From: Urechidicola croceus
Lineage (GTDB): Bacteria > Bacteroidota > Bacteroidia > Flavobacteriales > Flavobacteriaceae
NCBI RefSeq assembly: GCF_001761325.1
Contig: NZ_CP017478.1
Coordinates: 1,943,501 to 2,007,500, forward strand
Reading direction: 5' to 3'
DNA length: 64,000 bases
Shown: positions 1-64,000 of the stretch, one piece after another
Layout of the letters: the number at the start of each line of letters is the position of its first letter
Numbering within the stretch: position 1 is the first letter of the stretch
Program-made: the position numbers and the translations under genes
The notes under the pieces: model-generated
Databases searched by the model: none
What the model saw: only the letters and a program-made list of their open reading frames with translations
Told to the model about the DNA's origin: nothing

Positions 1-117
1 ATTACTGAACTTGATGGAAAAATGTTTATGAGTACTTTTAATTGTATTGAATCAATAAAAAATGAATGGGAAATAATTGCAAAAAAATCTCTTAATTCGA
101 TTAAAATTACAGAGTAA
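1..117 (+). CDS. C-terminal end of an unidentified protein (truncated by window edge)
   Basis: Frame 1 is open from the first base to a TAA at 115-117 and encodes 38 residues ending KSLNSIKITE. No start is visible because the gene begins outside the window. The peptide is rich in Lys, Ile and Asn like neighbouring genes, but it is too short to assign to a family. It lies 60 bp upstream of the large secreted protein on the same strand. Confidence 0.55.
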   Translation: MTELDGKMFMSTFNCIESIKNEWEIIAKKSLNSIKITE

Positions 118-177
118 TTTGTTAATTTTTTTTAACAAATTCTGTTAGTAAATATAATTTTTATATAAATTCATTCT

Positions 178-3100
178 ATGAAAAGACTACTAATTATATT
201 TTTATTAATTAGGTACACTATTTGTTATTCTCAAAATGAATCTAAAATTTGGTATTTTGGTGAAAACGCAGGTTTAGATTTTAATTCTGGCAGCCCTATT
301 GCTTTAAATGATGGTCAATTAAATACTGACGAAGGGTGTGCAAGTATTGCTGATATTAATGGAAATTTATTATTTTATTCGGATGGAATAACAATATGGA
401 ATAGAAATCATTCGATAATGTTAAATGGAACAGGATTAAATGGACATCCATCAAGTACTAATTCAGCAATAATAATTCCTAAACCAAATACTCCTAATAT
501 ATATTATATTTTTACTGTTGATCAATTGGGTTGGTCCAATGGCTTACAATTTTCTGAAATTGATATGACATTAGATTCTGGCATGGGTGGAGTAACAAAT
601 AATAAAAATATTGTTTTAGAAACACCAGTGACAGAAAAAGTGACAGCTGTTAAAAGTTTAGACGGTGAATCAATTTGGGTAGTGAGTCATAAATGGCATA
701 GTAATGAATTCATTGCTTTTAATGTATCTAGTGCAGGTGTAAATATGAATCCAGTAATTTCAGCTGTAGGATCAATTATTACCGATATTGTAGGAAACAG
801 TACAGGAGGAACAATAAAAATATCTCCAGATGGAACTAGACTTTCAGTAGCTAATTCTATAATTTTAAATAATATAGAACTTTTTGACTTTGATAATACA
901 TCAGGGATAGTATCTAATTTTATTGAACTTAATGATTTCCCCCCATTATTTTTCTCTATGGGTCCATATGGATTAGAATTTTCTCCAAATAGTAATTTAC
1001 TATACGTTAGTATACCAGAATATGGTATATATCAATATAATATTTCACTAGGATCAGAAAGCGCTATTAATAACTCTAAAATAGAAATTTTCACTAATAA
1101 TCTTGGTGATGCCTCTTGTGCAATGCAATTAGCTGTTGATGGAAAAATATATGTATCAAATTACGGAAAAACATTTTTAGATGTTATTAATTCTCCTAAT
1201 ATTTTAGGTTTAAATTGTAATTTTCAAAAAGCTGCAGTTTCTCTTAATGGCAGAAAAGTGTTTTATGGATTACCTCCTTTTATCCAATCCTATTTTAATA
1301 TAGGTTTATCATATCAATATAATTGTTTAGGAAACACAACAGAATTTAATTTAAACACTACAGTTGATTCTGTAGTTTGGGATTTTGGTGATCCAGCCTC
1401 AGGAGTAAACAATACCTCAATAGATATAGAACCTACACATATTTTTTCATCGCCTGGAACGTACACAGTTACGGCAACTGCAACAAGTGGTGGAGAAACT
1501 GCTGAATCTGAAATTGAAGTTGTAATTTACGAAACACCTATAGCACATCCTATTGATGATATGATATTGTGTGATACCGAACATGATGGATTTATAATTT
1601 ATGATTTAACTACGCTAGAAAATGATATCTTAAATGGTCAAGATCCTGATTTATTTGAAGTAACTTATTATGATGGAATATCCAATTATAATGATAATAG
1701 TCCAATGGAACATCCTGATATGTTTGAATTACTAACACTTTCAAATGCTGATCCAGTGATAAGTGTACGAAACAAAAATAATCCAGCATGTGAAGATTCC
1801 ATGACTTTCAATATTGCTGTTATTGAATCGCCATTAATCAATCTAAATATAATTGATTTACCATTATGTGACAACACTAGTATTGGAACAGAAACTGATG
1901 GACTTATTGAAATTGATTTAACTCAAAAAGAAGAGGAAATTTTAAATTGGGAAACACAACCTGATTATAATATTACTTATTTCACAGATGATTTATATAC
2001 TGATGAAATCTTGGATCCAACTACTTATCAAAACACAAATACCACGGAGACAATTTATGTGAATGTAACTAATACTTCTCATTCTAATAACTCTTGTGAT
2101 TCTAAAACAAGTTTTAATCTTGTAGTTAATGCACTTCCAACTATCACACCAATAGTTGAACTCAAACAATGTGATGATGATAATGATGGTTTTAGTGATT
2201 TTAATTTAGAAGAAATTATTGATGCAATTACTACAAATGCTATCAACGAAACCATTACTTTTCATGAAACTTTAGAATTAGCCGAAAGTGGAAACTCTCC
2301 AATTCCAAATACTATAACTTATACCAACGAAACAGTAAATACCGATACTATTTGGGCAAGAGTTGAAAACGTTGATGGTTGTTACAAAACCTCTCAAGTG
2401 AATTTAATTGTTTCAACAACATTGATTCCTAGTTCATTTCAACGTGATTTTTATCAATGTGATGACGATACTGATGGAATTGCAATTTTTGATTTTAGTA
2501 GTGTGAATACTGAAATTGAAGCCTTGTTTCCTGTCGGACAACAATTGGATATTACTTATTACCGAAATGTTGACGATGCTTTGGCAGAAGAAAACTTTAT
2601 TACGGATATTTCTAACTATGAAAATAGTGGTTATCCAAATTCACAAGATATTTATGTGCGAGTGGACAGTCAATTGGACAATAGTTGCCTTGGATTGGGC
2701 GCACATATTTCTTTGACTGTTGAAACTGTTCCTGTGGCAAATCCTGTCACAATAAGTGAACAGTGTGATCCTGATGGCGATGGCTTGTATGAATTTGATA
2801 CCTCAACTATTCAAAGTACCATTATCGGAACTCAAACAGATGTTGAAGTATTTTATGTTGCTGAAAATGGCGATGACTTGCCAAGTCCGTTACCAAATCC
2901 TTTTCAAACGGCTTCACAAACTATTACTGTGAGAGTTGAAAATACACTTTCTCAAGATCCAAATGGTAGATGTTTTGACGAAACAACCATTGATTTTTCT
3001 GTGGATGCAGCCGCAGTTGCGAATCCAATTGATAATTTAATCGAATGTGATGATGATATTGATGGATTGTTTCCTTTTGATACTTCTGCTATTGAAACAA

Positions 3101-4032
3101 CGGTTCTAAATGGACAAACAGATATGATTGTATCGTACACGGATAGTCAAGGAAATGTACTTTCAAATCCGTTACCAAATCCTTTTTTATCAGGAAATGA
3201 AACGATCACTGTACGAGTTGAAAATCCATTAAATACGATTTGTTATGATGAAACTTCGTTTGAATTGATTGTGCGTGAGCGACCACAATTTGAATTGGAT
3301 GAAGAAGATGTTATTTGCATTAATGAAAGTCCGAGTTTAACAGTGAGTACACGAAATGAGATTAATACAGAATCTTATGAATGGACAGATTCAGACGGAA
3401 CTATTATAAGTACGGATGCTTCTGCAACTGTTACTGAAGGTGGTATTTATTCAGTGATTGCAATTTCAAGTTTTGGATGTGAGTCTTTTCCGCAAGAAAT
3501 AACAATCGATGAATCTGAAAAAGCAATAATCACTCAAGAAATGATTACAATTATTGATGATTCTGATAATAACAGTATTTCAATTGATATTTCTAATCTT
3601 GGTTCTGGTGATTATGAATTTTCATTGGAAAGTGAATCTGGTATGTATCAAGACGAACCGATTTTTGAAAATGTTCCAGCAGGAATTCATACTGTTTATG
3701 TTCAAGATAAAAACAATTGCGGCATCACTCCTATTCAAGTTTCTGTTATCGGATACCCAAAATATTTTACGCCAAATAATGATGGTGTAAATGACACTTG
3801 GAATGTAAAAGGAACTAATTCTAATTTTTATGGCAATTCTATTATTTACATTTATGATCGATTTGGAAAAATAGTAGCAAATATTCTTCCAAATTCTGAA
3901 GGTTGGAATGGAATTTATAATGGTAAAGAATTACCCGCAACCGATTATTGGTTCAAGGTAGAATTTATAGATGAAGATGGAACTTCATTTATCAGAAAAG
4001 GGCATTTTAGTTTGATTAGAAGAGGTTATTAA
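178..4032 (+). CDS. large secreted adhesin-like protein with PKD domain and T9SS type B (CHU_C) sorting domain
   Basis: A 1284-residue secreted protein. Residues 1-19 are a signal peptide ending CYSQ. Residues about 25-380 look like a beta-propeller-type region with phrases such as ADINGNLLFYSDG and SPDGTRLSVAN. A PKD-like domain at about 395-450 contains WDFGDP and GTYTVTATA. The following 600 residues repeat a roughly 90-100 residue module headed by CDxxxDG motifs (CDTEHDG, CDDDNDG, CDDDTDG, CDPDGDG, CDDDIDG). The last 90 residues begin YFTPNNDGVNDTW and match the gliding-motility-associated C-terminal domain that directs T9SS export and surface attachment. A surface adhesin or matrix role is inferred; the ligand cannot be predicted. 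Confidence 0.88.
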   Translation: MKRLLIIFLLIRYTICYSQNESKIWYFGENAGLDFNSGSPIALNDGQLNTDEGCASIADINGNLLFYSDGITIWNRNHSIMLNGTGLNGHPSSTNSAIIIPKPNTPNIYYIFTVDQLGWSNGLQFSEIDMTLDSGMGGVTNNKNIVLETPVTEKVTAVKSLDGESIWVVSHKWHSNEFIAFNVSSAGVNMNPVISAVGSIITDIVGNSTGGTIKISPDGTRLSVANSIILNNIELFDFDNTSGIVSNFIELNDFPPLFFSMGPYGLEFSPNSNLLYVSIPEYGIYQYNISLGSESAINNSKIEIFTNNLGDASCAMQLAVDGKIYVSNYGKTFLDVINSPNILGLNCNFQKAAVSLNGRKVFYGLPPFIQSYFNIGLSYQYNCLGNTTEFNLNTTVDSVVWDFGDPASGVNNTSIDIEPTHIFSSPGTYTVTATATSGGETAESEIEVVIYETPIAHPIDDMILCDTEHDGFIIYDLTTLENDILNGQDPDLFEVTYYDGISNYNDNSPMEHPDMFELLTLSNADPVISVRNKNNPACEDSMTFNIAVIESPLINLNIIDLPLCDNTSIGTETDGLIEIDLTQKEEEILNWETQPDYNITYFTDDLYTDEILDPTTYQNTNTTETIYVNVTNTSHSNNSCDSKTSFNLVVNALPTITPIVELKQCDDDNDGFSDFNLEEIIDAITTNAINETITFHETLELAESGNSPIPNTITYTNETVNTDTIWARVENVDGCYKTSQVNLIVSTTLIPSSFQRDFYQCDDDTDGIAIFDFSSVNTEIEALFPVGQQLDITYYRNVDDALAEENFITDISNYENSGYPNSQDIYVRVDSQLDNSCLGLGAHISLTVETVPVANPVTISEQCDPDGDGLYEFDTSTIQSTIIGTQTDVEVFYVAENGDDLPSPLPNPFQTASQTITVRVENTLSQDPNGRCFDETTIDFSVDAAAVANPIDNLIECDDDIDGLFPFDTSAIETTVLNGQTDMIVSYTDSQGNVLSNPLPNPFLSGNETITVRVENPLNTICYDETSFELIVRERPQFELDEEDVICINESPSLTVSTRNEINTESYEWTDSDGTIISTDASATVTEGGIYSVIAISSFGCESFPQEITIDESEKAIITQEMITIIDDSDNNSISIDISNLGSGDYEFSLESESGMYQDEPIFENVPAGIHTVYVQDKNNCGITPIQVSVIGYPKYFTPNNDGVNDTWNVKGTNSNFYGNSIIYIYDRFGKIVANILPNSEGWNGIYNGKELPATDYWFKVEFIDEDGTSFIRKGHFSLIRRGY

Positions 4033-4038
4033 TACTGA

Positions 4039-4075
4039 ATCAATAACAATTTCATAAAATTAAAATCTCATTTTT
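4039..4075 (+). repeat. 37-bp imperfect repeat, copy 1
   Basis: ATCAATAACAATTTCATA at 4039-4056 and ATCTCATTTTT at 4065-4075 recur with identical spacing at 13981-14017. Copy 1 lies between the stop of the adhesin gene and the RAYT pseudogene. Both copies are within about 110 bp of a RAYT sequence. Function unknown. Confidence 0.6.
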
Positions 4076-4084
4076 ATATTGGAT

Positions 4085-4419
4085 AGATTATTTACAAAGA
4101 CCTCAAAATACTAGATGAATCATTTAATTTTTGTATAAAGAACATAGACTTACAAGTGCATGCGTATGTATATATGAAAAGTCATTTACATTTAATAGTA
4201 TCTTCAAATACAAATGAAATATAACTATTATTAGAGATTTTAAAAAAACATATTTCTAAAAAACTCATTGAAGCCATCAAAATCATCCAAAATCTTATAA
4301 ACAATGGTTATTGTAAAGATTTGAATATGTAGCAAAAAGAACAAAAATGTACTGCCAACTACCATTTCAAACTACAGATGAATGAAATTTATATCGATAA
4401 ACATACCAAGTATTCTTAA
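4085..4419 (+). pseudogene. decayed REP-associated tyrosine transposase (RAYT / Y1_Tnp-like)
   Basis: This stretch fills most of a 550-bp gap. One frame from about 4135 reads HAYVYMKSHLHLIVSSN, a stop, LLLEILKKHISKKLIEAI, a second stop, then YHFKLQ and ends at TAA 4417-4419. The order matches the RAYT family: an H-x-H metal motif inside hLHLI, then a helix with ISKKLIEAI, then a YQFWQ-like segment. The upstream piece LFTKTSKY lies in another frame, so there is at least one frameshift and two in-frame stops. It is a separate, much more degraded copy than the intact gene at 13322. The rest of the gap (4033-4084 and 4420-4582) holds a short repeat shared with 13981 and the promoter region of the next gene. 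Confidence 0.7.
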
Positions 4420-4511
4420 AATTCTTAATAAACCTTTTCCAACACCAACTAAATAAATGACATTTAGATAATTAACTTGCGCATGTTAAATTTAAGTAAA
4501 TTATAAAATTT

Positions 4512-4525
4512 CACGGTTTTCAGTG
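4512..4525. promoter_or_regulatory. dyad CACGGTTTTCAGTG upstream of the RHS locus
   Basis: A near-palindrome with CACGG and CAGTG arms around TTTT, 57 bp before the start codon at 4583. It is followed by AGGTATTTTATCCC and a partial -7-like box, TAGTTTG. A perfect version, CACGGAAAACCGTG, sits at 48346-48359. It may be an operator for a regulator; this is inference from symmetry and position. Confidence 0.4.
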
Positions 4526-4582
4526 AGGTATTTTATCCCATATTTTTCATAGTTTGCACCTCATAAATCAAACCAATTTTTA

Positions 4583-7486
4583 ATGAAAAAGATTCTATTT
4601 ATCTCAACCCTATTTTTACTATTTACAAATCTATTATTAGCGCAAAACCCAAACGACGATCCAAATCGATTTTTTTACTCACCATATATAGAACATTATA
4701 CCAATGTAATCCCAGAAACGCCTAACGCATCGAATTTTACTCAATATGGGAATGTTCCTGTTGATTATTCAACGGGAGTTCCAAATATCTCAATTCCATT
4801 ATACACACTTAGTGTTGACGGAGTAGAAATTCCTATTTCAATATCTTATCACGCTGGTGGAGTTAAAGTAGATGATTTAGCATCTTCTGTAGGCTTAAAG
4901 TGGACTTTAAATGCTGGTGGAGGAATTTTTAGAAGTATTGCTGGAGGTAAAGCAGATGAAGAGGGTTGGATTAATCCTCTTACTTCTTTTCTCGATTATG
5001 ATTGGTATCAGTATCCAGAAAGAGACACTAAAACAATACAAGATTACTTAAAACAAAATGGCAGCAATCATGATCATGATCCAGATATATTCAACTATTC
5101 ATTTCCTGGAGCGTCTGGAAAATTTATTTTTAGGCCTAAAACAACATTGTCTAATCTATCAATATTAAAAGAGCGAGAGGATAAAATAAGTATTTTCCCA
5201 ACAATTATACACAACCCACCTTCTGGACCTGTATTTGACTCTTTTACTACAAAAGACCATAATGGAAATCAATATAATTTTGGAACAAAAGAATCCAATA
5301 ATAATATTAATATTACAACTAGTTTGGATGGTATAGGACAAATAAATTTTAATTCAACTTATAGTTTAATACGCAAAACTACTGCTTGGATGCTAAATAA
5401 TATTACAACAAAAAACAACAAAACTATAAACTTCACGTACTCCCCATATGAATTTGAGTATCAAATCAATGCTATAGGACAAAGAATTAGTATTCGACAA
5501 GAAATTGACCCACAAAACCAAGGATTACCTGATGTTGCTCCGGCACCACTTAATTGCGACCAGGTCTATATTGGTAATAAATTTTTAAAAGAATCAACAT
5601 CTGTTATTTACAGGCCCAAAAATCAATTAATTCAGAAAATATATTCTGACAATATAGAAATTCAATTTGTGTACTCTAATAATGATTCGCTATCAGATTG
5701 GAAAAAACAATTAGATAAAATTGTTATTAAAGATAAAATAGAAAATAAATCTAAAGAATTTAGATTTGTATATGAAACATTTAATGGAGATCCACGACTA
5801 CAATTAAAAGAAGTTTATGAAGTTGGGTTTGACAATCAAAGAAAACCTTCCTATATTTTTTCTTACAATGAAACTCTAACATTACCACCAAAAGGGTCTT
5901 TTTCTAAAGATTATTGGGGATTTTATAATGGTCAAAATAATGGTTCTCTTATACCAAATACAAATAGTGCAAATATTCACCTTGAAAATCCCTTTTTAAG
6001 CCAGTTAGCAGATCGAGAAGTGTATACAAACTATGCTAAAGTTGGAGTGCTCAACAAAATTCAATACCCAACTGGTGGCGCAACAGAATTTGTTTATGAA
6101 TCAAATTCTGATGGATTGAACTTACAAGGAGGGTTACGAATAAAAGAAGTTAAAGATTTAGATGGGGAAGGAAACACCTATAACCACACTTTTTATACTT
6201 ATGAAAATTATAATGGACTATTATGGCGAGAAGATCTTACATATCGTCCATTAGGGGCTACATATATTTATTCGTCTGATTTTGTTTTAACCGATCCTAG
6301 TTTGCATAAACAAGGATATTATTATGGAAAAGTAATTGTAAAACAAAAAAAAGCAGAGGGCGATTTTCTAACAACAGAATATTTCTTCGAAGACAACACT
6401 ACACTCTCAAATTTTGCTTCTTTACCTAAAAAAACGTTATTATTTAAAAATGATAACGTTATTCAACTAAAAGAATTTAAGTATTACAAAACTGTTCTTG
6501 AAGAAATGCATTGGAGACAATTGGGAGATCGTGATTTGTGTTATAATGATGCTCATGAGGGACAGCTATCACCAAATAATTTAATGGGTTATGGAGAACC
6601 AATAAATACGTATTTTAGAAATTATAAGCATGAACTCATAAATGAAATCACAACAAATTACAATGAAGTTCCTGTTTACCAATCAGGGATTTTTACAGTA
6701 AATGAATATAAACCATCAACAACAATCAAAAGTTACCAATACAATGGTGATATGTTAGTTACTAGAGAAACAATAGACACAAGATATAACGAATACATAT
6801 CAAATCATGGGAGCACTCCTGAAAACTTTGATGAAAAAGGAGAACTTTTTTGGATAGAAAATACATATCCTAAAGACTATCCAAGTGATGCCAATCTACA
6901 AGATTTGATCACATCAAAAAATCTAATTGCCTTGCCCATAAGCAAAACAGTAATAAATAAAGGTCAACAAATACAAGGGCAATTTTTCACTTATGACTCT
7001 AATGGAAATATAAAAGAGACTTATTTATTTAATAAAGGTACGGGAACAAACAATTCAAACTCTTCATATATTCCTGAAGATTATGATTTATCAACTACCT
7101 ACTCAAATATTGATGGAAAACCGACTGAAGTTAAGCATAAAGACGGAACAACAACATCTTATATTTGGGGTTACAATAAACAATATCCTGTAGCTAAAAT
7201 TGACAATGCAACTTATGCTCAAATTGAAGCATTACAATACTTTGGTACAAACTTTAATTTTGGTGTGGGCGGATTAAGTATCAATCAAGAAAATTCATTA
7301 CGAAATAACTTAAGCAATTCAATGATTACAACCTACACCTATGATCCATTGATAGGTGTCAAAACTATGACCGACCCCCGGAATCGGACAGTTTATTATT
7401 TCTATGATGGTTTTGGCAGATTAGAGTATGTAAAAGATCATGAAGGAAATATATTAAGTGAGAATGAATATAATTATAAAAACTAA
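4583..7486 (+). CDS. secreted RHS/YD-repeat protein (first gene of a split RHS locus)
   Basis: A 967-residue protein with a signal peptide ending LLLAQ at about residue 21. An N-terminal domain with GVPNISIPLYTL and ISISYHAGGVKVDDLASSVG is the form typical of Bacteroidota proteins encoded just before DUF6443 RHS genes. Tyr-rich YD-type repeats fill the remainder, including the terminal FYDGFGRLEYVKDHEGN. It lacks the RHS core, which is in the next gene 6 bp downstream, so the two genes are almost certainly cotranscribed and act as two halves of one RHS shell. The exported product probably faces the cell surface or medium. Family assignment is firm; the role as a toxin-encasing partner is inference. 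Confidence 0.85.
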   Translation: MKKILFISTLFLLFTNLLLAQNPNDDPNRFFYSPYIEHYTNVIPETPNASNFTQYGNVPVDYSTGVPNISIPLYTLSVDGVEIPISISYHAGGVKVDDLASSVGLKWTLNAGGGIFRSIAGGKADEEGWINPLTSFLDYDWYQYPERDTKTIQDYLKQNGSNHDHDPDIFNYSFPGASGKFIFRPKTTLSNLSILKEREDKISIFPTIIHNPPSGPVFDSFTTKDHNGNQYNFGTKESNNNINITTSLDGIGQINFNSTYSLIRKTTAWMLNNITTKNNKTINFTYSPYEFEYQINAIGQRISIRQEIDPQNQGLPDVAPAPLNCDQVYIGNKFLKESTSVIYRPKNQLIQKIYSDNIEIQFVYSNNDSLSDWKKQLDKIVIKDKIENKSKEFRFVYETFNGDPRLQLKEVYEVGFDNQRKPSYIFSYNETLTLPPKGSFSKDYWGFYNGQNNGSLIPNTNSANIHLENPFLSQLADREVYTNYAKVGVLNKIQYPTGGATEFVYESNSDGLNLQGGLRIKEVKDLDGEGNTYNHTFYTYENYNGLLWREDLTYRPLGATYIYSSDFVLTDPSLHKQGYYYGKVIVKQKKAEGDFLTTEYFFEDNTTLSNFASLPKKTLLFKNDNVIQLKEFKYYKTVLEEMHWRQLGDRDLCYNDAHEGQLSPNNLMGYGEPINTYFRNYKHELINEITTNYNEVPVYQSGIFTVNEYKPSTTIKSYQYNGDMLVTRETIDTRYNEYISNHGSTPENFDEKGELFWIENTYPKDYPSDANLQDLITSKNLIALPISKTVINKGQQIQGQFFTYDSNGNIKETYLFNKGTGTNNSNSSYIPEDYDLSTTYSNIDGKPTEVKHKDGTTTSYIWGYNKQYPVAKIDNATYAQIEALQYFGTNFNFGVGGLSINQENSLRNNLSNSMITTYTYDPLIGVKTMTDPRNRTVYYFYDGFGRLEYVKDHEGNILSENEYNYKN

Positions 7487-7492
7487 TCGGTA

Positions 7493-10400
7493 ATGAGAAA
7501 ATTTATCCTAACACTTTCGCTTCTTTTGCCATTAGTAGTAATGGCTCAATCATATAATCAAAACTTTATTAAAAATACAAGATATAGAAAAGAATTTAAT
7601 GAAACCACCAAAGTTAATGCTGTTGACAATGATAAAATTGAATCAGTCACTTATTATGATGGACTTGGTAGACCTATTCAAACTGTTAATTTACGTGCTG
7701 GAGGGCAAAAACAAGATATAGTTACGCATATTGAGTATGATGCATTAGGAAGACAGTTAAAAGAGTATCTACCTTATGCTGAAACTACAAATAATGGCAT
7801 ATTCAGAACAAACGCTCTAACTTCTACTGAAAGTTTTTACAATACTAGTAAATATGAAAATACCTTAAACCCATTTTCTGAAAAACTATTTGACAATTCT
7901 CCTTTAAATAGAGTAATTAAACAAGCAGCGCCTGGTGAAGATTGGGCTCTCTCTAGTGACCACACTATTAAATTTGACTATAGTTTGAATATAGATAATG
8001 AGGTTAAATTTTATAAAGTTGAGTTTGAAAATGACAATACAGAAAAACCGACTTTAGTGTATGACGGTTTTTATTTAGAAAATCAATTGTATAAAAACAT
8101 TGTAAAAGATGAGAATTGGACCATAAATGATGGTTTGAATCATACAACTGAAGAATTTAAAGATAAATTAGGTCGTGTAATCTTAAAAAGAACCTATAAT
8201 AATGACGAACCTCATGACACACAATATGTATATGATCAATATGGAAATTTGACCTATGTTATTTCTCCTCTTGCTGCTGATATTCCTGTGACTGAGGTAA
8301 CAACTCCAGGTGTTTCTTACCCGGTAAATGACCCTCAAATTTATACCTACGACCATTTAATTGATGAAGGCGAAGGACCTTTTTGGAATGGAGAATTAAC
8401 TACCAACATAGTCAGTACTGGTGTAAATACATATGAATATACCATTGATTTTGATATGAACATTACTTTTGCAACTTTAAAAACTGGAAATGTTTACACA
8501 CTGCCAAATGGACAAGATTTACCAGATACTACATTGTTTTATATACTTAATAAAGATATTGCTCATAACGAATATGCTTTTAAAATTCTAAATGGTAATC
8601 TTCACATTGAATTAACAGGAACTCCTTTTTCTGTTGGTGTAATTGACAAAACAAATACTTTCGTATTAGAAGGTCAAGAAGAAACAACTCAAAATGTTGC
8701 TGATCAAAATACACTTGATGACCTCTGCTACCAATACAAATACGACCATAGAAACCGCCTTGTAGAAAAGAAAATACCTGGTAAAGGGTGGGAACATATT
8801 GTATATAATAAATTAGATCAACCTATTTTAACTCAAGATTCCGAACAAAGAGCAATTAACAAATGGTTATTTACTAAATATGATGCATTTGGTAGAGTCG
8901 TATATACTGGTGAACATTCATACAACCCTACAGGTAATGAAACTAATTCAGGTAGAATAGAATTACAAGAGGACGCAAATAACCATTCAACTCTTTTTGA
9001 GTCTCGTACTACTTCTGGAACATCAACTTCTGGGACAAGCCTTTATTATACAAATAATGCTTTTCCAAACCCAACAACTCAAAATATACTAACAATCAAC
9101 TACTATGACGATTATGGTCATATCAATGCAAGAACTAATCAAATGGCTCTTGGAAGTCCAATAACCAATAATGTAAAAGGATTATCTGTGGGTTCTGAAG
9201 AACGCGTCTTAGGAACAAATACTTGGAATAAAAATTATTTATATTATAACGAAAAAGGACAAGTAATTCGTACAGACAACCATTATTATAATGGTGCTCA
9301 CCAATACGCATTTATTAGAAATACTTTTGAAGGAAATGTAGATGCCGTCAATACCTATTACCGTAAAAGTTCTTCTGAAGGTTACCGCTATTATTATGAT
9401 CGATATGCTTTTGACCATATAGGTAGGCCTACGAGTACCACACAATTTTTAAGATATGGTGAAAACAACTCCTTAGACTATGAAGCCTCTGAAGTACTTT
9501 CAATAAATGAATATGATGAATTAGGACAACTTAAAAGAAAAAAAGTTGGAAATGAAGGAGGAGCACCACTTCAATTTGTAGATTACACCTACAATATTCG
9601 TGGTTGGCTAAAACAAATTAATGATCCGAATGCTGATTTAGGTACTGATCTATTTGCTTTTCAAATAAACTACAACACCAAAGAAATGAATACTCCTGGA
9701 AGTTTTACACCTTTATATAATGGAAATATTCATGAAACCATTTGGAAAACAGCCAATGATGAAGACAATGGAAATGTAACTAGAGCATACGGCTATAAAT
9801 ATGATGCTTTAAATAGAATTACAAATGCTGACTACGGTATAAAAACAGATGGTAATTACAATTTAGGTTCTGGATATGACTTAAGAGTTGATAACTATGA
9901 TAAAAATGGAAATATCACAAGTCTTTATAGAAACAGTCAAGCACCAGGTGTAGGACAAGATGATTTAAGATATTTTTACGAAGGCAATCAATTGATGAAA
10001 GTGGATGAAATGGCAACCTCGGCTAATTATAGAAATGAAGGCTTTAAAAACGGTACTAACTCTGGAAATGATTACGCATACGACACTAACGGCAATATGA
10101 TTCAGGATTTAAATAAAGGAATACAGAATGGTGCAATTACTTACAATCACCTAAATCTTCCTGAACAAATTATTTTCAATAATGATATTAACACCAGAAT
10201 TAACTATCTTTATACCGCAACAGGTCAAAAACTTAAGAAAACTGTGACAAACGGCACTGGAAATACAACAACTACCGAATACTTAGGAAATGTAGTCTAT
10301 GTAGATGATGCTGTACAATTCTTAACACATGCCGAAGGATATGCCGAACACAATGAAAATGATGACACCTACGAGTACATTTACCAACACAAAGACCATC

Positions 10401-11902
10401 TTGGGAATATCCGATTAAGTTATAAAGGAGATTATCAATACTTTAATGAAGATAGATTTGATACAGCTAGCGAAATTAATAGTTGGACTCCATATGGAGG
10501 TGCTTCTATAAGTCACGACAATACCAATAAAAATTTAAAAGTGACAATGACCAATGCCAACACTGGTGCTCAAAAAACAGTTGCAGTAAATAGCGGTGAT
10601 AGAGTTAGATTATCTATTATGTTACATAAAGGTACTACTAGTACTGCTAAAGTAAGTTATACTGTTAATGAACTAGACGCTAATGAGAATGTAATTTCTA
10701 CTTGGAATATACCAAACCCTTGGTCTATTATGAATAAAAACATTACTATAAAAAATAATGGTGCTTTTTTACAAATAAAAGCATATAAAGCAACCAATGA
10801 CAACCAACAAACCTTTTTCTCTCTAGATGATTTTGAAATTAAAAAACTCGATGGTACCGAAATAGTAGAAGAAAACAACTATTATCCTTTTGGACTTAAA
10901 CACAAAGGATATAATAATGTGATTTTGTCAGAGCATAAACATAAGTTTAATGGGCAGGAATATGAAAAATCATTAGGACTGAATGTTACAGAAATGACAT
11001 TTAGACAATATGATAATGCTTTAGGTAGATTTATAGTGATTGACCCTGCGGCAGAAATGGCAAGAAATTGGACGCCATATAGGTTTGGGTTTAATAATCC
11101 AATATTATTCAGTGACCCAACAGGCTTATGGGAGAAAAAGAAAGATGGTTCTTGGACTACTAATGACAAAAAAGATATTGCAAGGTTTTTAGATATGTTA
11201 GGTGCAGAAGAAGCAATTGGAGGAAGTGTTTCGGGAGCACAAATGGATACATTTATTAAGGAAGAAGACCAAGGGTCTGGAGGTAGGTTAAGTGATGGAA
11301 GTGCTTTATTAGATAGTCAGACAATAAAAGCAGACAGAACAGGTAAATCAAATGGATTTGAGCCATATCAAGTTGGTAAAATCAGTAGTCAAATAGATAG
11401 GTTTGTATCTAATCCTTGGAATGAAAAATCAATGGGATCTAATGGTCATTGGGCTTATTCTTATCAGTACAATAGAGAACGAAGTTATTATGCAAATGGA
11501 GGGGAAGGCTTATCAGGAGTGGCTCTATCTGGGTTTACTTTAAGTTTAGCTAGTGATTACATGAGAAATAATAGTTTTTGGTTTGGGAAAAATATGAAAT
11601 TCTATGACACCCAATGGGGTGGTAATGGCGCAACTGGTGGAAAAAATAAATTTGCGGGTAAATGGTCTACTAGATTAGGGAAAGTTGGAGCTGTTGTGGG
11701 ACTATATGGTATGTATGGAACATATCAGGATTATCAAAAAGGAAAGTTTAGCGATGCTGGAGCAAGTTATTTAGGTGCTTCTGATGCTGTCGGTTTAAGA
11801 AGAATAGAAGGAGCTGCATGGAGTTTTGGAACTAGTATAGGTAAGGCAATTGTAGAAAGTAATTGGTATTTTAATAACTCTCAGAGGGCAATAAACTGGT
11901 AA
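7493..11902 (+). CDS. DUF6443 / RHS-repeat core protein with variable C-terminal tail (candidate polymorphic toxin)
   Basis: A 1469-residue secreted protein with a signal peptide ending VVMAQ. The DUF6443-type N-terminus contains YYDGLGRPIQTV and YDALGRQLKEYLPY. YD repeats run through the middle. The RHS core at about 1130-1212 ends in the hallmark DPTGL. After DPTGL there are 257 residues unlike the repeats, finishing with a Gly/Ala-rich stretch (LGKVGAVVGLYGMYGTYQDY, then GAAWSFGTSIGKAIV) suggesting membrane-active helices. In polymorphic toxin systems this post-core tail is the effector. No nuclease or ADP-ribosyltransferase motif is visible. A small membrane protein begins 3 bp downstream and is the best immunity candidate. 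RHS assignment is strong; toxin activity is inferred. Confidence 0.87.
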   Translation: MRKFILTLSLLLPLVVMAQSYNQNFIKNTRYRKEFNETTKVNAVDNDKIESVTYYDGLGRPIQTVNLRAGGQKQDIVTHIEYDALGRQLKEYLPYAETTNNGIFRTNALTSTESFYNTSKYENTLNPFSEKLFDNSPLNRVIKQAAPGEDWALSSDHTIKFDYSLNIDNEVKFYKVEFENDNTEKPTLVYDGFYLENQLYKNIVKDENWTINDGLNHTTEEFKDKLGRVILKRTYNNDEPHDTQYVYDQYGNLTYVISPLAADIPVTEVTTPGVSYPVNDPQIYTYDHLIDEGEGPFWNGELTTNIVSTGVNTYEYTIDFDMNITFATLKTGNVYTLPNGQDLPDTTLFYILNKDIAHNEYAFKILNGNLHIELTGTPFSVGVIDKTNTFVLEGQEETTQNVADQNTLDDLCYQYKYDHRNRLVEKKIPGKGWEHIVYNKLDQPILTQDSEQRAINKWLFTKYDAFGRVVYTGEHSYNPTGNETNSGRIELQEDANNHSTLFESRTTSGTSTSGTSLYYTNNAFPNPTTQNILTINYYDDYGHINARTNQMALGSPITNNVKGLSVGSEERVLGTNTWNKNYLYYNEKGQVIRTDNHYYNGAHQYAFIRNTFEGNVDAVNTYYRKSSSEGYRYYYDRYAFDHIGRPTSTTQFLRYGENNSLDYEASEVLSINEYDELGQLKRKKVGNEGGAPLQFVDYTYNIRGWLKQINDPNADLGTDLFAFQINYNTKEMNTPGSFTPLYNGNIHETIWKTANDEDNGNVTRAYGYKYDALNRITNADYGIKTDGNYNLGSGYDLRVDNYDKNGNITSLYRNSQAPGVGQDDLRYFYEGNQLMKVDEMATSANYRNEGFKNGTNSGNDYAYDTNGNMIQDLNKGIQNGAITYNHLNLPEQIIFNNDINTRINYLYTATGQKLKKTVTNGTGNTTTTEYLGNVVYVDDAVQFLTHAEGYAEHNENDDTYEYIYQHKDHLGNIRLSYKGDYQYFNEDRFDTASEINSWTPYGGASISHDNTNKNLKVTMTNANTGAQKTVAVNSGDRVRLSIMLHKGTTSTAKVSYTVNELDANENVISTWNIPNPWSIMNKNITIKNNGAFLQIKAYKATNDNQQTFFSLDDFEIKKLDGTEIVEENNYYPFGLKHKGYNNVILSEHKHKFNGQEYEKSLGLNVTEMTFRQYDNALGRFIVIDPAAEMARNWTPYRFGFNNPILFSDPTGLWEKKKDGSWTTNDKKDIARFLDMLGAEEAIGGSVSGAQMDTFIKEEDQGSGGRLSDGSALLDSQTIKADRTGKSNGFEPYQVGKISSQIDRFVSNPWNEKSMGSNGHWAYSYQYNRERSYYANGGEGLSGVALSGFTLSLASDYMRNNSFWFGKNMKFYDTQWGGNGATGGKNKFAGKWSTRLGKVGAVVGLYGMYGTYQDYQKGKFSDAGASYLGASDAVGLRRIEGAAWSFGTSIGKAIVESNWYFNNSQRAINW

Positions 11903-11905
11903 TAA

Positions 11906-12310
11906 ATGTTAGATATTTTTTTTTACGTTAACTATAATATAACTTTTAAATTATTTAAAAACAAAGAATATCCTGTGTTTTCAACAGTAATAGTGGTTGT
12001 ATTATATCAAGTGTTTTCGTTATTGTTTGTTTTGGATTTTATTATGTTTCAAATATTAAATAGAAGGGATTTTATATTAGAAAGAACTAAATTGTCTGGT
12101 TTCATTGTTATAACAATAATTTTAATGTTGAACTACTTCTATTTTTATAAAAAAGGAAGATATAAAAAAATCATTAATAAATACAAGAAGTTAAATAGAC
12201 GAAAGATGAACTTATATTACACCATATCTATTATATTCATGCTTCTAGTAATTGTATTAAATATATATTCTTTGTATTCTTTTAAAAATAACATTCATTG
12301 GTGGTTTTAA
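11906..12310 (+). CDS. small four-helix membrane protein (candidate immunity protein)
   Basis: A 134-residue protein beginning 3 bp after the RHS stop codon. Four hydrophobic segments are visible: about 25-50 (FSTVIVVVLYQVFSLLFVL), 64-80 (SGFIVITIILMLNYFYF) and 103-122 (LYYTISIIFMLLVIVLNI) are clear, and the N-terminal one is weaker. A Lys-rich cytoplasmic-type loop lies between the second and third clear segments. I recognise no family. Its position directly behind an RHS tail with membrane-type helices fits an immunity protein for a membrane-targeting toxin, but orphan location is the only evidence. It overlaps the next gene by 13 bp. Confidence 0.65.
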   Translation: MLDIFFYVNYNITFKLFKNKEYPVFSTVIVVVLYQVFSLLFVLDFIMFQILNRRDFILERTKLSGFIVITIILMLNYFYFYKKGRYKKIINKYKKLNRRKMNLYYTISIIFMLLVIVLNIYSLYSFKNNIHWWF

Positions 12311-12723
12311 ATAAAATTTATTTTATAATAATTTTGCTGTTTTATAATTATAATAATTTTTCAAACTGTGAAGATTTTAAATACGGTTCTTATTCTATAA
12401 ATATGGAGAATGAGTCAGAAATTTATTATCAGATAGAAAGAACAAAAACAAGTCAAATAGAAACAAATGAGTATGATGAAAAAGTTTTTTACTCAATAAA
12501 ATGGATTAGTGATTGTAGTTTTATTCAAAAGTTTGATAAAAATAAAATGAAACTTACAGATGAAATGAAAATGATTAATAATGATGGAGGTATAGTTGTA
12601 GAATTATTGAATAAAGAGGATGATAATTGTATTTTATATCAATCGTATGTCAAAAATTTTAAAGAATTGAGTTTACGAAATGGGATGTTCTGTAAAATTA
12701 ATATAAAAGTAAAAAATAAATAA
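12298..12723 (+). CDS. small secreted protein of unknown function
   Basis: A 141-residue open frame starting with TTG at 12298 or GTG at 12301, overlapping the previous stop. No nearby ATG is available, so the start is uncertain. The N-terminal hydrophobic stretch IYFIIILLFYNYNNFSNC is a likely signal sequence. The mature part begins CEDFKYGSYSI and contains IERTKTSQIE and a later IKWISDC. It resembles small secreted flavobacterial proteins of unknown function that share C-x2-FKxG near the start and a WxxDC motif. It may be a second immunity or accessory protein of the RHS locus. A terminator-like hairpin follows 4 bp after the stop. Confidence 0.6.
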   Translation: MVVLNKIYFIIILLFYNYNNFSNCEDFKYGSYSINMENESEIYYQIERTKTSQIETNEYDEKVFYSIKWISDCSFIQKFDKNKMKLTDEMKMINNDGGIVVELLNKEDDNCILYQSYVKNFKELSLRNGMFCKINIKVKNK

Positions 12724-12726
12724 TTC

Positions 12727-12754
12727 AAAGCCACAGCGAAAGTTGTGGTTTTTT
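12727..12754. terminator. terminator-like hairpin 1 (REP module 1)
   Basis: CCACA (12731-12735) pairs with TGTGG (12744-12748), extended by A-T and G-T pairs, and is followed by six T on the plus strand. It ends the RHS operon. On the minus strand it directly follows the stop codon of a gene-tail fragment, so it serves both directions. Confidence 0.65.
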
Positions 12755-12830
12755 ATGCAATAGATTTAAGTTTAACAGATTTTATTAAAGCATCAAGAGT
12801 ATAAAGAATATGGTTTTTATCATCTTCATT
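12753..12830 (-). pseudogene. 3'-tail fragment of a small (HTH-regulator-like) gene, module 1
   Basis: Reading the minus strand gives NEDDKNHILYTLDALIKSVK, then LKSIA and a TAA stop. The pattern xEEDKxxIL-x-xLDxLI resembles the C-terminus of flavobacterial XRE-type regulators. Only 25 residues remain, with no start; the upstream side is cut by the REP-like element at 12831. Two similar tails follow at 12941 and 13103. Confidence 0.5.
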
Positions 12831-12897
12831 CCCCCTGCTGGCGCTAGTATAACACGTACACGCTAGTGCTAGTTTTTAACTAGTACCGTCAACGATA
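12831..12897. repeat. REP-like palindrome, diverged copy
   Basis: It begins with CCCCC and contains CTAGTT-TTT-AACTAG at 12869-12883, then CGTCAACGATAAG. It aligns to the cleaner copies at 13017 and 13229 but has about 30 extra bases, including a second GCTAG-containing segment, before the core hairpin. Confidence 0.55.
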
Positions 12898-12908
12898 AGA
12901 AATAACAG

Positions 12909-12940
12909 AAAACTACTTTAAGAAATTAGAGTAGTTTTTT
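12909..12940. terminator. terminator-like hairpin 2 (REP module 2)
   Basis: AAAACTAC (12909-12916) pairs with GTAGTTTT (12931-12938), then more T. On the minus strand it follows the stop codon of the second gene-tail fragment. Confidence 0.6.
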
Positions 12941-13012
12941 TTATGCAAGTTGTTTTAGAATATCTTTTTGAAACACAAAAGCTTTAAGCATTGCTTTTAC
13001 GCTTGTAATATT
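12941..13012 (-). pseudogene. 3'-tail fragment of a small gene, module 2
   Basis: The minus strand reads NITSVKAMLKAFVFQKDILK, then QLA and TAA. Only 23 residues remain and there is no start. It is bounded upstream by a REP-like element and downstream by a hairpin, exactly like modules 1 and 3, but the sequence differs, so this is not a simple tandem duplication. Confidence 0.45.
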
Positions 13013-13054
13013 CCCCCGCTCCCGCTAGTTTGTAACTAGTGGCGATAGCGAGTA
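13013..13054. repeat. REP-like palindrome, copy 2
   Basis: CCCC precedes a 34-nt imperfect hairpin at 13017-13050. CGCT pairs with AGCG at the foot, and CCGCTAGTT pairs with AACTAGTGG around a TGT loop. An asymmetric internal loop has one C on the left and CGAT on the right. A bulged hairpin with a conserved flanking foot is the usual architecture of REP sequences handled by RAYT enzymes. Confidence 0.7.
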
Positions 13055-13067
13055 AGAAAAGTAATAG

Positions 13068-13096
13068 AACCACAATGTAAAAAGTTGTGGTTTTTT
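13068..13096. terminator. terminator-like hairpin 3 (REP module 3)
   Basis: AACCACAA (13068-13075) pairs with TTGTGGTT (13085-13092), followed by further T. On the minus strand it sits just past the stop of the third gene tail at 13103. Confidence 0.65.
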
Positions 13097-13102
13097 AATG
13101 TA

Positions 13103-13222
13103 TTAAAGAGAAGCAACGTTTTTATTAAAGAACTCTTTAAACTTCTTTTTGGTAAGAAATGAATCAATAATTTTAAGGATAGTAGATTTATCTTCTTCGT
13201 CCAGTTGGTTTATGAGTTTAAA
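13103..13222 (-). pseudogene. 3'-tail fragment of an XRE-type regulator gene, module 3
   Basis: The minus strand reads FKLINQLDEEDKSTILKIID, then SFLTKKKFKEFFNKNVASL and a stop. The Asp-Glu-Glu-Asp-Lys followed by an amphipathic helix and a KKKFKxFF segment is typical of the C-terminus of flavobacterial helix-turn-helix regulators, though the DNA-binding domain itself is missing. The open frame runs on into the REP element upstream, but those residues are not protein-like, so the gene is cut at about 13222. Confidence 0.55.
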
Positions 13223-13223
13223 T

Positions 13224-13267
13224 CCCCCCGCTCCCGCTAGTTTGTAACTAGTGGCGTCAGCGAGTAA
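13224..13267. repeat. REP-like palindrome, copy 3
   Basis: Six C precede a 34-nt hairpin at 13229-13262, nearly identical to copy 2; only the unpaired right-hand loop differs (CGTC against CGAT). The paired bases are unchanged, which suggests the hairpin itself is under selection. It lies 60 bp upstream of the RAYT start codon. Confidence 0.72.
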
Positions 13268-13276
13268 GAACAACAG

Positions 13277-13305
13277 AAAGTTATACAAAAAAAGTATAAC
13301 TTTTT
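13277..13305. terminator. terminator-like hairpin 4, directly upstream of the RAYT gene
   Basis: AAAGTTATAC (13277-13286) is perfectly complementary to GTATAACTTT (13294-13303) around a seven-A loop, then TT. It ends 16 bp before the transposase start codon. It could insulate the RAYT gene from upstream transcription or be part of the mobile unit. Confidence 0.6.
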
Positions 13306-13321
13306 GTATTTTAGCAATGCT

Positions 13322-13879
13322 ATGAGTAGAAATTACAAGTTTCATAATAAATCTGGTTTATATTTTGTAAGTTTTGCTACGATAAATTGGATAGATGTTT
13401 TTACAAGACAGGTATATTTTGATGTGTTGGCAGATAGTGTAACGTATTGCAGAAAGGTAAAAGGGATGGAGTTATACTGTTATTGTTTTATGCCAAGTCA
13501 CGTACATTTAATATTCCGTTCTTCAAACGAACAGCCTATGGAGTTGCTGCGAGATTTTAAACGACATACGGCAAAGAAAGTATTAGAAACGATAGAAAAC
13601 AATCCACAGGAGAGTAGAAAAGAATGGTTATTGTGGATGTTTGCCAAAGCAGGGAAAAAGAACGCTACAACGAGTAAATATCAATTTTGGCAACATCACA
13701 ACAAGCCAATAGAGTTGTGGAGTGAAAAGGTTATCAAACAAAAAATTGATTATATACATAACAATCCTATAGAAACTGGTTTTGTAACCAATGCTATAGA
13801 TTGGAAATATTCAAGTGCTCGAAATTATCAAGATGATAGTACGGTTTTAGAAATAGATAATTCTGGATTTTTGGAATAG
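13322..13879 (+). CDS. REP-associated tyrosine transposase (RAYT, Y1_Tnp family)
   Basis: Start set at ATG 13322 (MSRNYKFHNKSGLYFVSF), giving 185 residues; the TTG 18 bp upstream adds only poor sequence inside the hairpin tail. The family hallmarks are intact: H60-V-H62 within MPSHVHLIF for metal binding, YQFWQHHNKPIEL in the middle, and the probable catalytic Tyr144 in KIDYIHNNPIE. RAYTs are single-strand HUH-type nucleases of the IS200/IS605 superfamily that cut at REP hairpins and are usually single-copy domesticated genes. Three REP-like palindromes lie immediately upstream. The length is normal, so the enzyme is probably active. Confidence 0.88.
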   Translation: MSRNYKFHNKSGLYFVSFATINWIDVFTRQVYFDVLADSVTYCRKVKGMELYCYCFMPSHVHLIFRSSNEQPMELLRDFKRHTAKKVLETIENNPQESRKEWLLWMFAKAGKKNATTSKYQFWQHHNKPIELWSEKVIKQKIDYIHNNPIETGFVTNAIDWKYSSARNYQDDSTVLEIDNSGFLE

Positions 13880-13980
13880 TTAATCAAATTACAAATTTAT
13901 AACTATTAAGAAATATCAAAATTATTTCATTTTGGCAATGCCCTTTTCACATTTGATAAGATAATATTTTTTAAAGATAA

Positions 13981-14017
13981 ATCAATAACAATTTCATACA
14001 TTTATAATCTCATTTTT
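13981..14017 (+). repeat. 37-bp imperfect repeat, copy 2
   Basis: ATCAATAACAATTTCATA at 13981-13998 and ATCTCATTTTT at 14007-14017 match the copy at 4039-4075. Here it lies 102 bp after the RAYT stop and just upstream of the small secreted protein gene. Confidence 0.6.
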
Positions 14018-14025
14018 TCAAAACT

Positions 14026-14379
14026 ATGAATAAGAAAATAATCCTAACCTTTGTTTGCTTTGCATTTGCTTGTACAACTATAAAAGCCGAAACATATATT
14101 TCAAACATTGATGGAACAATTATCGTTTTTAAAGAAAGTATAAATTGTAAAAATATCAAGAAAATACCTAAGACATATACTTGTAAAGGAATTATAGAAT
14201 TTCCAGATGGCAATGGCATTATAGGTTGGAGAAAATGGATCAAACAAGAATATGCTAAAAACACTTCTTATTTAAACATCAAAAGAGGTAAAATAAAAGT
14301 CATAAATAACCAAAAGACGCTTTATTATAAAAAATGGCCATTTGGCAAAAAAATCATTGTTGGTTTATTAAAATCCTAA
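14026..14379 (+). CDS. small secreted protein of unknown function
   Basis: A 117-residue protein with a clear signal peptide (KKIILTFVCFAFACTTIKA, cleavage near residue 22). The mature part is basic, with DGTIIVFKES, FPDGNGIIGWRKWIKQEY and a Lys-rich end. I recognise no family. It lies 11 bp upstream of the lipoprotein that starts the pseudopilin operon and may be its first gene. A shorter opposite-strand frame covers the same DNA but has no supporting features. Confidence 0.6.
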   Translation: MNKKIILTFVCFAFACTTIKAETYISNIDGTIIVFKESINCKNIKKIPKTYTCKGIIEFPDGNGIIGWRKWIKQEYAKNTSYLNIKRGKIKVINNQKTLYYKKWPFGKKIIVGLLKS

Positions 14380-14390
14380 ACTAAAAATTA

Positions 14391-14747
14391 ATGAAGAAGC
14401 ATATATTAATATTATTGGCATTGACAAGTTTTATAGCTTGTGATGAAACTATTTTTGTTGAAGATATTTCGGAAGAAACCGTGACCATTATTGCACCTGC
14501 ACATGAAGTATCTTTAGATACAGGAGTTATAAATTTCAATTGGGAGACTGTAAATGAAGCAACTGACTATCAATTACAAATTGCTACACCAAGTTTTGAT
14601 GCTGCTACTCAAATTGTTGTGGATACATTAATGACAACAAATTCTTTATCATATGAATTAGTCCCTAATGAATATCAATGGCGTGTAAAAGCTTTAAATT
14701 CTAGTTTTGAAACAATATATACAACTAGTTCACTAACGGTAAATTGA
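14391..14747 (+). CDS. lipoprotein with fibronectin type III-like domain
   Basis: A 118-residue lipoprotein. The lipobox is SFIAC, with the acylated Cys at about residue 17. The rest forms one FN3/Ig-like beta-sandwich with FNWETVNEATDYQLQI and YQWRVKALNS, the spacing typical of FN3 domains in Bacteroidota envelope proteins. It is the first of six tightly packed genes, and its stop overlaps the next start by 4 bp. It is probably an outer-membrane or periplasmic component of the pseudopilus-like machinery, by operon position only. Confidence 0.68.
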   Translation: MKKHILILLALTSFIACDETIFVEDISEETVTIIAPAHEVSLDTGVINFNWETVNEATDYQLQIATPSFDAATQIVVDTLMTTNSLSYELVPNEYQWRVKALNSSFETIYTTSSLTVN

Positions 14748-15211
14748 AAAATAAAAAGAACATATACTTTTTAGTACCAGCAGTCCTACTTATTTGGGGA
14801 TTGATAGGATATCGTGTCTACAAAGCATTAAATCCTAGTGAAACTAGAATAACTTCTGCTCAAAATATTGCAACTTTTATACCTAAGAAAATTGAACAAT
14901 CTAATTCGTATGAAATTCAAGCGAATTATAGAGATCCATTTTTAGGAACAATAACTTCAAAGACAAATACTAAAAACACAGTAAATTCGACAACCAATAA
15001 AATTCTAACATCATTCCCTACTATTATTTATAAGGGTATTGTATCTCCTAGAACATCAAGAAAATCTGCTGCTTTTTTTATCCAAATAAATGGACAACAA
15101 AGTATGTTAAATATTGGCGGAATCGAACATGAAGTAAAATTGATTTCGGGTAATAAAGAAGAAGTGGTTTTACAATTCAAAAAACAGCGAAAAACTTTCA
15201 CAATTCAATAA
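14744..15211 (+). CDS. GspC/PilP-like inner-membrane-anchored periplasmic protein
   Basis: A 155-residue protein starting with TTG at 14744, overlapping the upstream stop; no suitable ATG exists before the membrane helix. Residues 8-27 (YFLVPAVLLIWGLIGYRVYK) form one membrane segment. The phrase YRDPFLG at about residue 62 matches the RDPF motif found in PilP and GspC proteins. The C-terminal half is a small beta domain with PTIIYKGIV and FIQINGQQSMLNIG, as expected for an HR-type domain that contacts a secretin. Assignment rests on motif, topology and operon context. Confidence 0.6.
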   Translation: MKNKKNIYFLVPAVLLIWGLIGYRVYKALNPSETRITSAQNIATFIPKKIEQSNSYEIQANYRDPFLGTITSKTNTKNTVNSTTNKILTSFPTIIYKGIVSPRTSRKSAAFFIQINGQQSMLNIGGIEHEVKLISGNKEEVVLQFKKQRKTFTIQ

Positions 15212-15213
15212 TA

Positions 15214-16488
15214 ATGATGCGGCTTAAAAAAATGAAGGCTGGTGCATTGCAATACACATTGTTTGTTTCTGTATTAATCGCATTGTTGGTTACAGCATTT
15301 ATTTCTTTATCATTTTTACAGCAAAAATTGCGCATCAAAGCCACTTTTTTTCAAGAAACCATCCATAATACCAATTTAGGTATTGACTACAGTTCAACTC
15401 ATGAAATTCCATATAATGAAACGATTGAATTGCAATTCAATGATGAAATTGAAAGTTTAACTACCATTTCAAAAAAAAGATGGGGATTATTTGATATCAT
15501 CACTTCAACATCACAAGTCAAAAACGAAACTTTTGAAAAAATGGCGCTTGTTGGAGGTCATCAAGATAAAAGAAATGCCCTATATCTTAGTGACAACCGA
15601 AAGCCATTAGTTTTAGTTGGACATACAGAAATAAGAGGAAATACATTATTACCTAAACAAGGTCCAAGAAGAGGAAATATTGCTGGTAATTCCTATTATG
15701 GTTCTCAATTAATTTATGGAAACATCGGTATAAGTGGCAGTACATTACCACAAATTGAAGTGAAGAACTATGTGAAAAAGTTAACTACTGGTGCGTTCCT
15801 AAATAATAACACTGAATTTTTTGAATTAGATGAGAATTTAAAAAAAGTCAATTCATTTAATAAACCAACACAGGTTTTCAATTCTATGGGTGCTATTGAT
15901 TTACAATTTGTAGAACTCACAGGAAATATTATTATAAAATCTAATTCAAGAATTAAAGTACATCCATCAGCAAAATTAAATGATATCATTCTCATTGCTC
16001 CAAAAATAGAAATTGCAAATGGTGTTACAGGTACTATTCAAGCCTTTGCAACAAAAGAAATAATAGTTGGTAAACAATGTAATTTACAATATCCGAGTGC
16101 ATTCGTTCTAAATGAAAAAGTTATTACACAACGCCAATCAACTGATAACCAACAACAATCAACCAATCAACTCAGTATAGATTCTAGTTCTTCAATAAAA
16201 GGTATTGTATGTTTTTTAAGTGAAAATGACACCAAAAATTTCAAACCACAAATTATTTTACAACCCAATGCAACAATTGTTGGTGAAGTGTATTGTGAAA
16301 AGAATTTTGAATTATCGGGAACCGTAAAAGGAATGGTATATACGGATAGTTTTATTGCACCGCAATTTGGATCGGTTTATATCAATCATATATTTAATGG
16401 TAAAATCATTGAACCAGACATTTCTGAACAATATTGTGGATTACAATTTAATAACACACAAAACAAAGTTGTAAAATGGCTTTATTAA
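15214..16488 (+). CDS. membrane-anchored beta-helix protein of a pseudopilus-type system
   Basis: A 424-residue protein with an N-terminal hydrophobic stretch GALQYTLFVSVLIALLVTAF placed as in pseudopilins or GspK, although the canonical Glu+5 is absent. From about residue 230 onward short repeated hydrophobic strands (NIIIKSNSRIKVHPSA, IILIAPKIEIANG, EIIVGKQCNL, GEVYCEKNFELSGTVKG) suggest a right-handed beta-helix similar to polymer-forming bactofilin-like folds. It overlaps the next gene by 13 bp. It may cap or scaffold a pseudopilus; the role is inferred from operon position. Confidence 0.6.
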   Translation: MMRLKKMKAGALQYTLFVSVLIALLVTAFISLSFLQQKLRIKATFFQETIHNTNLGIDYSSTHEIPYNETIELQFNDEIESLTTISKKRWGLFDIITSTSQVKNETFEKMALVGGHQDKRNALYLSDNRKPLVLVGHTEIRGNTLLPKQGPRRGNIAGNSYYGSQLIYGNIGISGSTLPQIEVKNYVKKLTTGAFLNNNTEFFELDENLKKVNSFNKPTQVFNSMGAIDLQFVELTGNIIIKSNSRIKVHPSAKLNDIILIAPKIEIANGVTGTIQAFATKEIIVGKQCNLQYPSAFVLNEKVITQRQSTDNQQQSTNQLSIDSSSSIKGIVCFLSENDTKNFKPQIILQPNATIVGEVYCEKNFELSGTVKGMVYTDSFIAPQFGSVYINHIFNGKIIEPDISEQYCGLQFNNTQNKVVKWLY

Positions 16489-16841
16489 AAAGCAAATACA
16501 TATCATTATTTCAGAAAAAGGTGAAAGCCTCTTCATTGGTTGAGACTTTGGTTGCGACCGTTATTATAGTTTTGATTTTTGCAATAGCCTCACTAACACT
16601 TAACAACGTTTTTCTCAGTTCCATTAAAAATAATACTGATGAAATTAATCGAGAATTAAATAAACTACAGTATCAACTATCAAACGAAAAAATTAAAGTT
16701 CCTTATAATGATACGTTTAAAGACTGGGAAATTACAATCGAAAAAACAACGGAATCAACTATCAATTTCATCACTTTTGAAGCTACACATAAAAATTACA
16801 AGAAAACTGTCACTAAAAAATTAATTGATGCGTCTAAATAA
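16476..16841 (+). CDS. pseudopilin-like protein (prepilin-type N-terminus)
   Basis: A 121-residue protein. KASSLVETLVATVIIVLIFA at 17-36 is a prepilin-type segment: a cleavage site after Ala in place of the usual Gly, Glu at +5, then a 20-residue hydrophobic helix. The C-terminal domain is short. Homologues of this shape are minor pseudopilins (GspI/J class). It overlaps both neighbours, indicating translational coupling. Confidence 0.68.
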   Translation: MALLKSKYISLFQKKVKASSLVETLVATVIIVLIFAIASLTLNNVFLSSIKNNTDEINRELNKLQYQLSNEKIKVPYNDTFKDWEITIEKTTESTINFITFEATHKNYKKTVTKKLIDASK

Positions 16842-17292
16842 AAAAATAGAAAGTTTTACGCTCAGTGAGATGATGGTAGTGTTGATTATATCTGCCATTG
16901 TAATATCATTGGCGATTACTGTACTCAACTTAGTGCAACAACAAATACGAAGTATTACCAATAATTTTGATAAAAATACTGAAATTAGATTGCTAGAAAG
17001 AGCCTTATTCAATGATTTTAATACACATGATTTAGTATTTAATAAAAAAGAAAATCAACTGATATGTATCAATCCTCAAGATACAATTTTATATACATTT
17101 AACACGGAATATGTATTGAGAAATAAGGATACCTTAAAAATAAAAATTGCTGAAAATACTGTATATTTAGATGCTCAAGAAGTAAATGAAAAGTCTATTG
17201 ATGCAATTACATTGACTTTATCCGATGAATTTTTAAACAAAAAACTTTTTATATTCAAACAAAAAGATGCTTCCTACTATATGAATAATTAA
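16828..17292 (+). CDS. pseudopilin-like protein (prepilin-type N-terminus)
   Basis: Start set at ATG 16828; the TTG 3 bp before adds one residue. 154 residues. The segment ESFTLSEMMVVLIISAIVIS has FTLSE in place of FTLIE, with Glu+5 followed by the hydrophobic helix. The -1 residue is Ser, again not Gly, so the peptidase of this system may tolerate small residues there. Its stop shares one base with the next start (TAATG). Confidence 0.7.
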   Translation: MRLNKKIESFTLSEMMVVLIISAIVISLAITVLNLVQQQIRSITNNFDKNTEIRLLERALFNDFNTHDLVFNKKENQLICINPQDTILYTFNTEYVLRNKDTLKIKIAENTVYLDAQEVNEKSIDAITLTLSDEFLNKKLFIFKQKDASYYMNN

Positions 17293-18419
17293 TGGCTTTT
17301 AAACTTGATTCCATACCATCAAAAAAAGAAAAAAAATCGTTTGATTTAGATTCAATATTAAAAAGAGAAATCACTTTTTTAAGCAAACCTTTTTCCAATA
17401 AAAAGAAAGAGGCACTCTATACCGAATTAAGTGTATTGTTGAATGCTGGAATCAGTTTGAAAGATGCTTTATCATTGATTACACAAGAATTTAAAAACAA
17501 GAAAGACAAAGCGTTATTTGAAAATATCATAGAATCTATTATAAAAGGAAGTAGTTTTTCAAATGCTATTTCAACTTCCAAAGATTTTACAGAATATGAA
17601 TATCATTCATTAAAAATAGGGGAAGAAACAGGAACACTACAAAAAGTGACCAAAGAATTAGGTTTGTTTTTCAAAAGACGAAACGAACAAAAAAGAAATA
17701 TCATCAATGCACTCACCTATCCTATTGTGGTACTTTCAACCGCACTACTAGCAGTTGTATTTATGTTGAAATTTGTTGTTCCTATGTTTGCCGATATTTT
17801 TAAGCAAAACAATGTTGAATTACCTTGGATTACTAAAGTGATTATGAGTTTTTCAAATGGATTTCAAAAATATTTTGGAGTCTTCATTTTATTAATTATG
17901 CTATTGCTTGTTTTTAGAAAAATGATTTCAAAAAAAGAGTGGTTTCAAAAATTTGCAACTCGTTTTTTACTTAAAATTCCATTTGTTGGAGAATTGGTTC
18001 GTAAAATGTATATCGCTCAATTTACGCAAGCCACAGCATTATTAACAGGTGCTAAAGTGCCTATTCTAAATGCTGTTCAATTAACGTCAAATATGATTCC
18101 TTTTTATCCACTTAAAAAAGGCCTAATTGCTGTTGAGAAACAAATTTTACTTGGAAAAAGTTTAAGTGCTAGTTTAAAATCACAAAAAATATTTGACTCG
18201 AAAATGGTATCACTTATTAAAGTTGCGGATGAAACGAATCAAAATGAATTCATCTTCCAACGACTTACAGAGCAATACAATGACGAAATTCAACATAAAT
18301 CTAAAATGTTGAGCACTATTCTAGAACCTCTCATCATCATAATATTAGGTACAATTGTTGCCGTAATTTTAATTGCCATGTACTTACCAATGTTTAAATT
18401 GAGTACTGTGATTGGCTGA
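17292..18419 (+). CDS. type II secretion / type IV pilus inner-membrane platform protein (GspF/PilC family)
   Basis: A 375-residue protein with two GspF domains. The first has LYTELSVLLNAGISLKDAL and EYHSLKIGEETGTL; the second has FTQATALLTGAKVPILNAV and VSLIKVADETN. Three membrane segments are visible at about 145-170, 195-215 and 345-368. The family forms the inner-membrane platform that transmits ATPase force to pilin assembly. No GspE-type ATPase, secretin or prepilin peptidase gene is adjacent, so those partners must be encoded elsewhere. It is the last gene of the operon. Confidence 0.87.
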   Translation: MAFKLDSIPSKKEKKSFDLDSILKREITFLSKPFSNKKKEALYTELSVLLNAGISLKDALSLITQEFKNKKDKALFENIIESIIKGSSFSNAISTSKDFTEYEYHSLKIGEETGTLQKVTKELGLFFKRRNEQKRNIINALTYPIVVLSTALLAVVFMLKFVVPMFADIFKQNNVELPWITKVIMSFSNGFQKYFGVFILLIMLLLVFRKMISKKEWFQKFATRFLLKIPFVGELVRKMYIAQFTQATALLTGAKVPILNAVQLTSNMIPFYPLKKGLIAVEKQILLGKSLSASLKSQKIFDSKMVSLIKVADETNQNEFIFQRLTEQYNDEIQHKSKMLSTILEPLIIIILGTIVAVILIAMYLPMFKLSTVIG

Positions 18420-18470
18420 TATTTAAATGAATTATTCCCCTTTTAATTAATATCCTAATTATAAATTGTA

Positions 18471-18887
18471 TTAAGAATGAAATATCCCTTTATAAACAAT
18501 ATTTCCAGTTTCCATATCAAAAAATGGAAATTCATAATTTTGATTTGGAGATAAATTTTTCACTTTATGAAAACGTTCAATTTTTTGCTCTAATCTTTGA
18601 ATGTCCTTTTTTGTTGCTGGTTTATTTTCATCTTTTGTAAGCAAACTTTTTAATGCTTCAACAGCTGCAGTTCCAGCCATAGAATTTCCTATCCCTTCAA
18701 TACTCATTTTCTCGATTTTAGTCTTTGGCTTTTTAGTTTTATCTTCTATTTCATTATTTGAAACTTTTTTATTTCTCCTATGATAAGATTTAACTCTGCA
18801 GTTTGTACAACAATATTTCTGCACAAACCTTCTATTAGGAATAAATTCTTCATGACAATATTCACATATGTATTCTTTTGTATCCAT
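18471..18887 (-). CDS. small zinc-finger protein of unknown function
   Basis: 138 residues. The N-terminus ICEYCHEEF followed by YCCTNC gives Cys8, Cys11, Cys26, Cys27 and Cys30, a CxxC...CxxC zinc knuckle resembling those in phage- and plasmid-linked proteins. A linker of charged residues and a short coiled coil (KKDIQRLEQKIERFHKV, about 93-109) follow. I recognise no named family. It is in line with the 65-residue gene and the recombinase on the minus strand and may belong to the same integrated element. Confidence 0.6.
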   Translation of the reverse strand: MDTKEYICEYCHEEFIPNRRFVQKYCCTNCRVKSYHRRNKKVSNNEIEDKTKKPKTKIEKMSIEGIGNSMAGTAAVEALKSLLTKDENKPATKKDIQRLEQKIERFHKVKNLSPNQNYEFPFFDMETGNIVYKGIFHS

Positions 18888-18937
18888 TATTCGTAAAATT
18901 AACGTTCGTTATACGCTTAATTCATCTTCTAAAGACA

Positions 18938-19135
18938 TTAAGCAAGTTTTTTGTGCTTATTAAACACATTCTTGAGTAAATATTGAATTCCATCCTCTCT
19001 AGATAAAACTGGTTGTTTTTTAACTTTGCTTGCCAATACTTTCAGTCTAAAATCTTTTTGTAACATATCCAATAGCGCTTTTTGCTCTTCCTTTGGAAGA
19101 GCTTTAGCCACTTGATATACTACTAGAGCATCCAT
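18938..19135 (-). CDS. small protein of unknown function, linked to recombinase
   Basis: 65 residues beginning MDALVVYQVAKALPKEEQKA. It is helical and charged, with a Lys-rich C-terminus and no signal or membrane segment. A 10-bp tandem repeat array lies 65-134 bp upstream of its start and a tyrosine recombinase gene beyond that. I know no function; the position suggests an element-borne accessory or regulatory protein. Confidence 0.5.
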   Translation of the reverse strand: MDALVVYQVAKALPKEEQKALLDMLQKDFRLKVLASKVKKQPVLSREDGIQYLLKNVFNKHKKLA

Positions 19136-19199
19136 ATTTACATCTTTATATTCTGTTTAAAATGTAAATTTATGAACTCTATTAATATTCAATTACGGG

Positions 19200-19269
19200 T
19201 AGCGTCGGGTAGCATCGGATAGCGACGAATAGAGTTGGATAGCGTCGGCTAGCATCGAATAAAGTTGGA
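19200..19269. repeat. seven-copy 10-bp tandem repeat array (TAGCrtCGga type)
   Basis: Seven consecutive decamers: TAGCGTCGGG, TAGCATCGGA, TAGCGACGAA, TAGAGTTGGA, TAGCGTCGGC, TAGCATCGAA, TAAAGTTGGA. Copies 1, 2 and 4 resemble copies 5, 6 and 7, so a longer unit was probably duplicated. The 10-bp period equals about one helical turn. It is followed by a dyad GATTCA (19268-19273) / TGAATC (19282-19287). It sits between the recombinase stop (19328) and the 65-residue gene, where protein-binding iterons or recombination arm sites would be plausible. Confidence 0.72.
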
Positions 19270-19327
19270 TTCAACACTTCGTGAATCGATTAAAAACTTA
19301 AGGTTCTCAATTGTAGTTTTTGGTATT

Positions 19328-20608
19328 CTAGCCAAAAAGCTTCGAATAATCTTCTGGAAGTTCTGCATCAATGTCTCTCAAATATTTATCCAAGGCCGTC
19401 ATTGTAGTATGGCCAGTGATTAACATTAATTTACTCTTGGCCTCAAATGGTGAATTTTCTTGACGTAATTCTCGATACAATCGTGTAATAAAGGTATGAC
19501 GAAAACTATAGAGTCCATATTCTTTACCCAATCCAAAATGATTTTTTACTTGTTTGAATTTCTTAGTGAAATAATCACGCTTATTGGTTTCTTCAATAGC
19601 CCAATTTCCTCCTACTCCATTCTGTATAAACAAAAAGTCTTTTGGGTCCTTTTCCTTTAAATCTGGTAGTTCTTTCAGTAGTATTTCTGGTATGATTTTT
19701 ATCTTTACTGGACTGTTTTTTGCCTTTACATAAATCTTCCTGTCTACAACATCAATGTCTTCTATTCTCAATCTACAAACTTCAATGGGTCTTAGAAAAT
19801 TATAGGATATGAATTTGACAAAAAGTAACAGATGACTATCTTTTTTCTCCAAATATTCATAAATTTCATTTTGCAAGGTTGGTGTGTATGTCTTGTTTCG
19901 TTTTGGAACAGATTTTAATACATTTATTTTCTTTACAAAATTCTCTCGAATCAATTCATTATCTTCCAAAATCTGAAATAGTGAACTTATATCTGCTCTA
20001 GTATTATTGCGATTTCTTGGGCTGGAGTTTTCCAATACGTGATTCAAATATTCGATCACTAACTTTTTATCTATTTGAGTAATTTCTTGCTTTTCTATCG
20101 CCTTTAATTCCAGCCATTTTTCGAATCTTAAAATCCTACTCTTATATTTTGTAAATGAATTTTTATTCATCACACGTTCTTTTAATCTTAAGCCCTTTGC
20201 AAATGCTTTTTTTATTGTGCATTGTACATCCTTAGGCTGAACAGCAATTTCTTTTATTTTTTTAGAGGTATTCTTATTTTGATTTTCTGAAATTATATCA
20301 CCAAACATTTTCTCTTCCAATTCTGAATTATCAACATACGGATTAAATCCAGCCTCTAAAACTTCTATTAATGACCGTTGCAACGATTTCAGATAATTAT
20401 ACCGATTTCTCTTATCGCTAAATTTATTTGCATTCCCTTTTATATTTGTTTGGCGTTTCAAATCACCAGTATTAGGATCTCTAAAGGAATAATAGAGATA
20501 CCATTTTTTTAATAAGGCTGATTTTTGTTCGGACTTAGACAAAGAAGACCACTTAGAAATATCTACCCCTCCACTATATATTTTTGGTTCTGAATAATTC
20601 AATTTCAT
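19328..20608 (-). CDS. tyrosine recombinase / phage-type integrase
   Basis: 426 residues from ATG at 20608 (MKLNYSEPKIYSGGVDISKW); a longer frame upstream only reads through the tRNA terminator and is unlikely. It has an N-terminal SAM-like core-binding domain (about 160-250) and a C-terminal catalytic domain: Arg in FLRPIEVCRLRIEDID, Lys in YVKAKNSPVKIK, the box YSFRHTF (Tyr replaces the first His of HxxRH), GHTTMTALDKYL with the nucleophile Tyr. The gene lies at the 3' side of the initiator tRNA, a common integration target, suggesting a tRNA-targeting genomic island. No second copy of the tRNA 3' end was seen in the window, so island limits are unknown. Confidence 0.88.
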   Translation of the reverse strand: MKLNYSEPKIYSGGVDISKWSSLSKSEQKSALLKKWYLYYSFRDPNTGDLKRQTNIKGNANKFSDKRNRYNYLKSLQRSLIEVLEAGFNPYVDNSELEEKMFGDIISENQNKNTSKKIKEIAVQPKDVQCTIKKAFAKGLRLKERVMNKNSFTKYKSRILRFEKWLELKAIEKQEITQIDKKLVIEYLNHVLENSSPRNRNNTRADISSLFQILEDNELIRENFVKKINVLKSVPKRNKTYTPTLQNEIYEYLEKKDSHLLLFVKFISYNFLRPIEVCRLRIEDIDVVDRKIYVKAKNSPVKIKIIPEILLKELPDLKEKDPKDFLFIQNGVGGNWAIEETNKRDYFTKKFKQVKNHFGLGKEYGLYSFRHTFITRLYRELRQENSPFEAKSKLMLITGHTTMTALDKYLRDIDAELPEDYSKLFG

Positions 20609-20664
20609 TCTAAAATTGTGTACTGAATTGTGTACTCTAGATAATAATGGCAATAAAGATGGCA

Positions 20665-20696
20665 TAAAAAAATGGGTTGTGCAAACACAACCCATT
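20665..20696 (-). terminator. intrinsic terminator of the initiator tRNA gene
   Basis: AATGGGTTGTG (20671-20681) pairs with CACAACCCATT (20686-20696) in an 11-bp perfect stem with a four-base loop. On the minus strand it is followed by a run of T. It lies 24 bp past the tRNA 3' end. Confidence 0.8.
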
Positions 20697-20719
20697 GATT
20701 TTACTAGCCTTAAGCCTTG

Positions 20720-20792
<73 letters not shown>

Positions 20793-20802
20793 ATTTCGAC
20801 TG

Positions 20803-20810
20803 CAAAGATA
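20803..20810 (-). promoter_or_regulatory. -7 promoter box of the tRNA gene (TATCTTTG)
   Basis: The minus strand reads TATCTTTG, a match to the Bacteroidota TAnnTTTG box, 11 bp before the tRNA 5' end. Confidence 0.65.
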
Positions 20811-20851
20811 CAACTATTTTTGAATTACTAAAATTATTTCGCAAATAAACG

Positions 20852-20859
20852 TACCTTTG
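20852..20859 (+). promoter_or_regulatory. -7 promoter box of era (TACCTTTG)
   Basis: TACCTTTG matches TAnnTTTG and ends 19 bp before the era ATG at 20878. It supports that ATG over the TTG inside the box at 20857. Confidence 0.7.
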
Positions 20860-20877
20860 CAACCCAAAATATTGAAA

Positions 20878-21759
20878 ATGACACACAAAGCAGGTTTTGT
20901 AAATATAATAGGTAACCCAAATGTTGGTAAATCAACACTAATGAATGCCCTTGTTGGCGAGAGATTATCAATTATTACATCAAAAGCGCAAACTACAAGA
21001 CATCGAATATTAGGCATTGTAAACGGTGATGATTTTCAAATTCTTTTTTCTGATACTCCTGGAATTATTAAACCAGCATATGGCTTACAAGAATCAATGA
21101 TGGATTTTGTTAAATCTGCTTTTGATGATGCAGATGTTCTCATATATATGGTAGAAATGGGTGAAAAAGAATTGAAAGATGAACAGTTTTTCAGTAAAAT
21201 TACTAATGCTAAAATCCCAGTTTTATTATTAATTAATAAAATTGACAAATTCAATCAAGAAGAGGTAGAAGAAAAACTGGCATATTGGCAAGAAAAAGTT
21301 CCTAATGCAGAAGTCTTTTTAATCTCTGCCTTAGAAAAATTTAATGTAGAAGGTGTATTCAATGCTATTTTAGAAAAACTTCCAGTTTCTCCAGCATTTT
21401 ATCCAAAAGATCAATTGACTGATAAACCAGAACGTTTTTTTGTTAATGAAGCAATTCGCGAAAAGATTTTAATGCACTATAAAAAAGAAATTCCTTATGC
21501 TGTAGAAATTGAAACTGAAGAGTTTTTTGAAGAAGAAAAAATTATTAAGATTCGGTCAGTAATTATGGTTGAGCGTGAAACTCAAAAAGGTATTATTATT
21601 GGTCATAAAGGAAACGCTTTAAAACGTGTTGGAACTGAAGCTCGAAAAGATTTAGAAAAATTTTTCCAGAAAAAAATTCATTTAGAGTTATATGTAAAAG
21701 TTAATAAAGATTGGAGAAGTAACAAAAATCAGTTGAGAAGATTTGGATACAAAGATTAG
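20878..21759 (+). CDS. era: GTPase Era
   Basis: 293 residues from ATG 20878; the TTG at 20857 lies within the promoter box and is rejected. Era is a GTPase that binds 16S rRNA and assists 30S ribosomal subunit maturation. Motifs in order are G1 GNPNVGKST (12-20), G2 TTRHRI, G3 DTPGI, G4 NKID and G5 SALEKFN. A C-terminal KH RNA-binding domain contains GIIIGHKGNALKRVG. Length is normal. It has its own promoter and is not coupled to the gene that converges on it. Confidence 0.97.
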   Translation: MTHKAGFVNIIGNPNVGKSTLMNALVGERLSIITSKAQTTRHRILGIVNGDDFQILFSDTPGIIKPAYGLQESMMDFVKSAFDDADVLIYMVEMGEKELKDEQFFSKITNAKIPVLLLINKIDKFNQEEVEEKLAYWQEKVPNAEVFLISALEKFNVEGVFNAILEKLPVSPAFYPKDQLTDKPERFFVNEAIREKILMHYKKEIPYAVEIETEEFFEEEKIIKIRSVIMVERETQKGIIIGHKGNALKRVGTEARKDLEKFFQKKIHLELYVKVNKDWRSNKNQLRRFGYKD

Positions 21760-21761
21760 TT

Positions 21762-22271
21762 TTATTTACTGGTCTTTTCTATAATTTTAATCATAAACTC
21801 ATGTAATTCTTCCATTTGAACTCTTCCTTTCTTTCTACCGAATATTCCTAAAAAATAAAGGAAAAACCATAATATCAGTGTTAAAATTACCATCACTATT
21901 GGAGAAGTTAAATTCTGTTTCAATGACCATTTTACATATAATATCACTAATGAAATTATAAAAATGATAGCACCAGCAAAGTGCAAAAACATAAATAATG
22001 TCAAAACTTTTGGCCTTGGTCCAAACAAACCTTTCACTAACACATCATCCCTATCTTTCTCTATTTGAAAATTTAATTGTGGTGACCAAAAATGCACTTC
22101 ATTTACTGGAATATCAATAAAAAAATGATTTTCAGAAATTTTAAATAAGTACTTACAATCAGTATCATTTAATGCTTCCTCAAAAGCTAATCGTAACTCC
22201 TCATAATTAACATCAGTTTTTATCTGAAATCTTGGGCGTAAAAATATTTCACTATTCTTAAACTCTTCCAT
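21762..22271 (-). CDS. conserved membrane protein of unknown function
   Basis: 169 residues. A soluble N-terminal half (FRPRFQIKTD-like start, then NHFFIDIPVNEVHFWSPQL) is followed by two membrane helices at about 93-112 and 124-146 and a short basic tail GRKKGRVQMEELHEF. I recognise no named domain. It lies tail-to-tail with era (2 bp apart) and head-to-head with der, an arrangement I associate with flavobacterial genomes, but the context gives no function. Confidence 0.7.
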   Translation of the reverse strand: MEEFKNSEIFLRPRFQIKTDVNYEELRLAFEEALNDTDCKYLFKISENHFFIDIPVNEVHFWSPQLNFQIEKDRDDVLVKGLFGPRPKVLTLFMFLHFAGAIIFIISLVILYVKWSLKQNLTSPIVMVILTLILWFFLYFLGIFGRKKGRVQMEELHEFMIKIIEKTSK

Positions 22272-22337
22272 TTGAAGTTAATTTTTAACTAAATTACAAT
22301 TTTTTATTAAAAAAAATTCTACCGCCAATAGATTACT

Positions 22338-22345
22338 TATCTTTG
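22338..22345 (+). promoter_or_regulatory. -7 promoter box of der (TATCTTTG)
   Basis: TATCTTTG matches TAnnTTTG and lies 17 bp before the der start codon. Confidence 0.65.
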
Positions 22346-22362
22346 CAAAAAATTTATCATAA

Positions 22363-23667
22363 ATGAATACTATTGTAGCCATTGTTGGACGTCCAAATGT
22401 TGGGAAATCAACCTTATTTAATCGCCTTATTCAACGAAGAGAAGCGATTGTTGATTCTGTAAGTGGAGTGACGAGAGACAGACATTATGGAAAATCAGAA
22501 TGGAACGGAAAACAATTTTCAGTAATTGATACAGGTGGTTATGCTGTAGGTTCTGATGATATTTTTGAAGAAGAAATAAGAAAACAGGTACAACTTGCTA
22601 TTGAAGAAGCAGATATTATTGTTTTTGTAACAGATGTCACTGAAGGTATTACACCTATGGATACTGAAGTTGCCAACTTGTTGCGTAAGGTTAAAAAGCC
22701 CGTATTTTTAACTGTGAATAAAGTTGATAATGCAATGAGAGAAGACGATGCTTATGAGTTTTATAACCTCGGATTGGGTGATTATCATACTATTTCTTCT
22801 ATAAATGGTAGTGGAACTGGTGATTTATTAGATGAAATTGTAAAGTTAATTCCTGAAGAAGAGGAAGTTGCTGCTGATGAATTACCAAGATTTGCTGTTG
22901 TAGGTCGTCCAAATGCTGGTAAATCATCTTTTATCAATGCTTTAATTGGAGAAGAACGAAATATTGTTACCAATATTGCTGGAACAACAAGAGATTCAAT
23001 TGACACAAAATACAATCGATTTGGATTTGATTTTAATTTGGTTGATACCGCAGGAATTCGTCGTAAATCTAAAGTCAAAGAAGATTTAGAGTTCTATTCA
23101 GTAATGCGTGCTGTAAGAGCCATTGAATACTGTGATGTAGCTATTTTAGTAATTGATGCGACTCGTAGTTTTGAAGGGCAAGATCAAAATATTTTTTGGT
23201 TAGCAGAAAAGAATAAAAAGGGTATTGTTATTCTTATTAACAAATGGGATTTAGTTGAAAAAGAAACTAATACTGTTAAGGAATATGAAGCAATGGTTCG
23301 TAGAGAAATTGCTCCATTTACTGATGTACCCATTATCTTTATTTCTACTATTACTAAACAACGTATTTTTAAAGCAATAGAAACTGCAGTTGCTGTTTTT
23401 GAAAACCGTAAAAAACGAATTTCAACAAGTAAATTGAATGAAACGATGTTGGAAATTGTTCAAAATTATCCTCCTCCAGCATTAAAAGGAAAGTTTGTAA
23501 AAATAAAATACTGCATGCAATTACCTACACCAACTCCACAGTTTGTGTTTTTCTGTAATTTACCTCAGTATGTAAAAGATCCTTATAAACGTTTTGTTGA
23601 AAATAAAATGCGTGAAATTTACAACTTCAATGGTGTTCCAATTGTAATTTATTTTAGACAAAAATAA
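22363..23667 (+). CDS. der: ribosome biogenesis GTPase Der (EngA)
   Basis: 434 residues with tandem GTPase domains and a C-terminal KH-like domain, the defining Der architecture. The first domain has GRPNVGKST (9-17), DTGG and NKVD. The second has GRPNAGKSS at about 183, DTAGIRRK and NKWDLV. Der promotes 50S subunit assembly. Length is typical. A small membrane-anchored gene starts 2 bp after the stop and is probably cotranscribed. Confidence 0.97.
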
Positions 23668-23669
23668 CT

Positions 23670-24290
23670 ATGAAAAACAAAAATATATTTTTCATTATTT
23701 TATTATTTGTCACTATTTTGATTATTGGCTTAATTTATTTTGCAAAAACTGTAAATCTTCAAGTTTTAAATTCATTCAATACATTAAACGAAAAAATGGA
23801 TGAAATGGAAATCAATAATACTGCTAGTTTTGATAATATGCTTGATCAATTAAAAGAGAATATTGAACTTGAAGATAAAGCTTATGAAATGATGGCTATT
23901 TCCGACGAATTAACTTTTTATATTGATACATTAAAACTGACTATCCTAAAACAAATTGGTGATATAAATGATCCAGAAAATATGGGAAATACTGATATTA
24001 CTGATGCTGTTTTTTTTACTGAAAATGGAAAGTCTGAAAAAGGAATTGAATTTATTGAACAAATGAATACATACAGAACTAATCTAAGTAATCTATTAGG
24101 AGATAATTATCCAGAAATAATAGAAGATGTAAACCGAAATTTTAGTACTTATATTGAAAATAAAGATTGGCTGACTTATAATTTTAAAGAATTTCCTGTA
24201 ATTACAACATTAACTAAATTAACACAATACCAAGCCGATATTCAATCAATAAAATTAGAAGTAGTTCAACAAATGATTGAAAATTTATAG
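23670..24290 (+). CDS. membrane-anchored protein resembling the isolated N-terminal domain of GldM
   Basis: 206 residues. One membrane helix at about 6-26 (IFFIILLFVTILIIGLIYF) is followed by a periplasmic helical domain. Several segments recall the first periplasmic domain (D1) of the T9SS motor protein GldM: SFNTLNEKMDEM after the helix, AVFFTENGKSEKGIEFIEQM, LLGDNYPEI, and WLTYNFKEFPVITTLTKLTQ followed by YQADI. True GldM is about 510-530 residues with three more domains, all absent here. The helix also lacks the Arg used for GldL contact in GldM. It directly follows der. It could be a GldM paralogue reduced to helix plus D1; function unknown. Confidence 0.6.
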   Translation: MKNKNIFFIILLFVTILIIGLIYFAKTVNLQVLNSFNTLNEKMDEMEINNTASFDNMLDQLKENIELEDKAYEMMAISDELTFYIDTLKLTILKQIGDINDPENMGNTDITDAVFFTENGKSEKGIEFIEQMNTYRTNLSNLLGDNYPEIIEDVNRNFSTYIENKDWLTYNFKEFPVITTLTKLTQYQADIQSIKLEVVQQMIENL

Positions 24291-26936
24291 GTTATACCCT
24301 AGAGATAACATAATTATCCTAGGCATAATATAAGTTTTAGTATCAGAAATTATATATGATGAAAAACTATTTTGATTTTTAAACTTCACATCAAATATAT
24401 TTTTAGCATCTAATTTAAAACTCCAAGCACTATTCTCTTTTCTATATGACAATGTTGCATTCCCTAATTCATATTTATTTTCTTGATTGAATTCTTTATT
24501 TTCATAATTATATTTTCTATAATCAAAAGAAAAAATAAACCCTTTTAAAAAATCATAATCTATATTTATAAATGGCTCATTTGTTGTAAATTTTGAGTTA
24601 GTATTACCTGAAACATATTTACCTAAACTTCTTTTATAACCAATTTCTATTGTAGGAAAGTCATCATATAAAGTTTTTGCTGACATTTCAAAAGATGAAG
24701 TATTATTTTTATTCTTATTCCTAATATTATCAATAAACTGAATATAGTTGGACGACATATAGTTTACACTAAATTTATAATTAATATTCTTAATTTTCTT
24801 CCGAATATTACCATTATAATTCCAACGTGTTTCAGGATTATCAATTAGAATTGGCGTTAAAAATTGATTTACGCCATCAAACTCAACATTATTTTGAATT
24901 CCCTTTATTTTCTTAGTGAAATTTACACTTGCAAATAACATTAAACCTTTATACATACTAAATTTACTATATCTTATTCTAGCTGAATGAAATAATTCAT
25001 TTTCCAATAATTCGTTTCCTCTATAAACAGAATTATAGGATTGTAAATAAAATTGGTTTGCATATTTTGAAGCATTAGAAAATGTACTTTTTAACTGATA
25101 AGTTGCCTTTAATTTTTCTGATTTTTTAAACTCAATTTCAGATAAAAAATCTGGAAGAAATATTGTTTTTTGCTTTTTTGTAGTATTTGTTTGATTGGCT
25201 TTCCAATTATAGTTATGAAAATATCCTCCTTGCTTAAAAGTAAATATACCTGTTCTAAACTTATAATGCAATCCTAAAAAATTGTCATTTAATTTAAAAT
25301 CCAAATCATTACCAAAACCTGATGTATTAAAATTATTAGTACTTCCATTATTCAACAATTGGCTGTCATAAGTACTAAATTGATCATTTGAGAATCTATT
25401 ACCAAGTGTTGTATAAACATGATTATTGTTATTTAATACCCAATAGTGTTTTAAAATAGTTTCAAAATTATTTCTTTGCGTTTCTTTTAACTGTGACAAT
25501 TCATAAATGGGTTCATCAATAATAGGAATCAAACCTTGCAAAATAGAATTATTGGTTTCCCAAAATGTGTTTGGATTGTTTTTATTATACACATAATCTG
25601 CAACAAAAGAAAATGTATGCTTGTTTGATACTTTTTTATGCCACTCAATATTTTGGTTTATTAATGTTGCTATAGCATCTTTGCGTGTATTAATTAAGTT
25701 GTTATTAAAATTGACAATAGAAGATATATTATTGTTTTTAAAATTATCTGATTTTTTAAACTGAGTTCTAAAATACCACTGCTCTTTTAAATTTGGTGTA
25801 TAATCAAAATTAATCTTCCCTATTCCTAATATATTTTTAGAATTTGTGGTGCTTTCTTTGTCTTCAAGAAAAGCAACATACTGATTTTGTGTTTCTTCAA
25901 AAGTATTAGAATTATCATCTGAAAAAATTGCATACCCATTTACATTTAGTTTATTATTAACAGTTTTTGTAATATTTAACGCTCCAAATTTACTGCTTCT
26001 ACTCACTAAATCTTGAGATTCCATAAACTGTGAAAAATCACTTCGAGATGAATTTAATGACAATCCATCACCTCTAAAAACAGCATTAATTCCTCCTTGA
26101 AAATTCATGAAATCTTTAAATGTAAATGTTGTCTCAGCAACATTATTAACGTTCCCAATAAAATTGGCATTTATTTCTGGGCTATAATAAAACAAATTAC
26201 TGTGTGTTCGATAATAATCTTTATTGCCCTTTCCTGCTTCAATATCTCCAAAAACAAACTTCTTTTTATCCTCTTTGAGTTCTATATTCATTGCCATTTC
26301 ATCACTATCGGATAAGTTTTTAAGAAATGGTATTTCATTATAATTGTCAAGTACAACAACTTTATCAATGGCATCGGCTGGGATATTCTCAACGGCAAGT
26401 TTAGAACCACCTCCAAAAAACTTCTCTCCTTCTACTAGCATTGTAGTTACTTTTTTACCATTTACTGTAACTTCTCCATCTTTATCAACATCTACACCTG
26501 GTAATTTCTTCAACACGTTTTTGAGTTTACGCTCTTCTCCTGTTGTAAAACTATCTGCATTGTAAATCATTGTGTCTTGTTTTACAATAACGGGTATTTC
26601 AATAACAACTTCTTCTAACTGGTTTTCTTTCGGCTTTAAAACAATGTTTTTTTCAATATCTTGTTGGGCATCTAATTCAAAATTATAGGTTTCAAATCCT
26701 AAATAACTCACAGTAATTGTATAACGTTCTTGATGTAACGATAGGTTATACCTTCCAACATCATCTGTAATTGCAAAGGTCATTGTTTTAGCAGTATCTT
26801 TAGGAATAGCAATAATATTGGCATAAGATAAAGGTGTAGTGATTGAATCTTTAACTACGCCTTTTAGCGTAATGGATTGAGAATAACTTATTATACTCAA
26901 TATAAAAAGTAATAAAAAACATATGTATTTTTTCAA
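24285..26936 (-). CDS. outer-membrane beta-barrel receptor with carboxypeptidase-like N-domain
   Basis: 883 residues from a TTG start. A signal peptide (to about 20, ISYSQ) is followed by a CarboxypepD_reg-like domain (ITLKGVVKDSITTPLSYANI, about 21-105), a plug-like segment (LKKLPGVDVDKDGEVTVNGK, VVVLDNYNEIPFLKNL) and a long Asn/Lys/Tyr-rich barrel ending in an aromatic-rich strand. The family is the TonB-receptor-like outer-membrane protein group paired with GLPGLI genes in Bacteroidota; a GLPGLI gene lies 32 bp upstream. Its 3' end overlaps the GldM-like gene by 6 bp. The substrate is unknown. Confidence 0.82.
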   Translation of the reverse strand: MKKYICFLLLFILSIISYSQSITLKGVVKDSITTPLSYANIIAIPKDTAKTMTFAITDDVGRYNLSLHQERYTITVSYLGFETYNFELDAQQDIEKNIVLKPKENQLEEVVIEIPVIVKQDTMIYNADSFTTGEERKLKNVLKKLPGVDVDKDGEVTVNGKKVTTMLVEGEKFFGGGSKLAVENIPADAIDKVVVLDNYNEIPFLKNLSDSDEMAMNIELKEDKKKFVFGDIEAGKGNKDYYRTHSNLFYYSPEINANFIGNVNNVAETTFTFKDFMNFQGGINAVFRGDGLSLNSSRSDFSQFMESQDLVSRSSKFGALNITKTVNNKLNVNGYAIFSDDNSNTFEETQNQYVAFLEDKESTTNSKNILGIGKINFDYTPNLKEQWYFRTQFKKSDNFKNNNISSIVNFNNNLINTRKDAIATLINQNIEWHKKVSNKHTFSFVADYVYNKNNPNTFWETNNSILQGLIPIIDEPIYELSQLKETQRNNFETILKHYWVLNNNNHVYTTLGNRFSNDQFSTYDSQLLNNGSTNNFNTSGFGNDLDFKLNDNFLGLHYKFRTGIFTFKQGGYFHNYNWKANQTNTTKKQKTIFLPDFLSEIEFKKSEKLKATYQLKSTFSNASKYANQFYLQSYNSVYRGNELLENELFHSARIRYSKFSMYKGLMLFASVNFTKKIKGIQNNVEFDGVNQFLTPILIDNPETRWNYNGNIRKKIKNINYKFSVNYMSSNYIQFIDNIRNKNKNNTSSFEMSAKTLYDDFPTIEIGYKRSLGKYVSGNTNSKFTTNEPFINIDYDFLKGFIFSFDYRKYNYENKEFNQENKYELGNATLSYRKENSAWSFKLDAKNIFDVKFKNQNSFSSYIISDTKTYIMPRIIMLSLGYNL

Positions 26937-26968
26937 TTATTTTATGATTTTATAAAAACTCTACCGTT

Positions 26969-27712
26969 TTATTTTCCAATTGTTTTTCTAAAACTATTCA
27001 TTGTTTTTAATCCAATTTCTTCAAATTCTTCCTTAGTAACTTCTTTTCCTTTTTTAGGTTTTTCAACTTTCACTTCTCTTTTAGGATTTAGTTCAATTTT
27101 AGTTGCTGTGTACTTTTCATTATTAATTTCTAGTTCTAAAATAAGTCCTGGTAAACCTGCATAACCTAAAGGCCCAAATGAAAAAGGTAATTCTGGGCAA
27201 AACCATGCTGTAACAGGGTACTCAATCATACCATTTCTACCTTTTACTTCTTTAATAGTAATTGCTTTATAGCAAGTATAAGCACCAATTTTTTTAGTGT
27301 GAACAGTGGTTTTCCATTCTATTGGATTTTCTTTAATTAAAAACATCTCTCCATAAGCCTCCAACTGTTTTATATTTATCTTATAGTTACTATTGTTATA
27401 GTAAACCGCATTCCCATAAGGGCCTAATGCAAATCCATAAAACCGATTTCCTTCTAACTCCAAATACTTTTTAACTTTAAATATACTCTCATTATCTTTA
27501 TAAAATAATTCAAACTCTAACTCTTTCAGTATATTATTTACACTACCATCTATTTCTTTACTAATCTTACTAAAATGATTTTCATTCTTTTTTTCTCGAT
27601 TTTTTTCCGAAAAACCTGTAACAACTTCTTTTTTATATGTAATAACACCACTCCTACCACTTTCTATACTATTAAAAGAAAACATTAAAACCATTAATAT
27701 TATATATTTCAT
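26969..27712 (-). CDS. GLPGLI family protein
   Basis: 247 residues from ATG 27712 (MKYIILMVLMFSFNSIES); the longer frame upstream adds a poor leader before the signal peptide. The defining motif YAGLPGLILELE is present after GPLGY, together with the family's EWKTTVHTKKIGAYTCYKA-like region (about residue 140), in which a Cys sits before KAIT. GLPGLI proteins are secreted, of unknown biochemical role, and are usually encoded next to an outer-membrane receptor, as here. Confidence 0.9.
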   Translation of the reverse strand: MKYIILMVLMFSFNSIESGRSGVITYKKEVVTGFSEKNREKKNENHFSKISKEIDGSVNNILKELEFELFYKDNESIFKVKKYLELEGNRFYGFALGPYGNAVYYNNSNYKINIKQLEAYGEMFLIKENPIEWKTTVHTKKIGAYTCYKAITIKEVKGRNGMIEYPVTAWFCPELPFSFGPLGYAGLPGLILELEINNEKYTATKIELNPKREVKVEKPKKGKEVTKEEFEEIGLKTMNSFRKTIGK

Positions 27713-27730
27713 ATCTCTACTTTTTTTAGC

Positions 27731-27755
27731 AAGGGTTGGCAATCAACCAACCCTT
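27731..27755. terminator. hairpin upstream of the GLPGLI gene
   Basis: AAGGGTTGG (27731-27739) pairs with CCAACCCTT (27747-27755), a 9-bp perfect stem. There is no T run on either side, so it is a weak or Rho-assisted terminator, or an RNA processing structure, for the remnant gene upstream on the minus strand. Confidence 0.45.
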
Positions 27756-27772
27756 ATAATTAATAAATTAAA

Positions 27773-27928
27773 TTACCCGCACATAATCCCATAATATAAA
27801 TCTGTATAATACCATTCTAAATAAGGATCTCCATCTCCAAAATCAGTCCCAAAATCCCATACTTCTTCAATACAACTTTTTTCTATTACTATTCTATTTC
27901 GCTGAACAGAGTGAATATGATTTGGTTT
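27773..27928 (-). pseudogene. 3' remnant of an unidentified gene
   Basis: The minus strand reads IEKSCIEEVWDFGTDFGDGD, then PYLEWYYTDLYYGIMCG and a stop at 27773-27775. The sequence is protein-like and acidic-aromatic, but an in-frame stop just upstream of about 27928 leaves no start. It abuts, head to head, a similarly truncated gene on the other strand. I do not recognise the family. Confidence 0.45.
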
Positions 27929-28157
27929 GAACTACAACAGCGGGTTTTTAAATATTTCTGATAATAAAATTAATAGTTATTATATTTCAGCAGGGTTAGG
28001 ATTACCTGTTTCTAAAAATAAAACTCAATTAAATATTTCATATTCTTATGGTAGTGAAGGAACAATTTCAAACAAATTAATTCAAGAAAAATTTCATAAA
28101 ATAACATTAAACTTAGGATTCGTTGGAAATTGGTTTAATAAACGAAAAATCTTTTAA
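27921..28157 (+). pseudogene. 3' remnant of a porin-like outer-membrane protein gene
   Basis: Codons from about 27921 read FGLNYNSGFLNISDNKINSY, then YISAGLGLPVSKNKTQLNIS and a C-terminal WFNKRKIF. This strongly recalls the last strands of flavobacterial FadL/OMPP1-type outer-membrane proteins. An in-frame TGA at 27918-27920 and the absence of signal peptide or earlier barrel show only about 78 C-terminal residues remain. The full parental gene is probably elsewhere in the genome. Confidence 0.6.
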
Positions 28158-28163
28158 ATAAAT

Positions 28164-28676
28164 TTATTTCCAAGTTTGAAAAACTAGATCTAATGCATCA
28201 TCAACTCCTTGATAAAAATTATCTTCTTTAAACATAGGAATCATTTGATTTTGAATTATTTCATTACAAATGGAATCTGTAAGTATTTTTCTAGTACCTA
28301 AACCTGTTGAAATTCTAACTTTTCTATTCATTTTAGATACTAAAATAATCAATCCGTTATTTTTATCCTTTTTACCAACTCCCCAATAATTCCCTAAATC
28401 ATCAGTAAATTGATTGATATTGTATGGTACCGAATCTAATGTCACAATAGCAATCTCATTGCTAGAAACTAATTTAAAAGAATCTATTCTTTTCGTTAAC
28501 AAAGTGGTTTCATTTTCAGAAAACAAATAAGTAAAATCATTTACATACCCTATTGACTCTGGAAAAACAATTCCTGTTGGAGGACAACCTTTAACATCTT
28601 CCATTGCATCCATTTTCATTGAATGCTTACAAGAAACTAAGGAAATTATAAAAATAAATAGGAATAACTTTTTCAT
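28164..28676 (-). CDS. TPM-domain lipoprotein
   Basis: 170 residues from ATG 28676 (MKKLFLFIFIISLVSC); an upstream frame only reads the neighbour's Gly-rich tail out of phase. The lipobox LVSC puts the acylated Cys at about residue 16. The TPM domain follows: YVNDFTYLFSENETTLLTKR, SSNEIAIVTLDSVPY, WGVGKKDKNNGLIILVSK and ISTGLGTRKILTDS. TPM domains occur in proteins linked to photosystem repair in plants and to envelope functions in bacteria. It is the last of three TPM genes in a row. Confidence 0.82.
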   Translation of the reverse strand: MKKLFLFIFIISLVSCKHSMKMDAMEDVKGCPPTGIVFPESIGYVNDFTYLFSENETTLLTKRIDSFKLVSSNEIAIVTLDSVPYNINQFTDDLGNYWGVGKKDKNNGLIILVSKMNRKVRISTGLGTRKILTDSICNEIIQNQMIPMFKEDNFYQGVDDALDLVFQTWK

Positions 28677-28692
28677 AAAAAGTAGTTTAACA

Positions 28693-29502
28693 TTACCATC
28701 CTCCTGAAGCACCACCTCCACCGAAGCCGCCTCCGCCTCCAAAACCACCGAAGCCTCCGCCTCCAAAACCTCCACCACTAGAACTTCCACCAAAGCCACC
28801 TCCGCCGAAACCTCCTCGGCCTGCGTTGCTTAGAATGATTGCTTCTAAAATACTACCGGCTGTCGAATTTCTTCCACCATTTCGATTTCCTCCACCTTTA
28901 TTTCGTTTGGACATGATAATCATCAAAATAATAAAAATGAAGAAAAGTATCATCCCAATCGGTATTCCTGGCTCATCAGAATATTGTTTTTCATTTTGAT
29001 ATTCTCCACTTAGGATTTCAAATATTACATCAGCCCCTCTATCTAGTCCCTGATAATAATTACCTTCTTTAAAATTCGGCAACATCACATTATTTATAAT
29101 TCTTCTTGAAAGAGCATCAGTTAACAAATGTTCTACTCCATAACCAGTTTGTATAGTAACTTTCCTATCATCAAGTGCTAGTAAAACAACAACTCCATTA
29201 TCTTTACCTACTTGACCTATTTCCCATTTATGACCTAATTGTGTTGCATAGTATTTTATTTCTTCTCCTCCAGTTGTATTCATAATCATCATGAAAACCT
29301 CAGTAGAAGTAGAATCACTGTAACGTTCTAATTTTTTTGACAATGCATTAAATTGAGAATTCGTTAGTGTTTTGGTACTATCAATTAATGCAGGAATAAA
29401 ACTTGGTTTTGCAGGAATATCTTGTGAATAAACCGTAAAACACATCAACATACTTAGTATAAAGAATGTAATATTTCTATATTTTATGGTGATATTTTCC
29501 AA
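28693..29502 (-). CDS. TPM-domain membrane protein with Gly-rich C-terminus
   Basis: 269 residues if translation begins at TTG 29502, one base after the upstream stop; this places the signal peptide (NITFFILSMLMCFTVYSQ) near the N-terminus. ATGs at 29547 and 29535 would give a long leader overlapping the previous gene. The TPM domain spans about 30-170 (VGKDNGVVVLLALDDRKVTI, QTGYGVEHLLTDALS). One membrane helix follows (PIGMILFFIFIILMIIMS), then about 60 residues of Gly/Ser/Phe-rich low-complexity sequence. The architecture matches YgcG-type proteins, usually encoded beside LemA, as here. Confidence 0.83.
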   Translation of the reverse strand: MENITIKYRNITFFILSMLMCFTVYSQDIPAKPSFIPALIDSTKTLTNSQFNALSKKLERYSDSTSTEVFMMIMNTTGGEEIKYYATQLGHKWEIGQVGKDNGVVVLLALDDRKVTIQTGYGVEHLLTDALSRRIINNVMLPNFKEGNYYQGLDRGADVIFEILSGEYQNEKQYSDEPGIPIGMILFFIFIILMIIMSKRNKGGGNRNGGRNSTAGSILEAIILSNAGRGGFGGGGFGGSSSGGGFGGGGFGGFGGGGGFGGGGASGGW

Positions 29503-29503
29503 A

Positions 29504-29941
29504 TTAACCTTTAGATATTTCGTTTGACAATTCATTAGAATTATCAATAGTTACAGGATATAATTCTTTTAATTTTTCCCCAACTTTTTCAATTGCAAGC
29601 ACTAAACCTTTAGCGTTCTGTTTTTTCGAGAAATGATTGATAACTAAATCTTTTTCATCATCCCAAAAATTATGAGGTACTTGCTCATAGATTCCTTTAT
29701 CTCCATAAATTGCAAATTGATGACTATCAACAGCAACATAAAAAAGGACTCCATTTTGAAGTTTTGTCTCATTCATTTTTAAATAACAAAAAACCTCCTT
29801 TGCTCTTTCCAAGGGAGGCTTTTCGGAAGAATTTTCAATATGTACGCGTATTTCTCCTGAAGTATGATCTTCAGCAGATTTTATAGCATCAATTATTTGC
29901 TGCTCTTCATTTGTCGTTAAAAACTCTTCAACTAAAGACAT
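29504..29941 (-). CDS. TPM-domain protein (cytoplasmic, no signal)
   Basis: 145 residues from ATG 29941 (MSLVEEFLTTNEEQQI). It has no signal peptide or membrane helix. TPM-type features are AEDHTSGEIRVHIENS, LQNGVLFYVAVDSHQFAIYG and DKGIYEQVP. It lies 9 bp after lemA and one base before the secreted TPM gene. It corresponds to the small TPM protein often found as a second TPM gene in lemA operons. Confidence 0.8.
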   Translation of the reverse strand: MSLVEEFLTTNEEQQIIDAIKSAEDHTSGEIRVHIENSSEKPPLERAKEVFCYLKMNETKLQNGVLFYVAVDSHQFAIYGDKGIYEQVPHNFWDDEKDLVINHFSKKQNAKGLVLAIEKVGEKLKELYPVTIDNSNELSNEISKG

Positions 29942-29950
29942 CAATTTATT

Positions 29951-30550
29951 TTATTTAAAATCAAAATCTACATCAGGTGCACTTTCTGCTCCAGCTTCTG
30001 CCTGAAAATATTCCATACCATCAAATCCAAACCATCCTGCTAATAATGAATTTGGAAATGTTTTAATATGTTGATTATATGGCTGTACTGCTTTATTAAA
30101 CCTATCACGGGCTACATTAATTCTATTTTCAGTTCCTTCTAATTGACTTTGAAGTTCTAAAAAATTTTGATTTGCTTTTAATTCTGGATAACGCTCTACT
30201 ACTACCATTAATTTTGACAATGCACTAGTTAACCCTCCTTGTGCTTGATTAAATGCAGTCATTTGCTCTGGAGTAATATTAGAAGGATCAATTGTTGTGG
30301 AAGTTGCTTTCGCTCTTGCTTCAATAACGTCAGTCAATGTTCCTCTTTCAAAATCTGCAGCTCCTTGCACAGTTTTAACTAGGTTACCTATTAAATCATT
30401 TCTACGTTGATATGAATTTTCAACATCTCCCCAAGTTTTAGTTGCATTCTCTTGTAAACTTACCGCTGTATTATTAAATCCAACACCCCAATTGTATAGT
30501 GCAAAAGCAATAACAGCAAGTAAAATTAATGGTATAAGTAATTTTTTCAT
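29951..30550 (-). CDS. lemA: LemA family protein
   Basis: 199 residues. An N-terminal membrane anchor (KLLIPLILLAVIAFALYNWG) is followed by a long helical bundle. The family's signature segments are NSYQRRNDLIGNLVKTVQGA, ERGTLTDVIEARAKA, VVERYPELKANQNFLELQSQ and ENRINVARDRFNKAVQPYN. LemA proteins are envelope-associated with N-terminus out; the biochemical role is not settled. It overlaps the MerR gene by 4 bp and precedes three TPM genes, forming one operon. Confidence 0.92.
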   Translation of the reverse strand: MKKLLIPLILLAVIAFALYNWGVGFNNTAVSLQENATKTWGDVENSYQRRNDLIGNLVKTVQGAADFERGTLTDVIEARAKATSTTIDPSNITPEQMTAFNQAQGGLTSALSKLMVVVERYPELKANQNFLELQSQLEGTENRINVARDRFNKAVQPYNQHIKTFPNSLLAGWFGFDGMEYFQAEAGAESAPDVDFDFK

Positions 30551-30876
30551 AATAGTTGATTTTTGATATTTATTAATTCCTGTTTGATATTTTCTAAATT
30601 TGAAATAATTTCTAAATTATCCATAGTTTTAGGATTTTCTTTCATTTTCTTTTTAGCACCATCAAGTGTATAACCTTTTTCTTTTACTAAATGATAAATA
30701 AGTTTTAAATTCTTTAAATCATCAGCAGTAAAAAGTCGATTTCCTTTGTTGTTTTTTTTTGGTTTTAAAATAGAAAATTCATTTTCCCAAAAACGAATTA
30801 GAGATGTGTTTACATCAAATGCCTTGGCTACTTCGCCAATTTTATAGTATCTTTTTTCCGGTAAGTCAATATACAT
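30547..30876 (-). CDS. MerR family transcriptional regulator
   Basis: 109 residues. A winged-helix MerR DNA-binding domain fills the N-terminal 70 residues (YYKIGEVAKAFDVNTSLIRF, WENEFSILKPKKNNKGNRLF, LIYHLVKEKGYTLDGAKKKM). The short C-terminal helix contains no Cys, so it is not a metal sensor; it probably dimerises only. It is the first gene of the lemA/TPM operon and overlaps lemA by 4 bp, so it may autoregulate the cluster. Confidence 0.87.
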   Translation of the reverse strand: MYIDLPEKRYYKIGEVAKAFDVNTSLIRFWENEFSILKPKKNNKGNRLFTADDLKNLKLIYHLVKEKGYTLDGAKKKMKENPKTMDNLEIISNLENIKQELINIKNQLL

Positions 30877-31001
30877 AGCATTTGTATTTTTTCGAATACA
30901 CGAATATACAATTTTTTTAGATATTCCCTAAAGGAACTAAAAAAGTTAAAATGTGTTTGTGTTAGATTAAACTAAAGAAATTTTAAGCAAATAAATGTAA
31001 A

Positions 31002-31973
31002 TTAATCAAGTGATTGCCCTTCAATTTGAGCAGCTTTTTGCATAGCCTCAAATTCTTTAGGAGATAAATTTCCATAATAGAAATTTATTGGATTGATTCT
31101 TTCTTTGTTTTTACGGATTTCATAATGAAGATGTGGCGCTTGTGATCGACCTGTATTACCAACGAAGCCAATTAAATCTCCACGTTTTACCTTTTGCCCT
31201 TTACGAACATTATATTTACTCAAATGCGCATATAAAGAAGTATATCCAAATCCGTGATCAATTCTAATATGTTTCCCAAAACCAGAAGCGCTTTGATCAG
31301 CACGAGTTACTTTTCCTGGTCCGGTTGCAAAAACTGGTGTTCCTCTTGGTGCTGTAAAATCCATTCCATAATGTTTTTTACGTGTTTTTAAAAAAGGATC
31401 TGTACGCCATCCATAACCAGATGCCATACGAGTTAAATCTTCATTTTTTACTGGCTGAATTGCTGGTATTGCGGCTAATAACTCTTCTTTATTCTTTGCC
31501 AATTTTACAATTTCATCTAATGATTTTGACTGAATATACAACTGTTTTGAAAGAATATCCATATTTTCAGTTATATCAGTCACTAATTTTGAGTCTTCAA
31601 ATCCTTGTAAAGATTTATATCTATTCACTCCACCAAAACCTGCAGTTCTTTGTTCTTCTGGAATCGGATTTAATTCAAAAAAAGTACGGTAAATATTATT
31701 ATCTCTTACTTGTAAATCTTCTAAAACATGTTCAAACTCTGCTTGTTTTTTCTCTAGTGAAGCATAATTTAATTTAAGAAATTCATATTCTCTTTTCAAC
31801 ACTTTTTCTCCAGGAGTCTCAAAAAATCTAGACAACACTACATAACCTAATATCATTGCTAATCCAAAAGCAACAACTGAACCAAAAAATTTGGTAAAAA
31901 CTGTACGCCTTTTTCTTTCTATCTTTTTATAAGATAAAGTTTCTGAATCGTAATGGTATTTAACTTTCGCCAT
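31002..31973 (-). CDS. M23 (LytM-type) peptidase, membrane-anchored
   Basis: 323 residues. One membrane helix (TKFFGSVVAFGLAMILGYVV, about 27-46) is followed by a coiled coil (EYEFLKLNYASLEKKQAEFE) and the catalytic domain. Zinc-ligand motifs are HYGMDF (HxxxD) and HLHYEIR (HxH), with SLYAHLSKY supplying the further His. The enzyme cleaves peptidoglycan cross-links or serves as a divisome or elongasome activator. It is divergent from alaS. Confidence 0.9.
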   Translation of the reverse strand: MAKVKYHYDSETLSYKKIERKRRTVFTKFFGSVVAFGLAMILGYVVLSRFFETPGEKVLKREYEFLKLNYASLEKKQAEFEHVLEDLQVRDNNIYRTFFELNPIPEEQRTAGFGGVNRYKSLQGFEDSKLVTDITENMDILSKQLYIQSKSLDEIVKLAKNKEELLAAIPAIQPVKNEDLTRMASGYGWRTDPFLKTRKKHYGMDFTAPRGTPVFATGPGKVTRADQSASGFGKHIRIDHGFGYTSLYAHLSKYNVRKGQKVKRGDLIGFVGNTGRSQAPHLHYEIRKNKERINPINFYYGNLSPKEFEAMQKAAQIEGQSLD

Positions 31974-31988
31974 AAAACTAAAATATCT

Positions 31989-31996
31989 TAGATTTG
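31989..31996 (+). promoter_or_regulatory. candidate -7 box for alaS (TAGATTTG)
   Basis: TAGATTTG matches TAnnTTTG on the plus strand, 116 bp before the alaS start. It would imply a leader of about 110 nt. Confidence 0.45.
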
Positions 31997-32045
31997 CACT
32001 CTAAACGAAATAACAATTGAAATTATTGTTATTCAGAATAGAAAA

Positions 32046-32053
32046 CAAATTTA
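32046..32053 (-). promoter_or_regulatory. candidate -7 box for the M23 peptidase gene (TAAATTTG)
   Basis: The minus strand reads TAAATTTG, 73 bp before the peptidase start. The alaS and M23 boxes are arranged so their transcripts would overlap by about 50 nt. Confidence 0.5.
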
Positions 32054-32111
32054 CAAAATGTTTTATAACTACTTATTTGAAGGTGGTTTTTTAAAATAAA
32101 ATTAACATTTT

Positions 32112-34730
32112 ATGACAGCACAAGAAATACGTCAGCAGTTTTTAGATTTTTTCAAAGATAAGGAACATAAAATAGTTCCTTCTGCTCCAATGGTATTGAA
32201 AAACGACCCTACATTAATGTTTGTTAATGCGGGAATGGTTCCGTTTAAAGAGTACTTTTTAGGACAAAAGAAAGTAACTGATTCTCGTGTTGCTGACACT
32301 CAAAAATGTTTACGTGTTTCTGGAAAGCACAATGATTTAGAAGAAGTTGGTATGGATACCTATCATCATACGATGTTTGAAATGTTAGGTAACTGGAGTT
32401 TTGGTGATTATTTTAAGAAAGAAGCAATTGCTTGGGCTTGGGAATTATTAACTGAAGTATATAAGATTGACAAAAACAGTATGTATGTAACTGTTTTTGA
32501 AGGTGACAAAAGTGAAAATTTAGATTTTGATCAAGACGCTTATGATTACTGGAAAAAAATTGTTCCAGAAGACCGAATCTTAAATGGAAATAAAAAAGAT
32601 AATTTCTGGGAAATGGGTGCTCAAGGGCCTTGTGGACCATGTTCAGAAATTCATGTAGATATTCGTTCTGCTGAAGAAAAAGCCAAAGTAGATGGTAAAA
32701 CTTTGGTTAATATGGATCATCCTCAAGTGATTGAAATATGGAATTTAGTTTTCATGGAATTCAATCGAAAAGCCGATGGTTCTCTTGAAAAATTACCAAA
32801 CCAACATGTTGATACTGGAATGGGATTTGAACGTTTATGTATGGTAATTCAAGGCGTACAATCTAATTATGACACAGATGTTTTTACTCCGATTATTCGT
32901 GAGATAGAAACAATTGCCAATTCAAAATATAACGCTTCAGATAAAAAAGAAGATGTTGCAATTCGTGTAATAGCCGATCATATTCGTGCAGTAGCATTTG
33001 CTATTGCCGATGGACAATTACCTAGTAACAATGGTGCTGGTTATGTTATTCGTAGAATTTTACGTAGAGCAATACGTTATGGATTTACTTTCTTAAACCA
33101 AAAAGATGCCTTTATCTATAGATTAGTTGATGTATTGAGCAAACATATGTCTGGTTCATTTCCAGAAATAAAGGCTCAAAAACAATTGATTGAAAATGTG
33201 ATTAAAGAAGAAGAATTATCTTTCTTAAGAACATTAGACCAAGGTTTAAATTTACTAGATACTATTATTTCAAATAATAAATCACCTAAAATATCAGGTA
33301 AAAAAGTATTTGAATTAAAAGATACATATGGTTTTCCTGAAGATTTAACTGATTTGATTCTTCGTGAAAACGGATTGTCTTATAATGAAGAGGAATTTAC
33401 TTCTGAATTAGAAAAACAAAAAGAAAGAGGAAGAAAAGCAACTGCTGTTGAAACTGACGATTGGCAAATTCTAATTGAAGATGACGAAGAAGAATTTATT
33501 GGTTATGACACTCTTGAAGCGACAGTTAAAATTACGCGTTATAGAAAGGTTTCCTCTAAAAAAGATGGTGACATGTACCAATTGGTATTTAATATCACTC
33601 CTTTTTATCCTGAAGGTGGTGGACAAGTTGGTGATAAAGGTTATTTAGAAGATCCAAATGGTGATACTATCTATATTGTTGATACTAAAAAAGAGAATAA
33701 TCTAATTATTCATTTTGCTAAAAGCCTACCAAAAGACCCTTCTCATTTATTCACTATAAAAGTAGATGAGAAACAACGTTTTAGAACTGAATGTAATCAT
33801 ACTGCAACTCACTTATTACATCAAGCATTAAGAACAATTTTGGGAACTCATGTTGAGCAAAAAGGTTCGGCAGTACATTCAAAATATTTACGCTTTGACT
33901 TTTCACATTTTTCTAAAGTTACCAACGAACAATTACAGGAAATTGAAGATTTTGTAAACGCACGTATTCAAGGAAAACTACCTTTAAACGAACACAGAAA
34001 TATACCAATGCAAACAGCCATTGACAATGGCGCTATGGCTTTGTTTGGCGAAAAATATGGAGATACTGTTCGTATGATTCAGTTTGGAAAATCAATGGAA
34101 TTGTGTGGTGGAACTCATGTTGAAAACACAAGTGACATTTGGCATTTCAAAATTACTTCTGAAAGTGCAATTGCTTCAGGTGTACGTCGTGTTGAGGCCA
34201 TCACTTCTGATGCGGTAAAAGATTATTATGCAAATCAAGATCAAGAATATTCAGAAGTTAAATCTGCATTAAAAAACGCACAAAATCCTGTAAAGGCTAT
34301 AGAACAAATACAAAATGAAAATATTGCATTAAAAAAACAAATCGAGCAATTATTAAAAGATAAGGCAAGTAATTTAAAAGAATCTTTAAAATCTGAAATT
34401 CAAGAAATTAATGGCATTAATTTTATTGCAAAAAAAATTGATTTAGAACAGAATAACATCAAAGATTTAGCCTTTGAACTAGGAAATGAAATTGAAAATT
34501 TATTTTTCTTTGTTGCAACTGCTCCTGCAAAAGACAAAGCAATGTTAACATGCTATATTGCTAAAAATTTAGTCGAAGAAAAAGAGTTAAATGCGGGACA
34601 GGTTGTGAGAGAATTAGGGAAATTAATTCATGGTGGTGGAGGTGGACAGCCTTTCTTTGCAACGGCAGGTGGGAAAAGTCCTGGAGGAATTCCAAAGGTA
34701 TTAGAGAGAGTGAAAAGTTATATTGAATAG
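32112..34730 (+). CDS. alaS: alanine--tRNA ligase
   Basis: 872 residues, full length. Class II catalytic core: [35 protein letters not shown], then [16 protein letters not shown]. The editing domain has the zinc motifs [12 protein letters not shown] and CGGTHVENT. The C-terminal coiled coil and C-Ala domain ([15 protein letters not shown]) are present. The enzyme charges tRNA-Ala and clears mischarged Ser or Gly. Confidence 0.98.
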
Positions 34731-34741
34731 TATACAATTCC

Positions 34742-34777
34742 GATTGACAAATTATAAATTTTGATTGAATGTCAATC
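34742..34777. repeat. inverted repeat GATTGACA/TGTCAATC after alaS
   Basis: GATTGACA at 34742-34749 is complementary to TGTCAATC at 34770-34777 around 20 nt. It lies 12 bp after the alaS stop. There is no T run, so a terminator is unlikely. Confidence 0.45.
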
Positions 34778-34793
34778 CGATGAAAATAGAAAT

Positions 34794-34807
34794 CGCAATA
34801 TATTGCG
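34794..34807. repeat. 14-bp perfect palindrome CGCAATATATTGCG
   Basis: CGCAATA (34794-34800) and TATTGCG (34801-34807) form an uninterrupted palindrome, a shape typical of a dimeric regulator site. There is no other support. Confidence 0.35.
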
Positions 34808-34813
34808 CTGTTT

Positions 34814-34841
34814 GGGACACTGAAACAAGTTCAGTGTGACG
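34814..34841 (-). repeat. dispersed-type palindromic repeat, copy A (inverted)
   Basis: ACACTGAA (34817-34824) and TTCAGTGT (34830-34837) form an 8-bp stem around ACAAG. In reverse complement it reads CGTCAcaCTGAACTTGTTTC, matching copy B at 34901 in opposite orientation. Confidence 0.6.
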
Positions 34842-34900
34842 AACGTGATTTTAAAAGTAAATTTTTCTCGTTCATCGTTTTAAATGATAAAATAGAATCT

Positions 34901-34929
34901 GCGTCATGCTGAACTTGTTTCAGCATCGC
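34901..34929 (+). repeat. dispersed-type palindromic repeat, copy B
   Basis: GCGTCATGCTGAACTTGTTT then CAGCATCGC: ATGCTGAA (34906-34913) pairs with TTCAGCAT (34919-34926) around CTTGT. Elements of the form CGTCAnnCTGAACTTGTTTC recur widely in flavobacterial intergenic DNA, to my knowledge. Confidence 0.62.
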
Positions 34930-34976
34930 ATAATTAATAAAACACAACCCTGAAAAAAAATAAGGTTGATGAATCA

Positions 34977-35933
34977 ATGAACTTCAGAACTCAAATACCA
35001 CTTAACACTTACACTCCGCTCAGTGTTCATAAAATAGATTATGAATCTGAAATACTGTTGTTTGGGTCTTGTTTTACTGAAAATATTGGGAATAAGTTAG
35101 ATTACTTTAAGTTTCACAAAAGTGTGAATCCTTTTGGAATACTTTTCCATCCAAAGGCGATAGAAAATTTAATTACCAATGCTGTAAATGAAAAAGAATA
35201 CAAAGAAAATGATATGATTTTTCATAATGAATGCTGGCATTGTTTTGAAGCGCATTCAGAATTAAGTGATTCTTCGAAAGATGAATTACTTTCAATTTTA
35301 AATGAAAATATTAATTCTACATACAAGCAACTAATCAACTCAAGTCATATAATCATTACCCTTGGTACTTCTTGGGTGTATAGATTTGTAGAAACAGACA
35401 CAATTGTTGCCAACTGTCATAAAATTCCGCAAAAAAAATTTTTAAAAGAACTTCTTTCAGCAGAAGAAATAATAGAAAGTTTGGATTCAATAGTGACTTT
35501 GGTTAAAAGTATAAACCCAAACTGCGAATTTATTTTTACCGTTTCTCCAGTCCGTCATTTAAAGGATGGATTTACAGAAAACGCGTTAAGCAAAGCACAC
35601 TTATTAGCCGCAATTCATCAAGTTATTGAACCAAGAAAACATATACATTATTTTCCTTCTTACGAAATTATGATGGATGATTTACGTGATTATCGTTTTT
35701 ATAAAGAAGATATGATTCATCCTAATGAAACTGCTGTTAATTACATTTGGGAGCAGTTTAAATCTGTTTGGATTGATAAGAATACTTCTGATTTAATGGC
35801 TGAAATTGATACTATTCAAAAAGGATTAGCACATAGACCTTTCAATAAAAGTTCTAAACAACATCAACAGTTTTTAGAAAAATTAAATTTAAAAATGGAA
35901 AGACTTAGGAAAGAAAAAAATATTCATTTTTAA
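34977..35933 (+). CDS. GSCFA domain protein (SGNH/GDSL-like hydrolase)
   Basis: 318 residues. The family block is LLFGSCFTENIGNKLDYFKF, followed by NPFGILFHP. GSCFA proteins are related to SGNH/GDSL hydrolases; the Ser of GSCF would be the nucleophile and the late IHPNETAVNYIW supplies the catalytic His. No signal peptide, so probably cytoplasmic. The substrate is unknown. A bidirectional terminator follows. Confidence 0.87.
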   Translation: MNFRTQIPLNTYTPLSVHKIDYESEILLFGSCFTENIGNKLDYFKFHKSVNPFGILFHPKAIENLITNAVNEKEYKENDMIFHNECWHCFEAHSELSDSSKDELLSILNENINSTYKQLINSSHIIITLGTSWVYRFVETDTIVANCHKIPQKKFLKELLSAEEIIESLDSIVTLVKSINPNCEFIFTVSPVRHLKDGFTENALSKAHLLAAIHQVIEPRKHIHYFPSYEIMMDDLRDYRFYKEDMIHPNETAVNYIWEQFKSVWIDKNTSDLMAEIDTIQKGLAHRPFNKSSKQHQQFLEKLNLKMERLRKEKNIHF

Positions 35934-35938
35934 AATAT

Positions 35939-35966
35939 AAAAGAGAAACTTTCGCTTCTCTTTTAT
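35939..35966. terminator. bidirectional terminator between GSCFA and rhodanese genes
   Basis: AAAAGAGAA (35939-35947) pairs with TTCTCTTTT (35956-35964), with A and T runs on either side, between two convergent genes. Confidence 0.75.
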
Positions 35967-35968
35967 TA

Positions 35969-36283
35969 TTATTCAGTTACATATTGTGCAACATTCTGCC
36001 ATGGACCACCATTAATTACATCGAGTCCTTCATCATTTAAAAATTGAGTTGCTGAACCACTTCTTGCTCCACTTCTACATACAGCAATAATCGGTTTTCC
36101 AAATGCTTTAATTTTCTCAACATTATGAGGAATTGTATCCAATACAATATTGTGTGAACCTTCAACATGACCATCTGCATATTCAGCGACTGTTCGAACA
36201 TCTATTACTACTGCTCCTTTTTTTAAATATTCTTGTATTTCGTCCATATTCTTATTTTGTTTAAAAAGATTGAAAAATCCCAT
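35969..36283 (-). CDS. rhodanese-like domain protein
   Basis: 104 residues: a single rhodanese domain with VIDVRTVAEYADGHVEGSHN and the active-site loop VCRSGARSG, where Cys is the sulfur-accepting residue. The loop is the CRSGxR form of small cytoplasmic sulfurtransferases. It acts in persulfide transfer; the partner is unknown. Confidence 0.9.
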   Translation of the reverse strand: MGFFNLFKQNKNMDEIQEYLKKGAVVIDVRTVAEYADGHVEGSHNIVLDTIPHNVEKIKAFGKPIIAVCRSGARSGSATQFLNDEGLDVINGGPWQNVAQYVTE

Positions 36284-36348
36284 ATCTTACATTTTTATGC
36301 AAATTAATAAAGATTTTTCTAATTACTAAGTAACCTTAGTTACAATAT

Positions 36349-38094
36349 TTATACCGAAATTTTCTTTTGAATTAATTTAAGTCCATTTTGAATTAATTTT
36401 TGAAATTTATCTAATGAATTTAAATAGTTTAAAACTACTTTTTCTAGGTTGGTGTTTGAGTCATAAACCAACTCATAAATCTCCAAAGGCAATAACCAAT
36501 CAGAAGAAAAGTCTTTTTGTAAAATTATAAATATACTTTCCAAAATTTCAAAATCAACTTTTCCATTCGTCCTTAAATCTCTAACCTTTTGATACAAATC
36601 AAATAATTTCAATTCTTTAGGAGAATAATTAATTTTTATTGTTTTTGCTTTAGATACCTCAGTTCTATCTTCAAATGAATTCATTGATGCTGGTCCTGAA
36701 AATCCAGAAACAACTTCTTTACCTACTGCCATATCATAAATTCCCCATTCTGGCTTAAACAAAATCAAATCCTTATGTGTTACAGTACAGTTTTTGAAGG
36801 AAATTAAAATTATTTTACCCTGAAGGTTTCTTTGCCCTGTAATAATTTCACCTTTTACAGTTACTCCTCCCTCAAAATTTAATTCAATACTTTTTCCTTC
36901 ATACAATCCATATGCTTCTAAATCTTTGGGTGACATATCTTCAATTGCCAAATTAATCCCTTTCAATTTTCCAATTGGACTACCAAAGCCTTCTGTATGA
37001 TAATCGATACCATGACCAATCAACTCTTTTTCTCTGTAAGCCAAAGCAGTTTCTCCTGTGGTCTGAATATATATAGGTAAACTATTATCTTCAATTACTT
37101 TGGTAAATACACCAGAAATTTGAAGTCCAGTACTCAATTCAATAGTTCCTATATTTCCTGAATTAATTAATTTTTTAATACTTTTTAACCCACCAGTTCT
37201 TAAGGCCATTGTATTTGCAAATTCATCCAAAACTTTGCTTAAAAAAGCAAAATCTGGAGTTACAAATAACTGTGGTTGTGGTTGGGTTATGTCAAAATTT
37301 ACTTGTGCAACATCAATTGAATACGGAATCTTTTTTACAGTGTCCTGTAAACACAACTCACTCTCACCTATTGAAGACAATAAGCCAGCTCCGTAAATTT
37401 TAGGATTGTCTATTTCACCTATTAAACCATACTCAACTGACCACCAATGCATATTTCTAATTTGAGCCATTTCTGATAATTCTCCTAACTCATTTTGAAT
37501 TTCTAAAACTTTTTGTTCTGCATTTTCTATTTCTATTTCAGTTGAATTTGGGTTTTCTTTCAAGATTGACAAAAACCGGATTGCCTCATATAATTCATAA
37601 TCACGTTTTGAAGAAATTGCCTTTGAACCTATTTCACCAAACCTTCTTAAATATTCTGCATATTCAGGATTGGCAATAATTGGAGCATGACCTGATGATT
37701 CATGAATTATATCTGGTGCTGGTGTGTATTCAATATGATTTATGGTTCGCATATCACTTGCAATTACTAAAACATTATATGCTTGAAATTCCATAAAAGC
37801 ATTTGGCGGTATAAATCCATCAACAGAAACTGCAGCCCAACCAATATCTTTTAAAATACGATTCATCCCTTCCATTCTCGGAATTTCATCAATTGAAATT
37901 CCAACCTTATCCAAGCCTTCAATAAATGAATGATGAGCATAGTTTTTTAATGAATCAATACTCATTCGCATCACATACCTCCATACCGCCTGGTTTTGCG
38001 CCGTATAATATTCATAAGGCTGTTTTAAAATAAACTTATGAAGATGTCTTGGAAGTCTTTTAGTAATACTATTTAATTTAAATTGTAATTCCAT
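36349..38094 (-). CDS. aromatic amino acid hydroxylase (phenylalanine 4-monooxygenase type), long form
   Basis: 581 residues, about twice the usual bacterial enzyme. The N-terminal 300 residues hold the pterin-dependent hydroxylase fold: iron ligands His131 and His136 in IIHESSGHAP and Glu221 in WWSVEYGLIGE. The remaining 280 residues (about 300-581) contain the block EGFGSPIGKLKGINLAIEDM and a second beta-rich region not found in classic phenylalanine hydroxylases; this long architecture is common in Bacteroidota. It probably converts phenylalanine to tyrosine with tetrahydrobiopterin. Substrate preference (Phe or Trp) cannot be set from sequence. Confidence 0.88.
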   Translation of the reverse strand: MELQFKLNSITKRLPRHLHKFILKQPYEYYTAQNQAVWRYVMRMSIDSLKNYAHHSFIEGLDKVGISIDEIPRMEGMNRILKDIGWAAVSVDGFIPPNAFMEFQAYNVLVIASDMRTINHIEYTPAPDIIHESSGHAPIIANPEYAEYLRRFGEIGSKAISSKRDYELYEAIRFLSILKENPNSTEIEIENAEQKVLEIQNELGELSEMAQIRNMHWWSVEYGLIGEIDNPKIYGAGLLSSIGESELCLQDTVKKIPYSIDVAQVNFDITQPQPQLFVTPDFAFLSKVLDEFANTMALRTGGLKSIKKLINSGNIGTIELSTGLQISGVFTKVIEDNSLPIYIQTTGETALAYREKELIGHGIDYHTEGFGSPIGKLKGINLAIEDMSPKDLEAYGLYEGKSIELNFEGGVTVKGEIITGQRNLQGKIILISFKNCTVTHKDLILFKPEWGIYDMAVGKEVVSGFSGPASMNSFEDRTEVSKAKTIKINYSPKELKLFDLYQKVRDLRTNGKVDFEILESIFIILQKDFSSDWLLPLEIYELVYDSNTNLEKVVLNYLNSLDKFQKLIQNGLKLIQKKISV

Positions 38095-38206
38095 AATACT
38101 GAATAAGTAGTAAAGTTACATATTTTGTAAATTGAAAAAATTGAATTTATGTTAAAAGATTTTCTTCGTATATTTACATACGTTTAATTATAAAAAGGTT
38201 ATAACT

Positions 38207-38977
38207 ATGAGAAATAGAGGCGGATTAAAAATCAGACTACTAATTGGTGGTGCCATAATTCTGTTTTCTTTATTCAAGTACTATTCAAATAGGGAGGTTA
38301 ATGAATATACTGGCAAAAAACAAAGTATAACATTAACTCCAGAAGATGAAATTGCTATTGGGTTACAAAGTGCTCCTTCAATGGCTCAGCAGCATGGTGG
38401 ACTTTATCCAAGCCAAGAGGCGCAAGATTTAGTTGATAGAGTTGGTAATTCATTAGTAAATAATAGTATTGCTAGAAATACACCTTATCAATATGATTTT
38501 CATTTACTACGTGATCCTGAAGCAATAAATGCTTTTGCACTTCCTGGAGGTCAAATATTTATTACTTATGCTTTATTTTCTAAACTAGAAAATGAAGATC
38601 AATTAGCAGGTGTTTTAGGTCATGAAATCGGACATGTAGTTGGAAGACATTCAGCAGAAAGGATGGCAAAGCAAGGTTTAACTCAAGGAATATTATCTGG
38701 TGTAATGGTAGGTGCAGATGGAGGTGCAGGTCAAATGGCCGCAATGGTTGCTAATGCAATCAATATGAAATATGGTCGGGGTGATGAGTTAGAGAGTGAT
38801 GATTTAGGAGTAAAGTTTATGATAAAAGCTGGATACCAACCTGAAGAAATGATTGGTGTAATGCAAATATTAAAAAGTGCTGCTGGACCTAATAGAGTTC
38901 CAGAATTTCAAAGTACACACCCTGATCCTGAAAATAGAATTGAAAAAATTAAAGAAGCAATTGAAAAATACAGATAA
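38207..38977 (+). CDS. M48 family metalloprotease
   Basis: 256 residues. An N-terminal membrane anchor (LLIGGAIILFSLFKYY, about 11-26) without a lipobox. The zinc motif HEIGH is at 139-143, and the third ligand Glu lies in DELESDDLG. The family includes periplasmic proteases (BepA, LoiP, Oma1-like) that handle misfolded outer-membrane proteins. A strong terminator follows. Confidence 0.92.
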   Translation: MRNRGGLKIRLLIGGAIILFSLFKYYSNREVNEYTGKKQSITLTPEDEIAIGLQSAPSMAQQHGGLYPSQEAQDLVDRVGNSLVNNSIARNTPYQYDFHLLRDPEAINAFALPGGQIFITYALFSKLENEDQLAGVLGHEIGHVVGRHSAERMAKQGLTQGILSGVMVGADGGAGQMAAMVANAINMKYGRGDELESDDLGVKFMIKAGYQPEEMIGVMQILKSAAGPNRVPEFQSTHPDPENRIEKIKEAIEKYR

Positions 38978-39008
38978 AAAAAGTCCCGAAAATTCGGGAC
39001 TTTTTTTA
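38978..39008. terminator. bidirectional terminator after the M48 gene
   Basis: AAAGTCCCGAA and TTCGGGACTTT form an 11-bp stem (about 38980-39003) around AA, flanked by A and T runs, between convergent genes. Confidence 0.85.
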
Positions 39009-39026
39009 TTGATTCTCTTATGTTTA

Positions 39027-39416
39027 TTATGCATCTAGTGCCTCTTTAATAATGTTAAAAGCATCATTTGCTTTTGACATTTTAGCATATTCCAATGCAG
39101 TATAGCCTTTGTCTGATTTAATTTTTAGTTTAGCTCCATTTTCAATAAGTAATTTTACAATTTCAGTTTTATTTTGTCTTGCTGCATACATCAAAGGTGT
39201 TAAACCCATTGATTTTTGATTAATATTTGTTCCCGTTTTAATCAAATTTTTCACGGCATCATACTCACCCATTTGAATTAGTTTACAAAAGGTGTTAACT
39301 TTAGTTTGAACAATTAATACATTGCTTGAAGAATTGTTTTTTACAGCAGAATTTTTAGCATTAGAATTTAATCCTAACGCTAAAATAAATAGCGAAGTCA
39401 ATAATAGGTTTTTCAT
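39027..39416 (-). CDS. secreted ankyrin-repeat protein
   Basis: 129 residues with a signal peptide (LLLTSLFILALGLNSNA). Three ankyrin repeats are recognisable: NQKSMGLTPLMYAARQNKTE, IVKLLIENGAKLKIKSDKGY and TALEYAKMSKANDAF. Ankyrin repeats bind proteins; no partner is suggested by context. Confidence 0.82.
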   Translation of the reverse strand: MKNLLLTSLFILALGLNSNAKNSAVKNNSSSNVLIVQTKVNTFCKLIQMGEYDAVKNLIKTGTNINQKSMGLTPLMYAARQNKTEIVKLLIENGAKLKIKSDKGYTALEYAKMSKANDAFNIIKEALDA

Positions 39417-39574
39417 AATAGTATAGATTTTAAATTAACAGTTACTTATAAGACTTTATTTGCAACTATTTGTTGCAGAGAAACATATGTTTTAACTTTC
39501 TTTTAGCTTTCGTCTGTTAAATATTCTTAAAAATAAAATCGTTTTTAACATATTTTGCTCTGCTATAAGTTTCT

Positions 39575-39582
39575 TACCTTTG
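39575..39582 (+). promoter_or_regulatory. -7 promoter box of gpmI (TACCTTTG)
   Basis: TACCTTTG matches TAnnTTTG, 30 bp before the gpmI ATG. Confidence 0.68.
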
Positions 39583-39612
39583 CAAAACACAACTAAACAG
39601 TAAACTAAACAT

Positions 39613-41130
39613 ATGAACAAAAAAGTAATATTGATGATTCTCGACGGATGGGGAACATCTCCAGACCCTAAAGTTTCAGCAATCGACAATGCTCAAACAC
39701 CATTTATTGATTCGTTATATACAAAATATCCAAATGCTGCATTACGAACTGATGGTTTACATGTTGGTTTACCTGAAGGACAAATGGGAAATAGTGAGGT
39801 TGGACATATGAATTTAGGTGCTGGTAGAATTGTTTATCAAGATTTAGCTAAAATTAATTTAGCAGTTGAAAACAAAACTTTAGCTAACGAAAAAGTATTG
39901 GTAGATGCTTTTAAATATGCAAATGATAATAATAAAAATGTTCATTTTTTAGGCTTATTAAGTGACGGTGGAGTTCATTCACATATTACACATTTAAAAG
40001 GCTTAATTGATGCTGCAAATGATTCTGGCGTAAAAAAATCATTCATTCATGCATTTACAGATGGTCGTGATGTTGATCCAAAATCTGGAAAAGATTTCAT
40101 TCAAGATTTAAAAAACCATATTGATGGTACTAATACCAAAATTGCTTCTATTACTGGTAGATATTATGCCATGGATAGAGATAAGAGATGGGAGCGCGTA
40201 AAATTGGCTTACGACGCAATAGTTAATGGAATTGGTGAGAAAAGTCAAAATGCTACTGCAACTATCCAAAAAAGTTATGATGCTGGTATTACTGATGAAT
40301 TCATAAAACCTATTATTATTTCTGATAAAGACAATAATCCTATTACTACTTTAAAAGATGATGATGTTGTGATTTTCTTCAATTTTAGAACTGATAGAGG
40401 TCGTGAATTAACTGAAATGTTAAGCCAGAAAGATTTTCATGAACAAAATGCTCATAAATTAGATTTGTATTATGTAACAATGACCAATTATGACGAATCT
40501 TTTACAGGAATGAAAGTTATATTCAATAAAGATAATTTAACTGAAACTTTAGGAGAGGTACTTTCAAAAAATGGTAAAAAACAAATTAGAATTGCAGAAA
40601 CTGAGAAATATCCACACGTAACATTTTTCTTTTCAGGAGGACAAGAAGAACCATTTGAAGGTGAAACTCGTATTTTAAGAAACTCTCCAAAAGTTGCAAC
40701 ATACGACTTAAAACCTGAAATGAGTGCCTATGAATTGCGTGACGCATTGATTCCTGAACTTAAAAAAGGAGATGTAGATTTTGTTTGTTTGAATTTTGCA
40801 AATGGAGATATGGTAGGACATACTGGTGTTATGGAAGCTGCAATAAAAGCTTGTGAAGCAGTTGATGAATGTGTAAAAGATGTTGTGACAACAGCATTAG
40901 AAAACAATTATACTACATTGTTAATAGCAGACCATGGTAATTGTGAAACAATGATAAACCCTGATGGTTCACCTAATACAGCACATACTACCAATCCTGT
41001 ACCTGTAATACTAATTGACAAAGATTTAAAAGAAATTAAAGACGGAGTTCTAGGAGACATGGCTCCAACAATATTAAAATTAATGGGGGTTGAACAACCA
41101 AAAGCAATGACTCAACATTCATTAGTATAA
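39613..41130 (+). CDS. gpmI: 2,3-bisphosphoglycerate-independent phosphoglycerate mutase
   Basis: 505 residues, full length. Alkaline-phosphatase-superfamily metal motifs are MILDGWG near the N-terminus, the catalytic Ser in GQMGNSEVGHMNLGAGR, the phosphoglycerate site DGRDVDPKSG, and the late DHGNCE. It interconverts 3- and 2-phosphoglycerate in glycolysis and gluconeogenesis, using Mn2+. Its promoter is recognisable, and map follows 9 bp downstream. Confidence 0.97.
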   Translation: MNKKVILMILDGWGTSPDPKVSAIDNAQTPFIDSLYTKYPNAALRTDGLHVGLPEGQMGNSEVGHMNLGAGRIVYQDLAKINLAVENKTLANEKVLVDAFKYANDNNKNVHFLGLLSDGGVHSHITHLKGLIDAANDSGVKKSFIHAFTDGRDVDPKSGKDFIQDLKNHIDGTNTKIASITGRYYAMDRDKRWERVKLAYDAIVNGIGEKSQNATATIQKSYDAGITDEFIKPIIISDKDNNPITTLKDDDVVIFFNFRTDRGRELTEMLSQKDFHEQNAHKLDLYYVTMTNYDESFTGMKVIFNKDNLTETLGEVLSKNGKKQIRIAETEKYPHVTFFFSGGQEEPFEGETRILRNSPKVATYDLKPEMSAYELRDALIPELKKGDVDFVCLNFANGDMVGHTGVMEAAIKACEAVDECVKDVVTTALENNYTTLLIADHGNCETMINPDGSPNTAHTTNPVPVILIDKDLKEIKDGVLGDMAPTILKLMGVEQPKAMTQHSLV

Positions 41131-41139
41131 AAATTGACA

Positions 41140-41955
41140 ATGATTAAGATTAAAACAAGAGAAGAAATTGAAATTATGCGTGAAAGCGCACTAATAGTTT
41201 CTAAAACATTAGGAATGCTAGCAAAAGAAGTGAAACCAGGAGTTACAACACTTCAATTAGATAAAATGGCAGAAGAATTTATTCGCGAGCAAGGTGCAAT
41301 TCCAGGATTTTTAGGGCTGTATGGTTTTCCAAATACATTGTGTATGAGTCCAAATGAACAAATAGTACATGGATTCCCAAATAATGACCCTCTTGTTGAA
41401 GGAGATATTATTTCTATTGATTGTGGTGCACTTAAAAATGATTTTTATGGTGATCATGCATACACTTTTTCAGTTGGAGAAATAGCACCTGAAACTCAAA
41501 AATTATTGGATGTAACTAAAGAAAGTCTATACATTGGAATAAGAGAATTCAGAGCAGGAAATAGAGTTGGTGATGTTGGATATGCCATTCAAAATTATTG
41601 TGAATCTCACGGTTATGGTATCGTAAGAGAACTCGTAGGGCATGGACTTGGACGAAAAATGCATGAAGATCCAGAAATGCCTAATTATGGCAAAAGAGGA
41701 CGTGGTAAAAAATTTAAAGAAGGAATGGTAGTTGCTATCGAGCCAATGGTAAATATGGGAACTCATAAAATTCATCAACATAGCGATGGTTGGACAATTA
41801 CAACACAAGATAAGAAAATGAGTGCTCATTTTGAGCATGATGTTGCAATTGTTGATGGTAAACCCGAATTATTATCTACATTCAAATATATCTATGATGC
41901 GTTAGGTATTGAAAGTGATGAGGAAGATGAATTTAGAGCGAAAAAATTGATTTAA
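41140..41955 (+). CDS. map: methionine aminopeptidase, type I
   Basis: 271 residues from ATG 41140 (MIKIKTREEIEIM); the TTG 6 bp upstream adds two residues and is unlikely. The five metal ligands are Asp in IDCGAL, Asp in GDHAYTF, His in GHGLGRKMHEDP, Glu in IEPM and Glu in HFEHDVAI. It removes the initiator methionine. It lies in a row with gpmI and the following methyltransferase gene. Confidence 0.96.
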   Translation: MIKIKTREEIEIMRESALIVSKTLGMLAKEVKPGVTTLQLDKMAEEFIREQGAIPGFLGLYGFPNTLCMSPNEQIVHGFPNNDPLVEGDIISIDCGALKNDFYGDHAYTFSVGEIAPETQKLLDVTKESLYIGIREFRAGNRVGDVGYAIQNYCESHGYGIVRELVGHGLGRKMHEDPEMPNYGKRGRGKKFKEGMVVAIEPMVNMGTHKIHQHSDGWTITTQDKKMSAHFEHDVAIVDGKPELLSTFKYIYDALGIESDEEDEFRAKKLI

Positions 41956-41965
41956 TAAATCTTTA

Positions 41966-42733
41966 ATGTCCGTTTTTAAAACAATTCTTAATACAATTCC
42001 TCGTCCAATTTTAATTAAATTAAGTTATTGGGTACGACCTATTATTTCTTTTTTTTTAAAAGGAAATAATTACACAGATCCTATTGATGGTAAAAATTTT
42101 AGAACATTTTTACCATATGGATATGGAATACAAAGACCAAATGTATTATCACCAAGTACTTTGTCACTTGAACGTCACCGTTTAATGTGGTTGTATTTAA
42201 AAAACGAAACTGATTTTTTTACAAAAACACATAAAGTATTACACTTTGCTCCAGAACAAGCGTTTTATAAACGTTTTAGAAAAATGAAAAATCTGGATTA
42301 TACAACTACCGATTTAAATTCTCCTCTGGCTGATGTAAAAGCAGATATATGTAATCTACCTTTTGAGGATAATTCATTTGATATTATATTTTGTAATCAC
42401 GTATTAGAGCATATTCCTGATGATACAAAGGCTATGTATGAATTGTATCGTGTTCTAAAAAAAGGAGGAATGGGAATTTTTCAAATACCTCAAGATTTAT
42501 CAAGAATTACAACTTATGAAGATAATTCAATTACCGATAAAAAAGAACGTGCCAAAATTTTTGGACAATATGATCATGTAAGAATATATGGCCGAGATTA
42601 TTTTGACAAATTAACTTCCGTTGGTTTTGAAGTAAATCAAGTTGATTATACAAAACAAATTGCCCCAGAGTTAGTAGAACGATATCGCTTGATGAAAGGT
42701 GAAATTTTACCAGTGTGTTTTAAAAATAATTAA
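41966..42733 (+). CDS. class I SAM-dependent methyltransferase
   Basis: 255 residues. The SAM-binding region is VLHFAPEQAFYKRF (in place of the usual DxGxGxG), then DLNSPLADVKADICNLPFED and IIFCNHVLEHIPDD, the standard motif II/III layout. The post-motif block LKKGGMGIFQIPQD is typical. No membrane segment. The substrate is unknown. It lies 10 bp after map, and its 3' end overlaps the convergent gene by 4 bp. Confidence 0.83.
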   Translation: MSVFKTILNTIPRPILIKLSYWVRPIISFFLKGNNYTDPIDGKNFRTFLPYGYGIQRPNVLSPSTLSLERHRLMWLYLKNETDFFTKTHKVLHFAPEQAFYKRFRKMKNLDYTTTDLNSPLADVKADICNLPFEDNSFDIIFCNHVLEHIPDDTKAMYELYRVLKKGGMGIFQIPQDLSRITTYEDNSITDKKERAKIFGQYDHVRIYGRDYFDKLTSVGFEVNQVDYTKQIAPELVERYRLMKGEILPVCFKNN

Positions 42734-44016
42734 TTATTCTGTCTTAAAAATTTCACCATACTTTCTAATTTTTCATCTTCTAAAATTATATATTCCTCAG
42801 TACCTATTTGTTGACGAATTTGATATTTGCCTTCTTCTATTTTGATTATTTTAGAACTTCCAGAATATTCACTTAATTCATTTTTTGGCGGATTAACTAC
42901 ATCACCACTTTCATTTATCCATGAAGTTACACCTCTTTTAATGATTTGAGATTTACCATTATATGAAACTCCAACATATCCTAACTCTTTCTCAGAAAAT
43001 AATTTATTTTTACTCGTACTCAAATAGTAAAACAAACCTTCTTCTTTTTGATATAGTTGATACAATCCTCCTCCAAGATACGAACCAAAAATAAACCATT
43101 TTTTTCCAATTCTTACTTCTCCTTCTTTATCATATTTATCAATAAAAGCATTCGATTTTAACTCTTTCAACAACTCTTTTTCATTAGCAATTGAAACAAT
43201 TTTTTGCGATTCTAAATCAAATATTTTTGCTTTTTTAGAATTTTTAGGATAGATAACTACCCTTCCATTACCTCTTGGCAACATTATTACACCATAATTT
43301 GATGCTATTAAATCAAATTTTGAAATCTCTGGAAATGAAAAACTATTATCAGATTTACTATTGAAGAAAAATACCTTAGAAGGGTTTACTTTTTTATCTG
43401 AAAAGATAAAATAACCATCAAAAAAATCTGCATAATTAAATTCTGAAGCATCTACTATTATTTTTCCAATTTCATCAACAAGACCATATTTCTCTTGATT
43501 TTTATAGAGTGCATATTTATTTTCAGTAAAATTATAAATAGTATCGCAATTAATTGCCAATTCTAATGACCTTGCTGTCCAAACAGTTTTTAATGAGTCT
43601 ATTTTGCGAAGCTCTTTTTCTTTTCTAATTCTTGCCTCTTCTAAACGTTGCCTTTCTAACTCTAACCTCTCTAATTCTTCTTCAATTTTAATATATAAAT
43701 CTAATGCTTGAGTATACTCTTGACTAGACTTATTTAAGGATAAATCAAAAAATCTTTTAGAATATTTTTTGGCCTCTGAATAATTCCCTAATTCAAAATA
43801 AATAACTAATCCTAAATAAGCTACTTTTTCGGACTTAATTTCAGGTGTGTATTTAATTGCCTTTTCAAAATTTTTAAGTGCATCATCAACTTTTAGGCTA
43901 TTTAAACTTTCTTCAGATCTTCTCACATAAGCGTCTGCTAATTCTTGATTAGTTTGAGTAAAACCAAATTGTGACAATAATAAAATAGAAAAAAATAAAA
44001 TGGTATTTTTTTTCAT
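42730..44016 (-). CDS. secreted TPR protein with coiled coil and WG-like C-terminal repeats
   Basis: 428 residues from ATG 44016 (MKKNTILFFSILLLSQFGFT, signal peptide); a TTG upstream is rejected. TPR-like helices span about 22-110 (LKVDDALKNFEKAIKY, ELGNYSEAKKYSKRF). A charged coiled coil follows at about 110-145, rich in RLELERQRLEEARIRKEKEL. The remaining 280 residues include WG-repeat-like pieces such as YALYKNQEKYGLVDEIGKII. The function is unknown; the domain mix suggests a periplasmic or surface scaffold. Confidence 0.68.
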   Translation of the reverse strand: MKKNTILFFSILLLSQFGFTQTNQELADAYVRRSEESLNSLKVDDALKNFEKAIKYTPEIKSEKVAYLGLVIYFELGNYSEAKKYSKRFFDLSLNKSSQEYTQALDLYIKIEEELERLELERQRLEEARIRKEKELRKIDSLKTVWTARSLELAINCDTIYNFTENKYALYKNQEKYGLVDEIGKIIVDASEFNYADFFDGYFIFSDKKVNPSKVFFFNSKSDNSFSFPEISKFDLIASNYGVIMLPRGNGRVVIYPKNSKKAKIFDLESQKIVSIANEKELLKELKSNAFIDKYDKEGEVRIGKKWFIFGSYLGGGLYQLYQKEEGLFYYLSTSKNKLFSEKELGYVGVSYNGKSQIIKRGVTSWINESGDVVNPPKNELSEYSGSSKIIKIEEGKYQIRQQIGTEEYIILEDEKLESMVKFLRQNN

Positions 44017-44157
44017 AACAACAAATTTCAATTAAAGTTAAAGTAATAACAATTGAAACAAGTCTATTTTGGGGTAGAGTTAAAACAAATATAGTAATCT
44101 AAAACTTAATTTTCAAAAGACAACATGAAATATACCCAATATTGGGTATAGATTTTA

Positions 44158-45147
44158 TTAATATAAGGATAAATTTTCACTTGTAAATGAAGAAGTACTT
44201 CCGTTTTCATCAATATAAATTAAATATGCTTGTAATTCTGGGTGCTTGTTTAAAAATTGAATTGACTTTTCATAACCCATAGCCATAAATGATGTTGCAT
44301 AACCATCAGCATCTGCACAATCACCACTTACAATAACAGTTGCACCTAACAAATCACTTTCTGTTGCAAATCCTGTTTTAGCATTAATTGTATGTACATA
44401 TTTACGTCCATTTTCATCAATTTTAAATTTTCTATAATTTCCTGATGATGCCAAAGATTTATTTTTAAGTTTTACTATTTTATTAACCGAACGAGTTCCA
44501 TCTGTATTTGGATTTTCAATAGCCACTCTCCATTCAGAATTTAAACTATTAACTCCTCTTGCTCTTATTTCTCCGCCCAATTCAATTAAATAATTTTTAC
44601 AATTCTTAGTTTCTAAAAATCTTCCAATTACATCAATTCCATATCCTTTGGCAATGGCATTAAAATCAAAATATATTTCTTGATATTCTTTAAAAATTTT
44701 GTTATCCTTCAATCTAACTTTGTTGAAACCAACATATTTCATCAATTCATTGACCTTAATAGAATCTAATTTTTCAACTGATTTTTCTGGTCCAAAACCC
44801 CATGCATTAACTAAAATACCAATTGTTGGGTCAAACAATCCTTCGGTCTCTTGATAAATTTTATCGGATTTAGTAAAAACTTCTGTAAATAATTTATCAA
44901 CTAAAATTGTAGTATCTCCTTTATTTATTTTTGAAATATCAGAATTTGGCATATAAGTCGACATTGATTTGTTTACTAAATATATTAAACTGTCAACTTG
45001 TTTTGTAAAATCTCTATTTAAACCGTCTTTATAAGTAATATTATAAGTAGTTCCAAAAGCATTTCCGTGTAATTTCTTATATTTTACAGGCTTGTCTGCA
45101 CAAGAAATAATGAATAAAAATGAAATAAAAATGAAAAGTTTTTGCAT
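44158..45147 (-). CDS. apbE: FAD:protein FMN transferase (ApbE), lipoprotein
   Basis: 329 residues from ATG 45147 (MQKLFIFISFLFIISC); the TTG further upstream is rejected. The lipobox IISC places it on the periplasmic side. ApbE motifs present are GTTYNITY, VNAWGFGPEKS, FNAIAKGYGIDVIG, LIELGGEIRARG, SSGNYRKF and TINAKTG. It transfers FMN from FAD to a Thr in flavoproteins such as NqrB and NqrC; those targets are encoded from 52122 to 54097 in the same window. Confidence 0.94.
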   Translation of the reverse strand: MQKLFIFISFLFIISCADKPVKYKKLHGNAFGTTYNITYKDGLNRDFTKQVDSLIYLVNKSMSTYMPNSDISKINKGDTTILVDKLFTEVFTKSDKIYQETEGLFDPTIGILVNAWGFGPEKSVEKLDSIKVNELMKYVGFNKVRLKDNKIFKEYQEIYFDFNAIAKGYGIDVIGRFLETKNCKNYLIELGGEIRARGVNSLNSEWRVAIENPNTDGTRSVNKIVKLKNKSLASSGNYRKFKIDENGRKYVHTINAKTGFATESDLLGATVIVSGDCADADGYATSFMAMGYEKSIQFLNKHPELQAYLIYIDENGSTSSFTSENLSLY

Positions 45148-45244
45148 TATTGACAATAAATTAGATAAAACCAAAATTACAATTATTTCTTTGTTAAAAT
45201 CATCTTAAAATAGCATAATATTGTATTATCAATTTCCTTTTTAT

Positions 45245-45252
45245 TAACTTTG
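45245..45252 (+). promoter_or_regulatory. -7 promoter box of the OmpA-like gene (TAACTTTG)
   Basis: TAACTTTG matches TAnnTTTG, 24 bp before the ATG at 45277, and excludes the TTG-initiated longer frame. Confidence 0.65.
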
Positions 45253-45276
45253 TACAACTCTAAAAACTTATTTTTT

Positions 45277-46122
45277 ATGAAAAAACTATTTTTACTAGGA
45301 TTAACATCAATATTTTTATCGTCCTGCGTGTCAAAAAAAGAATTTGCAGACTTACAAAGCAATTATGATTCAGCTAAAGAAGAATTAGTAAATGTTAAGG
45401 CCAATTTACAAGAATGTCTAATTGAAAAAGATAGAAATTCAAACAGAGCCGAAATGCTTGAAAACCAAGTAGGTTCATTACAAGAAGATAAAAAATCAGC
45501 TTTAAAGCAAGTTGAAAACTTAACTGTACTTACTCAATCTTCTTCAGATAACATTAAAACTGTAATTGCTCAATTAAGTGAAAAAGATAAATACATTAAT
45601 GGAATTCGTACTGCGATGACGCAAAAAGACTCTATTAACTTAGCAATTAAGTACCAATTGACTAAAGAATTGGCAAAAGGAATTCAAGACGAAGATATTC
45701 AAGTTGATGTTGAAAAAACTGTAGTTTATATTTCTATTGCTGATAAATTATTATTTACTAGTGGAAGTTCTGTGGTTTCTGAAAGAGCAAAAGAAGTTTT
45801 GGGTAAAGTAGCAACTGTTATTTCTTCTCGTCCTGAAATGGAAGTACAAGTTGAAGGTTATACTGATAATGTGCCAATTGTTGCAACTGGAATTAAAGAT
45901 AACTGGGATTTAAGTGTTAAACGTGCAACATCTGTTGTAAGAGTATTACAAGATGACTATAGTATTAATCCTAATCGTTTAATTGCTGCTGGTAGAAGTG
46001 AATATGTTCCTTTAGCAACAAATGATACTCCTGCAGGTAGAGCAACTAATCGTAGAACGAGAATTGTAATTTTACCTAAGTTGGAAGAATTCTTTGATAT
46101 CTTAGAACAAAGGCCTCAATAA
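45277..46122 (+). CDS. OmpA family lipoprotein with coiled coil
   Basis: 281 residues from ATG 45277 (MKKLFLLGLTSIFLSSC; lipobox LSSC). A coiled coil spans about 20-110. The peptidoglycan-binding OmpA domain (about 150-275) has LLFTSGSSVVSERAKEVL, VEGYTDNVPI, NWDLSVKRATSVVRVL, NRLIAAGRSEY and RATNRRTRIVILP. It anchors the outer membrane to peptidoglycan. A terminator follows. Confidence 0.92.
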   Translation: MKKLFLLGLTSIFLSSCVSKKEFADLQSNYDSAKEELVNVKANLQECLIEKDRNSNRAEMLENQVGSLQEDKKSALKQVENLTVLTQSSSDNIKTVIAQLSEKDKYINGIRTAMTQKDSINLAIKYQLTKELAKGIQDEDIQVDVEKTVVYISIADKLLFTSGSSVVSERAKEVLGKVATVISSRPEMEVQVEGYTDNVPIVATGIKDNWDLSVKRATSVVRVLQDDYSINPNRLIAAGRSEYVPLATNDTPAGRATNRRTRIVILPKLEEFFDILEQRPQ

Positions 46123-46149
46123 ATTTAAATATTCCTAATTTATTATACT

Positions 46150-46183
46150 AAAAAAGCCACCTATTAATAAGTGGCTTTTTTTA
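46150..46183. terminator. bidirectional terminator after the OmpA-like gene
   Basis: AAAAAGCCAC (46151-46160) pairs with GTGGCTTTTT (46171-46180), then more T, between convergent genes. Confidence 0.82.
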
Positions 46184-46190
46184 TTCTGTC

Positions 46191-46568
46191 CTAATTTAAA
46201 TTTGTTTCTAAAACTTGAATCCCATTATACTCTAATAGATATTCTTCATTAAGATATACTGGTAAATTTTTATCTTTAGCATTGGCTAAACCTACTCCTG
46301 CAAATAATACTTTTGCTTCTTGTTCTCTAGCATGTGATTTAAACTTTTCCATCCATATAACATCATAATTATTTGGATTTTCTGGAAGTTGAACAACCTT
46401 AACTAAAACAAAAAAACGTTGATTGTTTTTATCAATACATACAAATTGAGGGTGCTTTTTCAATTTACTATTTACAGCAATAAACTCAAACCCACGTTTC
46501 TCTAAATCTTTTCCAACAATATTCATTGCTAAATTATGTTGCTCTTGAGCTGTTAATGGAACTGACAT
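46191..46568 (-). CDS. conserved cytoplasmic protein of unknown function
   Basis: 125 residues, no signal or membrane segment. Conserved-looking stretches are LAMNIVGKDLEKRGFEFIAV, KKHPQFVCIDKNNQRFFVLV and KVLFAGVGLANAKDKNLPVY. To my knowledge this small flavobacterial protein is often labelled as an NQR subunit F, but it has no ferredoxin, FAD or NADH motif, so that label is not supported. It lies 3 bp after the helicase gene on the same strand, between ApbE and the NQR operon. Confidence 0.75.
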   Translation of the reverse strand: MSVPLTAQEQHNLAMNIVGKDLEKRGFEFIAVNSKLKKHPQFVCIDKNNQRFFVLVKVVQLPENPNNYDVIWMEKFKSHAREQEAKVLFAGVGLANAKDKNLPVYLNEEYLLEYNGIQVLETNLN

Positions 46569-46571
46569 GAA

Positions 46572-47927
46572 TTATTTCTTTTTATTACGCTTATTATAAT
46601 TTTTATCTCCTCTAGTTTTGGGTTTTTTATATTTCTTGGCAATCTCTCTACGATATGAACCTCCTTGATTGGTTTTACTATTCTTTTCACTTTTTTCATG
46701 AAACGCAGGCCCAGGAGCATCTAAATCATTTTTCTTATGAGGATTGTTTATTTCAACTTCTTTAGGGCGCTCTTCAGGTGTTAATTGATCTGAAATTTCA
46801 ACTTCAATTGGAAATTCAATAGTTGGAATTTCGTATTTCATTAACCCCTCTATTGACTCTTTTAATTGCTTTTCTCTTTCTGTAAAAAATAAGATTGTTT
46901 TACCCTCATGTTCTGCTCTACCGGTTCGTCCAATTCTATGCATATAATTTTCTGGAAAACTAGGAGTGTCAAAATTTATTACATGACTTATTTCGTCAAG
47001 ATCCAATCCTCTTGCCATTACATCAGTCGCTACTAAAATCCTATTTTCACCTGCATCAAATTGTCTTATAGAACGGATTCTATAATTTTGGGTTTTATTA
47101 GAATGAATGACACATAATTCAGAATCATATATTTCTTGTAAAGCTTCAAATAACCTATCAGCACTTTTTTTATTAGAAACAAAAACTAATACTTTGTTAA
47201 ATTCATCTTTATCTTTTAGTAGATGGATTAGCAAATTAACTTTTGTATAAAAATTAGGTACACTATAACCTTGTTGAGAAATATTATCAAGAGGTGTTCC
47301 ACTTACTGCAATTGAAATTTTTTCTGGCACAATGAAATAATCATTGATTAATTTCTCCACATCATCGGTCATTGTTGCAGAAAACATAATATTTTGTCGA
47401 CGTTCAGGTAAAATTTCAAATATGTTCATCAATTGAAAACGAAAACCTAAATCTAACATCACATCCACTTCATCTATTACCAATTTCTGCATTGATTTTA
47501 ATTTTAATGCTCTACTTAGTGCCAAATCATACAGTCTACCGGGCGTAGCTACAATTATATCAATTCCTTGTGCAATTGCTTGTTTTTGAGTGTTTATATT
47601 GGTTCCTCCATATACTCCCAAAACACGAACATTAATATATGTAGATAATTTTTCTATTTCTTCAACAACTTGTAGAACTAACTCACGAGTAGGTACCAAA
47701 ACTAAAACTCTTGGAGTTAATTGTTTTGAGAATTTTAACTCTCTCAAAATAGGTAGCATGTAAGCAAATGTTTTACCAGTACCAGTTTGTGCAATTCCAA
47801 CCATATCTTTACCAGAAAGAATAACTGGGAAAGATTTTTCTTGAATAGGAGTTGGATTAACAAATCCTAAATCATCAATTGCATAGTTTAATTGATTTGA
47901 TAAATTAAATTCTTTAAAAGTGCTCAT
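46572..47927 (-). CDS. DEAD-box family ATP-dependent RNA helicase (DEVD variant)
   Basis: 451 residues. Q motif NPTPIQ, motif I AQTGTGKT, Ia PTREL, II DEVD (Val in place of Ala), III SAT, IV VLVFVSNK, V ARGLD and VI HRIGRTGR. A basic C-terminal tail (from about 400) is rich in Lys and Arg, as in RhlE-type helicases that bind rRNA or mRNA. Its promoter TATCTTTG lies 17 bp before the start. Confidence 0.93.
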   Translation of the reverse strand: MSTFKEFNLSNQLNYAIDDLGFVNPTPIQEKSFPVILSGKDMVGIAQTGTGKTFAYMLPILRELKFSKQLTPRVLVLVPTRELVLQVVEEIEKLSTYINVRVLGVYGGTNINTQKQAIAQGIDIIVATPGRLYDLALSRALKLKSMQKLVIDEVDVMLDLGFRFQLMNIFEILPERRQNIMFSATMTDDVEKLINDYFIVPEKISIAVSGTPLDNISQQGYSVPNFYTKVNLLIHLLKDKDEFNKVLVFVSNKKSADRLFEALQEIYDSELCVIHSNKTQNYRIRSIRQFDAGENRILVATDVMARGLDLDEISHVINFDTPSFPENYMHRIGRTGRAEHEGKTILFFTEREKQLKESIEGLMKYEIPTIEFPIEVEISDQLTPEERPKEVEINNPHKKNDLDAPGPAFHEKSEKNSKTNQGGSYRREIAKKYKKPKTRGDKNYNKRNKKK

Positions 47928-47943
47928 TGACTAAAATTTTGTA

Positions 47944-47951
47944 CAAAGATA
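47944..47951 (-). promoter_or_regulatory. -7 promoter box of the helicase gene (TATCTTTG)
   Basis: The minus strand reads TATCTTTG, downstream of the first small-RNA candidate's terminator, so helicase transcription is independent of it. Confidence 0.65.
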
Positions 47952-47990
47952 AGGTATATAATTAACTGAATCTGGCATTTCTACTAAAAC

Positions 47991-48062
47991 AAAAAAACCT
48001 TCAAGTTTCCTTGAAGGCTAACAAATAATTTTTAAGATCCCAAACACTCAAAATTATCTATA
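47991..48062 (-). ncRNA. candidate structured small RNA, copy 1
   Basis: About 70 nt on the minus strand. A promoter box TATATTTG (48066-48073) is followed by stem 1, AUAAUUUU pairing AAAAUUAU (48050-48057 with 48025-48032), with a 17-nt loop containing GAGUGUUUGGGAUCUUA. Stem 2 is CCUUCAAG-GAAA-CUUGAAGG (47998-48017), then seven U: an intrinsic terminator. A second copy with the same layout lies at 48216. The frame holds no convincing ORF. Confidence 0.65.
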
Positions 48063-48065
48063 GCC

Positions 48066-48073
48066 CAAATATA
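48066..48073 (-). promoter_or_regulatory. -7 promoter box of small-RNA copy 1 (TATATTTG)
   Basis: TATATTTG on the minus strand, 9 bp before the first stem. Confidence 0.6.
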
Positions 48074-48123
48074 AATAATTACTTCGACATGTTAAAAAAA
48101 ATAATCTTAATTAAATAATTGAC

Positions 48124-48193
48124 AATCTATTATTTACAATTATTCTCATAAAATATTGTTGCTTTTCATATGTTTCATGGCAAATAATAGATT
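48124..48193. repeat. 12-bp perfect inverted repeat between the two small-RNA copies
   Basis: AATCTATTATTT (48124-48135) is exactly complementary to AAATAATAGATT (48182-48193) across 46 nt, and a short nested pairing ACAAT/ATTGT lies inside. No T run follows on either strand. It could be another RNA structure or a small mobile-element remnant. Confidence 0.45.
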
Positions 48194-48215
48194 AAAAAAA
48201 ATATTTAAAAAATAA

Positions 48216-48285
48216 GAAAACCTTCAAGTTTCCTTGAAGGCATTTTCAAATAATTTAAAGAACCCCAAATACTCTAAATTATTTA
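48216..48285 (-). ncRNA. candidate structured small RNA, copy 2
   Basis: Same layout as copy 1: promoter box TATATTTG (48289-48296), stem 1 AUAAUUUA pairing UAAAUUAU (48275-48282 with 48250-48257), 17-nt loop with GAGUAUUUGGGGUUCUU, then terminator CCUUCAAG-GAAA-CUUGAAGG (48221-48240) and UUUUC. The last base pair of stem 1 has switched from U-A to A-U relative to copy 1 while pairing is kept. Flanking DNA differs, so the conserved part is the RNA unit itself. Confidence 0.65.
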
Positions 48286-48288
48286 CTT

Positions 48289-48296
48289 CAAATATA
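48289..48296 (-). promoter_or_regulatory. -7 promoter box of small-RNA copy 2 (TATATTTG)
   Basis: TATATTTG on the minus strand, 7 bp before the first stem. Confidence 0.6.
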
Positions 48297-48343
48297 ATTA
48301 ATTAACTGAAAATGAACAATTTTGACTGTTAAATTGTTTAAAT

Positions 48344-48361
48344 ATCACGGAAAACCGTGAT
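48344..48361. promoter_or_regulatory. perfect dyad ATCACGG-AAAA-CCGTGAT
   Basis: A 7-bp arm, four-base spacer and complementary arm lie between the dockerin-like gene's stop and the small-RNA promoter, centred about 60 bp upstream of that promoter box. The core matches the dyad at 4512-4525. It could be an activator site, or a weak terminator of the dockerin-like gene; there is no T run. Confidence 0.42.
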
Positions 48362-48390
48362 GAAAAATGGAGTTAATTAACTAAGAATAC

Positions 48391-49197
48391 CTATTCTCCT
48401 ACTCCAATATTCGGAATTAATAAATTAGACAAGTCAATATTTTGAATTTGGCTATTCATATCTAAATCTGCATTAGAATATGATGATTGTCCTAATGAAG
48501 GTATAATAGCTGATAAATCTGAATTTTGAATTTGACCATTTCCGTCTAAATCACCAGATGGCATAGCAAAATTATTATTACCTAAATTCACTAAAATACT
48601 AGTACCATCGAGAATCAAATTAGGATTATTTCGCAAATCTAGAAATGTTATTTCATTTTCAAGAAAGATAGTCTCATTAGTAATAATATTTAAATGATTA
48701 CGATGGCATATTCTTATATAGTATTCATTTTCTTCTATTGAAAATTGCAAACATGATGTACCATCTGTAGATACTAAGTCTCCATCACGTTGTAACAATG
48801 CCGATTGCGATGAAATAAGCACCGATATATCGTCTTTATTCCTTATTTCAACAAACACCCAGTCAACAATAGCATTTGGGCCTGTAATATCAAATATAGA
48901 AGCATCACATGTAGTGTAATCATCATATGGAGAATTTATTGGTAGCAAACCATTCACACGAATATTATCTCTCATTAAATTTTCTTCTCCATGATTTGGA
49001 TTTACAATTGCTCCTTGTAACAAGAGTTTAATTGCAATATGAACTCGAGGAGTTAAACTAAACTCATTTTCTTTTAGTAAATTGTTATTTGATTGTATTT
49101 CACTTGAAATTAATTCGGATTTATTAATTTCAATTTGAGCTTCAGAAAAACCTATGGTAAAAAATACCATAACTGCCATAAATAGTTTCTTTTTCAT
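48391..49197 (-). CDS. secreted protein with dockerin-like EF-hand repeats
   Basis: 268 residues from ATG 49197 (MKKKLFMAVMVFFTIGFSEA signal peptide); the upstream frame is leader only. The middle domain contains IKLLLQGAIVNP, AIVDWVFVEIRNKD, SALLQRDGDLVSTDG and YYIRICHRNHLN, a pattern I know from large surface proteins of Bacteroidota. The C-terminus has two dockerin-type calcium loops, DLDGNGQIQNSDL and DLDMNSQIQNIDL, and stops at residue 268 with no T9SS domain. A 9-bp dyad lies upstream at 49231-49252. Confidence 0.75.
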   Translation of the reverse strand: MKKKLFMAVMVFFTIGFSEAQIEINKSELISSEIQSNNNLLKENEFSLTPRVHIAIKLLLQGAIVNPNHGEENLMRDNIRVNGLLPINSPYDDYTTCDASIFDITGPNAIVDWVFVEIRNKDDISVLISSQSALLQRDGDLVSTDGTSCLQFSIEENEYYIRICHRNHLNIITNETIFLENEITFLDLRNNPNLILDGTSILVNLGNNNFAMPSGDLDGNGQIQNSDLSAIIPSLGQSSYSNADLDMNSQIQNIDLSNLLIPNIGVGE

Positions 49198-49230
49198 AAT
49201 AGTAAGAAGTATTAGGTACACATTTTTATT

Positions 49231-49252
49231 CCAATTTTGCAATCAAAATTGG
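49231..49252. promoter_or_regulatory. dyad CCAATTTTG-CAAT-CAAAATTGG
   Basis: Nine-base perfect arms around CAAT, 34-55 bp upstream of the dockerin-like gene start. The position suits an operator; no regulator is identified. Confidence 0.42.
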
Positions 49253-49352
49253 TTATGAAACATTAATTAAAAAATGAGGCAGAGGGTAAAAGTGGATTAA
49301 ATGTACAAACTTAAATTGTAATATGCTAATTTTAAATAAATTATAAAAAATA

Positions 49353-49386
49353 AAAAAGACCGAAATAATATGTTTCGGTCTTTTTT
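49353..49386 (-). terminator. terminator of the nqr operon
   Basis: AAAGACCGAAA pairs with TTTCGGTCTTT (stem within 49355-49384), with A and T runs on both sides, 19 bp past the nqrF stop. Confidence 0.85.
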
Positions 49387-49404
49387 ATTTAATAGAAATT
49401 GAAG

Positions 49405-50715
49405 TTACCCTCCAAAATCATCAAATCTTATATTTTCATCTGGAATTCCAAAATCTTCTCCCATTTTTTGAACTGCTTTGTTCATTAATGGTGGGCCACA
49501 GAAATACAATTCAATATCTTCTGGTGAATCATGATGGTTTAAATAGTTTTCAATTACACAATTGTGAACAAACCCAACAAAACCATCTCCTTCAGCATCA
49601 ATATTTTCTTTTACTTTCCAATTATCTTCAGGTAATGGTTCAGATAATGCAATGTGAAACTTGAAGTTTGGAAAATCTTTCTCTAATGCATAAAAATGAT
49701 CTAAATAAAATAATTCACGTTTAGAACGACCTCCATACCAATATGATACTTTACGACCAGTTTTTAATGTTTTGAATAAATGATACAAATGAGAACGCAT
49801 TGGTGCCATACCTGCTCCACCACCTACATATAACATTTCGGCATCTGTTTCATTAATGAAGAATTCTCCATAAGGTCCTGAAATTACTACTTTATCTCCT
49901 GGCTTTTGATTAAAAATATATGATGATGCAATTCCTGGGTTGACATCCATCCATCCATTTTTAGCTCTATCCCATGGCGGGGTAGCAATACGAACATTCA
50001 ACATAATTTCTCTTCCTTCTGCTGGATAAGATGCCATTGAATATGCTCTCTCTACTGTTTCTGTATTTTTCATTACAAATGGCCATAAATTGAATTTATC
50101 CCATTCCATTTGAAATTTATCAGGTTTATCGTGTTCTTCTGGGTGTGCTGTAATATCCATATCGGCATATTTGATTTCACAAGGTGGAATTTCAATTTGA
50201 ATATATCCTCCTGCTTTATACCCCATATCTTCTGGAATTTCAACAACAAATTCTTTAATAAAAGAAGCTACATTGTAATTACGTACAACAGTTGCTTCCC
50301 ATTTTTTAATTCCAAAAATTTCTTCAGGAATGGTAATTTCCATATCCTGTTTTACTTTTACTTGACATGATAAACGCGCACCATGCTGTAACTCTTTTCG
50401 AGAAAAGTGTGGAGTTTCAGTTGGTAATGCTTCACCTCCACCTGAAAGTACGTGACATTCACATTGAATACATGTTCCACCTCCACCACAAGCCGATGGT
50501 AAAAATATTTTTTCGTTTCCTAAAGTGGATAATAATGAACTTCCTGAAGCTACTTCAATTTCACGTTCACCGTTAATTAAAATCTTCACTGGTCCTGAAG
50601 GAGATAATTTTTGTTTTACAAACAATAAAATTCCTATCAATGATAATGCAATCAATAGAAAAGAAATGACTGTTACTGCGATTGTTCCGCCTGTACTTGC
50701 TACTGCTAATATCAT
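49405..50715 (-). CDS. nqrF: Na+-translocating NADH:quinone reductase subunit F
   Basis: 436 residues. An N-terminal membrane helix ([20 protein letters not shown]) is followed by a 2Fe-2S ferredoxin domain with Cys76, Cys82, Cys85 and Cys117 ([15 protein letters not shown]). The FAD/NADH module has [42 protein letters not shown] and FCGPPLMN. It is the electron entry subunit: NADH to FAD to 2Fe-2S. Last gene of the six-gene operon; it shares one base with nqrE. Confidence 0.97.
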
Positions 50716-51431
50716 TATTCTACTACTTTTGTGTTGTTGTTTGCTAATTCTTTTTGTGCATCTTCTTTTACAACGTCAACTGTTGCTGTTTCTTCTTTAG
50801 CCTTTGGCTCATCTCCACCTGTCAACATTCCACCAAAACTCATAAATCCGATAGCCATCAATCCTGTTATAATAAATGTAATTCCTAACCCTCTTAACGC
50901 AGGAGGTACATTTGAATATCTAATCTTTTCACGGATAGCAGCAATTGCTAGAATTGCTAAAAACCAACCAATTCCTGAACTGATTCCGTAATTAAATGCC
51001 AATCCTAATGATGGTATTTCACGAGATTGCATAAATAAAGACCCTCCTAAAATTGCACAGTTTACAGCAATTAATGGCAAGAAAATACCTAAAGAGTTAT
51101 ATAATGATGGTGAAAATTTCTCAACAATTATTTCTACCAATTGCACCATAGTAGCAATCGTAGCAATAAACATAATAAATGATAAGAAACTTAAATCATA
51201 AGATGCGTACTCTTCACCCAACCAAGATAATGCTCCAGGCTGCAAAAGATATTGATCTAGCAACCAGTTTAAAGGTACTGTAATAGCCATTACAAAAATA
51301 ACTGCGGCTCCTAGTCCAACTGCTGTTGATACTTTTTTAGATACTGCAAGATAAGAACACATTCCAAGGAATGTAGCAAATACCATGTTATCTATAAATA
51401 TTGATTTGAAAAATAATTCTATATGTTCCAT
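50715..51431 (-). CDS. nqrE: Na+-translocating NADH:quinone reductase subunit E
   Basis: 238 residues from ATG 51431 ([20 protein letters not shown]); the frame extends upstream without merit. Six membrane helices and the family Cys residues that bind iron with NqrD (MCSY near residue 25, [10 protein letters not shown] at about 115). The C-terminus has an unusual 40-residue polar tail ([20 protein letters not shown]) beyond the normal core. Confidence 0.96.
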
Positions 51432-51482
51432 AATTTTATATATAATGTTATTTTGAAACAAATTCAAAATAACGTAATACTT

Positions 51483-52118
51483 CTAATCTTCTATTAATGC
51501 TGGGTTTTTAGTTCTTTGAACCCAAATAATGATTCCTACTGTAATTAATGCCATAGGTGCTAATAACATAAATCCATTATTTTCATATCCAAATGCATAT
51601 ACTCCTGTTTTCTCAATTGGATCTCCTAATACTGGAAAGCCTAATAAAGTTCCTGAACCTAGTAATTCTCTAAAGAAACCAACAATTATTAAAATAACTG
51701 CATATCCTAGAGAGTTACCTATACCATCAAGAAATGATCTCCAAGGACCATTTGCTAATGCAAATGCTTCAAAGCGCCCCATAATTATACAGTTAGTAAT
51801 AATTAATCCAACAAAAACTGATAGTGTTTTACTTAGTTCATAAGCAAATGCTTTTAAAACTTGGTCAACTATAATTACTAATGATGCAACTACAATTAGT
51901 TGAACAATAATTCTAATTTTTGAAGGTATGATATTTCTCATTAAAGAAATAACTACGTTTCCTACTCCTAATACAAACAATACTGCAATAGACATTACAA
52001 TTGAAGCCTCTAATTCAGCAGTAATTGCTAAGGCTGAACATATACCTAATACTTGTATTGTAATTGGGTTATTATCTGCTAATGGGTCTGTTATTAATTT
52101 ACTGTCTTTAAAGGCCAT
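51483..52118 (-). CDS. nqrD: Na+-translocating NADH:quinone reductase subunit D
   Basis: 211 residues, six membrane helices. Diagnostic segments are [20 protein letters not shown] (Cys at about 28) and [20 protein letters not shown] (Cys at about 110), the paired half-helices that hold the iron centre between NqrD and NqrE. Normal length. Confidence 0.96.
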
Positions 52119-52121
52119 AAA

Positions 52122-52868
52122 TTAGTTTTTTAATGTTTGTAAATAAGGCATATACATTCTTAAGTCTTTCTTAATCATTGCACTTACACCATCTCCAGTA
52201 ATTGTTGCTCCAGCAATTGCATCAACTTCATAATCTGTTTTATCATCATTTTTTGGGTCTGCATTACTTTTAGAAATTGTTATTCCTTTAAATGTAGTAC
52301 CATCAACAATATGTTCTCCAGTAAAATCGTCCATAAAGAAACGTTGATTAATGTTTGCTCCTAAACCAGGAGTTTCTCCTTTATGGTCAAAGAATACACC
52401 TTTTACAACTAAATCTTTATCTAAAGCGATAAAACCCCAAACTGCATCCCAAAGTCCTTTTCCTCTCATTGGAATGATGTAAAATTCTTCTCCATCTTTT
52501 TCTCCAATAAACAAAGGTAACTTTCTTGTATATGAAGGGTCTTTTGCTAAAGCTGCTTCTTTCTTAATATCTATTAAATATGCTTCAGGATTTTCAGTTG
52601 CCTTAGTCCCTTCAATTACGTATTGTTTTTTGATATATTTATTAAATTCTTCTTCAACAATATCAGTAGAAATAAATTCAATACTTTTTTCATCATTGTT
52701 ATTAACTCCCATTGCATATAGGATGTTTTGTTGCTTCTCAAAACGTTTATTCTCGTCAATCTTACCTTTTAATGAAGAGGCAGTAAACGCTAATAACGTA
52801 CCAACTACCAATACCATTGCTATTGCAAAAAGTATTGTATATAAATTACTATCTGTTCTTTTTGACAT
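52122..52868 (-). CDS. nqrC: Na+-translocating NADH:quinone reductase subunit C
   Basis: 248 residues. One N-terminal membrane helix (TILFAIAMVLVVGTLLAFTA) and a periplasmic FMN-binding domain. The covalent FMN site reads DAIAGATIT with Thr222; the usual Ser before Gly is Ala here. The flavin Thr is intact and ApbE is encoded nearby. Confidence 0.95.
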   Translation of the reverse strand: MSKRTDSNLYTILFAIAMVLVVGTLLAFTASSLKGKIDENKRFEKQQNILYAMGVNNNDEKSIEFISTDIVEEEFNKYIKKQYVIEGTKATENPEAYLIDIKKEAALAKDPSYTRKLPLFIGEKDGEEFYIIPMRGKGLWDAVWGFIALDKDLVVKGVFFDHKGETPGLGANINQRFFMDDFTGEHIVDGTTFKGITISKSNADPKNDDKTDYEVDAIAGATITGDGVSAMIKKDLRMYMPYLQTLKN

Positions 52869-52870
52869 AA

Positions 52871-54097
52871 TTAAACAGTTTTTGCTTTTAGACGTTTCAT
52901 TCTTTTCTTTACATTTCCTTGAACAACATAATGATCAATTGTTGGTGCAAATACATTCATCAATAAAATTGCTAACATTACTCCTTCTGGATATGCTGGA
53001 TTGAATACTCTAATCAAGATTGAAATGAATCCAATTAAGAAACCATATATCCATTTTCCTTTGTTAGTTTGCGATGCAGAAACAGGATCTGTTGCCATAT
53101 AAACAGCTCCAAATGCAAATCCACCAATAATTAGATGTTGCCAAAATTCAGTACTCATCAAAGTATAAAATTTACTTCCTTGAGAAATCCACTCTTGATC
53201 AACGACAAAATTGAATATTAATCCCATTACTATTGCTCCTAGCAAAGCAGAAAGCATAATTCTCCAACTTCCAATTTTTGAAAATATTAAAAATGCTGCA
53301 CCTAATAATATTAATAAGGTCGATGTTTCTCCAACTGATCCAGGAATAAACCCATAGAACATATCCATCACAGAGTATCCTAAATCTTTTCCTTGAGCAA
53401 GACCACCTAAGATTGTTTCTCCAGAAATAGCATCTACGTTTGCTCCTGCAGCGATTTCTTTTGTTCTTTCAACCGCTCCATGAACCCAAACTTTATCTCC
53501 ACTCATCCAAGTTGGATATGCAAAGAATAAAAATGCTCTAATTAATAACGCTGGATTCAAGATATTCATTCCTGTACCTCCAAACACTTCTTTCCCAAGA
53601 ACAACTCCAAATATTACTGCAACTGCCAACATCCATAATGGAATATCAATAGGTACAATAAGTGGAACTAACATTCCTGTAACTAAATATCCTTCTTCTA
53701 CTTCGTGTCCGTTTTTAGCCGCAAAAAACATTTCAACTGCTAATCCAACAACATATGAAACTATTACTAATGGTAAAACTTTCCAAAGTCCAACTACCAA
53801 ATTATCCCAAGTCCAAAATTCTGTTCTAAAAAAACCTTCTGTAAAAGTCGTTATTTCTCCTGTTGCAACGTGATGTTGATAACCCGCATTGAACATTCCA
53901 AAGATTAAACAAGGAACCAATGCCATAATAACAGTGTTCATTGTTCTTTTTAAATCATCGGCACCTTTGATATGACCTCCAGAATGAGTTACCTCATTTG
54001 GAGCATATAAAAATGTGTGAAATGCATTAAATACAGGTGACATCTTTGTCCCACTGTATTTTACTTTTAGATCATGTAATTTATCTTTTAAAGCCAT
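52871..54097 (-). CDS. nqrB: Na+-translocating NADH:quinone reductase subunit B
   Basis: 408 residues with about ten membrane helices, forming the ion channel. The covalent FMN site is VDAISGETIL with Thr228; SGET replaces the textbook SGAT, but the Thr that carries FMN is kept. Other signature segments are GGTGMNILNPALLIRAFLFF and YMATDPVSASQTNKGKW. Confidence 0.96.
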   Translation of the reverse strand: MALKDKLHDLKVKYSGTKMSPVFNAFHTFLYAPNEVTHSGGHIKGADDLKRTMNTVIMALVPCLIFGMFNAGYQHHVATGEITTFTEGFFRTEFWTWDNLVVGLWKVLPLVIVSYVVGLAVEMFFAAKNGHEVEEGYLVTGMLVPLIVPIDIPLWMLAVAVIFGVVLGKEVFGGTGMNILNPALLIRAFLFFAYPTWMSGDKVWVHGAVERTKEIAAGANVDAISGETILGGLAQGKDLGYSVMDMFYGFIPGSVGETSTLLILLGAAFLIFSKIGSWRIMLSALLGAIVMGLIFNFVVDQEWISQGSKFYTLMSTEFWQHLIIGGFAFGAVYMATDPVSASQTNKGKWIYGFLIGFISILIRVFNPAYPEGVMLAILLMNVFAPTIDHYVVQGNVKKRMKRLKAKTV

Positions 54098-54099
54098 AT

Positions 54100-55452
54100 C
54101 TATCCTATTTCTTTAATCATTAAATCCAACCCTTTTCTTATTATTTCTTGATGTGGCTGTTTAGATGGACACACGAATTCAGTCAACGCAAAATCTTCTG
54201 GCGCTACTTCGTACATACCTAATGCTTCCATTTCATCTAAATCCTGAACCATGCAAGCTTTCATCAATTGCATTGGATATATATCTAAAGGAAAAACTTC
54301 TTCATAATTTCCTGTTACAACAAATGCTCTATGCTCACCATTGGTATTGGTTGTTAAATCGTATTTTTTATTTGGTGTTAGCCAAGAAAAAGTTAATGCA
54401 CGTGATGTTGATATTTTATTAAAAATAGGTTTATTCCAACCAAATAATTCATAATCATCACCTTCTGGAATTAACACAACTTCATTGTGATAATATCCTA
54501 AAAATCCATCCGGTTTTACAGCACTTCCAGTTAATACATTTCCACTGATTAATCTAAAGTTTTCACTGTCAACTCCAGCATCATATATCATTGTTGATAA
54601 CTCAGCACCAATTTTGGCTTTGTAATATTTTGGATTTTTTACAACTGAACCTGAAACAGAAACAATTCGTTCTGCATTAAACCTTCCAGTTAATAATAAC
54701 TCACCAATAATTACTAAATCTTGAGGTGACACAGTCCAAACTGTTTCCCCTTTATTTACTGGGTCAATTTTAGCAATTTGCGTCCCTACATTCCCTGATG
54801 GATGTGGTCCTGAAATTTTATGAAGTGAAACATCATTTAATCCAGCTAGTGGTGAATTAGAACTTTTACCAACAGTTACATGAACTTGTCCCTCAGTTAA
54901 TTTTCCAAGTGCTGTTATCGCCGCTTGTAATTCTACCTCTTTACCTTTTAAAACGTAATCATAATTTGCTGCCAATGGAGCACTAGCATAACCCGAAACA
55001 AAAATCGATTTTGGCGATTTCTCTGGATTTGCTATAATGTCATAAGGCCTTTGTTTGACAAATGACCAACAACCTGTTTTTAACAGATGTTCTTTAATTG
55101 AATCAGCAGATGCAGCCTCAATATTAAACCTTCCATTATCCTGAAATGATTGTTCTTTATCAGCCTTAACTTTAACAGCTAATATTTTTCTCTTTTCTCC
55201 ACGTACTACTTCAATCACTTCCCCGCTTACTGGCGAAACAAAATTCATTGATTCAACTGACTTATTGTAAAATAGAGGTTCGCCCGCCTTTACAATTGTC
55301 CCAGCCTTGGCAACAAGCTTTGGAATGATTCCGTGAAAATCTATGGGTAATATTGTGTAAACATTACTGGCAACAGCATTGGTAGTAATTTGTTCTGCTT
55401 CACCTTGTAATTTAATGTCTAACCCTTTTTTGATTCGGATGTCTTTTGACAT
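54100..55452 (-). CDS. nqrA: Na+-translocating NADH:quinone reductase subunit A
   Basis: 450 residues, cytoplasmic. The family begins KKGLDIKLQGEAEQ and contains GEPLFYNKSVESMNFVSPVS, FVKQRPYDIIANPEKSPKSI and SGPHPSGNVGTQIAKIDPVN. It is the first gene of the operon; the five downstream genes follow with gaps of 2-51 bp or a 1-bp overlap. Its promoter box is TAAATTTG. Confidence 0.97.
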   Translation of the reverse strand: MSKDIRIKKGLDIKLQGEAEQITTNAVASNVYTILPIDFHGIIPKLVAKAGTIVKAGEPLFYNKSVESMNFVSPVSGEVIEVVRGEKRKILAVKVKADKEQSFQDNGRFNIEAASADSIKEHLLKTGCWSFVKQRPYDIIANPEKSPKSIFVSGYASAPLAANYDYVLKGKEVELQAAITALGKLTEGQVHVTVGKSSNSPLAGLNDVSLHKISGPHPSGNVGTQIAKIDPVNKGETVWTVSPQDLVIIGELLLTGRFNAERIVSVSGSVVKNPKYYKAKIGAELSTMIYDAGVDSENFRLISGNVLTGSAVKPDGFLGYYHNEVVLIPEGDDYELFGWNKPIFNKISTSRALTFSWLTPNKKYDLTTNTNGEHRAFVVTGNYEEVFPLDIYPMQLMKACMVQDLDEMEALGMYEVAPEDFALTEFVCPSKQPHQEIIRKGLDLMIKEIG

Positions 55453-55489
55453 ATTTTAAATTTGAATTTAATATTCTTTAAAAGCGGTG

Positions 55490-55497
55490 CAAATTTA
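55490..55497 (-). promoter_or_regulatory. -7 promoter box of the nqr operon (TAAATTTG)
   Basis: The minus strand reads TAAATTTG, 38 bp before nqrA. Confidence 0.62.
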
Positions 55498-55611
55498 ACT
55501 ATTTTCCATTTTATTCTATAATTTATCGAAGTTTATAATCACAAATTTCACTTATTTATATTTGTTCTAAATAATATTAGCCTTACAAAATAATTCTTGC
55601 TTATAAAAGCT

Positions 55612-55619
55612 TATATTTG
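55612..55619 (+). promoter_or_regulatory. -7 promoter box of the Plug gene (TATATTTG)
   Basis: TATATTTG on the plus strand, 45 bp before the ATG at 55665; divergent from the nqr promoter. Confidence 0.62.
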
Positions 55620-55664
55620 GCATGTAATTTGAAATGCAATTAAAGTATTATAGTTAAATAACTA

Positions 55665-56912
55665 ATGAAAAAACTTTCTTTTTTAATTTTAATCTTAACT
55701 TTCAACTTGACTTTCTCTCAACAAACAGAAGACATAATTGAACCAGATTATATTAAAACAATAATTCTTAGACCTAATAGTTCAAATAATTATGCTCCAA
55801 TCATAAAATTGGGCGAAGCATTTACTCTATCATTTGATGATTTAGAAGCCAATCAAAAAGATTTTACTTATAAAATTGAGCATTTTAATTTTGATTGGGA
55901 ACCTTCAGTAATTAATGATAGAGAATTTATAGATGGTTATGACGAAGATCGTATAAGAAATTATGAAGATTCATTCAACACACTTCAATATTACACACAT
56001 TATTCAATACAGTTTCCAAATAGAAATACTAAAATAAAAAAAAGTGGCAATTATAAGATTTCAATCCTAAATGAACTTGATGAAATTATTTTCACTCGCC
56101 GATTTATCGTTTATGAGCCAAAAGTTGATGTTGGCGTTTCTGTTCATAGAAGTAGAAATATTTCAACTATTAACAAACAACAGAGTGTTCAGTTTATAAT
56201 AAATCATCCGAATTTATTAATAAACAATCCTAAAGAGGAAATAAAAACGGTAGTCATGCAAAATAATGACTGGAATACTGCAATCACCGATTTAAAACCT
56301 CAATTTTATAGAGGAACTCAATTGCTTTATAAATATACAGATAAAACAAATTTTTGGGCAGGAAATGAATTTCATAACTTTGACAGTAAACTCGTTTTAA
56401 ATTCAACAGTAAATATAGCAAGAGTCGAATCTGGTCCAGAACTATATCATACAATTCTTTATACTAATGAAGAACGAATTGACAAACCTTATACATTATA
56501 CCCTGATATAAACGGTAATTTTGTAATTAGAAATTCTAATGGTGATGAGCCCAATATTGATAGTGACTATACTTGGGTTTATTTCACATTAGAATCTCTA
56601 GAAAATATTGGGACTAAAAAAGTATATGTTAATGGAAGTTTTAATAATTGGAAAAACAACTCTTCAAATCAAATGAAATACAATTCTAAAACAGGATTGT
56701 ATGAAGCAGAATTACTACTTAAACAAGGTTTTTACAATTATCAATACGTAACAATAGATGATAATAACGAATTAAGAAATTACGAAATTGACGGCTCTTT
56801 TTATCAAACTGAAAACGACTATTCCGTTCTTGTGTATTATCGAAAATTTGGCAGTAGATATGATGAAGTAATTGGATTTGGAAGTGGAAATTCTGAGAAA
56901 ATTCAAAATTGA
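55665..56912 (+). CDS. type IX secretion system Plug-family protein (DUF5103)
   Basis: 415 residues with a signal peptide (FLILILTFNLTFSQ). The DUF5103/Plug core (about 25-310) starts EPDYIKTIILRP and includes LSFDDLEANQKDFTYKIEHF, HFNFDWEPSV and YTHYSIQFPN. The last 105 residues form an E-set/CBM48-like domain: VYVNGSFNNWKNNSSNQMKY and YEAELLLKQGFYNYQYV. In F. johnsoniae the Plug protein occupies the periplasmic face of the SprA translocon; this homologue is assigned by family. Confidence 0.86.
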   Translation: MKKLSFLILILTFNLTFSQQTEDIIEPDYIKTIILRPNSSNNYAPIIKLGEAFTLSFDDLEANQKDFTYKIEHFNFDWEPSVINDREFIDGYDEDRIRNYEDSFNTLQYYTHYSIQFPNRNTKIKKSGNYKISILNELDEIIFTRRFIVYEPKVDVGVSVHRSRNISTINKQQSVQFIINHPNLLINNPKEEIKTVVMQNNDWNTAITDLKPQFYRGTQLLYKYTDKTNFWAGNEFHNFDSKLVLNSTVNIARVESGPELYHTILYTNEERIDKPYTLYPDINGNFVIRNSNGDEPNIDSDYTWVYFTLESLENIGTKKVYVNGSFNNWKNNSSNQMKYNSKTGLYEAELLLKQGFYNYQYVTIDDNNELRNYEIDGSFYQTENDYSVLVYYRKFGSRYDEVIGFGSGNSEKIQN

Positions 56913-56933
56913 TTTTTGTTTTAAGAAATTTCG

Positions 56934-56941
56934 TATATTTG
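56934..56941 (+). promoter_or_regulatory. -7 promoter box of apaG (TATATTTG)
   Basis: TATATTTG, 26 bp before the ATG at 56968, and 22 bp after the Plug stop, so apaG has its own promoter. Confidence 0.62.
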
Positions 56942-56967
56942 CAGTAACAAAACTACTTCAAGTCGTT

Positions 56968-57354
56968 ATGGTACAACAAGTAACAAACGGAATCAAAATA
57001 TCTGTAGAAACAAGATTCGTTGGAACCAATTACAGCGATAATAGGTTATATTTTGCCTTTAGTTATTCAATAACCATTGAAAATCAAAGTAACGATTCTG
57101 TACAATTATTAAATCGACACTGGAAAATATTTGACTCCTTAAATAATGTTGAAACTGTTGACGGCGCTGGAGTTGTAGGTAAAAAACCTATATTAAAGCC
57201 TGCCGAAAAACACAGTTACCAATCAAACTGTTTATTAACCTCATCTATCGGTGCAATGAATGGTTTTTACGAAATGGTCAATTTCACAACCACCAAAAAA
57301 TTTAAAGTTCATATACCAACATTTCAACTTATGGTATCAGGTGCATTAAATTAG
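56968..57354 (+). CDS. apaG: ApaG (Co2+/Mg2+ efflux-associated) protein
   Basis: 128 residues from ATG 56968 (MVQQVTNGIKISVETRFVGT); the longer frame reads through the promoter. The ApaG beta-sandwich is clear: YFAFSYSITIENQSN, LLNRHWKIFDS, VDGAGVVGKKPILKPAEKHS and SIGAMNGFYEMV. Its link to magnesium and cobalt is genetic; the biochemical role is unknown. Confidence 0.94.
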   Translation: MVQQVTNGIKISVETRFVGTNYSDNRLYFAFSYSITIENQSNDSVQLLNRHWKIFDSLNNVETVDGAGVVGKKPILKPAEKHSYQSNCLLTSSIGAMNGFYEMVNFTTTKKFKVHIPTFQLMVSGALN

Positions 57355-57418
57355 TTTCCTTTCACTTTCATTTTTATCAATTGATTTCCTACTTTAGTCC
57401 TTTGTTATTCATCTTCTA

Positions 57419-58462
57419 ATGAAATTAAGAAAAAAAAAGGTTCCTAAATTAAAAAATCTTGAGTGTCTTAATTGTAAAAAACCTCTTGATTCTGATGATA
57501 TTTATTGTTCTTATTGTGGGCAAAAAAATGTAAATAAACTTTCGTTTCAAAGTTTTCTTAATCAACTTGTTTCTGGCCTTTTTTCATACGATTCTCGTTT
57601 TTGGAAAACTTTTATTCCCTTAATTTTCAAACCTGGAAAAGTTTCAAAACAGTATATTGAAGGGAAGCGCGCAAGGTTTGTAAATCCATTTAGACTATAT
57701 CTTAATGTATCTATTCTCTTTTTCTTAATACTTGGAATATCAAATAAAACAACTTTTCAAGATGGTGTAAATGATGCAGAAGTGTTAAACGACAGCATAA
57801 ATAATAAGAGTATTACTACCTTAAATAATGGCTTAAAATTTTCAGAAAAAATAGTCGACTCAAACTATGTTTATCATATCAAAACAAAAAAGTTCGACGA
57901 AATCTCTTTCGGAAACAAATTAAATGATTTATCAGTATTTATAGAAAAAAACCCTCAAATCAAAGATTCTCAGAAAGCTCTGGAGACTCTTGGTTATCCA
58001 ATCACATTTCGAAACGGAATAATTTTCAACATTATAAAGAATACTAAAACAAATATTAAAACCCTAGAGGCTGATAGCGGATCGACTTTTATAAAAAAAA
58101 TCCTCTCTTATCTTTCAATTGCTCTATTTATATTCCTTCCTTTATTTACTCTTTTTTTAAAACTATTATATTGGAGAAAAAAAATGAATTATATGGAACA
58201 TCTCGTTTTCGTTTTCCATGTTCAAACTGTTTTTTTCTTATTAATGATAATTTTCACTTTAATAAGTCTTATTACTAAAAACGATTCTATACAAGCAATA
58301 TACTTACTTTTATTTTTAGTATATCTTTTTATTGCCTTAAGAAGATTTTATGGTCAAGGCAAATTAAAAACGACTATTAAATTTATTCTGTTAAACCTGA
58401 TCTATTTTTTATTAGGCGCAATAGGAATTTCAATTGTAAGTGCAATTGCACTAATTGCTTAA
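57419..58462 (+). CDS. DUF3667 membrane protein with N-terminal zinc ribbon
   Basis: 347 residues. A zinc ribbon at 15-36 (CLNCKKPLDSDDIYCSYCGQ: two CxxC pairs) precedes the DUF3667 block FSYDSRFWKTFIPLIFKPGK and KRARFVNPFRLYLNVSILFF. Four to five membrane helices follow, with a polar 100-residue loop between the first and second. The function is unknown; the family is common in Bacteroidota. Confidence 0.88.
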   Translation: MKLRKKKVPKLKNLECLNCKKPLDSDDIYCSYCGQKNVNKLSFQSFLNQLVSGLFSYDSRFWKTFIPLIFKPGKVSKQYIEGKRARFVNPFRLYLNVSILFFLILGISNKTTFQDGVNDAEVLNDSINNKSITTLNNGLKFSEKIVDSNYVYHIKTKKFDEISFGNKLNDLSVFIEKNPQIKDSQKALETLGYPITFRNGIIFNIIKNTKTNIKTLEADSGSTFIKKILSYLSIALFIFLPLFTLFLKLLYWRKKMNYMEHLVFVFHVQTVFFLLMIIFTLISLITKNDSIQAIYLLLFLVYLFIALRRFYGQGKLKTTIKFILLNLIYFLLGAIGISIVSAIALIA

Positions 58463-58463
58463 A

Positions 58464-59150
58464 TTAATTATTAATATTTTCGGGTAATACATCTTCATAA
58501 CTAATCGATAATTCACCATTTTCCATTTTAACTGAAGTAATACTTACAGTCCCTCCTTTATCTCTTCTCATTAGAACATTTTTACTTTCATCGCCATTTC
58601 CTGCAGACTTATGAAAGTCTACAATTGCATCATGAGTATCAAAATTCCAATTATCAAACCAGTTTTGGCGTATTTTTTTTGTTTCATCATCATATAAGGT
58701 AGATGATGACCATATATGAGGAAAATGTGGAATATTAAATAAATGCTTCTTTTTACCAGTCCACACAAATTCATACAATTCTAATTCATCATTCCAGTCT
58801 AAAATAACCAAAGTAAATGGCTCTATGTTGACCAAATCTGTTGTGTTTAATGCTTCATTTATATCATTCGCTCTCAAAAGTTCCTTAACTACCAACCCTC
58901 TACTCTTACGATAACTATCTTGAGGAATATGATTTTTATACCCACCATTCAACAAACAAATTAATCTGCTTTTTGAACTAGTACCTATCCAAGTGCCACC
59001 TGCTTTACCATCTTTAGGATAAGTTAATAAAACTCCATCTTCAATATACTCTTTGGGATGTAATGCTTTTTCCCTAATATATGGCACATCGCGACTTGAA
59101 GTCAATATAAAATTATTTTTATCTAAAGGAAGAAAAGTAACCGTACACAT
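58464..59150 (-). CDS. NRDE family protein (TANGO2-like)
   Basis: 228 residues beginning MCTVTFLPLDKNNFILTSSR, the N-terminal nucleophile-type start (Cys2). The defining NRDE tetrad reads SRDV here, with R-D kept. GGTWIGTSSKSRLICLLNGG is typical. The family is linked to Golgi organisation and haem trafficking in eukaryotes; the bacterial role is unknown. Convergent with DUF3667, 1 bp apart. Confidence 0.87.
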   Translation of the reverse strand: MCTVTFLPLDKNNFILTSSRDVPYIREKALHPKEYIEDGVLLTYPKDGKAGGTWIGTSSKSRLICLLNGGYKNHIPQDSYRKSRGLVVKELLRANDINEALNTTDLVNIEPFTLVILDWNDELELYEFVWTGKKKHLFNIPHFPHIWSSSTLYDDETKKIRQNWFDNWNFDTHDAIVDFHKSAGNGDESKNVLMRRDKGGTVSITSVKMENGELSISYEDVLPENINN

Positions 59151-59205
59151 ATTTTGAAGAATACTTATTATTTTTTAAAATTAAAGATGTTTTTTGAAAC
59201 ATTCG

Positions 59206-59213
59206 CAAATTTA
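59206..59213 (-). promoter_or_regulatory. -7 promoter box of the NRDE gene (TAAATTTG)
   Basis: The minus strand reads TAAATTTG, 56 bp before the start. Confidence 0.58.
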
Positions 59214-59249
59214 TAGTCTAAAAACTATGAAACTACTTTCAAAAAACAT

Positions 59250-59257
59250 TAAATTTG
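59250..59257 (+). promoter_or_regulatory. -7 promoter box of pruA (TAAATTTG)
   Basis: TAAATTTG on the plus strand, 29 bp before the ATG at 59287, inside the open frame upstream of it; this favours the 59287 start. Confidence 0.62.
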
Positions 59258-59286
59258 TTGTATCAAAAATACTAAAAAACATAAAC

Positions 59287-60915
59287 ATGGCGAATGCATT
59301 TTTTAATGTTCCAAAAGCGGTAAATGAACCTGTAAAATCATATGCTCCGAACACTCCTGAGCGCAAACAAGTTTTAGACACTTATAAAAAAATGTACAAT
59401 GAAACGATTGACGTTCCAATGTATATTGGTAGTGAAGAAGTGAGAACAGGTCATACTGCAACAATGTCTCCACCACATGACCACAAACATATTCTAGGAA
59501 CATACCACAAAGCAGAGAAACAGCATGTTGACCTAGCAATTTCAACCGCACTAGAAGCAAAAGAAAAATGGGCCTCAACTTCATGGGAACACCGCGCAGC
59601 AATATTTCTTAAAGCAGCCGAACTTTTAAGTGGCCCTTATAGAGCAAAAATGAATGCAGCTACAATGTTAGCACAATCAAAAAATGTTTTTCAAGCAGAA
59701 ATTGATGCTGCATGTGAATTGATTGATTTCTTAACATTTAACGTACAATTTATGACTGAAATTTATCAGAATCAACCTATTTCTGATAAAGGAATTTGGA
59801 ACAGAATGGAATACCGCCCTTTAGAAGGGTTCATTTATGCTGTAACTCCTTTCAACTTCACTGCAATTGCTGCCAATTTATGTGCTGCACCTGTAATGTT
59901 AGGAAACGTATGTGTGTGGAAGCCATCAGATAGCCAAGTATATTCTGCTCAGGTAATTGTTGAATTATTTAAAGAAGCAGGACTACCTGATGGAGTTATC
60001 AATGTTGTATATGGTGACCCTGTAATGATTACAAATACTATACTTGAACATAAAGAATTTTCAGGATTACATTTTACTGGATCTACTAATATATTTAAAA
60101 GTTTGTGGGCCCAGATTGGTCAAAACATAAATAAATATAAATCATATCCTCGTATTGTTGGAGAAACTGGTGGTAAAGATTTTATATGGGCACATCCAAG
60201 TGCAAATCCTATTGCAGTTGCAACTGCGATGTCAAGAGGAGCATTCGAATATCAAGGTCAAAAATGCTCTGCTGCCTCAAGAAGTTATGTTCCTAAAAGC
60301 ATTTGGAATGATGTTAAAAAACGCCTGACTAAAGATGTTAATTCTATGAAAATGGGAAGTCCTGAAGACCCATCAAACTTTATCAATGCAGTAATTCATG
60401 AAGGTTCATTTGATAAAATTACTAAATATATTGACAAAGCAAAATCAGATAGTGATTCTGAAGTTATTTTAGGTGGAAATTACGACAAATCAAAAGGATA
60501 TTTTATTGAGCCAACAGTTATTGTCACTACCAATCCAAACTATACAACTATGGAAACAGAATTGTTTGGTCCTGTTTTAACTATTTATGTTTATGAAGAT
60601 GCTGATTGGAAATCAACTTTAAAAATGGTTGATGAAACATCAGAATATGCATTGACTGGTGCAATATATAGTCAAGATCGTTATGCTATAGAATACGCTT
60701 CAAAAGTATTAGAAAATGCAGCTGGAAACTTTTATATTAATGATAAACCTACTGGTGCTGTTGTTGGGCAACAACCTTTTGGTGGCGGACGTGGATCTGG
60801 TACAAATGATAAAGCCGGATCAATTTGGAACTTGTTACGTTGGGTTTCTCCTCGAACTATTAAAGAAGCCTTGGTTCTTCCAATTGATTATAGATATCCT
60901 TTTCTAGGACATTAA
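59287..60915 (+). CDS. pruA: L-glutamate gamma-semialdehyde dehydrogenase (delta-1-pyrroline-5-carboxylate dehydrogenase)
   Basis: 542 residues from ATG 59287 (MANAFFNVPKAVNEPVKSYA), the start seen across the family; upstream ATGs at 59194 and 59227 lie before the promoter box. The aldehyde dehydrogenase motifs are WNRMEYRPLEGF, PFNFTAIAANL, FTGSTNIFKSLW, Glu in GETGGKD and the catalytic Cys in YQGQKCSAASR. The standalone form of PutA's second domain: it oxidises glutamate semialdehyde to glutamate with NAD+ in proline catabolism. No proline dehydrogenase gene is adjacent. Confidence 0.96.
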   Translation: MANAFFNVPKAVNEPVKSYAPNTPERKQVLDTYKKMYNETIDVPMYIGSEEVRTGHTATMSPPHDHKHILGTYHKAEKQHVDLAISTALEAKEKWASTSWEHRAAIFLKAAELLSGPYRAKMNAATMLAQSKNVFQAEIDAACELIDFLTFNVQFMTEIYQNQPISDKGIWNRMEYRPLEGFIYAVTPFNFTAIAANLCAAPVMLGNVCVWKPSDSQVYSAQVIVELFKEAGLPDGVINVVYGDPVMITNTILEHKEFSGLHFTGSTNIFKSLWAQIGQNINKYKSYPRIVGETGGKDFIWAHPSANPIAVATAMSRGAFEYQGQKCSAASRSYVPKSIWNDVKKRLTKDVNSMKMGSPEDPSNFINAVIHEGSFDKITKYIDKAKSDSDSEVILGGNYDKSKGYFIEPTVIVTTNPNYTTMETELFGPVLTIYVYEDADWKSTLKMVDETSEYALTGAIYSQDRYAIEYASKVLENAAGNFYINDKPTGAVVGQQPFGGGRGSGTNDKAGSIWNLLRWVSPRTIKEALVLPIDYRYPFLGH

Positions 60916-60936
60916 TTAATTGTAAATAAAGTTATT

Positions 60937-60960
60937 AAACACGCCAATGGCGTGTTTTTT
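60937..60960 (+). terminator. intrinsic terminator after pruA
   Basis: AAACACGCC (60937-60945) pairs with GGCGTGTTT (60949-60957) around AAT, followed by TTT. Confidence 0.85.
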
Positions 60961-60985
60961 AGTTTTATATTAAGTCATAATTCCG

Positions 60986-60993
60986 TATTTTTG
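60986..60993 (+). promoter_or_regulatory. -7 promoter box of the hydrolase gene (TATTTTTG)
   Basis: TATTTTTG matches TAnnTTTG, 22 bp before the ATG at 61016. Confidence 0.6.
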
Positions 60994-61015
60994 ATTAGCC
61001 TATAAAACTTATCCT

Positions 61016-62731
61016 ATGAAAAAAATTACTCTTGCTTCTGTCTTTTCCTTTATTTACTTAATTGCATTTTCTCAAGAACCAACTACTTTTACCTCTACTA
61101 TTATTCCTGATTTATCAATGTACGGTGAAAGTATTTCATATCCTGGAACCGGAGAATATCAAATATTCTTAGGTAGCGATAATGAATTAAACAAACCCGT
61201 AATTATAACCGATGGTTTTGACCCTAGAGACACTTGGGGTACTAATACAATATACAACCAATTGTCATTTGATAATGCAGGAACTCAAACAAATTTTGCC
61301 GATATGCTTAGAGCGGAAGGTTTTGACATCGTCATTCTAAACTTTCCAGTTTACACTAGAACTGAAGACGGAATGGAAATAGATGGTGGTACAGATTTTA
61401 TTGAAAGAAATGCAATGCTTTTGGTTGAACTCATAAACATAATTAACACTCAAAAGATAGGTGACGAACAAAATGTAATTGTTGGCCCTAGCATGGGAGG
61501 TCTTATTTCTAGATACGCCTTAAACTATATGGAAAGTGAATCATTGGAACATGATACAAGATTATGGGTCTCTTTTGATGCTCCTCATCACGGTGTAAAT
61601 GCTCCAATTGGTCTACAACATTTATTTAACTTTTTAGCGTTTGGCTTAGACTTTGGATTTCTTGGAAATTACAGTATTGAGTCTTTACAACCACTTGTTG
61701 AAGGAATGTTTAAATCATCAGCAGGTAGACAAATGCTCACAGATCAATTTGAACCACACTTAATGGCTGGTAGTGAAGTCAATTTTGATCCTTCAATTAC
61801 ACTACCTATTAACCATCCATATTTTACAACTTTTTACACAAACTTGAAAAGCCTAACAACAACTGGATTTCCAGGAAACCCTAGAAAAATATCTTTAATT
61901 AACGGAAGTGGAATTGGCAACCCTTATCTTGATATAAATGGAATTGACATTGTGCCTGGAAGAGAAATATTAAATACTACAATTGAAGATGTTGGAGGAC
62001 TAACAGACATTACTTTAAAGGCTAATTTTTCTCCTTATAGTTCTCAAGAAATTGCTGTGAGTTCAATTCAAATAAACATTCTTGGAAGTACAACAACTGC
62101 AAATTCACAAGCATTTTCTTATTCTGACGGAATCGGAGCGTCTCCAGGGGGGTTATTTAATATAGGTGCATTTACTGAAGGCCTTGACAATTCCGATCCA
62201 ATTGTGAGTGAATTTATCAATTCATTACAAATTGACAAATTCAGTTTTGTACCAACTGTTAGTTCGATGGCTTTAGAAATAACCGACAATGAAGTTAATT
62301 GGTTTCACGCACCAACTAATTTGATTTCAGCAAATGAAACTCGGGGAGTTAATGATACTACTCCATTCGATGCTTGGTTAATGCCTGATGATAACCAAAC
62401 ACACACTTTACTTACTAGCGAAGGCGCAAACTTTTTATGGGAAGAAATTGTTTCGGCATCATTAAAAACTGATGAATTTTCACTTAACAACTCTTTTGCT
62501 GTTTTAGGAAATCCTGTAAAAAATCAAATCCGTATTCAAATAAATGATAGAAGTATTAAAAACATATCTACTAAAATTTATTCAATAACTGGATTAGAAT
62601 TATTTACCAATAAATTCAACACTTTATCTTCAAACCAAATAGAAATACCTATAAATTTAAATTCTGGAATTTATATACTTGAATTAATTCATAAAAATGA
62701 AGTTTTCAAAACTAAAATTATTGTAGAATAA
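61016..62731 (+). CDS. secreted alpha/beta hydrolase with T9SS type A sorting domain
   Basis: 571 residues with a signal peptide ending LIAFSQ. The N-terminal 250 residues are an alpha/beta hydrolase: VIITDGFDP, VILNFPVYTR, and the nucleophile elbow VGPSMGGLISRYAL with Ser159. The region resembles lipase/PGAP1-like esterases. The last 85 residues, from FAVLGNPVKNQIRIQI to FKTKIIVE, match the T9SS type A (Por secretion) C-terminal domain. It is therefore exported across the outer membrane, probably an extracellular esterase or lipase; the substrate is not predictable. Confidence 0.88.
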   Translation: MKKITLASVFSFIYLIAFSQEPTTFTSTIIPDLSMYGESISYPGTGEYQIFLGSDNELNKPVIITDGFDPRDTWGTNTIYNQLSFDNAGTQTNFADMLRAEGFDIVILNFPVYTRTEDGMEIDGGTDFIERNAMLLVELINIINTQKIGDEQNVIVGPSMGGLISRYALNYMESESLEHDTRLWVSFDAPHHGVNAPIGLQHLFNFLAFGLDFGFLGNYSIESLQPLVEGMFKSSAGRQMLTDQFEPHLMAGSEVNFDPSITLPINHPYFTTFYTNLKSLTTTGFPGNPRKISLINGSGIGNPYLDINGIDIVPGREILNTTIEDVGGLTDITLKANFSPYSSQEIAVSSIQINILGSTTTANSQAFSYSDGIGASPGGLFNIGAFTEGLDNSDPIVSEFINSLQIDKFSFVPTVSSMALEITDNEVNWFHAPTNLISANETRGVNDTTPFDAWLMPDDNQTHTLLTSEGANFLWEEIVSASLKTDEFSLNNSFAVLGNPVKNQIRIQINDRSIKNISTKIYSITGLELFTNKFNTLSSNQIEIPINLNSGIYILELIHKNEVFKTKIIVE

Positions 62732-63361
62732 TTACGGTTTATACTTCAAAGGAATATGTACCACTTTTTTAGTCTCAAAAAAATCTTCTTCAAAATAATC
62801 AGTTAAATCAAAAATGGTGGCTTTTGGAAAATTAATTAATTCTTCTGTTAAGTCACCTCCTTTTAAATATAAAATTCCATTTTTCAGTTCGTGATTTGAT
62901 TTTTTACGAATCTTCTTCTTTGTCCATTTTACAAAATCGTCCATCTTCGTTACTGCTCTACTTACAATAAAGTCAAATTCTCCCTTCACTTTTTCAGCAC
63001 GCCCATGTTCTGCTTTAACATTTTTCAATCCCAATGCTTTTGCAACTTCATTCACAACTTTTATTTTTTTTCCTATTGAATCAACTAAATAAAAATCAAC
63101 TTTAGGAAATAAAATTGCTAATGGAATACCAGGAAAACCTCCACCCGTACCAATATCTAAAACTTTAGATTTTGGCTCAAATGATTGGACCTTGGCTATA
63201 CCTAATGAATGTAACACATGCTTTATATATAACTCATCAATATCTTTACGAGAAATGACATTGATTTGCGCGTTCCATTCTTTATAAAGTTGTTCAAGTT
63301 GCTTAAATTGTGAAATTTGCAAATCCGTTAAATCAGAAAAGTATTTTTCTAAAATTATCAT
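62732..63361 (-). CDS. rsmG: 16S rRNA (guanine-N7) methyltransferase G
   Basis: 209 residues. The SAM site is VLDIGTGGGFPGIPLAILFP; NVISRKDIDELYIKHVLHSL and FDFIVSRAVTKMDDFVKWTK are the other family blocks. It methylates G527 of 16S rRNA. Convergent with the hydrolase gene, with adjacent stops. Confidence 0.96.
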   Translation of the reverse strand: MIILEKYFSDLTDLQISQFKQLEQLYKEWNAQINVISRKDIDELYIKHVLHSLGIAKVQSFEPKSKVLDIGTGGGFPGIPLAILFPKVDFYLVDSIGKKIKVVNEVAKALGLKNVKAEHGRAEKVKGEFDFIVSRAVTKMDDFVKWTKKKIRKKSNHELKNGILYLKGGDLTEELINFPKATIFDLTDYFEEDFFETKKVVHIPLKYKP

Positions 63362-63380
63362 CGTATAAATATTTTTTATG

Positions 63381-63388
63381 CAAAAATA
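63381..63388 (-). promoter_or_regulatory. -7 promoter box of rsmG (TATTTTTG)
   Basis: The minus strand reads TATTTTTG, 20 bp before the rsmG start. Confidence 0.6.
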
Positions 63389-63453
63389 CTATCTTGAACT
63401 GAAATAATTGTTAATTTTCTGTCGTTTAAAGAACAACTTATAAAAAAGTACAT

Positions 63454-63461
63454 TAGTTTTG
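63454..63461 (+). promoter_or_regulatory. -7 promoter box of the desaturase gene (TAGTTTTG)
   Basis: TAGTTTTG matches TAnnTTTG, 20 bp before the ATG at 63481. Confidence 0.58.
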
Positions 63462-63480
63462 TACCTTAAAACTTAAATGA

Positions 63481-64000
63481 ATGAAGACAGTAAATTTTTC
63501 TAGAAGTGATAAAACAAAGTTTTTTAGAACCCTAAATAAAAGAGTAAATCTATATTTTAAAGAAAACAATATAAAACGAACTGGTAATTGGAAGTTATAT
63601 TCTAAAGCTATTGTAATGTTTGCAATTTTTCTTGTACCAGTTGCATTAATTTTGACAGTTCCAATGCCTCAATGGCTTATGATTTTGTTAATGATAGTTA
63701 CTGGTGTTGGAATGGCAGGAGTAGGAATGAACGTAATGCACGATAGTAACCACGAATCATTTTCTAGCAAAAAATGGGTTAATAAATTAATGGGAAGTAG
63801 TATATATATACTTGCTGGAAATGTATACAACTGGAAAGTTCAACACAACGTTTTACATCATACATTTACAAATATCAAAGGACATGATGAGGATATAGAT
63901 GCTGGAAGAATAATACGTTTTTCTAAACATGCAAAATGGTTTAGCATCCACAAGTTTCAAAAATTCTATTCAATTTTCTTGTATGGATTATTGACTATTA
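63481..64000 (+). CDS. fatty acid desaturase (acyl-CoA/acyl-lipid type), truncated by window edge
   Basis: The first 173 residues are present and the frame is open to the last base. Membrane-bound desaturase features are two hydrophobic stretches (KAIVMFAIFLVPVALILTV, MILLMIVTGVGMAGVGMNVM), the first His box HDSNHE and the second HNVLHH. The third His box lies outside the window. The enzyme introduces a double bond into membrane-lipid fatty acids using a di-iron centre. Confidence 0.9.
   Translation, partial: MKTVNFSRSDKTKFFRTLNKRVNLYFKENNIKRTGNWKLYSKAIVMFAIFLVPVALILTVPMPQWLMILLMIVTGVGMAGVGMNVMHDSNHESFSSKKWVNKLMGSSIYILAGNVYNWKVQHNVLHHTFTNIKGHDEDIDAGRIIRFSKHAKWFSIHKFQKFYSIFLYGLLTI

Follow-up and report, generated by a model that had tools for sequence, protein, structure and literature searches.

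Two tandem units beside a DEAD-box helicase gene

The window analyzed in this study is a 64,000-nucleotide stretch of the Urechidicola croceus genome (G000:C1:1943501-2007500; the genome, designated G000, is a single 3.43-Mb contig). Two units of about 75 nt each, 225 nt apart, were located on the minus strand between a 283-aa ORF and a DEAD-box RNA helicase gene; each comprises a hairpin and a terminator. All features described in this section are on the minus strand. The upstream ORF (48391..49242) had no Pfam or NCBIfam match; C-terminal DLDGNGQIQNSDL / DLDMNSQIQNIDL repeats were noted in it by eye, and we take these to be dockerin-like. The downstream helicase gene (46572..47927) was matched to PF00270 (E = 1.5e-49) and PF00271 (E = 3.6e-33).

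Unit 1 (U1) is preceded by the operator-like palindrome CACGGTTTTCCGTGA (48345..48359), the sole ACGG-N4-CCGT in the window, which is positioned 50 bp before the -7 box. The -33 TTG (48317..48319) and the -7 box TATATTTG (48289..48296) form a promoter with the full core, TTG-N20-TATATTTG. The hairpin (48248..48284) was identified by folding and recovered by the covariance model R1 described below; an A/U-rich stem of 13 bp encloses the loop UAUUUGGGGUU (48261-48271), and the terminator CCUUCAAG-GAAA-CUUGAAGG with its U-rich tract follows at 48211..48240. For unit 2 (U2), the -7 box TATATTTG is present (48066..48073), with neither a TTG at the corresponding distance nor a palindrome. Its hairpin, also identified by folding (48023..48059), features one bulged A and the loop UGUUUGGGAU (48037-48046); the U1 loop holds GGGG and the U2 loop GGGA. 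The terminator of unit 2 has the same stem as that of unit 1 and a U tract (47991..48017). The pair is bounded by the -7-like box of the DEAD-box gene (TATCTTTG, 47944..47951), which lies outside the RNAs, downstream of the second terminator and 17 nt before the ATG.

An initial annotation of this DNA had described two structured, paralogous, non-coding minus-strand RNAs at this place, and that description was supported. Both units fold better than their dinucleotide shuffles (for unit 1, z was -3.8 and -5.2 using two cuts; for unit 2, -3.9 and -3.5), and further family members are present elsewhere in the genome and in other members of the genus (Urechidicola-like Flavobacteriaceae). When the two units were aligned, the score was 87, compared to no more than 27 in 200 shuffles; there were 75 matches in 93 columns, and the identity over ungapped columns was 86%. 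The upstream flanks, which had been called unrelated, aligned with a score of 19 (shuffled mean 18, maximum 29). The terminator stem is indeed shared: exact copies of a terminator 21-mer are found only at U1 and U2 in the 3.43-Mb genome (none for the reversed control), and two near copies, with 2 mismatches, are located at a second unit pair. No start-codon-initiated, stop-free frame spans either unit, as had been claimed.

Other details had to be amended. The stem had been given as 8 bp, which is too short; in unit 1, GAG pairs with CUU and the stem is therefore 13 bp, and in unit 2 a bulged A is accommodated. The proposed common core, GAGUnUUUGGGnUCUU, is exact in unit 2 only; unit 1 carries one extra U (GAGUAUUUGGGGUUCUU) and is scored at 2 mismatches. 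Because 9 of 100 shuffled windows also yield 2 matches at that tolerance, the core word alone was regarded as weak evidence. Both units had been credited with promoters of their own, which holds in full for unit 1, and for unit 2 as regards the TATATTTG box.

Searches of Rfam 15 returned only a tRNA at the gathering level for the window. In the region 47930-48400, the best row at E <= 10 was PyrG_leader, with 29.5 bits of the 65 needed; there was no row for Flavo-1 (which we take to be RF01705), and nothing approached a gathering score, so the suggestion that the units might belong to a described class such as this one was not upheld. The window units also gave no row at E <= 10 for FopS (RF04319, gathering score 56 bits), the only FopS row being one of 23.8 bits in a separate array (L307, described last). 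Nothing at the gathering level was found for the home locus (L013 2290-3150), the type C locus or the eight-unit array discussed below.

Relatives in the genome and the genus

Several paralogous short units, each with its own terminator, are present in the genome: four of type A (U1-U4; loop UnUUUGGGGUU, slightly altered in U2) and two of type B (B1 and B2; loop GUGGGGA). The exact core TAATTTnGAGTnTTTGGG occurs at four genomic places, namely at U1 and U2 in the window and at U3 and U4 at 3.33 Mb, 1.3 Mb from the window pair. Only exact matches to this core were considered informative, because 12 places were found when up to 2 mismatches were allowed, compared to 11 for the reversed control. 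Core matches fell in five stretches, and one of these (L062) was set aside as a likely chance occurrence within a coding region. At 3.33 Mb, the units lie between fabH and a gene for a 744-aa outer-membrane barrel (PF14905). There, U3 and U4 alternate with the two type B hairpins, which have the loop GUGGGGAG and different terminators.

The covariance model R1 was built from U1-U4 and used to search 149 relatives, as had been recommended in the initial annotation. Strong matches (E from 9e-11 to 8e-7) were obtained in four genomes only (G009, G002, G008 and G005); all are in the genus, and all have the match in the slot between fabH and the outer-membrane barrel gene. A location by the DEAD-box gene, as in the window, was not seen in the relatives. 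Because the R1 relatives all occupy the fabH slot, the window pair represents a second location; on this distribution, the window units are relocated copies, and the gap between fabH and the barrel gene is the home of the family in the genus. A row was returned for 60 of the 149 genomes, mostly through weaker R1 matches (E from 5e-4 to 0.1), which were taken as chance matches to terminators. Two of them were inspected by sequence (G010:C8 and G008:C95), and neither resembles the family.

FabH was recovered in 12 of the 14 genus genomes (all but G003 and G007, in which it was not found), and the slot was compared across these 12. The slot contains A,B,A,B in G000, A,B in G005 and G008, and A in G002 and G009. 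One hairpin is found in G013, where a new stem (AUUUUAUA/UAUAAAAU) carries the loop GUUGUGGGGACA, and one in G012, with the loop AUUUUGGGGAA on yet another stem (GAAUUUAAAC/GUUUAAAUUU); in both, the GGGG of the loop is retained.

Across the five distinct type A sequences, the loop and the 3' arm are invariant. Four pairs vary in the 5' arm, with A or G opposite U, and pairing is always kept; all of these changes are one-sided. The covariation originally proposed is thus confined to one base pair within the window pair, there being no two-sided change among the five type A hairpins. By sequence comparison, the stronger structural evidence is furnished by relatives whose stems differ and yet remain paired. 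In a test with the seven hairpin types, own arms had a mean energy of -5.7 kcal/mol, compared to -2.0 kcal/mol for 42 swaps; U1 and B2 have a common 3' arm, and hence swaps between them fold well (down to -7.2 kcal/mol).

The family was not found outside the genus, either with R1 in the 149 relatives or by a word search in 249 Flavobacteriaceae genomes. In the latter, GAGTnTTTGGGGTT was present at 35 places in 28 genomes, compared to 48 places for the reversed control. Twenty-seven of the places are outside the genus; 21 of these fall in long frames, and none of the other 6 has a TAnnTTTG box in the preceding 100 nt. Given that the outside occurrences are either in long frames or without a box, the word search does not extend the family beyond the genus.

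An operator-like palindrome and a NarL-type regulator

The palindrome was searched as the 17-mer ACGGTTTTCCGTGATAT, which has five exact genomic copies; no copy with a single mismatch turned up, and the reversed control gave none. Four of the copies precede U1, U3, B1 and B2, and the fifth lies upstream of a pilin-like gene at a distance of about 190 bp. A sixth place was found with the form CACGG-N4-CCGTG-A, just before a gene for a NarL/LuxR-type response regulator (REC + GerE; C1:1514303-1514965); two genes for TPR histidine kinases come after it. The six palindromes of the genome are therefore distributed over four family units, one regulator gene and one pilin gene; U2 and U4 have none. 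Of the 11 promoters of this regulator gene examined in the genus, 10 have the palindrome (the exception is G007), as does one of three from other genera (present in G016, absent from G333 and G015). A shuffled 230-bp region holds such a palindrome at a frequency of 6e-5.

The distance from the end of the palindrome to the TAnnTTTG box was determined for 26 palindromes, each belonging to a unit or a regulator gene. It was 48-51 bp in 18 cases (50 bp for unit 1), 73-74 bp in 4 and 25 bp in 3; the one palindrome without a box is that of the G012 slot. The distance used for the G009 slot refers to the box with the full core, although another box stands closer, at 38 bp. The spacings change in steps of about 24 bp, and palindromes are doubled or tripled with a period of about 24 bp. 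From the window's own box density, a 4-bp slot is expected to contain a box with a probability of 0.0035. TTG-N20-TAnnTTTG is the core in most promoters examined. The predicted operator is thus placed, by sequence, at a fixed position before the units other than U2 and U4. Because the distance to the box is fixed with steps of about 24 bp, the palindrome would behave like an activator site, and a mere terminator is unlikely. Outside the genus, occurrences of CACGG-N4-CCGTG-A are single, scattered and no commoner than those of reversed controls; one exact 17-mer was found in G304 (L027), adjoining a different gene.

The distribution of slot units follows that of the regulator. Units are present in the slot in all 7 genomes with an intact regulator, i.e. 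one that is full-length and without stops (G000, G002, G005, G008, G009, G012 and G013, six genomes besides our own having units), compared to 1 of 5 without (one-sided Fisher test, p = 0.010, in which kinship is ignored). In G001, the matched part of the regulator contains six stops, and what is left in the slot is a decayed remnant that lacks both GGGG and the palindrome. In G006, a draft that is 69% complete, the DNA-binding part of the regulator is missing and the slot is empty. No regulator was found in G004 or G011, and their slots are empty. The one genome with a unit and no regulator found is G010 (a draft, 78% complete), in which a type B-like GUGGGGAC hairpin is present and an ACGG-N4-CCGT with one mismatch is retained in the slot. 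As a side observation, the reading frame of the receiver domain in G006 (L110, G006:C71) continues into that of a MurQ-like protein, by either a deletion or an assembly join.

Through the copy of the palindrome before the pilin-like gene, type IV pilus-like machinery is linked with the system, and the NarL-type regulator may also govern genes of this kind. The pilin-like gene is followed by genes for a small protein with no Pfam match (presumably a prepilin peptidase), a PilB/GspE-type ATPase (PF00437, E = 3.6e-130) and a PilQ/GspD-type secretin. The operon of pilin, ATPase and secretin behind the palindrome occupies L169 621-5114 on the minus strand. The same palindrome was also noted after pilC in G008 (L164, about 4600) and G003 (L158, about 1540).

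Type C units, proposed function and alternatives

The genome was searched for complements of the loop at up to 1 mismatch, and these are not enriched (88, compared to 99 for the reversed control). Three exact complements lie outside the RNAs, and none of them is at a gene start. Two further exact sites led to a third kind of unit, type C, which comprises the hairpin GAGUCUUUGGGGUUG / GUAAAUGAGUCUUUGGGGUUGAUUUAUUUAUAACUCGA and a terminator. At least 10 type C units are present in the six genus genomes searched, all of which have them; the units are in tandem in four. A LytS-type kinase gene and an ORF of 81-85 aa are neighbors in 6 of 6 genomes, and a CYTH-like gene follows the units in 4 of 6. 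In G000 and G013, the cluster is headed by a LytTR response-regulator gene (PF04397, E = 7.6e-20 in G000). The type C locus has no ACGG palindrome. Words like ACCGTTTAT are found upstream of the type C boxes at about -82, -61 and -40; at least 2 words, spaced in register by 21 or 42 bp, precede 9 of 10 units, and the remaining unit has just one. Direct repeats spaced by about two turns of the helix are bound by LytTR proteins.

Since type C adjoins LytS/LytTR genes and such repeats, the loop word UUUGGGGUU is found under two regulator classes, and two unrelated regulators appear, from the sequences, to drive RNAs sharing it. The type C cluster would be a candidate for a complete circuit of its own. 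Tentatively, and with somewhat less than even confidence, we suggest that NarL-type and LytTR-type systems each evolved or recruited tandem sRNAs with UUUGGGGUU and thereby converged on one target at the RNA level, be it mRNAs or a protein. It would be unusual for two classes of regulator to converge on a single loop word, and a common target is predicted by such convergence. The LytTR regulator, the LytS kinase(s), the small conserved ORF and the tandem type C RNAs were seen as one cluster at L202 763-5485 and in L203.

For the target search in our own genome, 75 of 80 one-mismatch complements of the loop were classified; the five left out are near regions already examined. Of these sites, 25 are in the sense of frames and 39 are antisense; 8 are near a frame start, and only 4 of these 8 have a plausible ATG no more than 35 nt downstream (L247, L270, L276 and L283). 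The best candidate for a target is the L283 site, which as a single site is not beyond chance: AACCCCAAAU directly precedes the ATG of a gene for a secreted protein (L283/L308) and complements the U1 and U4 loop over 11 nt. In G008 and G003, UCCCCAC, which is complementary to the type B loop, is found in the first codons of a histidine-kinase gene after pilC; this gene has no close ortholog in our own genome. No conserved target was found in these searches.

Sequence comparison establishes a family, a conserved loop on diverged stems, an operator at a regular spacing that is also found upstream of the regulator gene, and the joint occurrence of regulator and units. We consider it probable that the units are a family of small regulatory RNAs, that unit 1 is controlled by the NarL-type regulator and that the loop pairs with C-rich mRNA starts. 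The regulator (REC + GerE, encoded beside TPR histidine kinases) would bind CACGG-N4-CCGTG and, from this fixed distance, would switch on unit 1 at its TTG-N20-TAnnTTTG promoter; unit 2 would be a companion copy without an operator of its own. Each transcript would stop at the terminator of its unit, and the G-rich loop (UnUUUGGGGUU in type A, GUGGGGA in type B) would be presented on a rigid A/U stem. The most likely mode of action is base-pairing of the loop to C-rich stretches where a few mRNAs begin, by which translation would be blocked. Transcription and binding by the regulator are inferred from position and co-occurrence; pairing is suggested by the invariant, single-stranded word and by analogy with FopS and LhrC. 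With a probable regulator, a site, a spacing rule and a conserved loop all named, each step is testable.

The units could alternatively titrate an RNA-binding protein in the manner of CsrB or RsmY/Z, by offering many copies of a G-rich loop on rigid stems. The UUUGGGG word is invariant on differing stems, it occurs in many copies under two regulators, and its complements are not in excess, all of which would suit such a function. The regulator class also resembles GacA/UvrY, as 133.3 bits were scored with NCBIfam NF007018, but this is below the UvrY/SirA/GacA cut-off of 280 bits. Moreover, the 3' arm of type A is invariant and the 5' arm changes only from A to G, a constraint that exceeds what a loop-binding protein needs. 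Titration would account for the same facts and is the foremost alternative; we regard it as rather unlikely, at roughly one chance in a few. It is very improbable that the palindrome only serves the upstream gene as a hairpin or terminator, with the units being passive, REP-like repeats that have no regulatory function: CACGG-TTTT-CCGTG can form a short hairpin and the units are repeated in tandem, but the promoter spacing is fixed, the palindromes are multiplied with a regular period and precede the regulator gene in nearly all genus promoters, the slot is conserved and syntenic, and units are lost or decayed in genomes with a broken regulator (G001, G006) and in those in which none was found (G004, G011). 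A role for the units as 5' leaders or attenuators of the DEAD-box gene, which lies just downstream on the same strand, is scarcely credible, as two terminators and then the gene's own TATCTTTG box intervene (by this arrangement, the units are not terminators of the DEAD-box mRNA either) and the relatives found with R1 and in the slot sit elsewhere, by fabH. Short open stretches are present, as in any sequence, but each unit has stops in all three frames and there is no common peptide, so peptide coding has a negligible probability.

Small-RNA families under a response regulator are well known elsewhere. In the RsmX/Y/Z and CsrB/C systems with GacA/UvrY, several sRNAs are governed by a NarL/FixJ-type regulator, with an upstream palindrome and repeated G-containing loop words; the operator, the loop word and the RNA architecture are unlike those of the window family. 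Qrr1-5 are paralogous sRNAs at separate loci that are controlled through a fixed operator by one response regulator, LuxO, in a sigma-54 system, whereas the window family has the TTG-N20-TAnnTTTG promoter and there was no Qrr match to the window in Rfam. The regulatory RNAs of the Flavobacteriaceae are little described. In the openly licensed literature searched, there was no response-regulator-driven sRNA family in the Flavobacteriaceae, nor were this sequence family, its operator or the double control found there.

Among the described sRNAs, FopS of Bacteroides comprises paralogs that pair at translation starts, as presented in the available part of PMC11697453. It is from the same phylum, and it too is a set of multicopy paralogs (about 65-70 nt) with their own terminators and sigma-ABfr-type promoters; however, the FopS seed is in the 5' part, whereas the constraint in the window family is in the loop and 3' arm, and no response regulator is named for FopS in that part of the source (PMC11697453). 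LhrC1-5 of Listeria, according to the available text of PMC4132741, is a multicopy sRNA wholly dependent on the two-component system LisRK and recognizes its targets by short loop motifs. The loop word there is UCCC, a mirror case of UUUGGGG here, and sequence, host and regulator class are unrelated (PMC4132741). Rfp18 of Flavobacterium psychrophilum, also a flavobacterial sRNA, is conserved beyond its species, and it is described with a third stem-loop that pairs with metalloprotease mRNAs (PMC9723704).

A third array, of eight short units with terminators and a different promoter type, may belong to the same network. It is located at L307 8160-10257 on the minus strand (G000:C1:2108159-2110256), and each unit stands behind TGTGAC-N-GTGTCAT, which by eye resembles a promoter for an alternative sigma factor. 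Two units are identical, with the hairpin GUGAAUUUGGGGUUCAC (UUUGGGG loop), and two are C-rich (CCCCAC, CCCCGCUCU). Pairing between the G-loop RNAs and the C-rich units E4 and E5 was not beyond that of shuffles (best z = -1.8); two z values below -3 were obtained with other units and involve long A/U-rich stretches. Elsewhere in L307 (183-5705), near-identical frames of 90-91 aa recur every ~290-310 bp, opposite a probable gene for a long repetitive protein.
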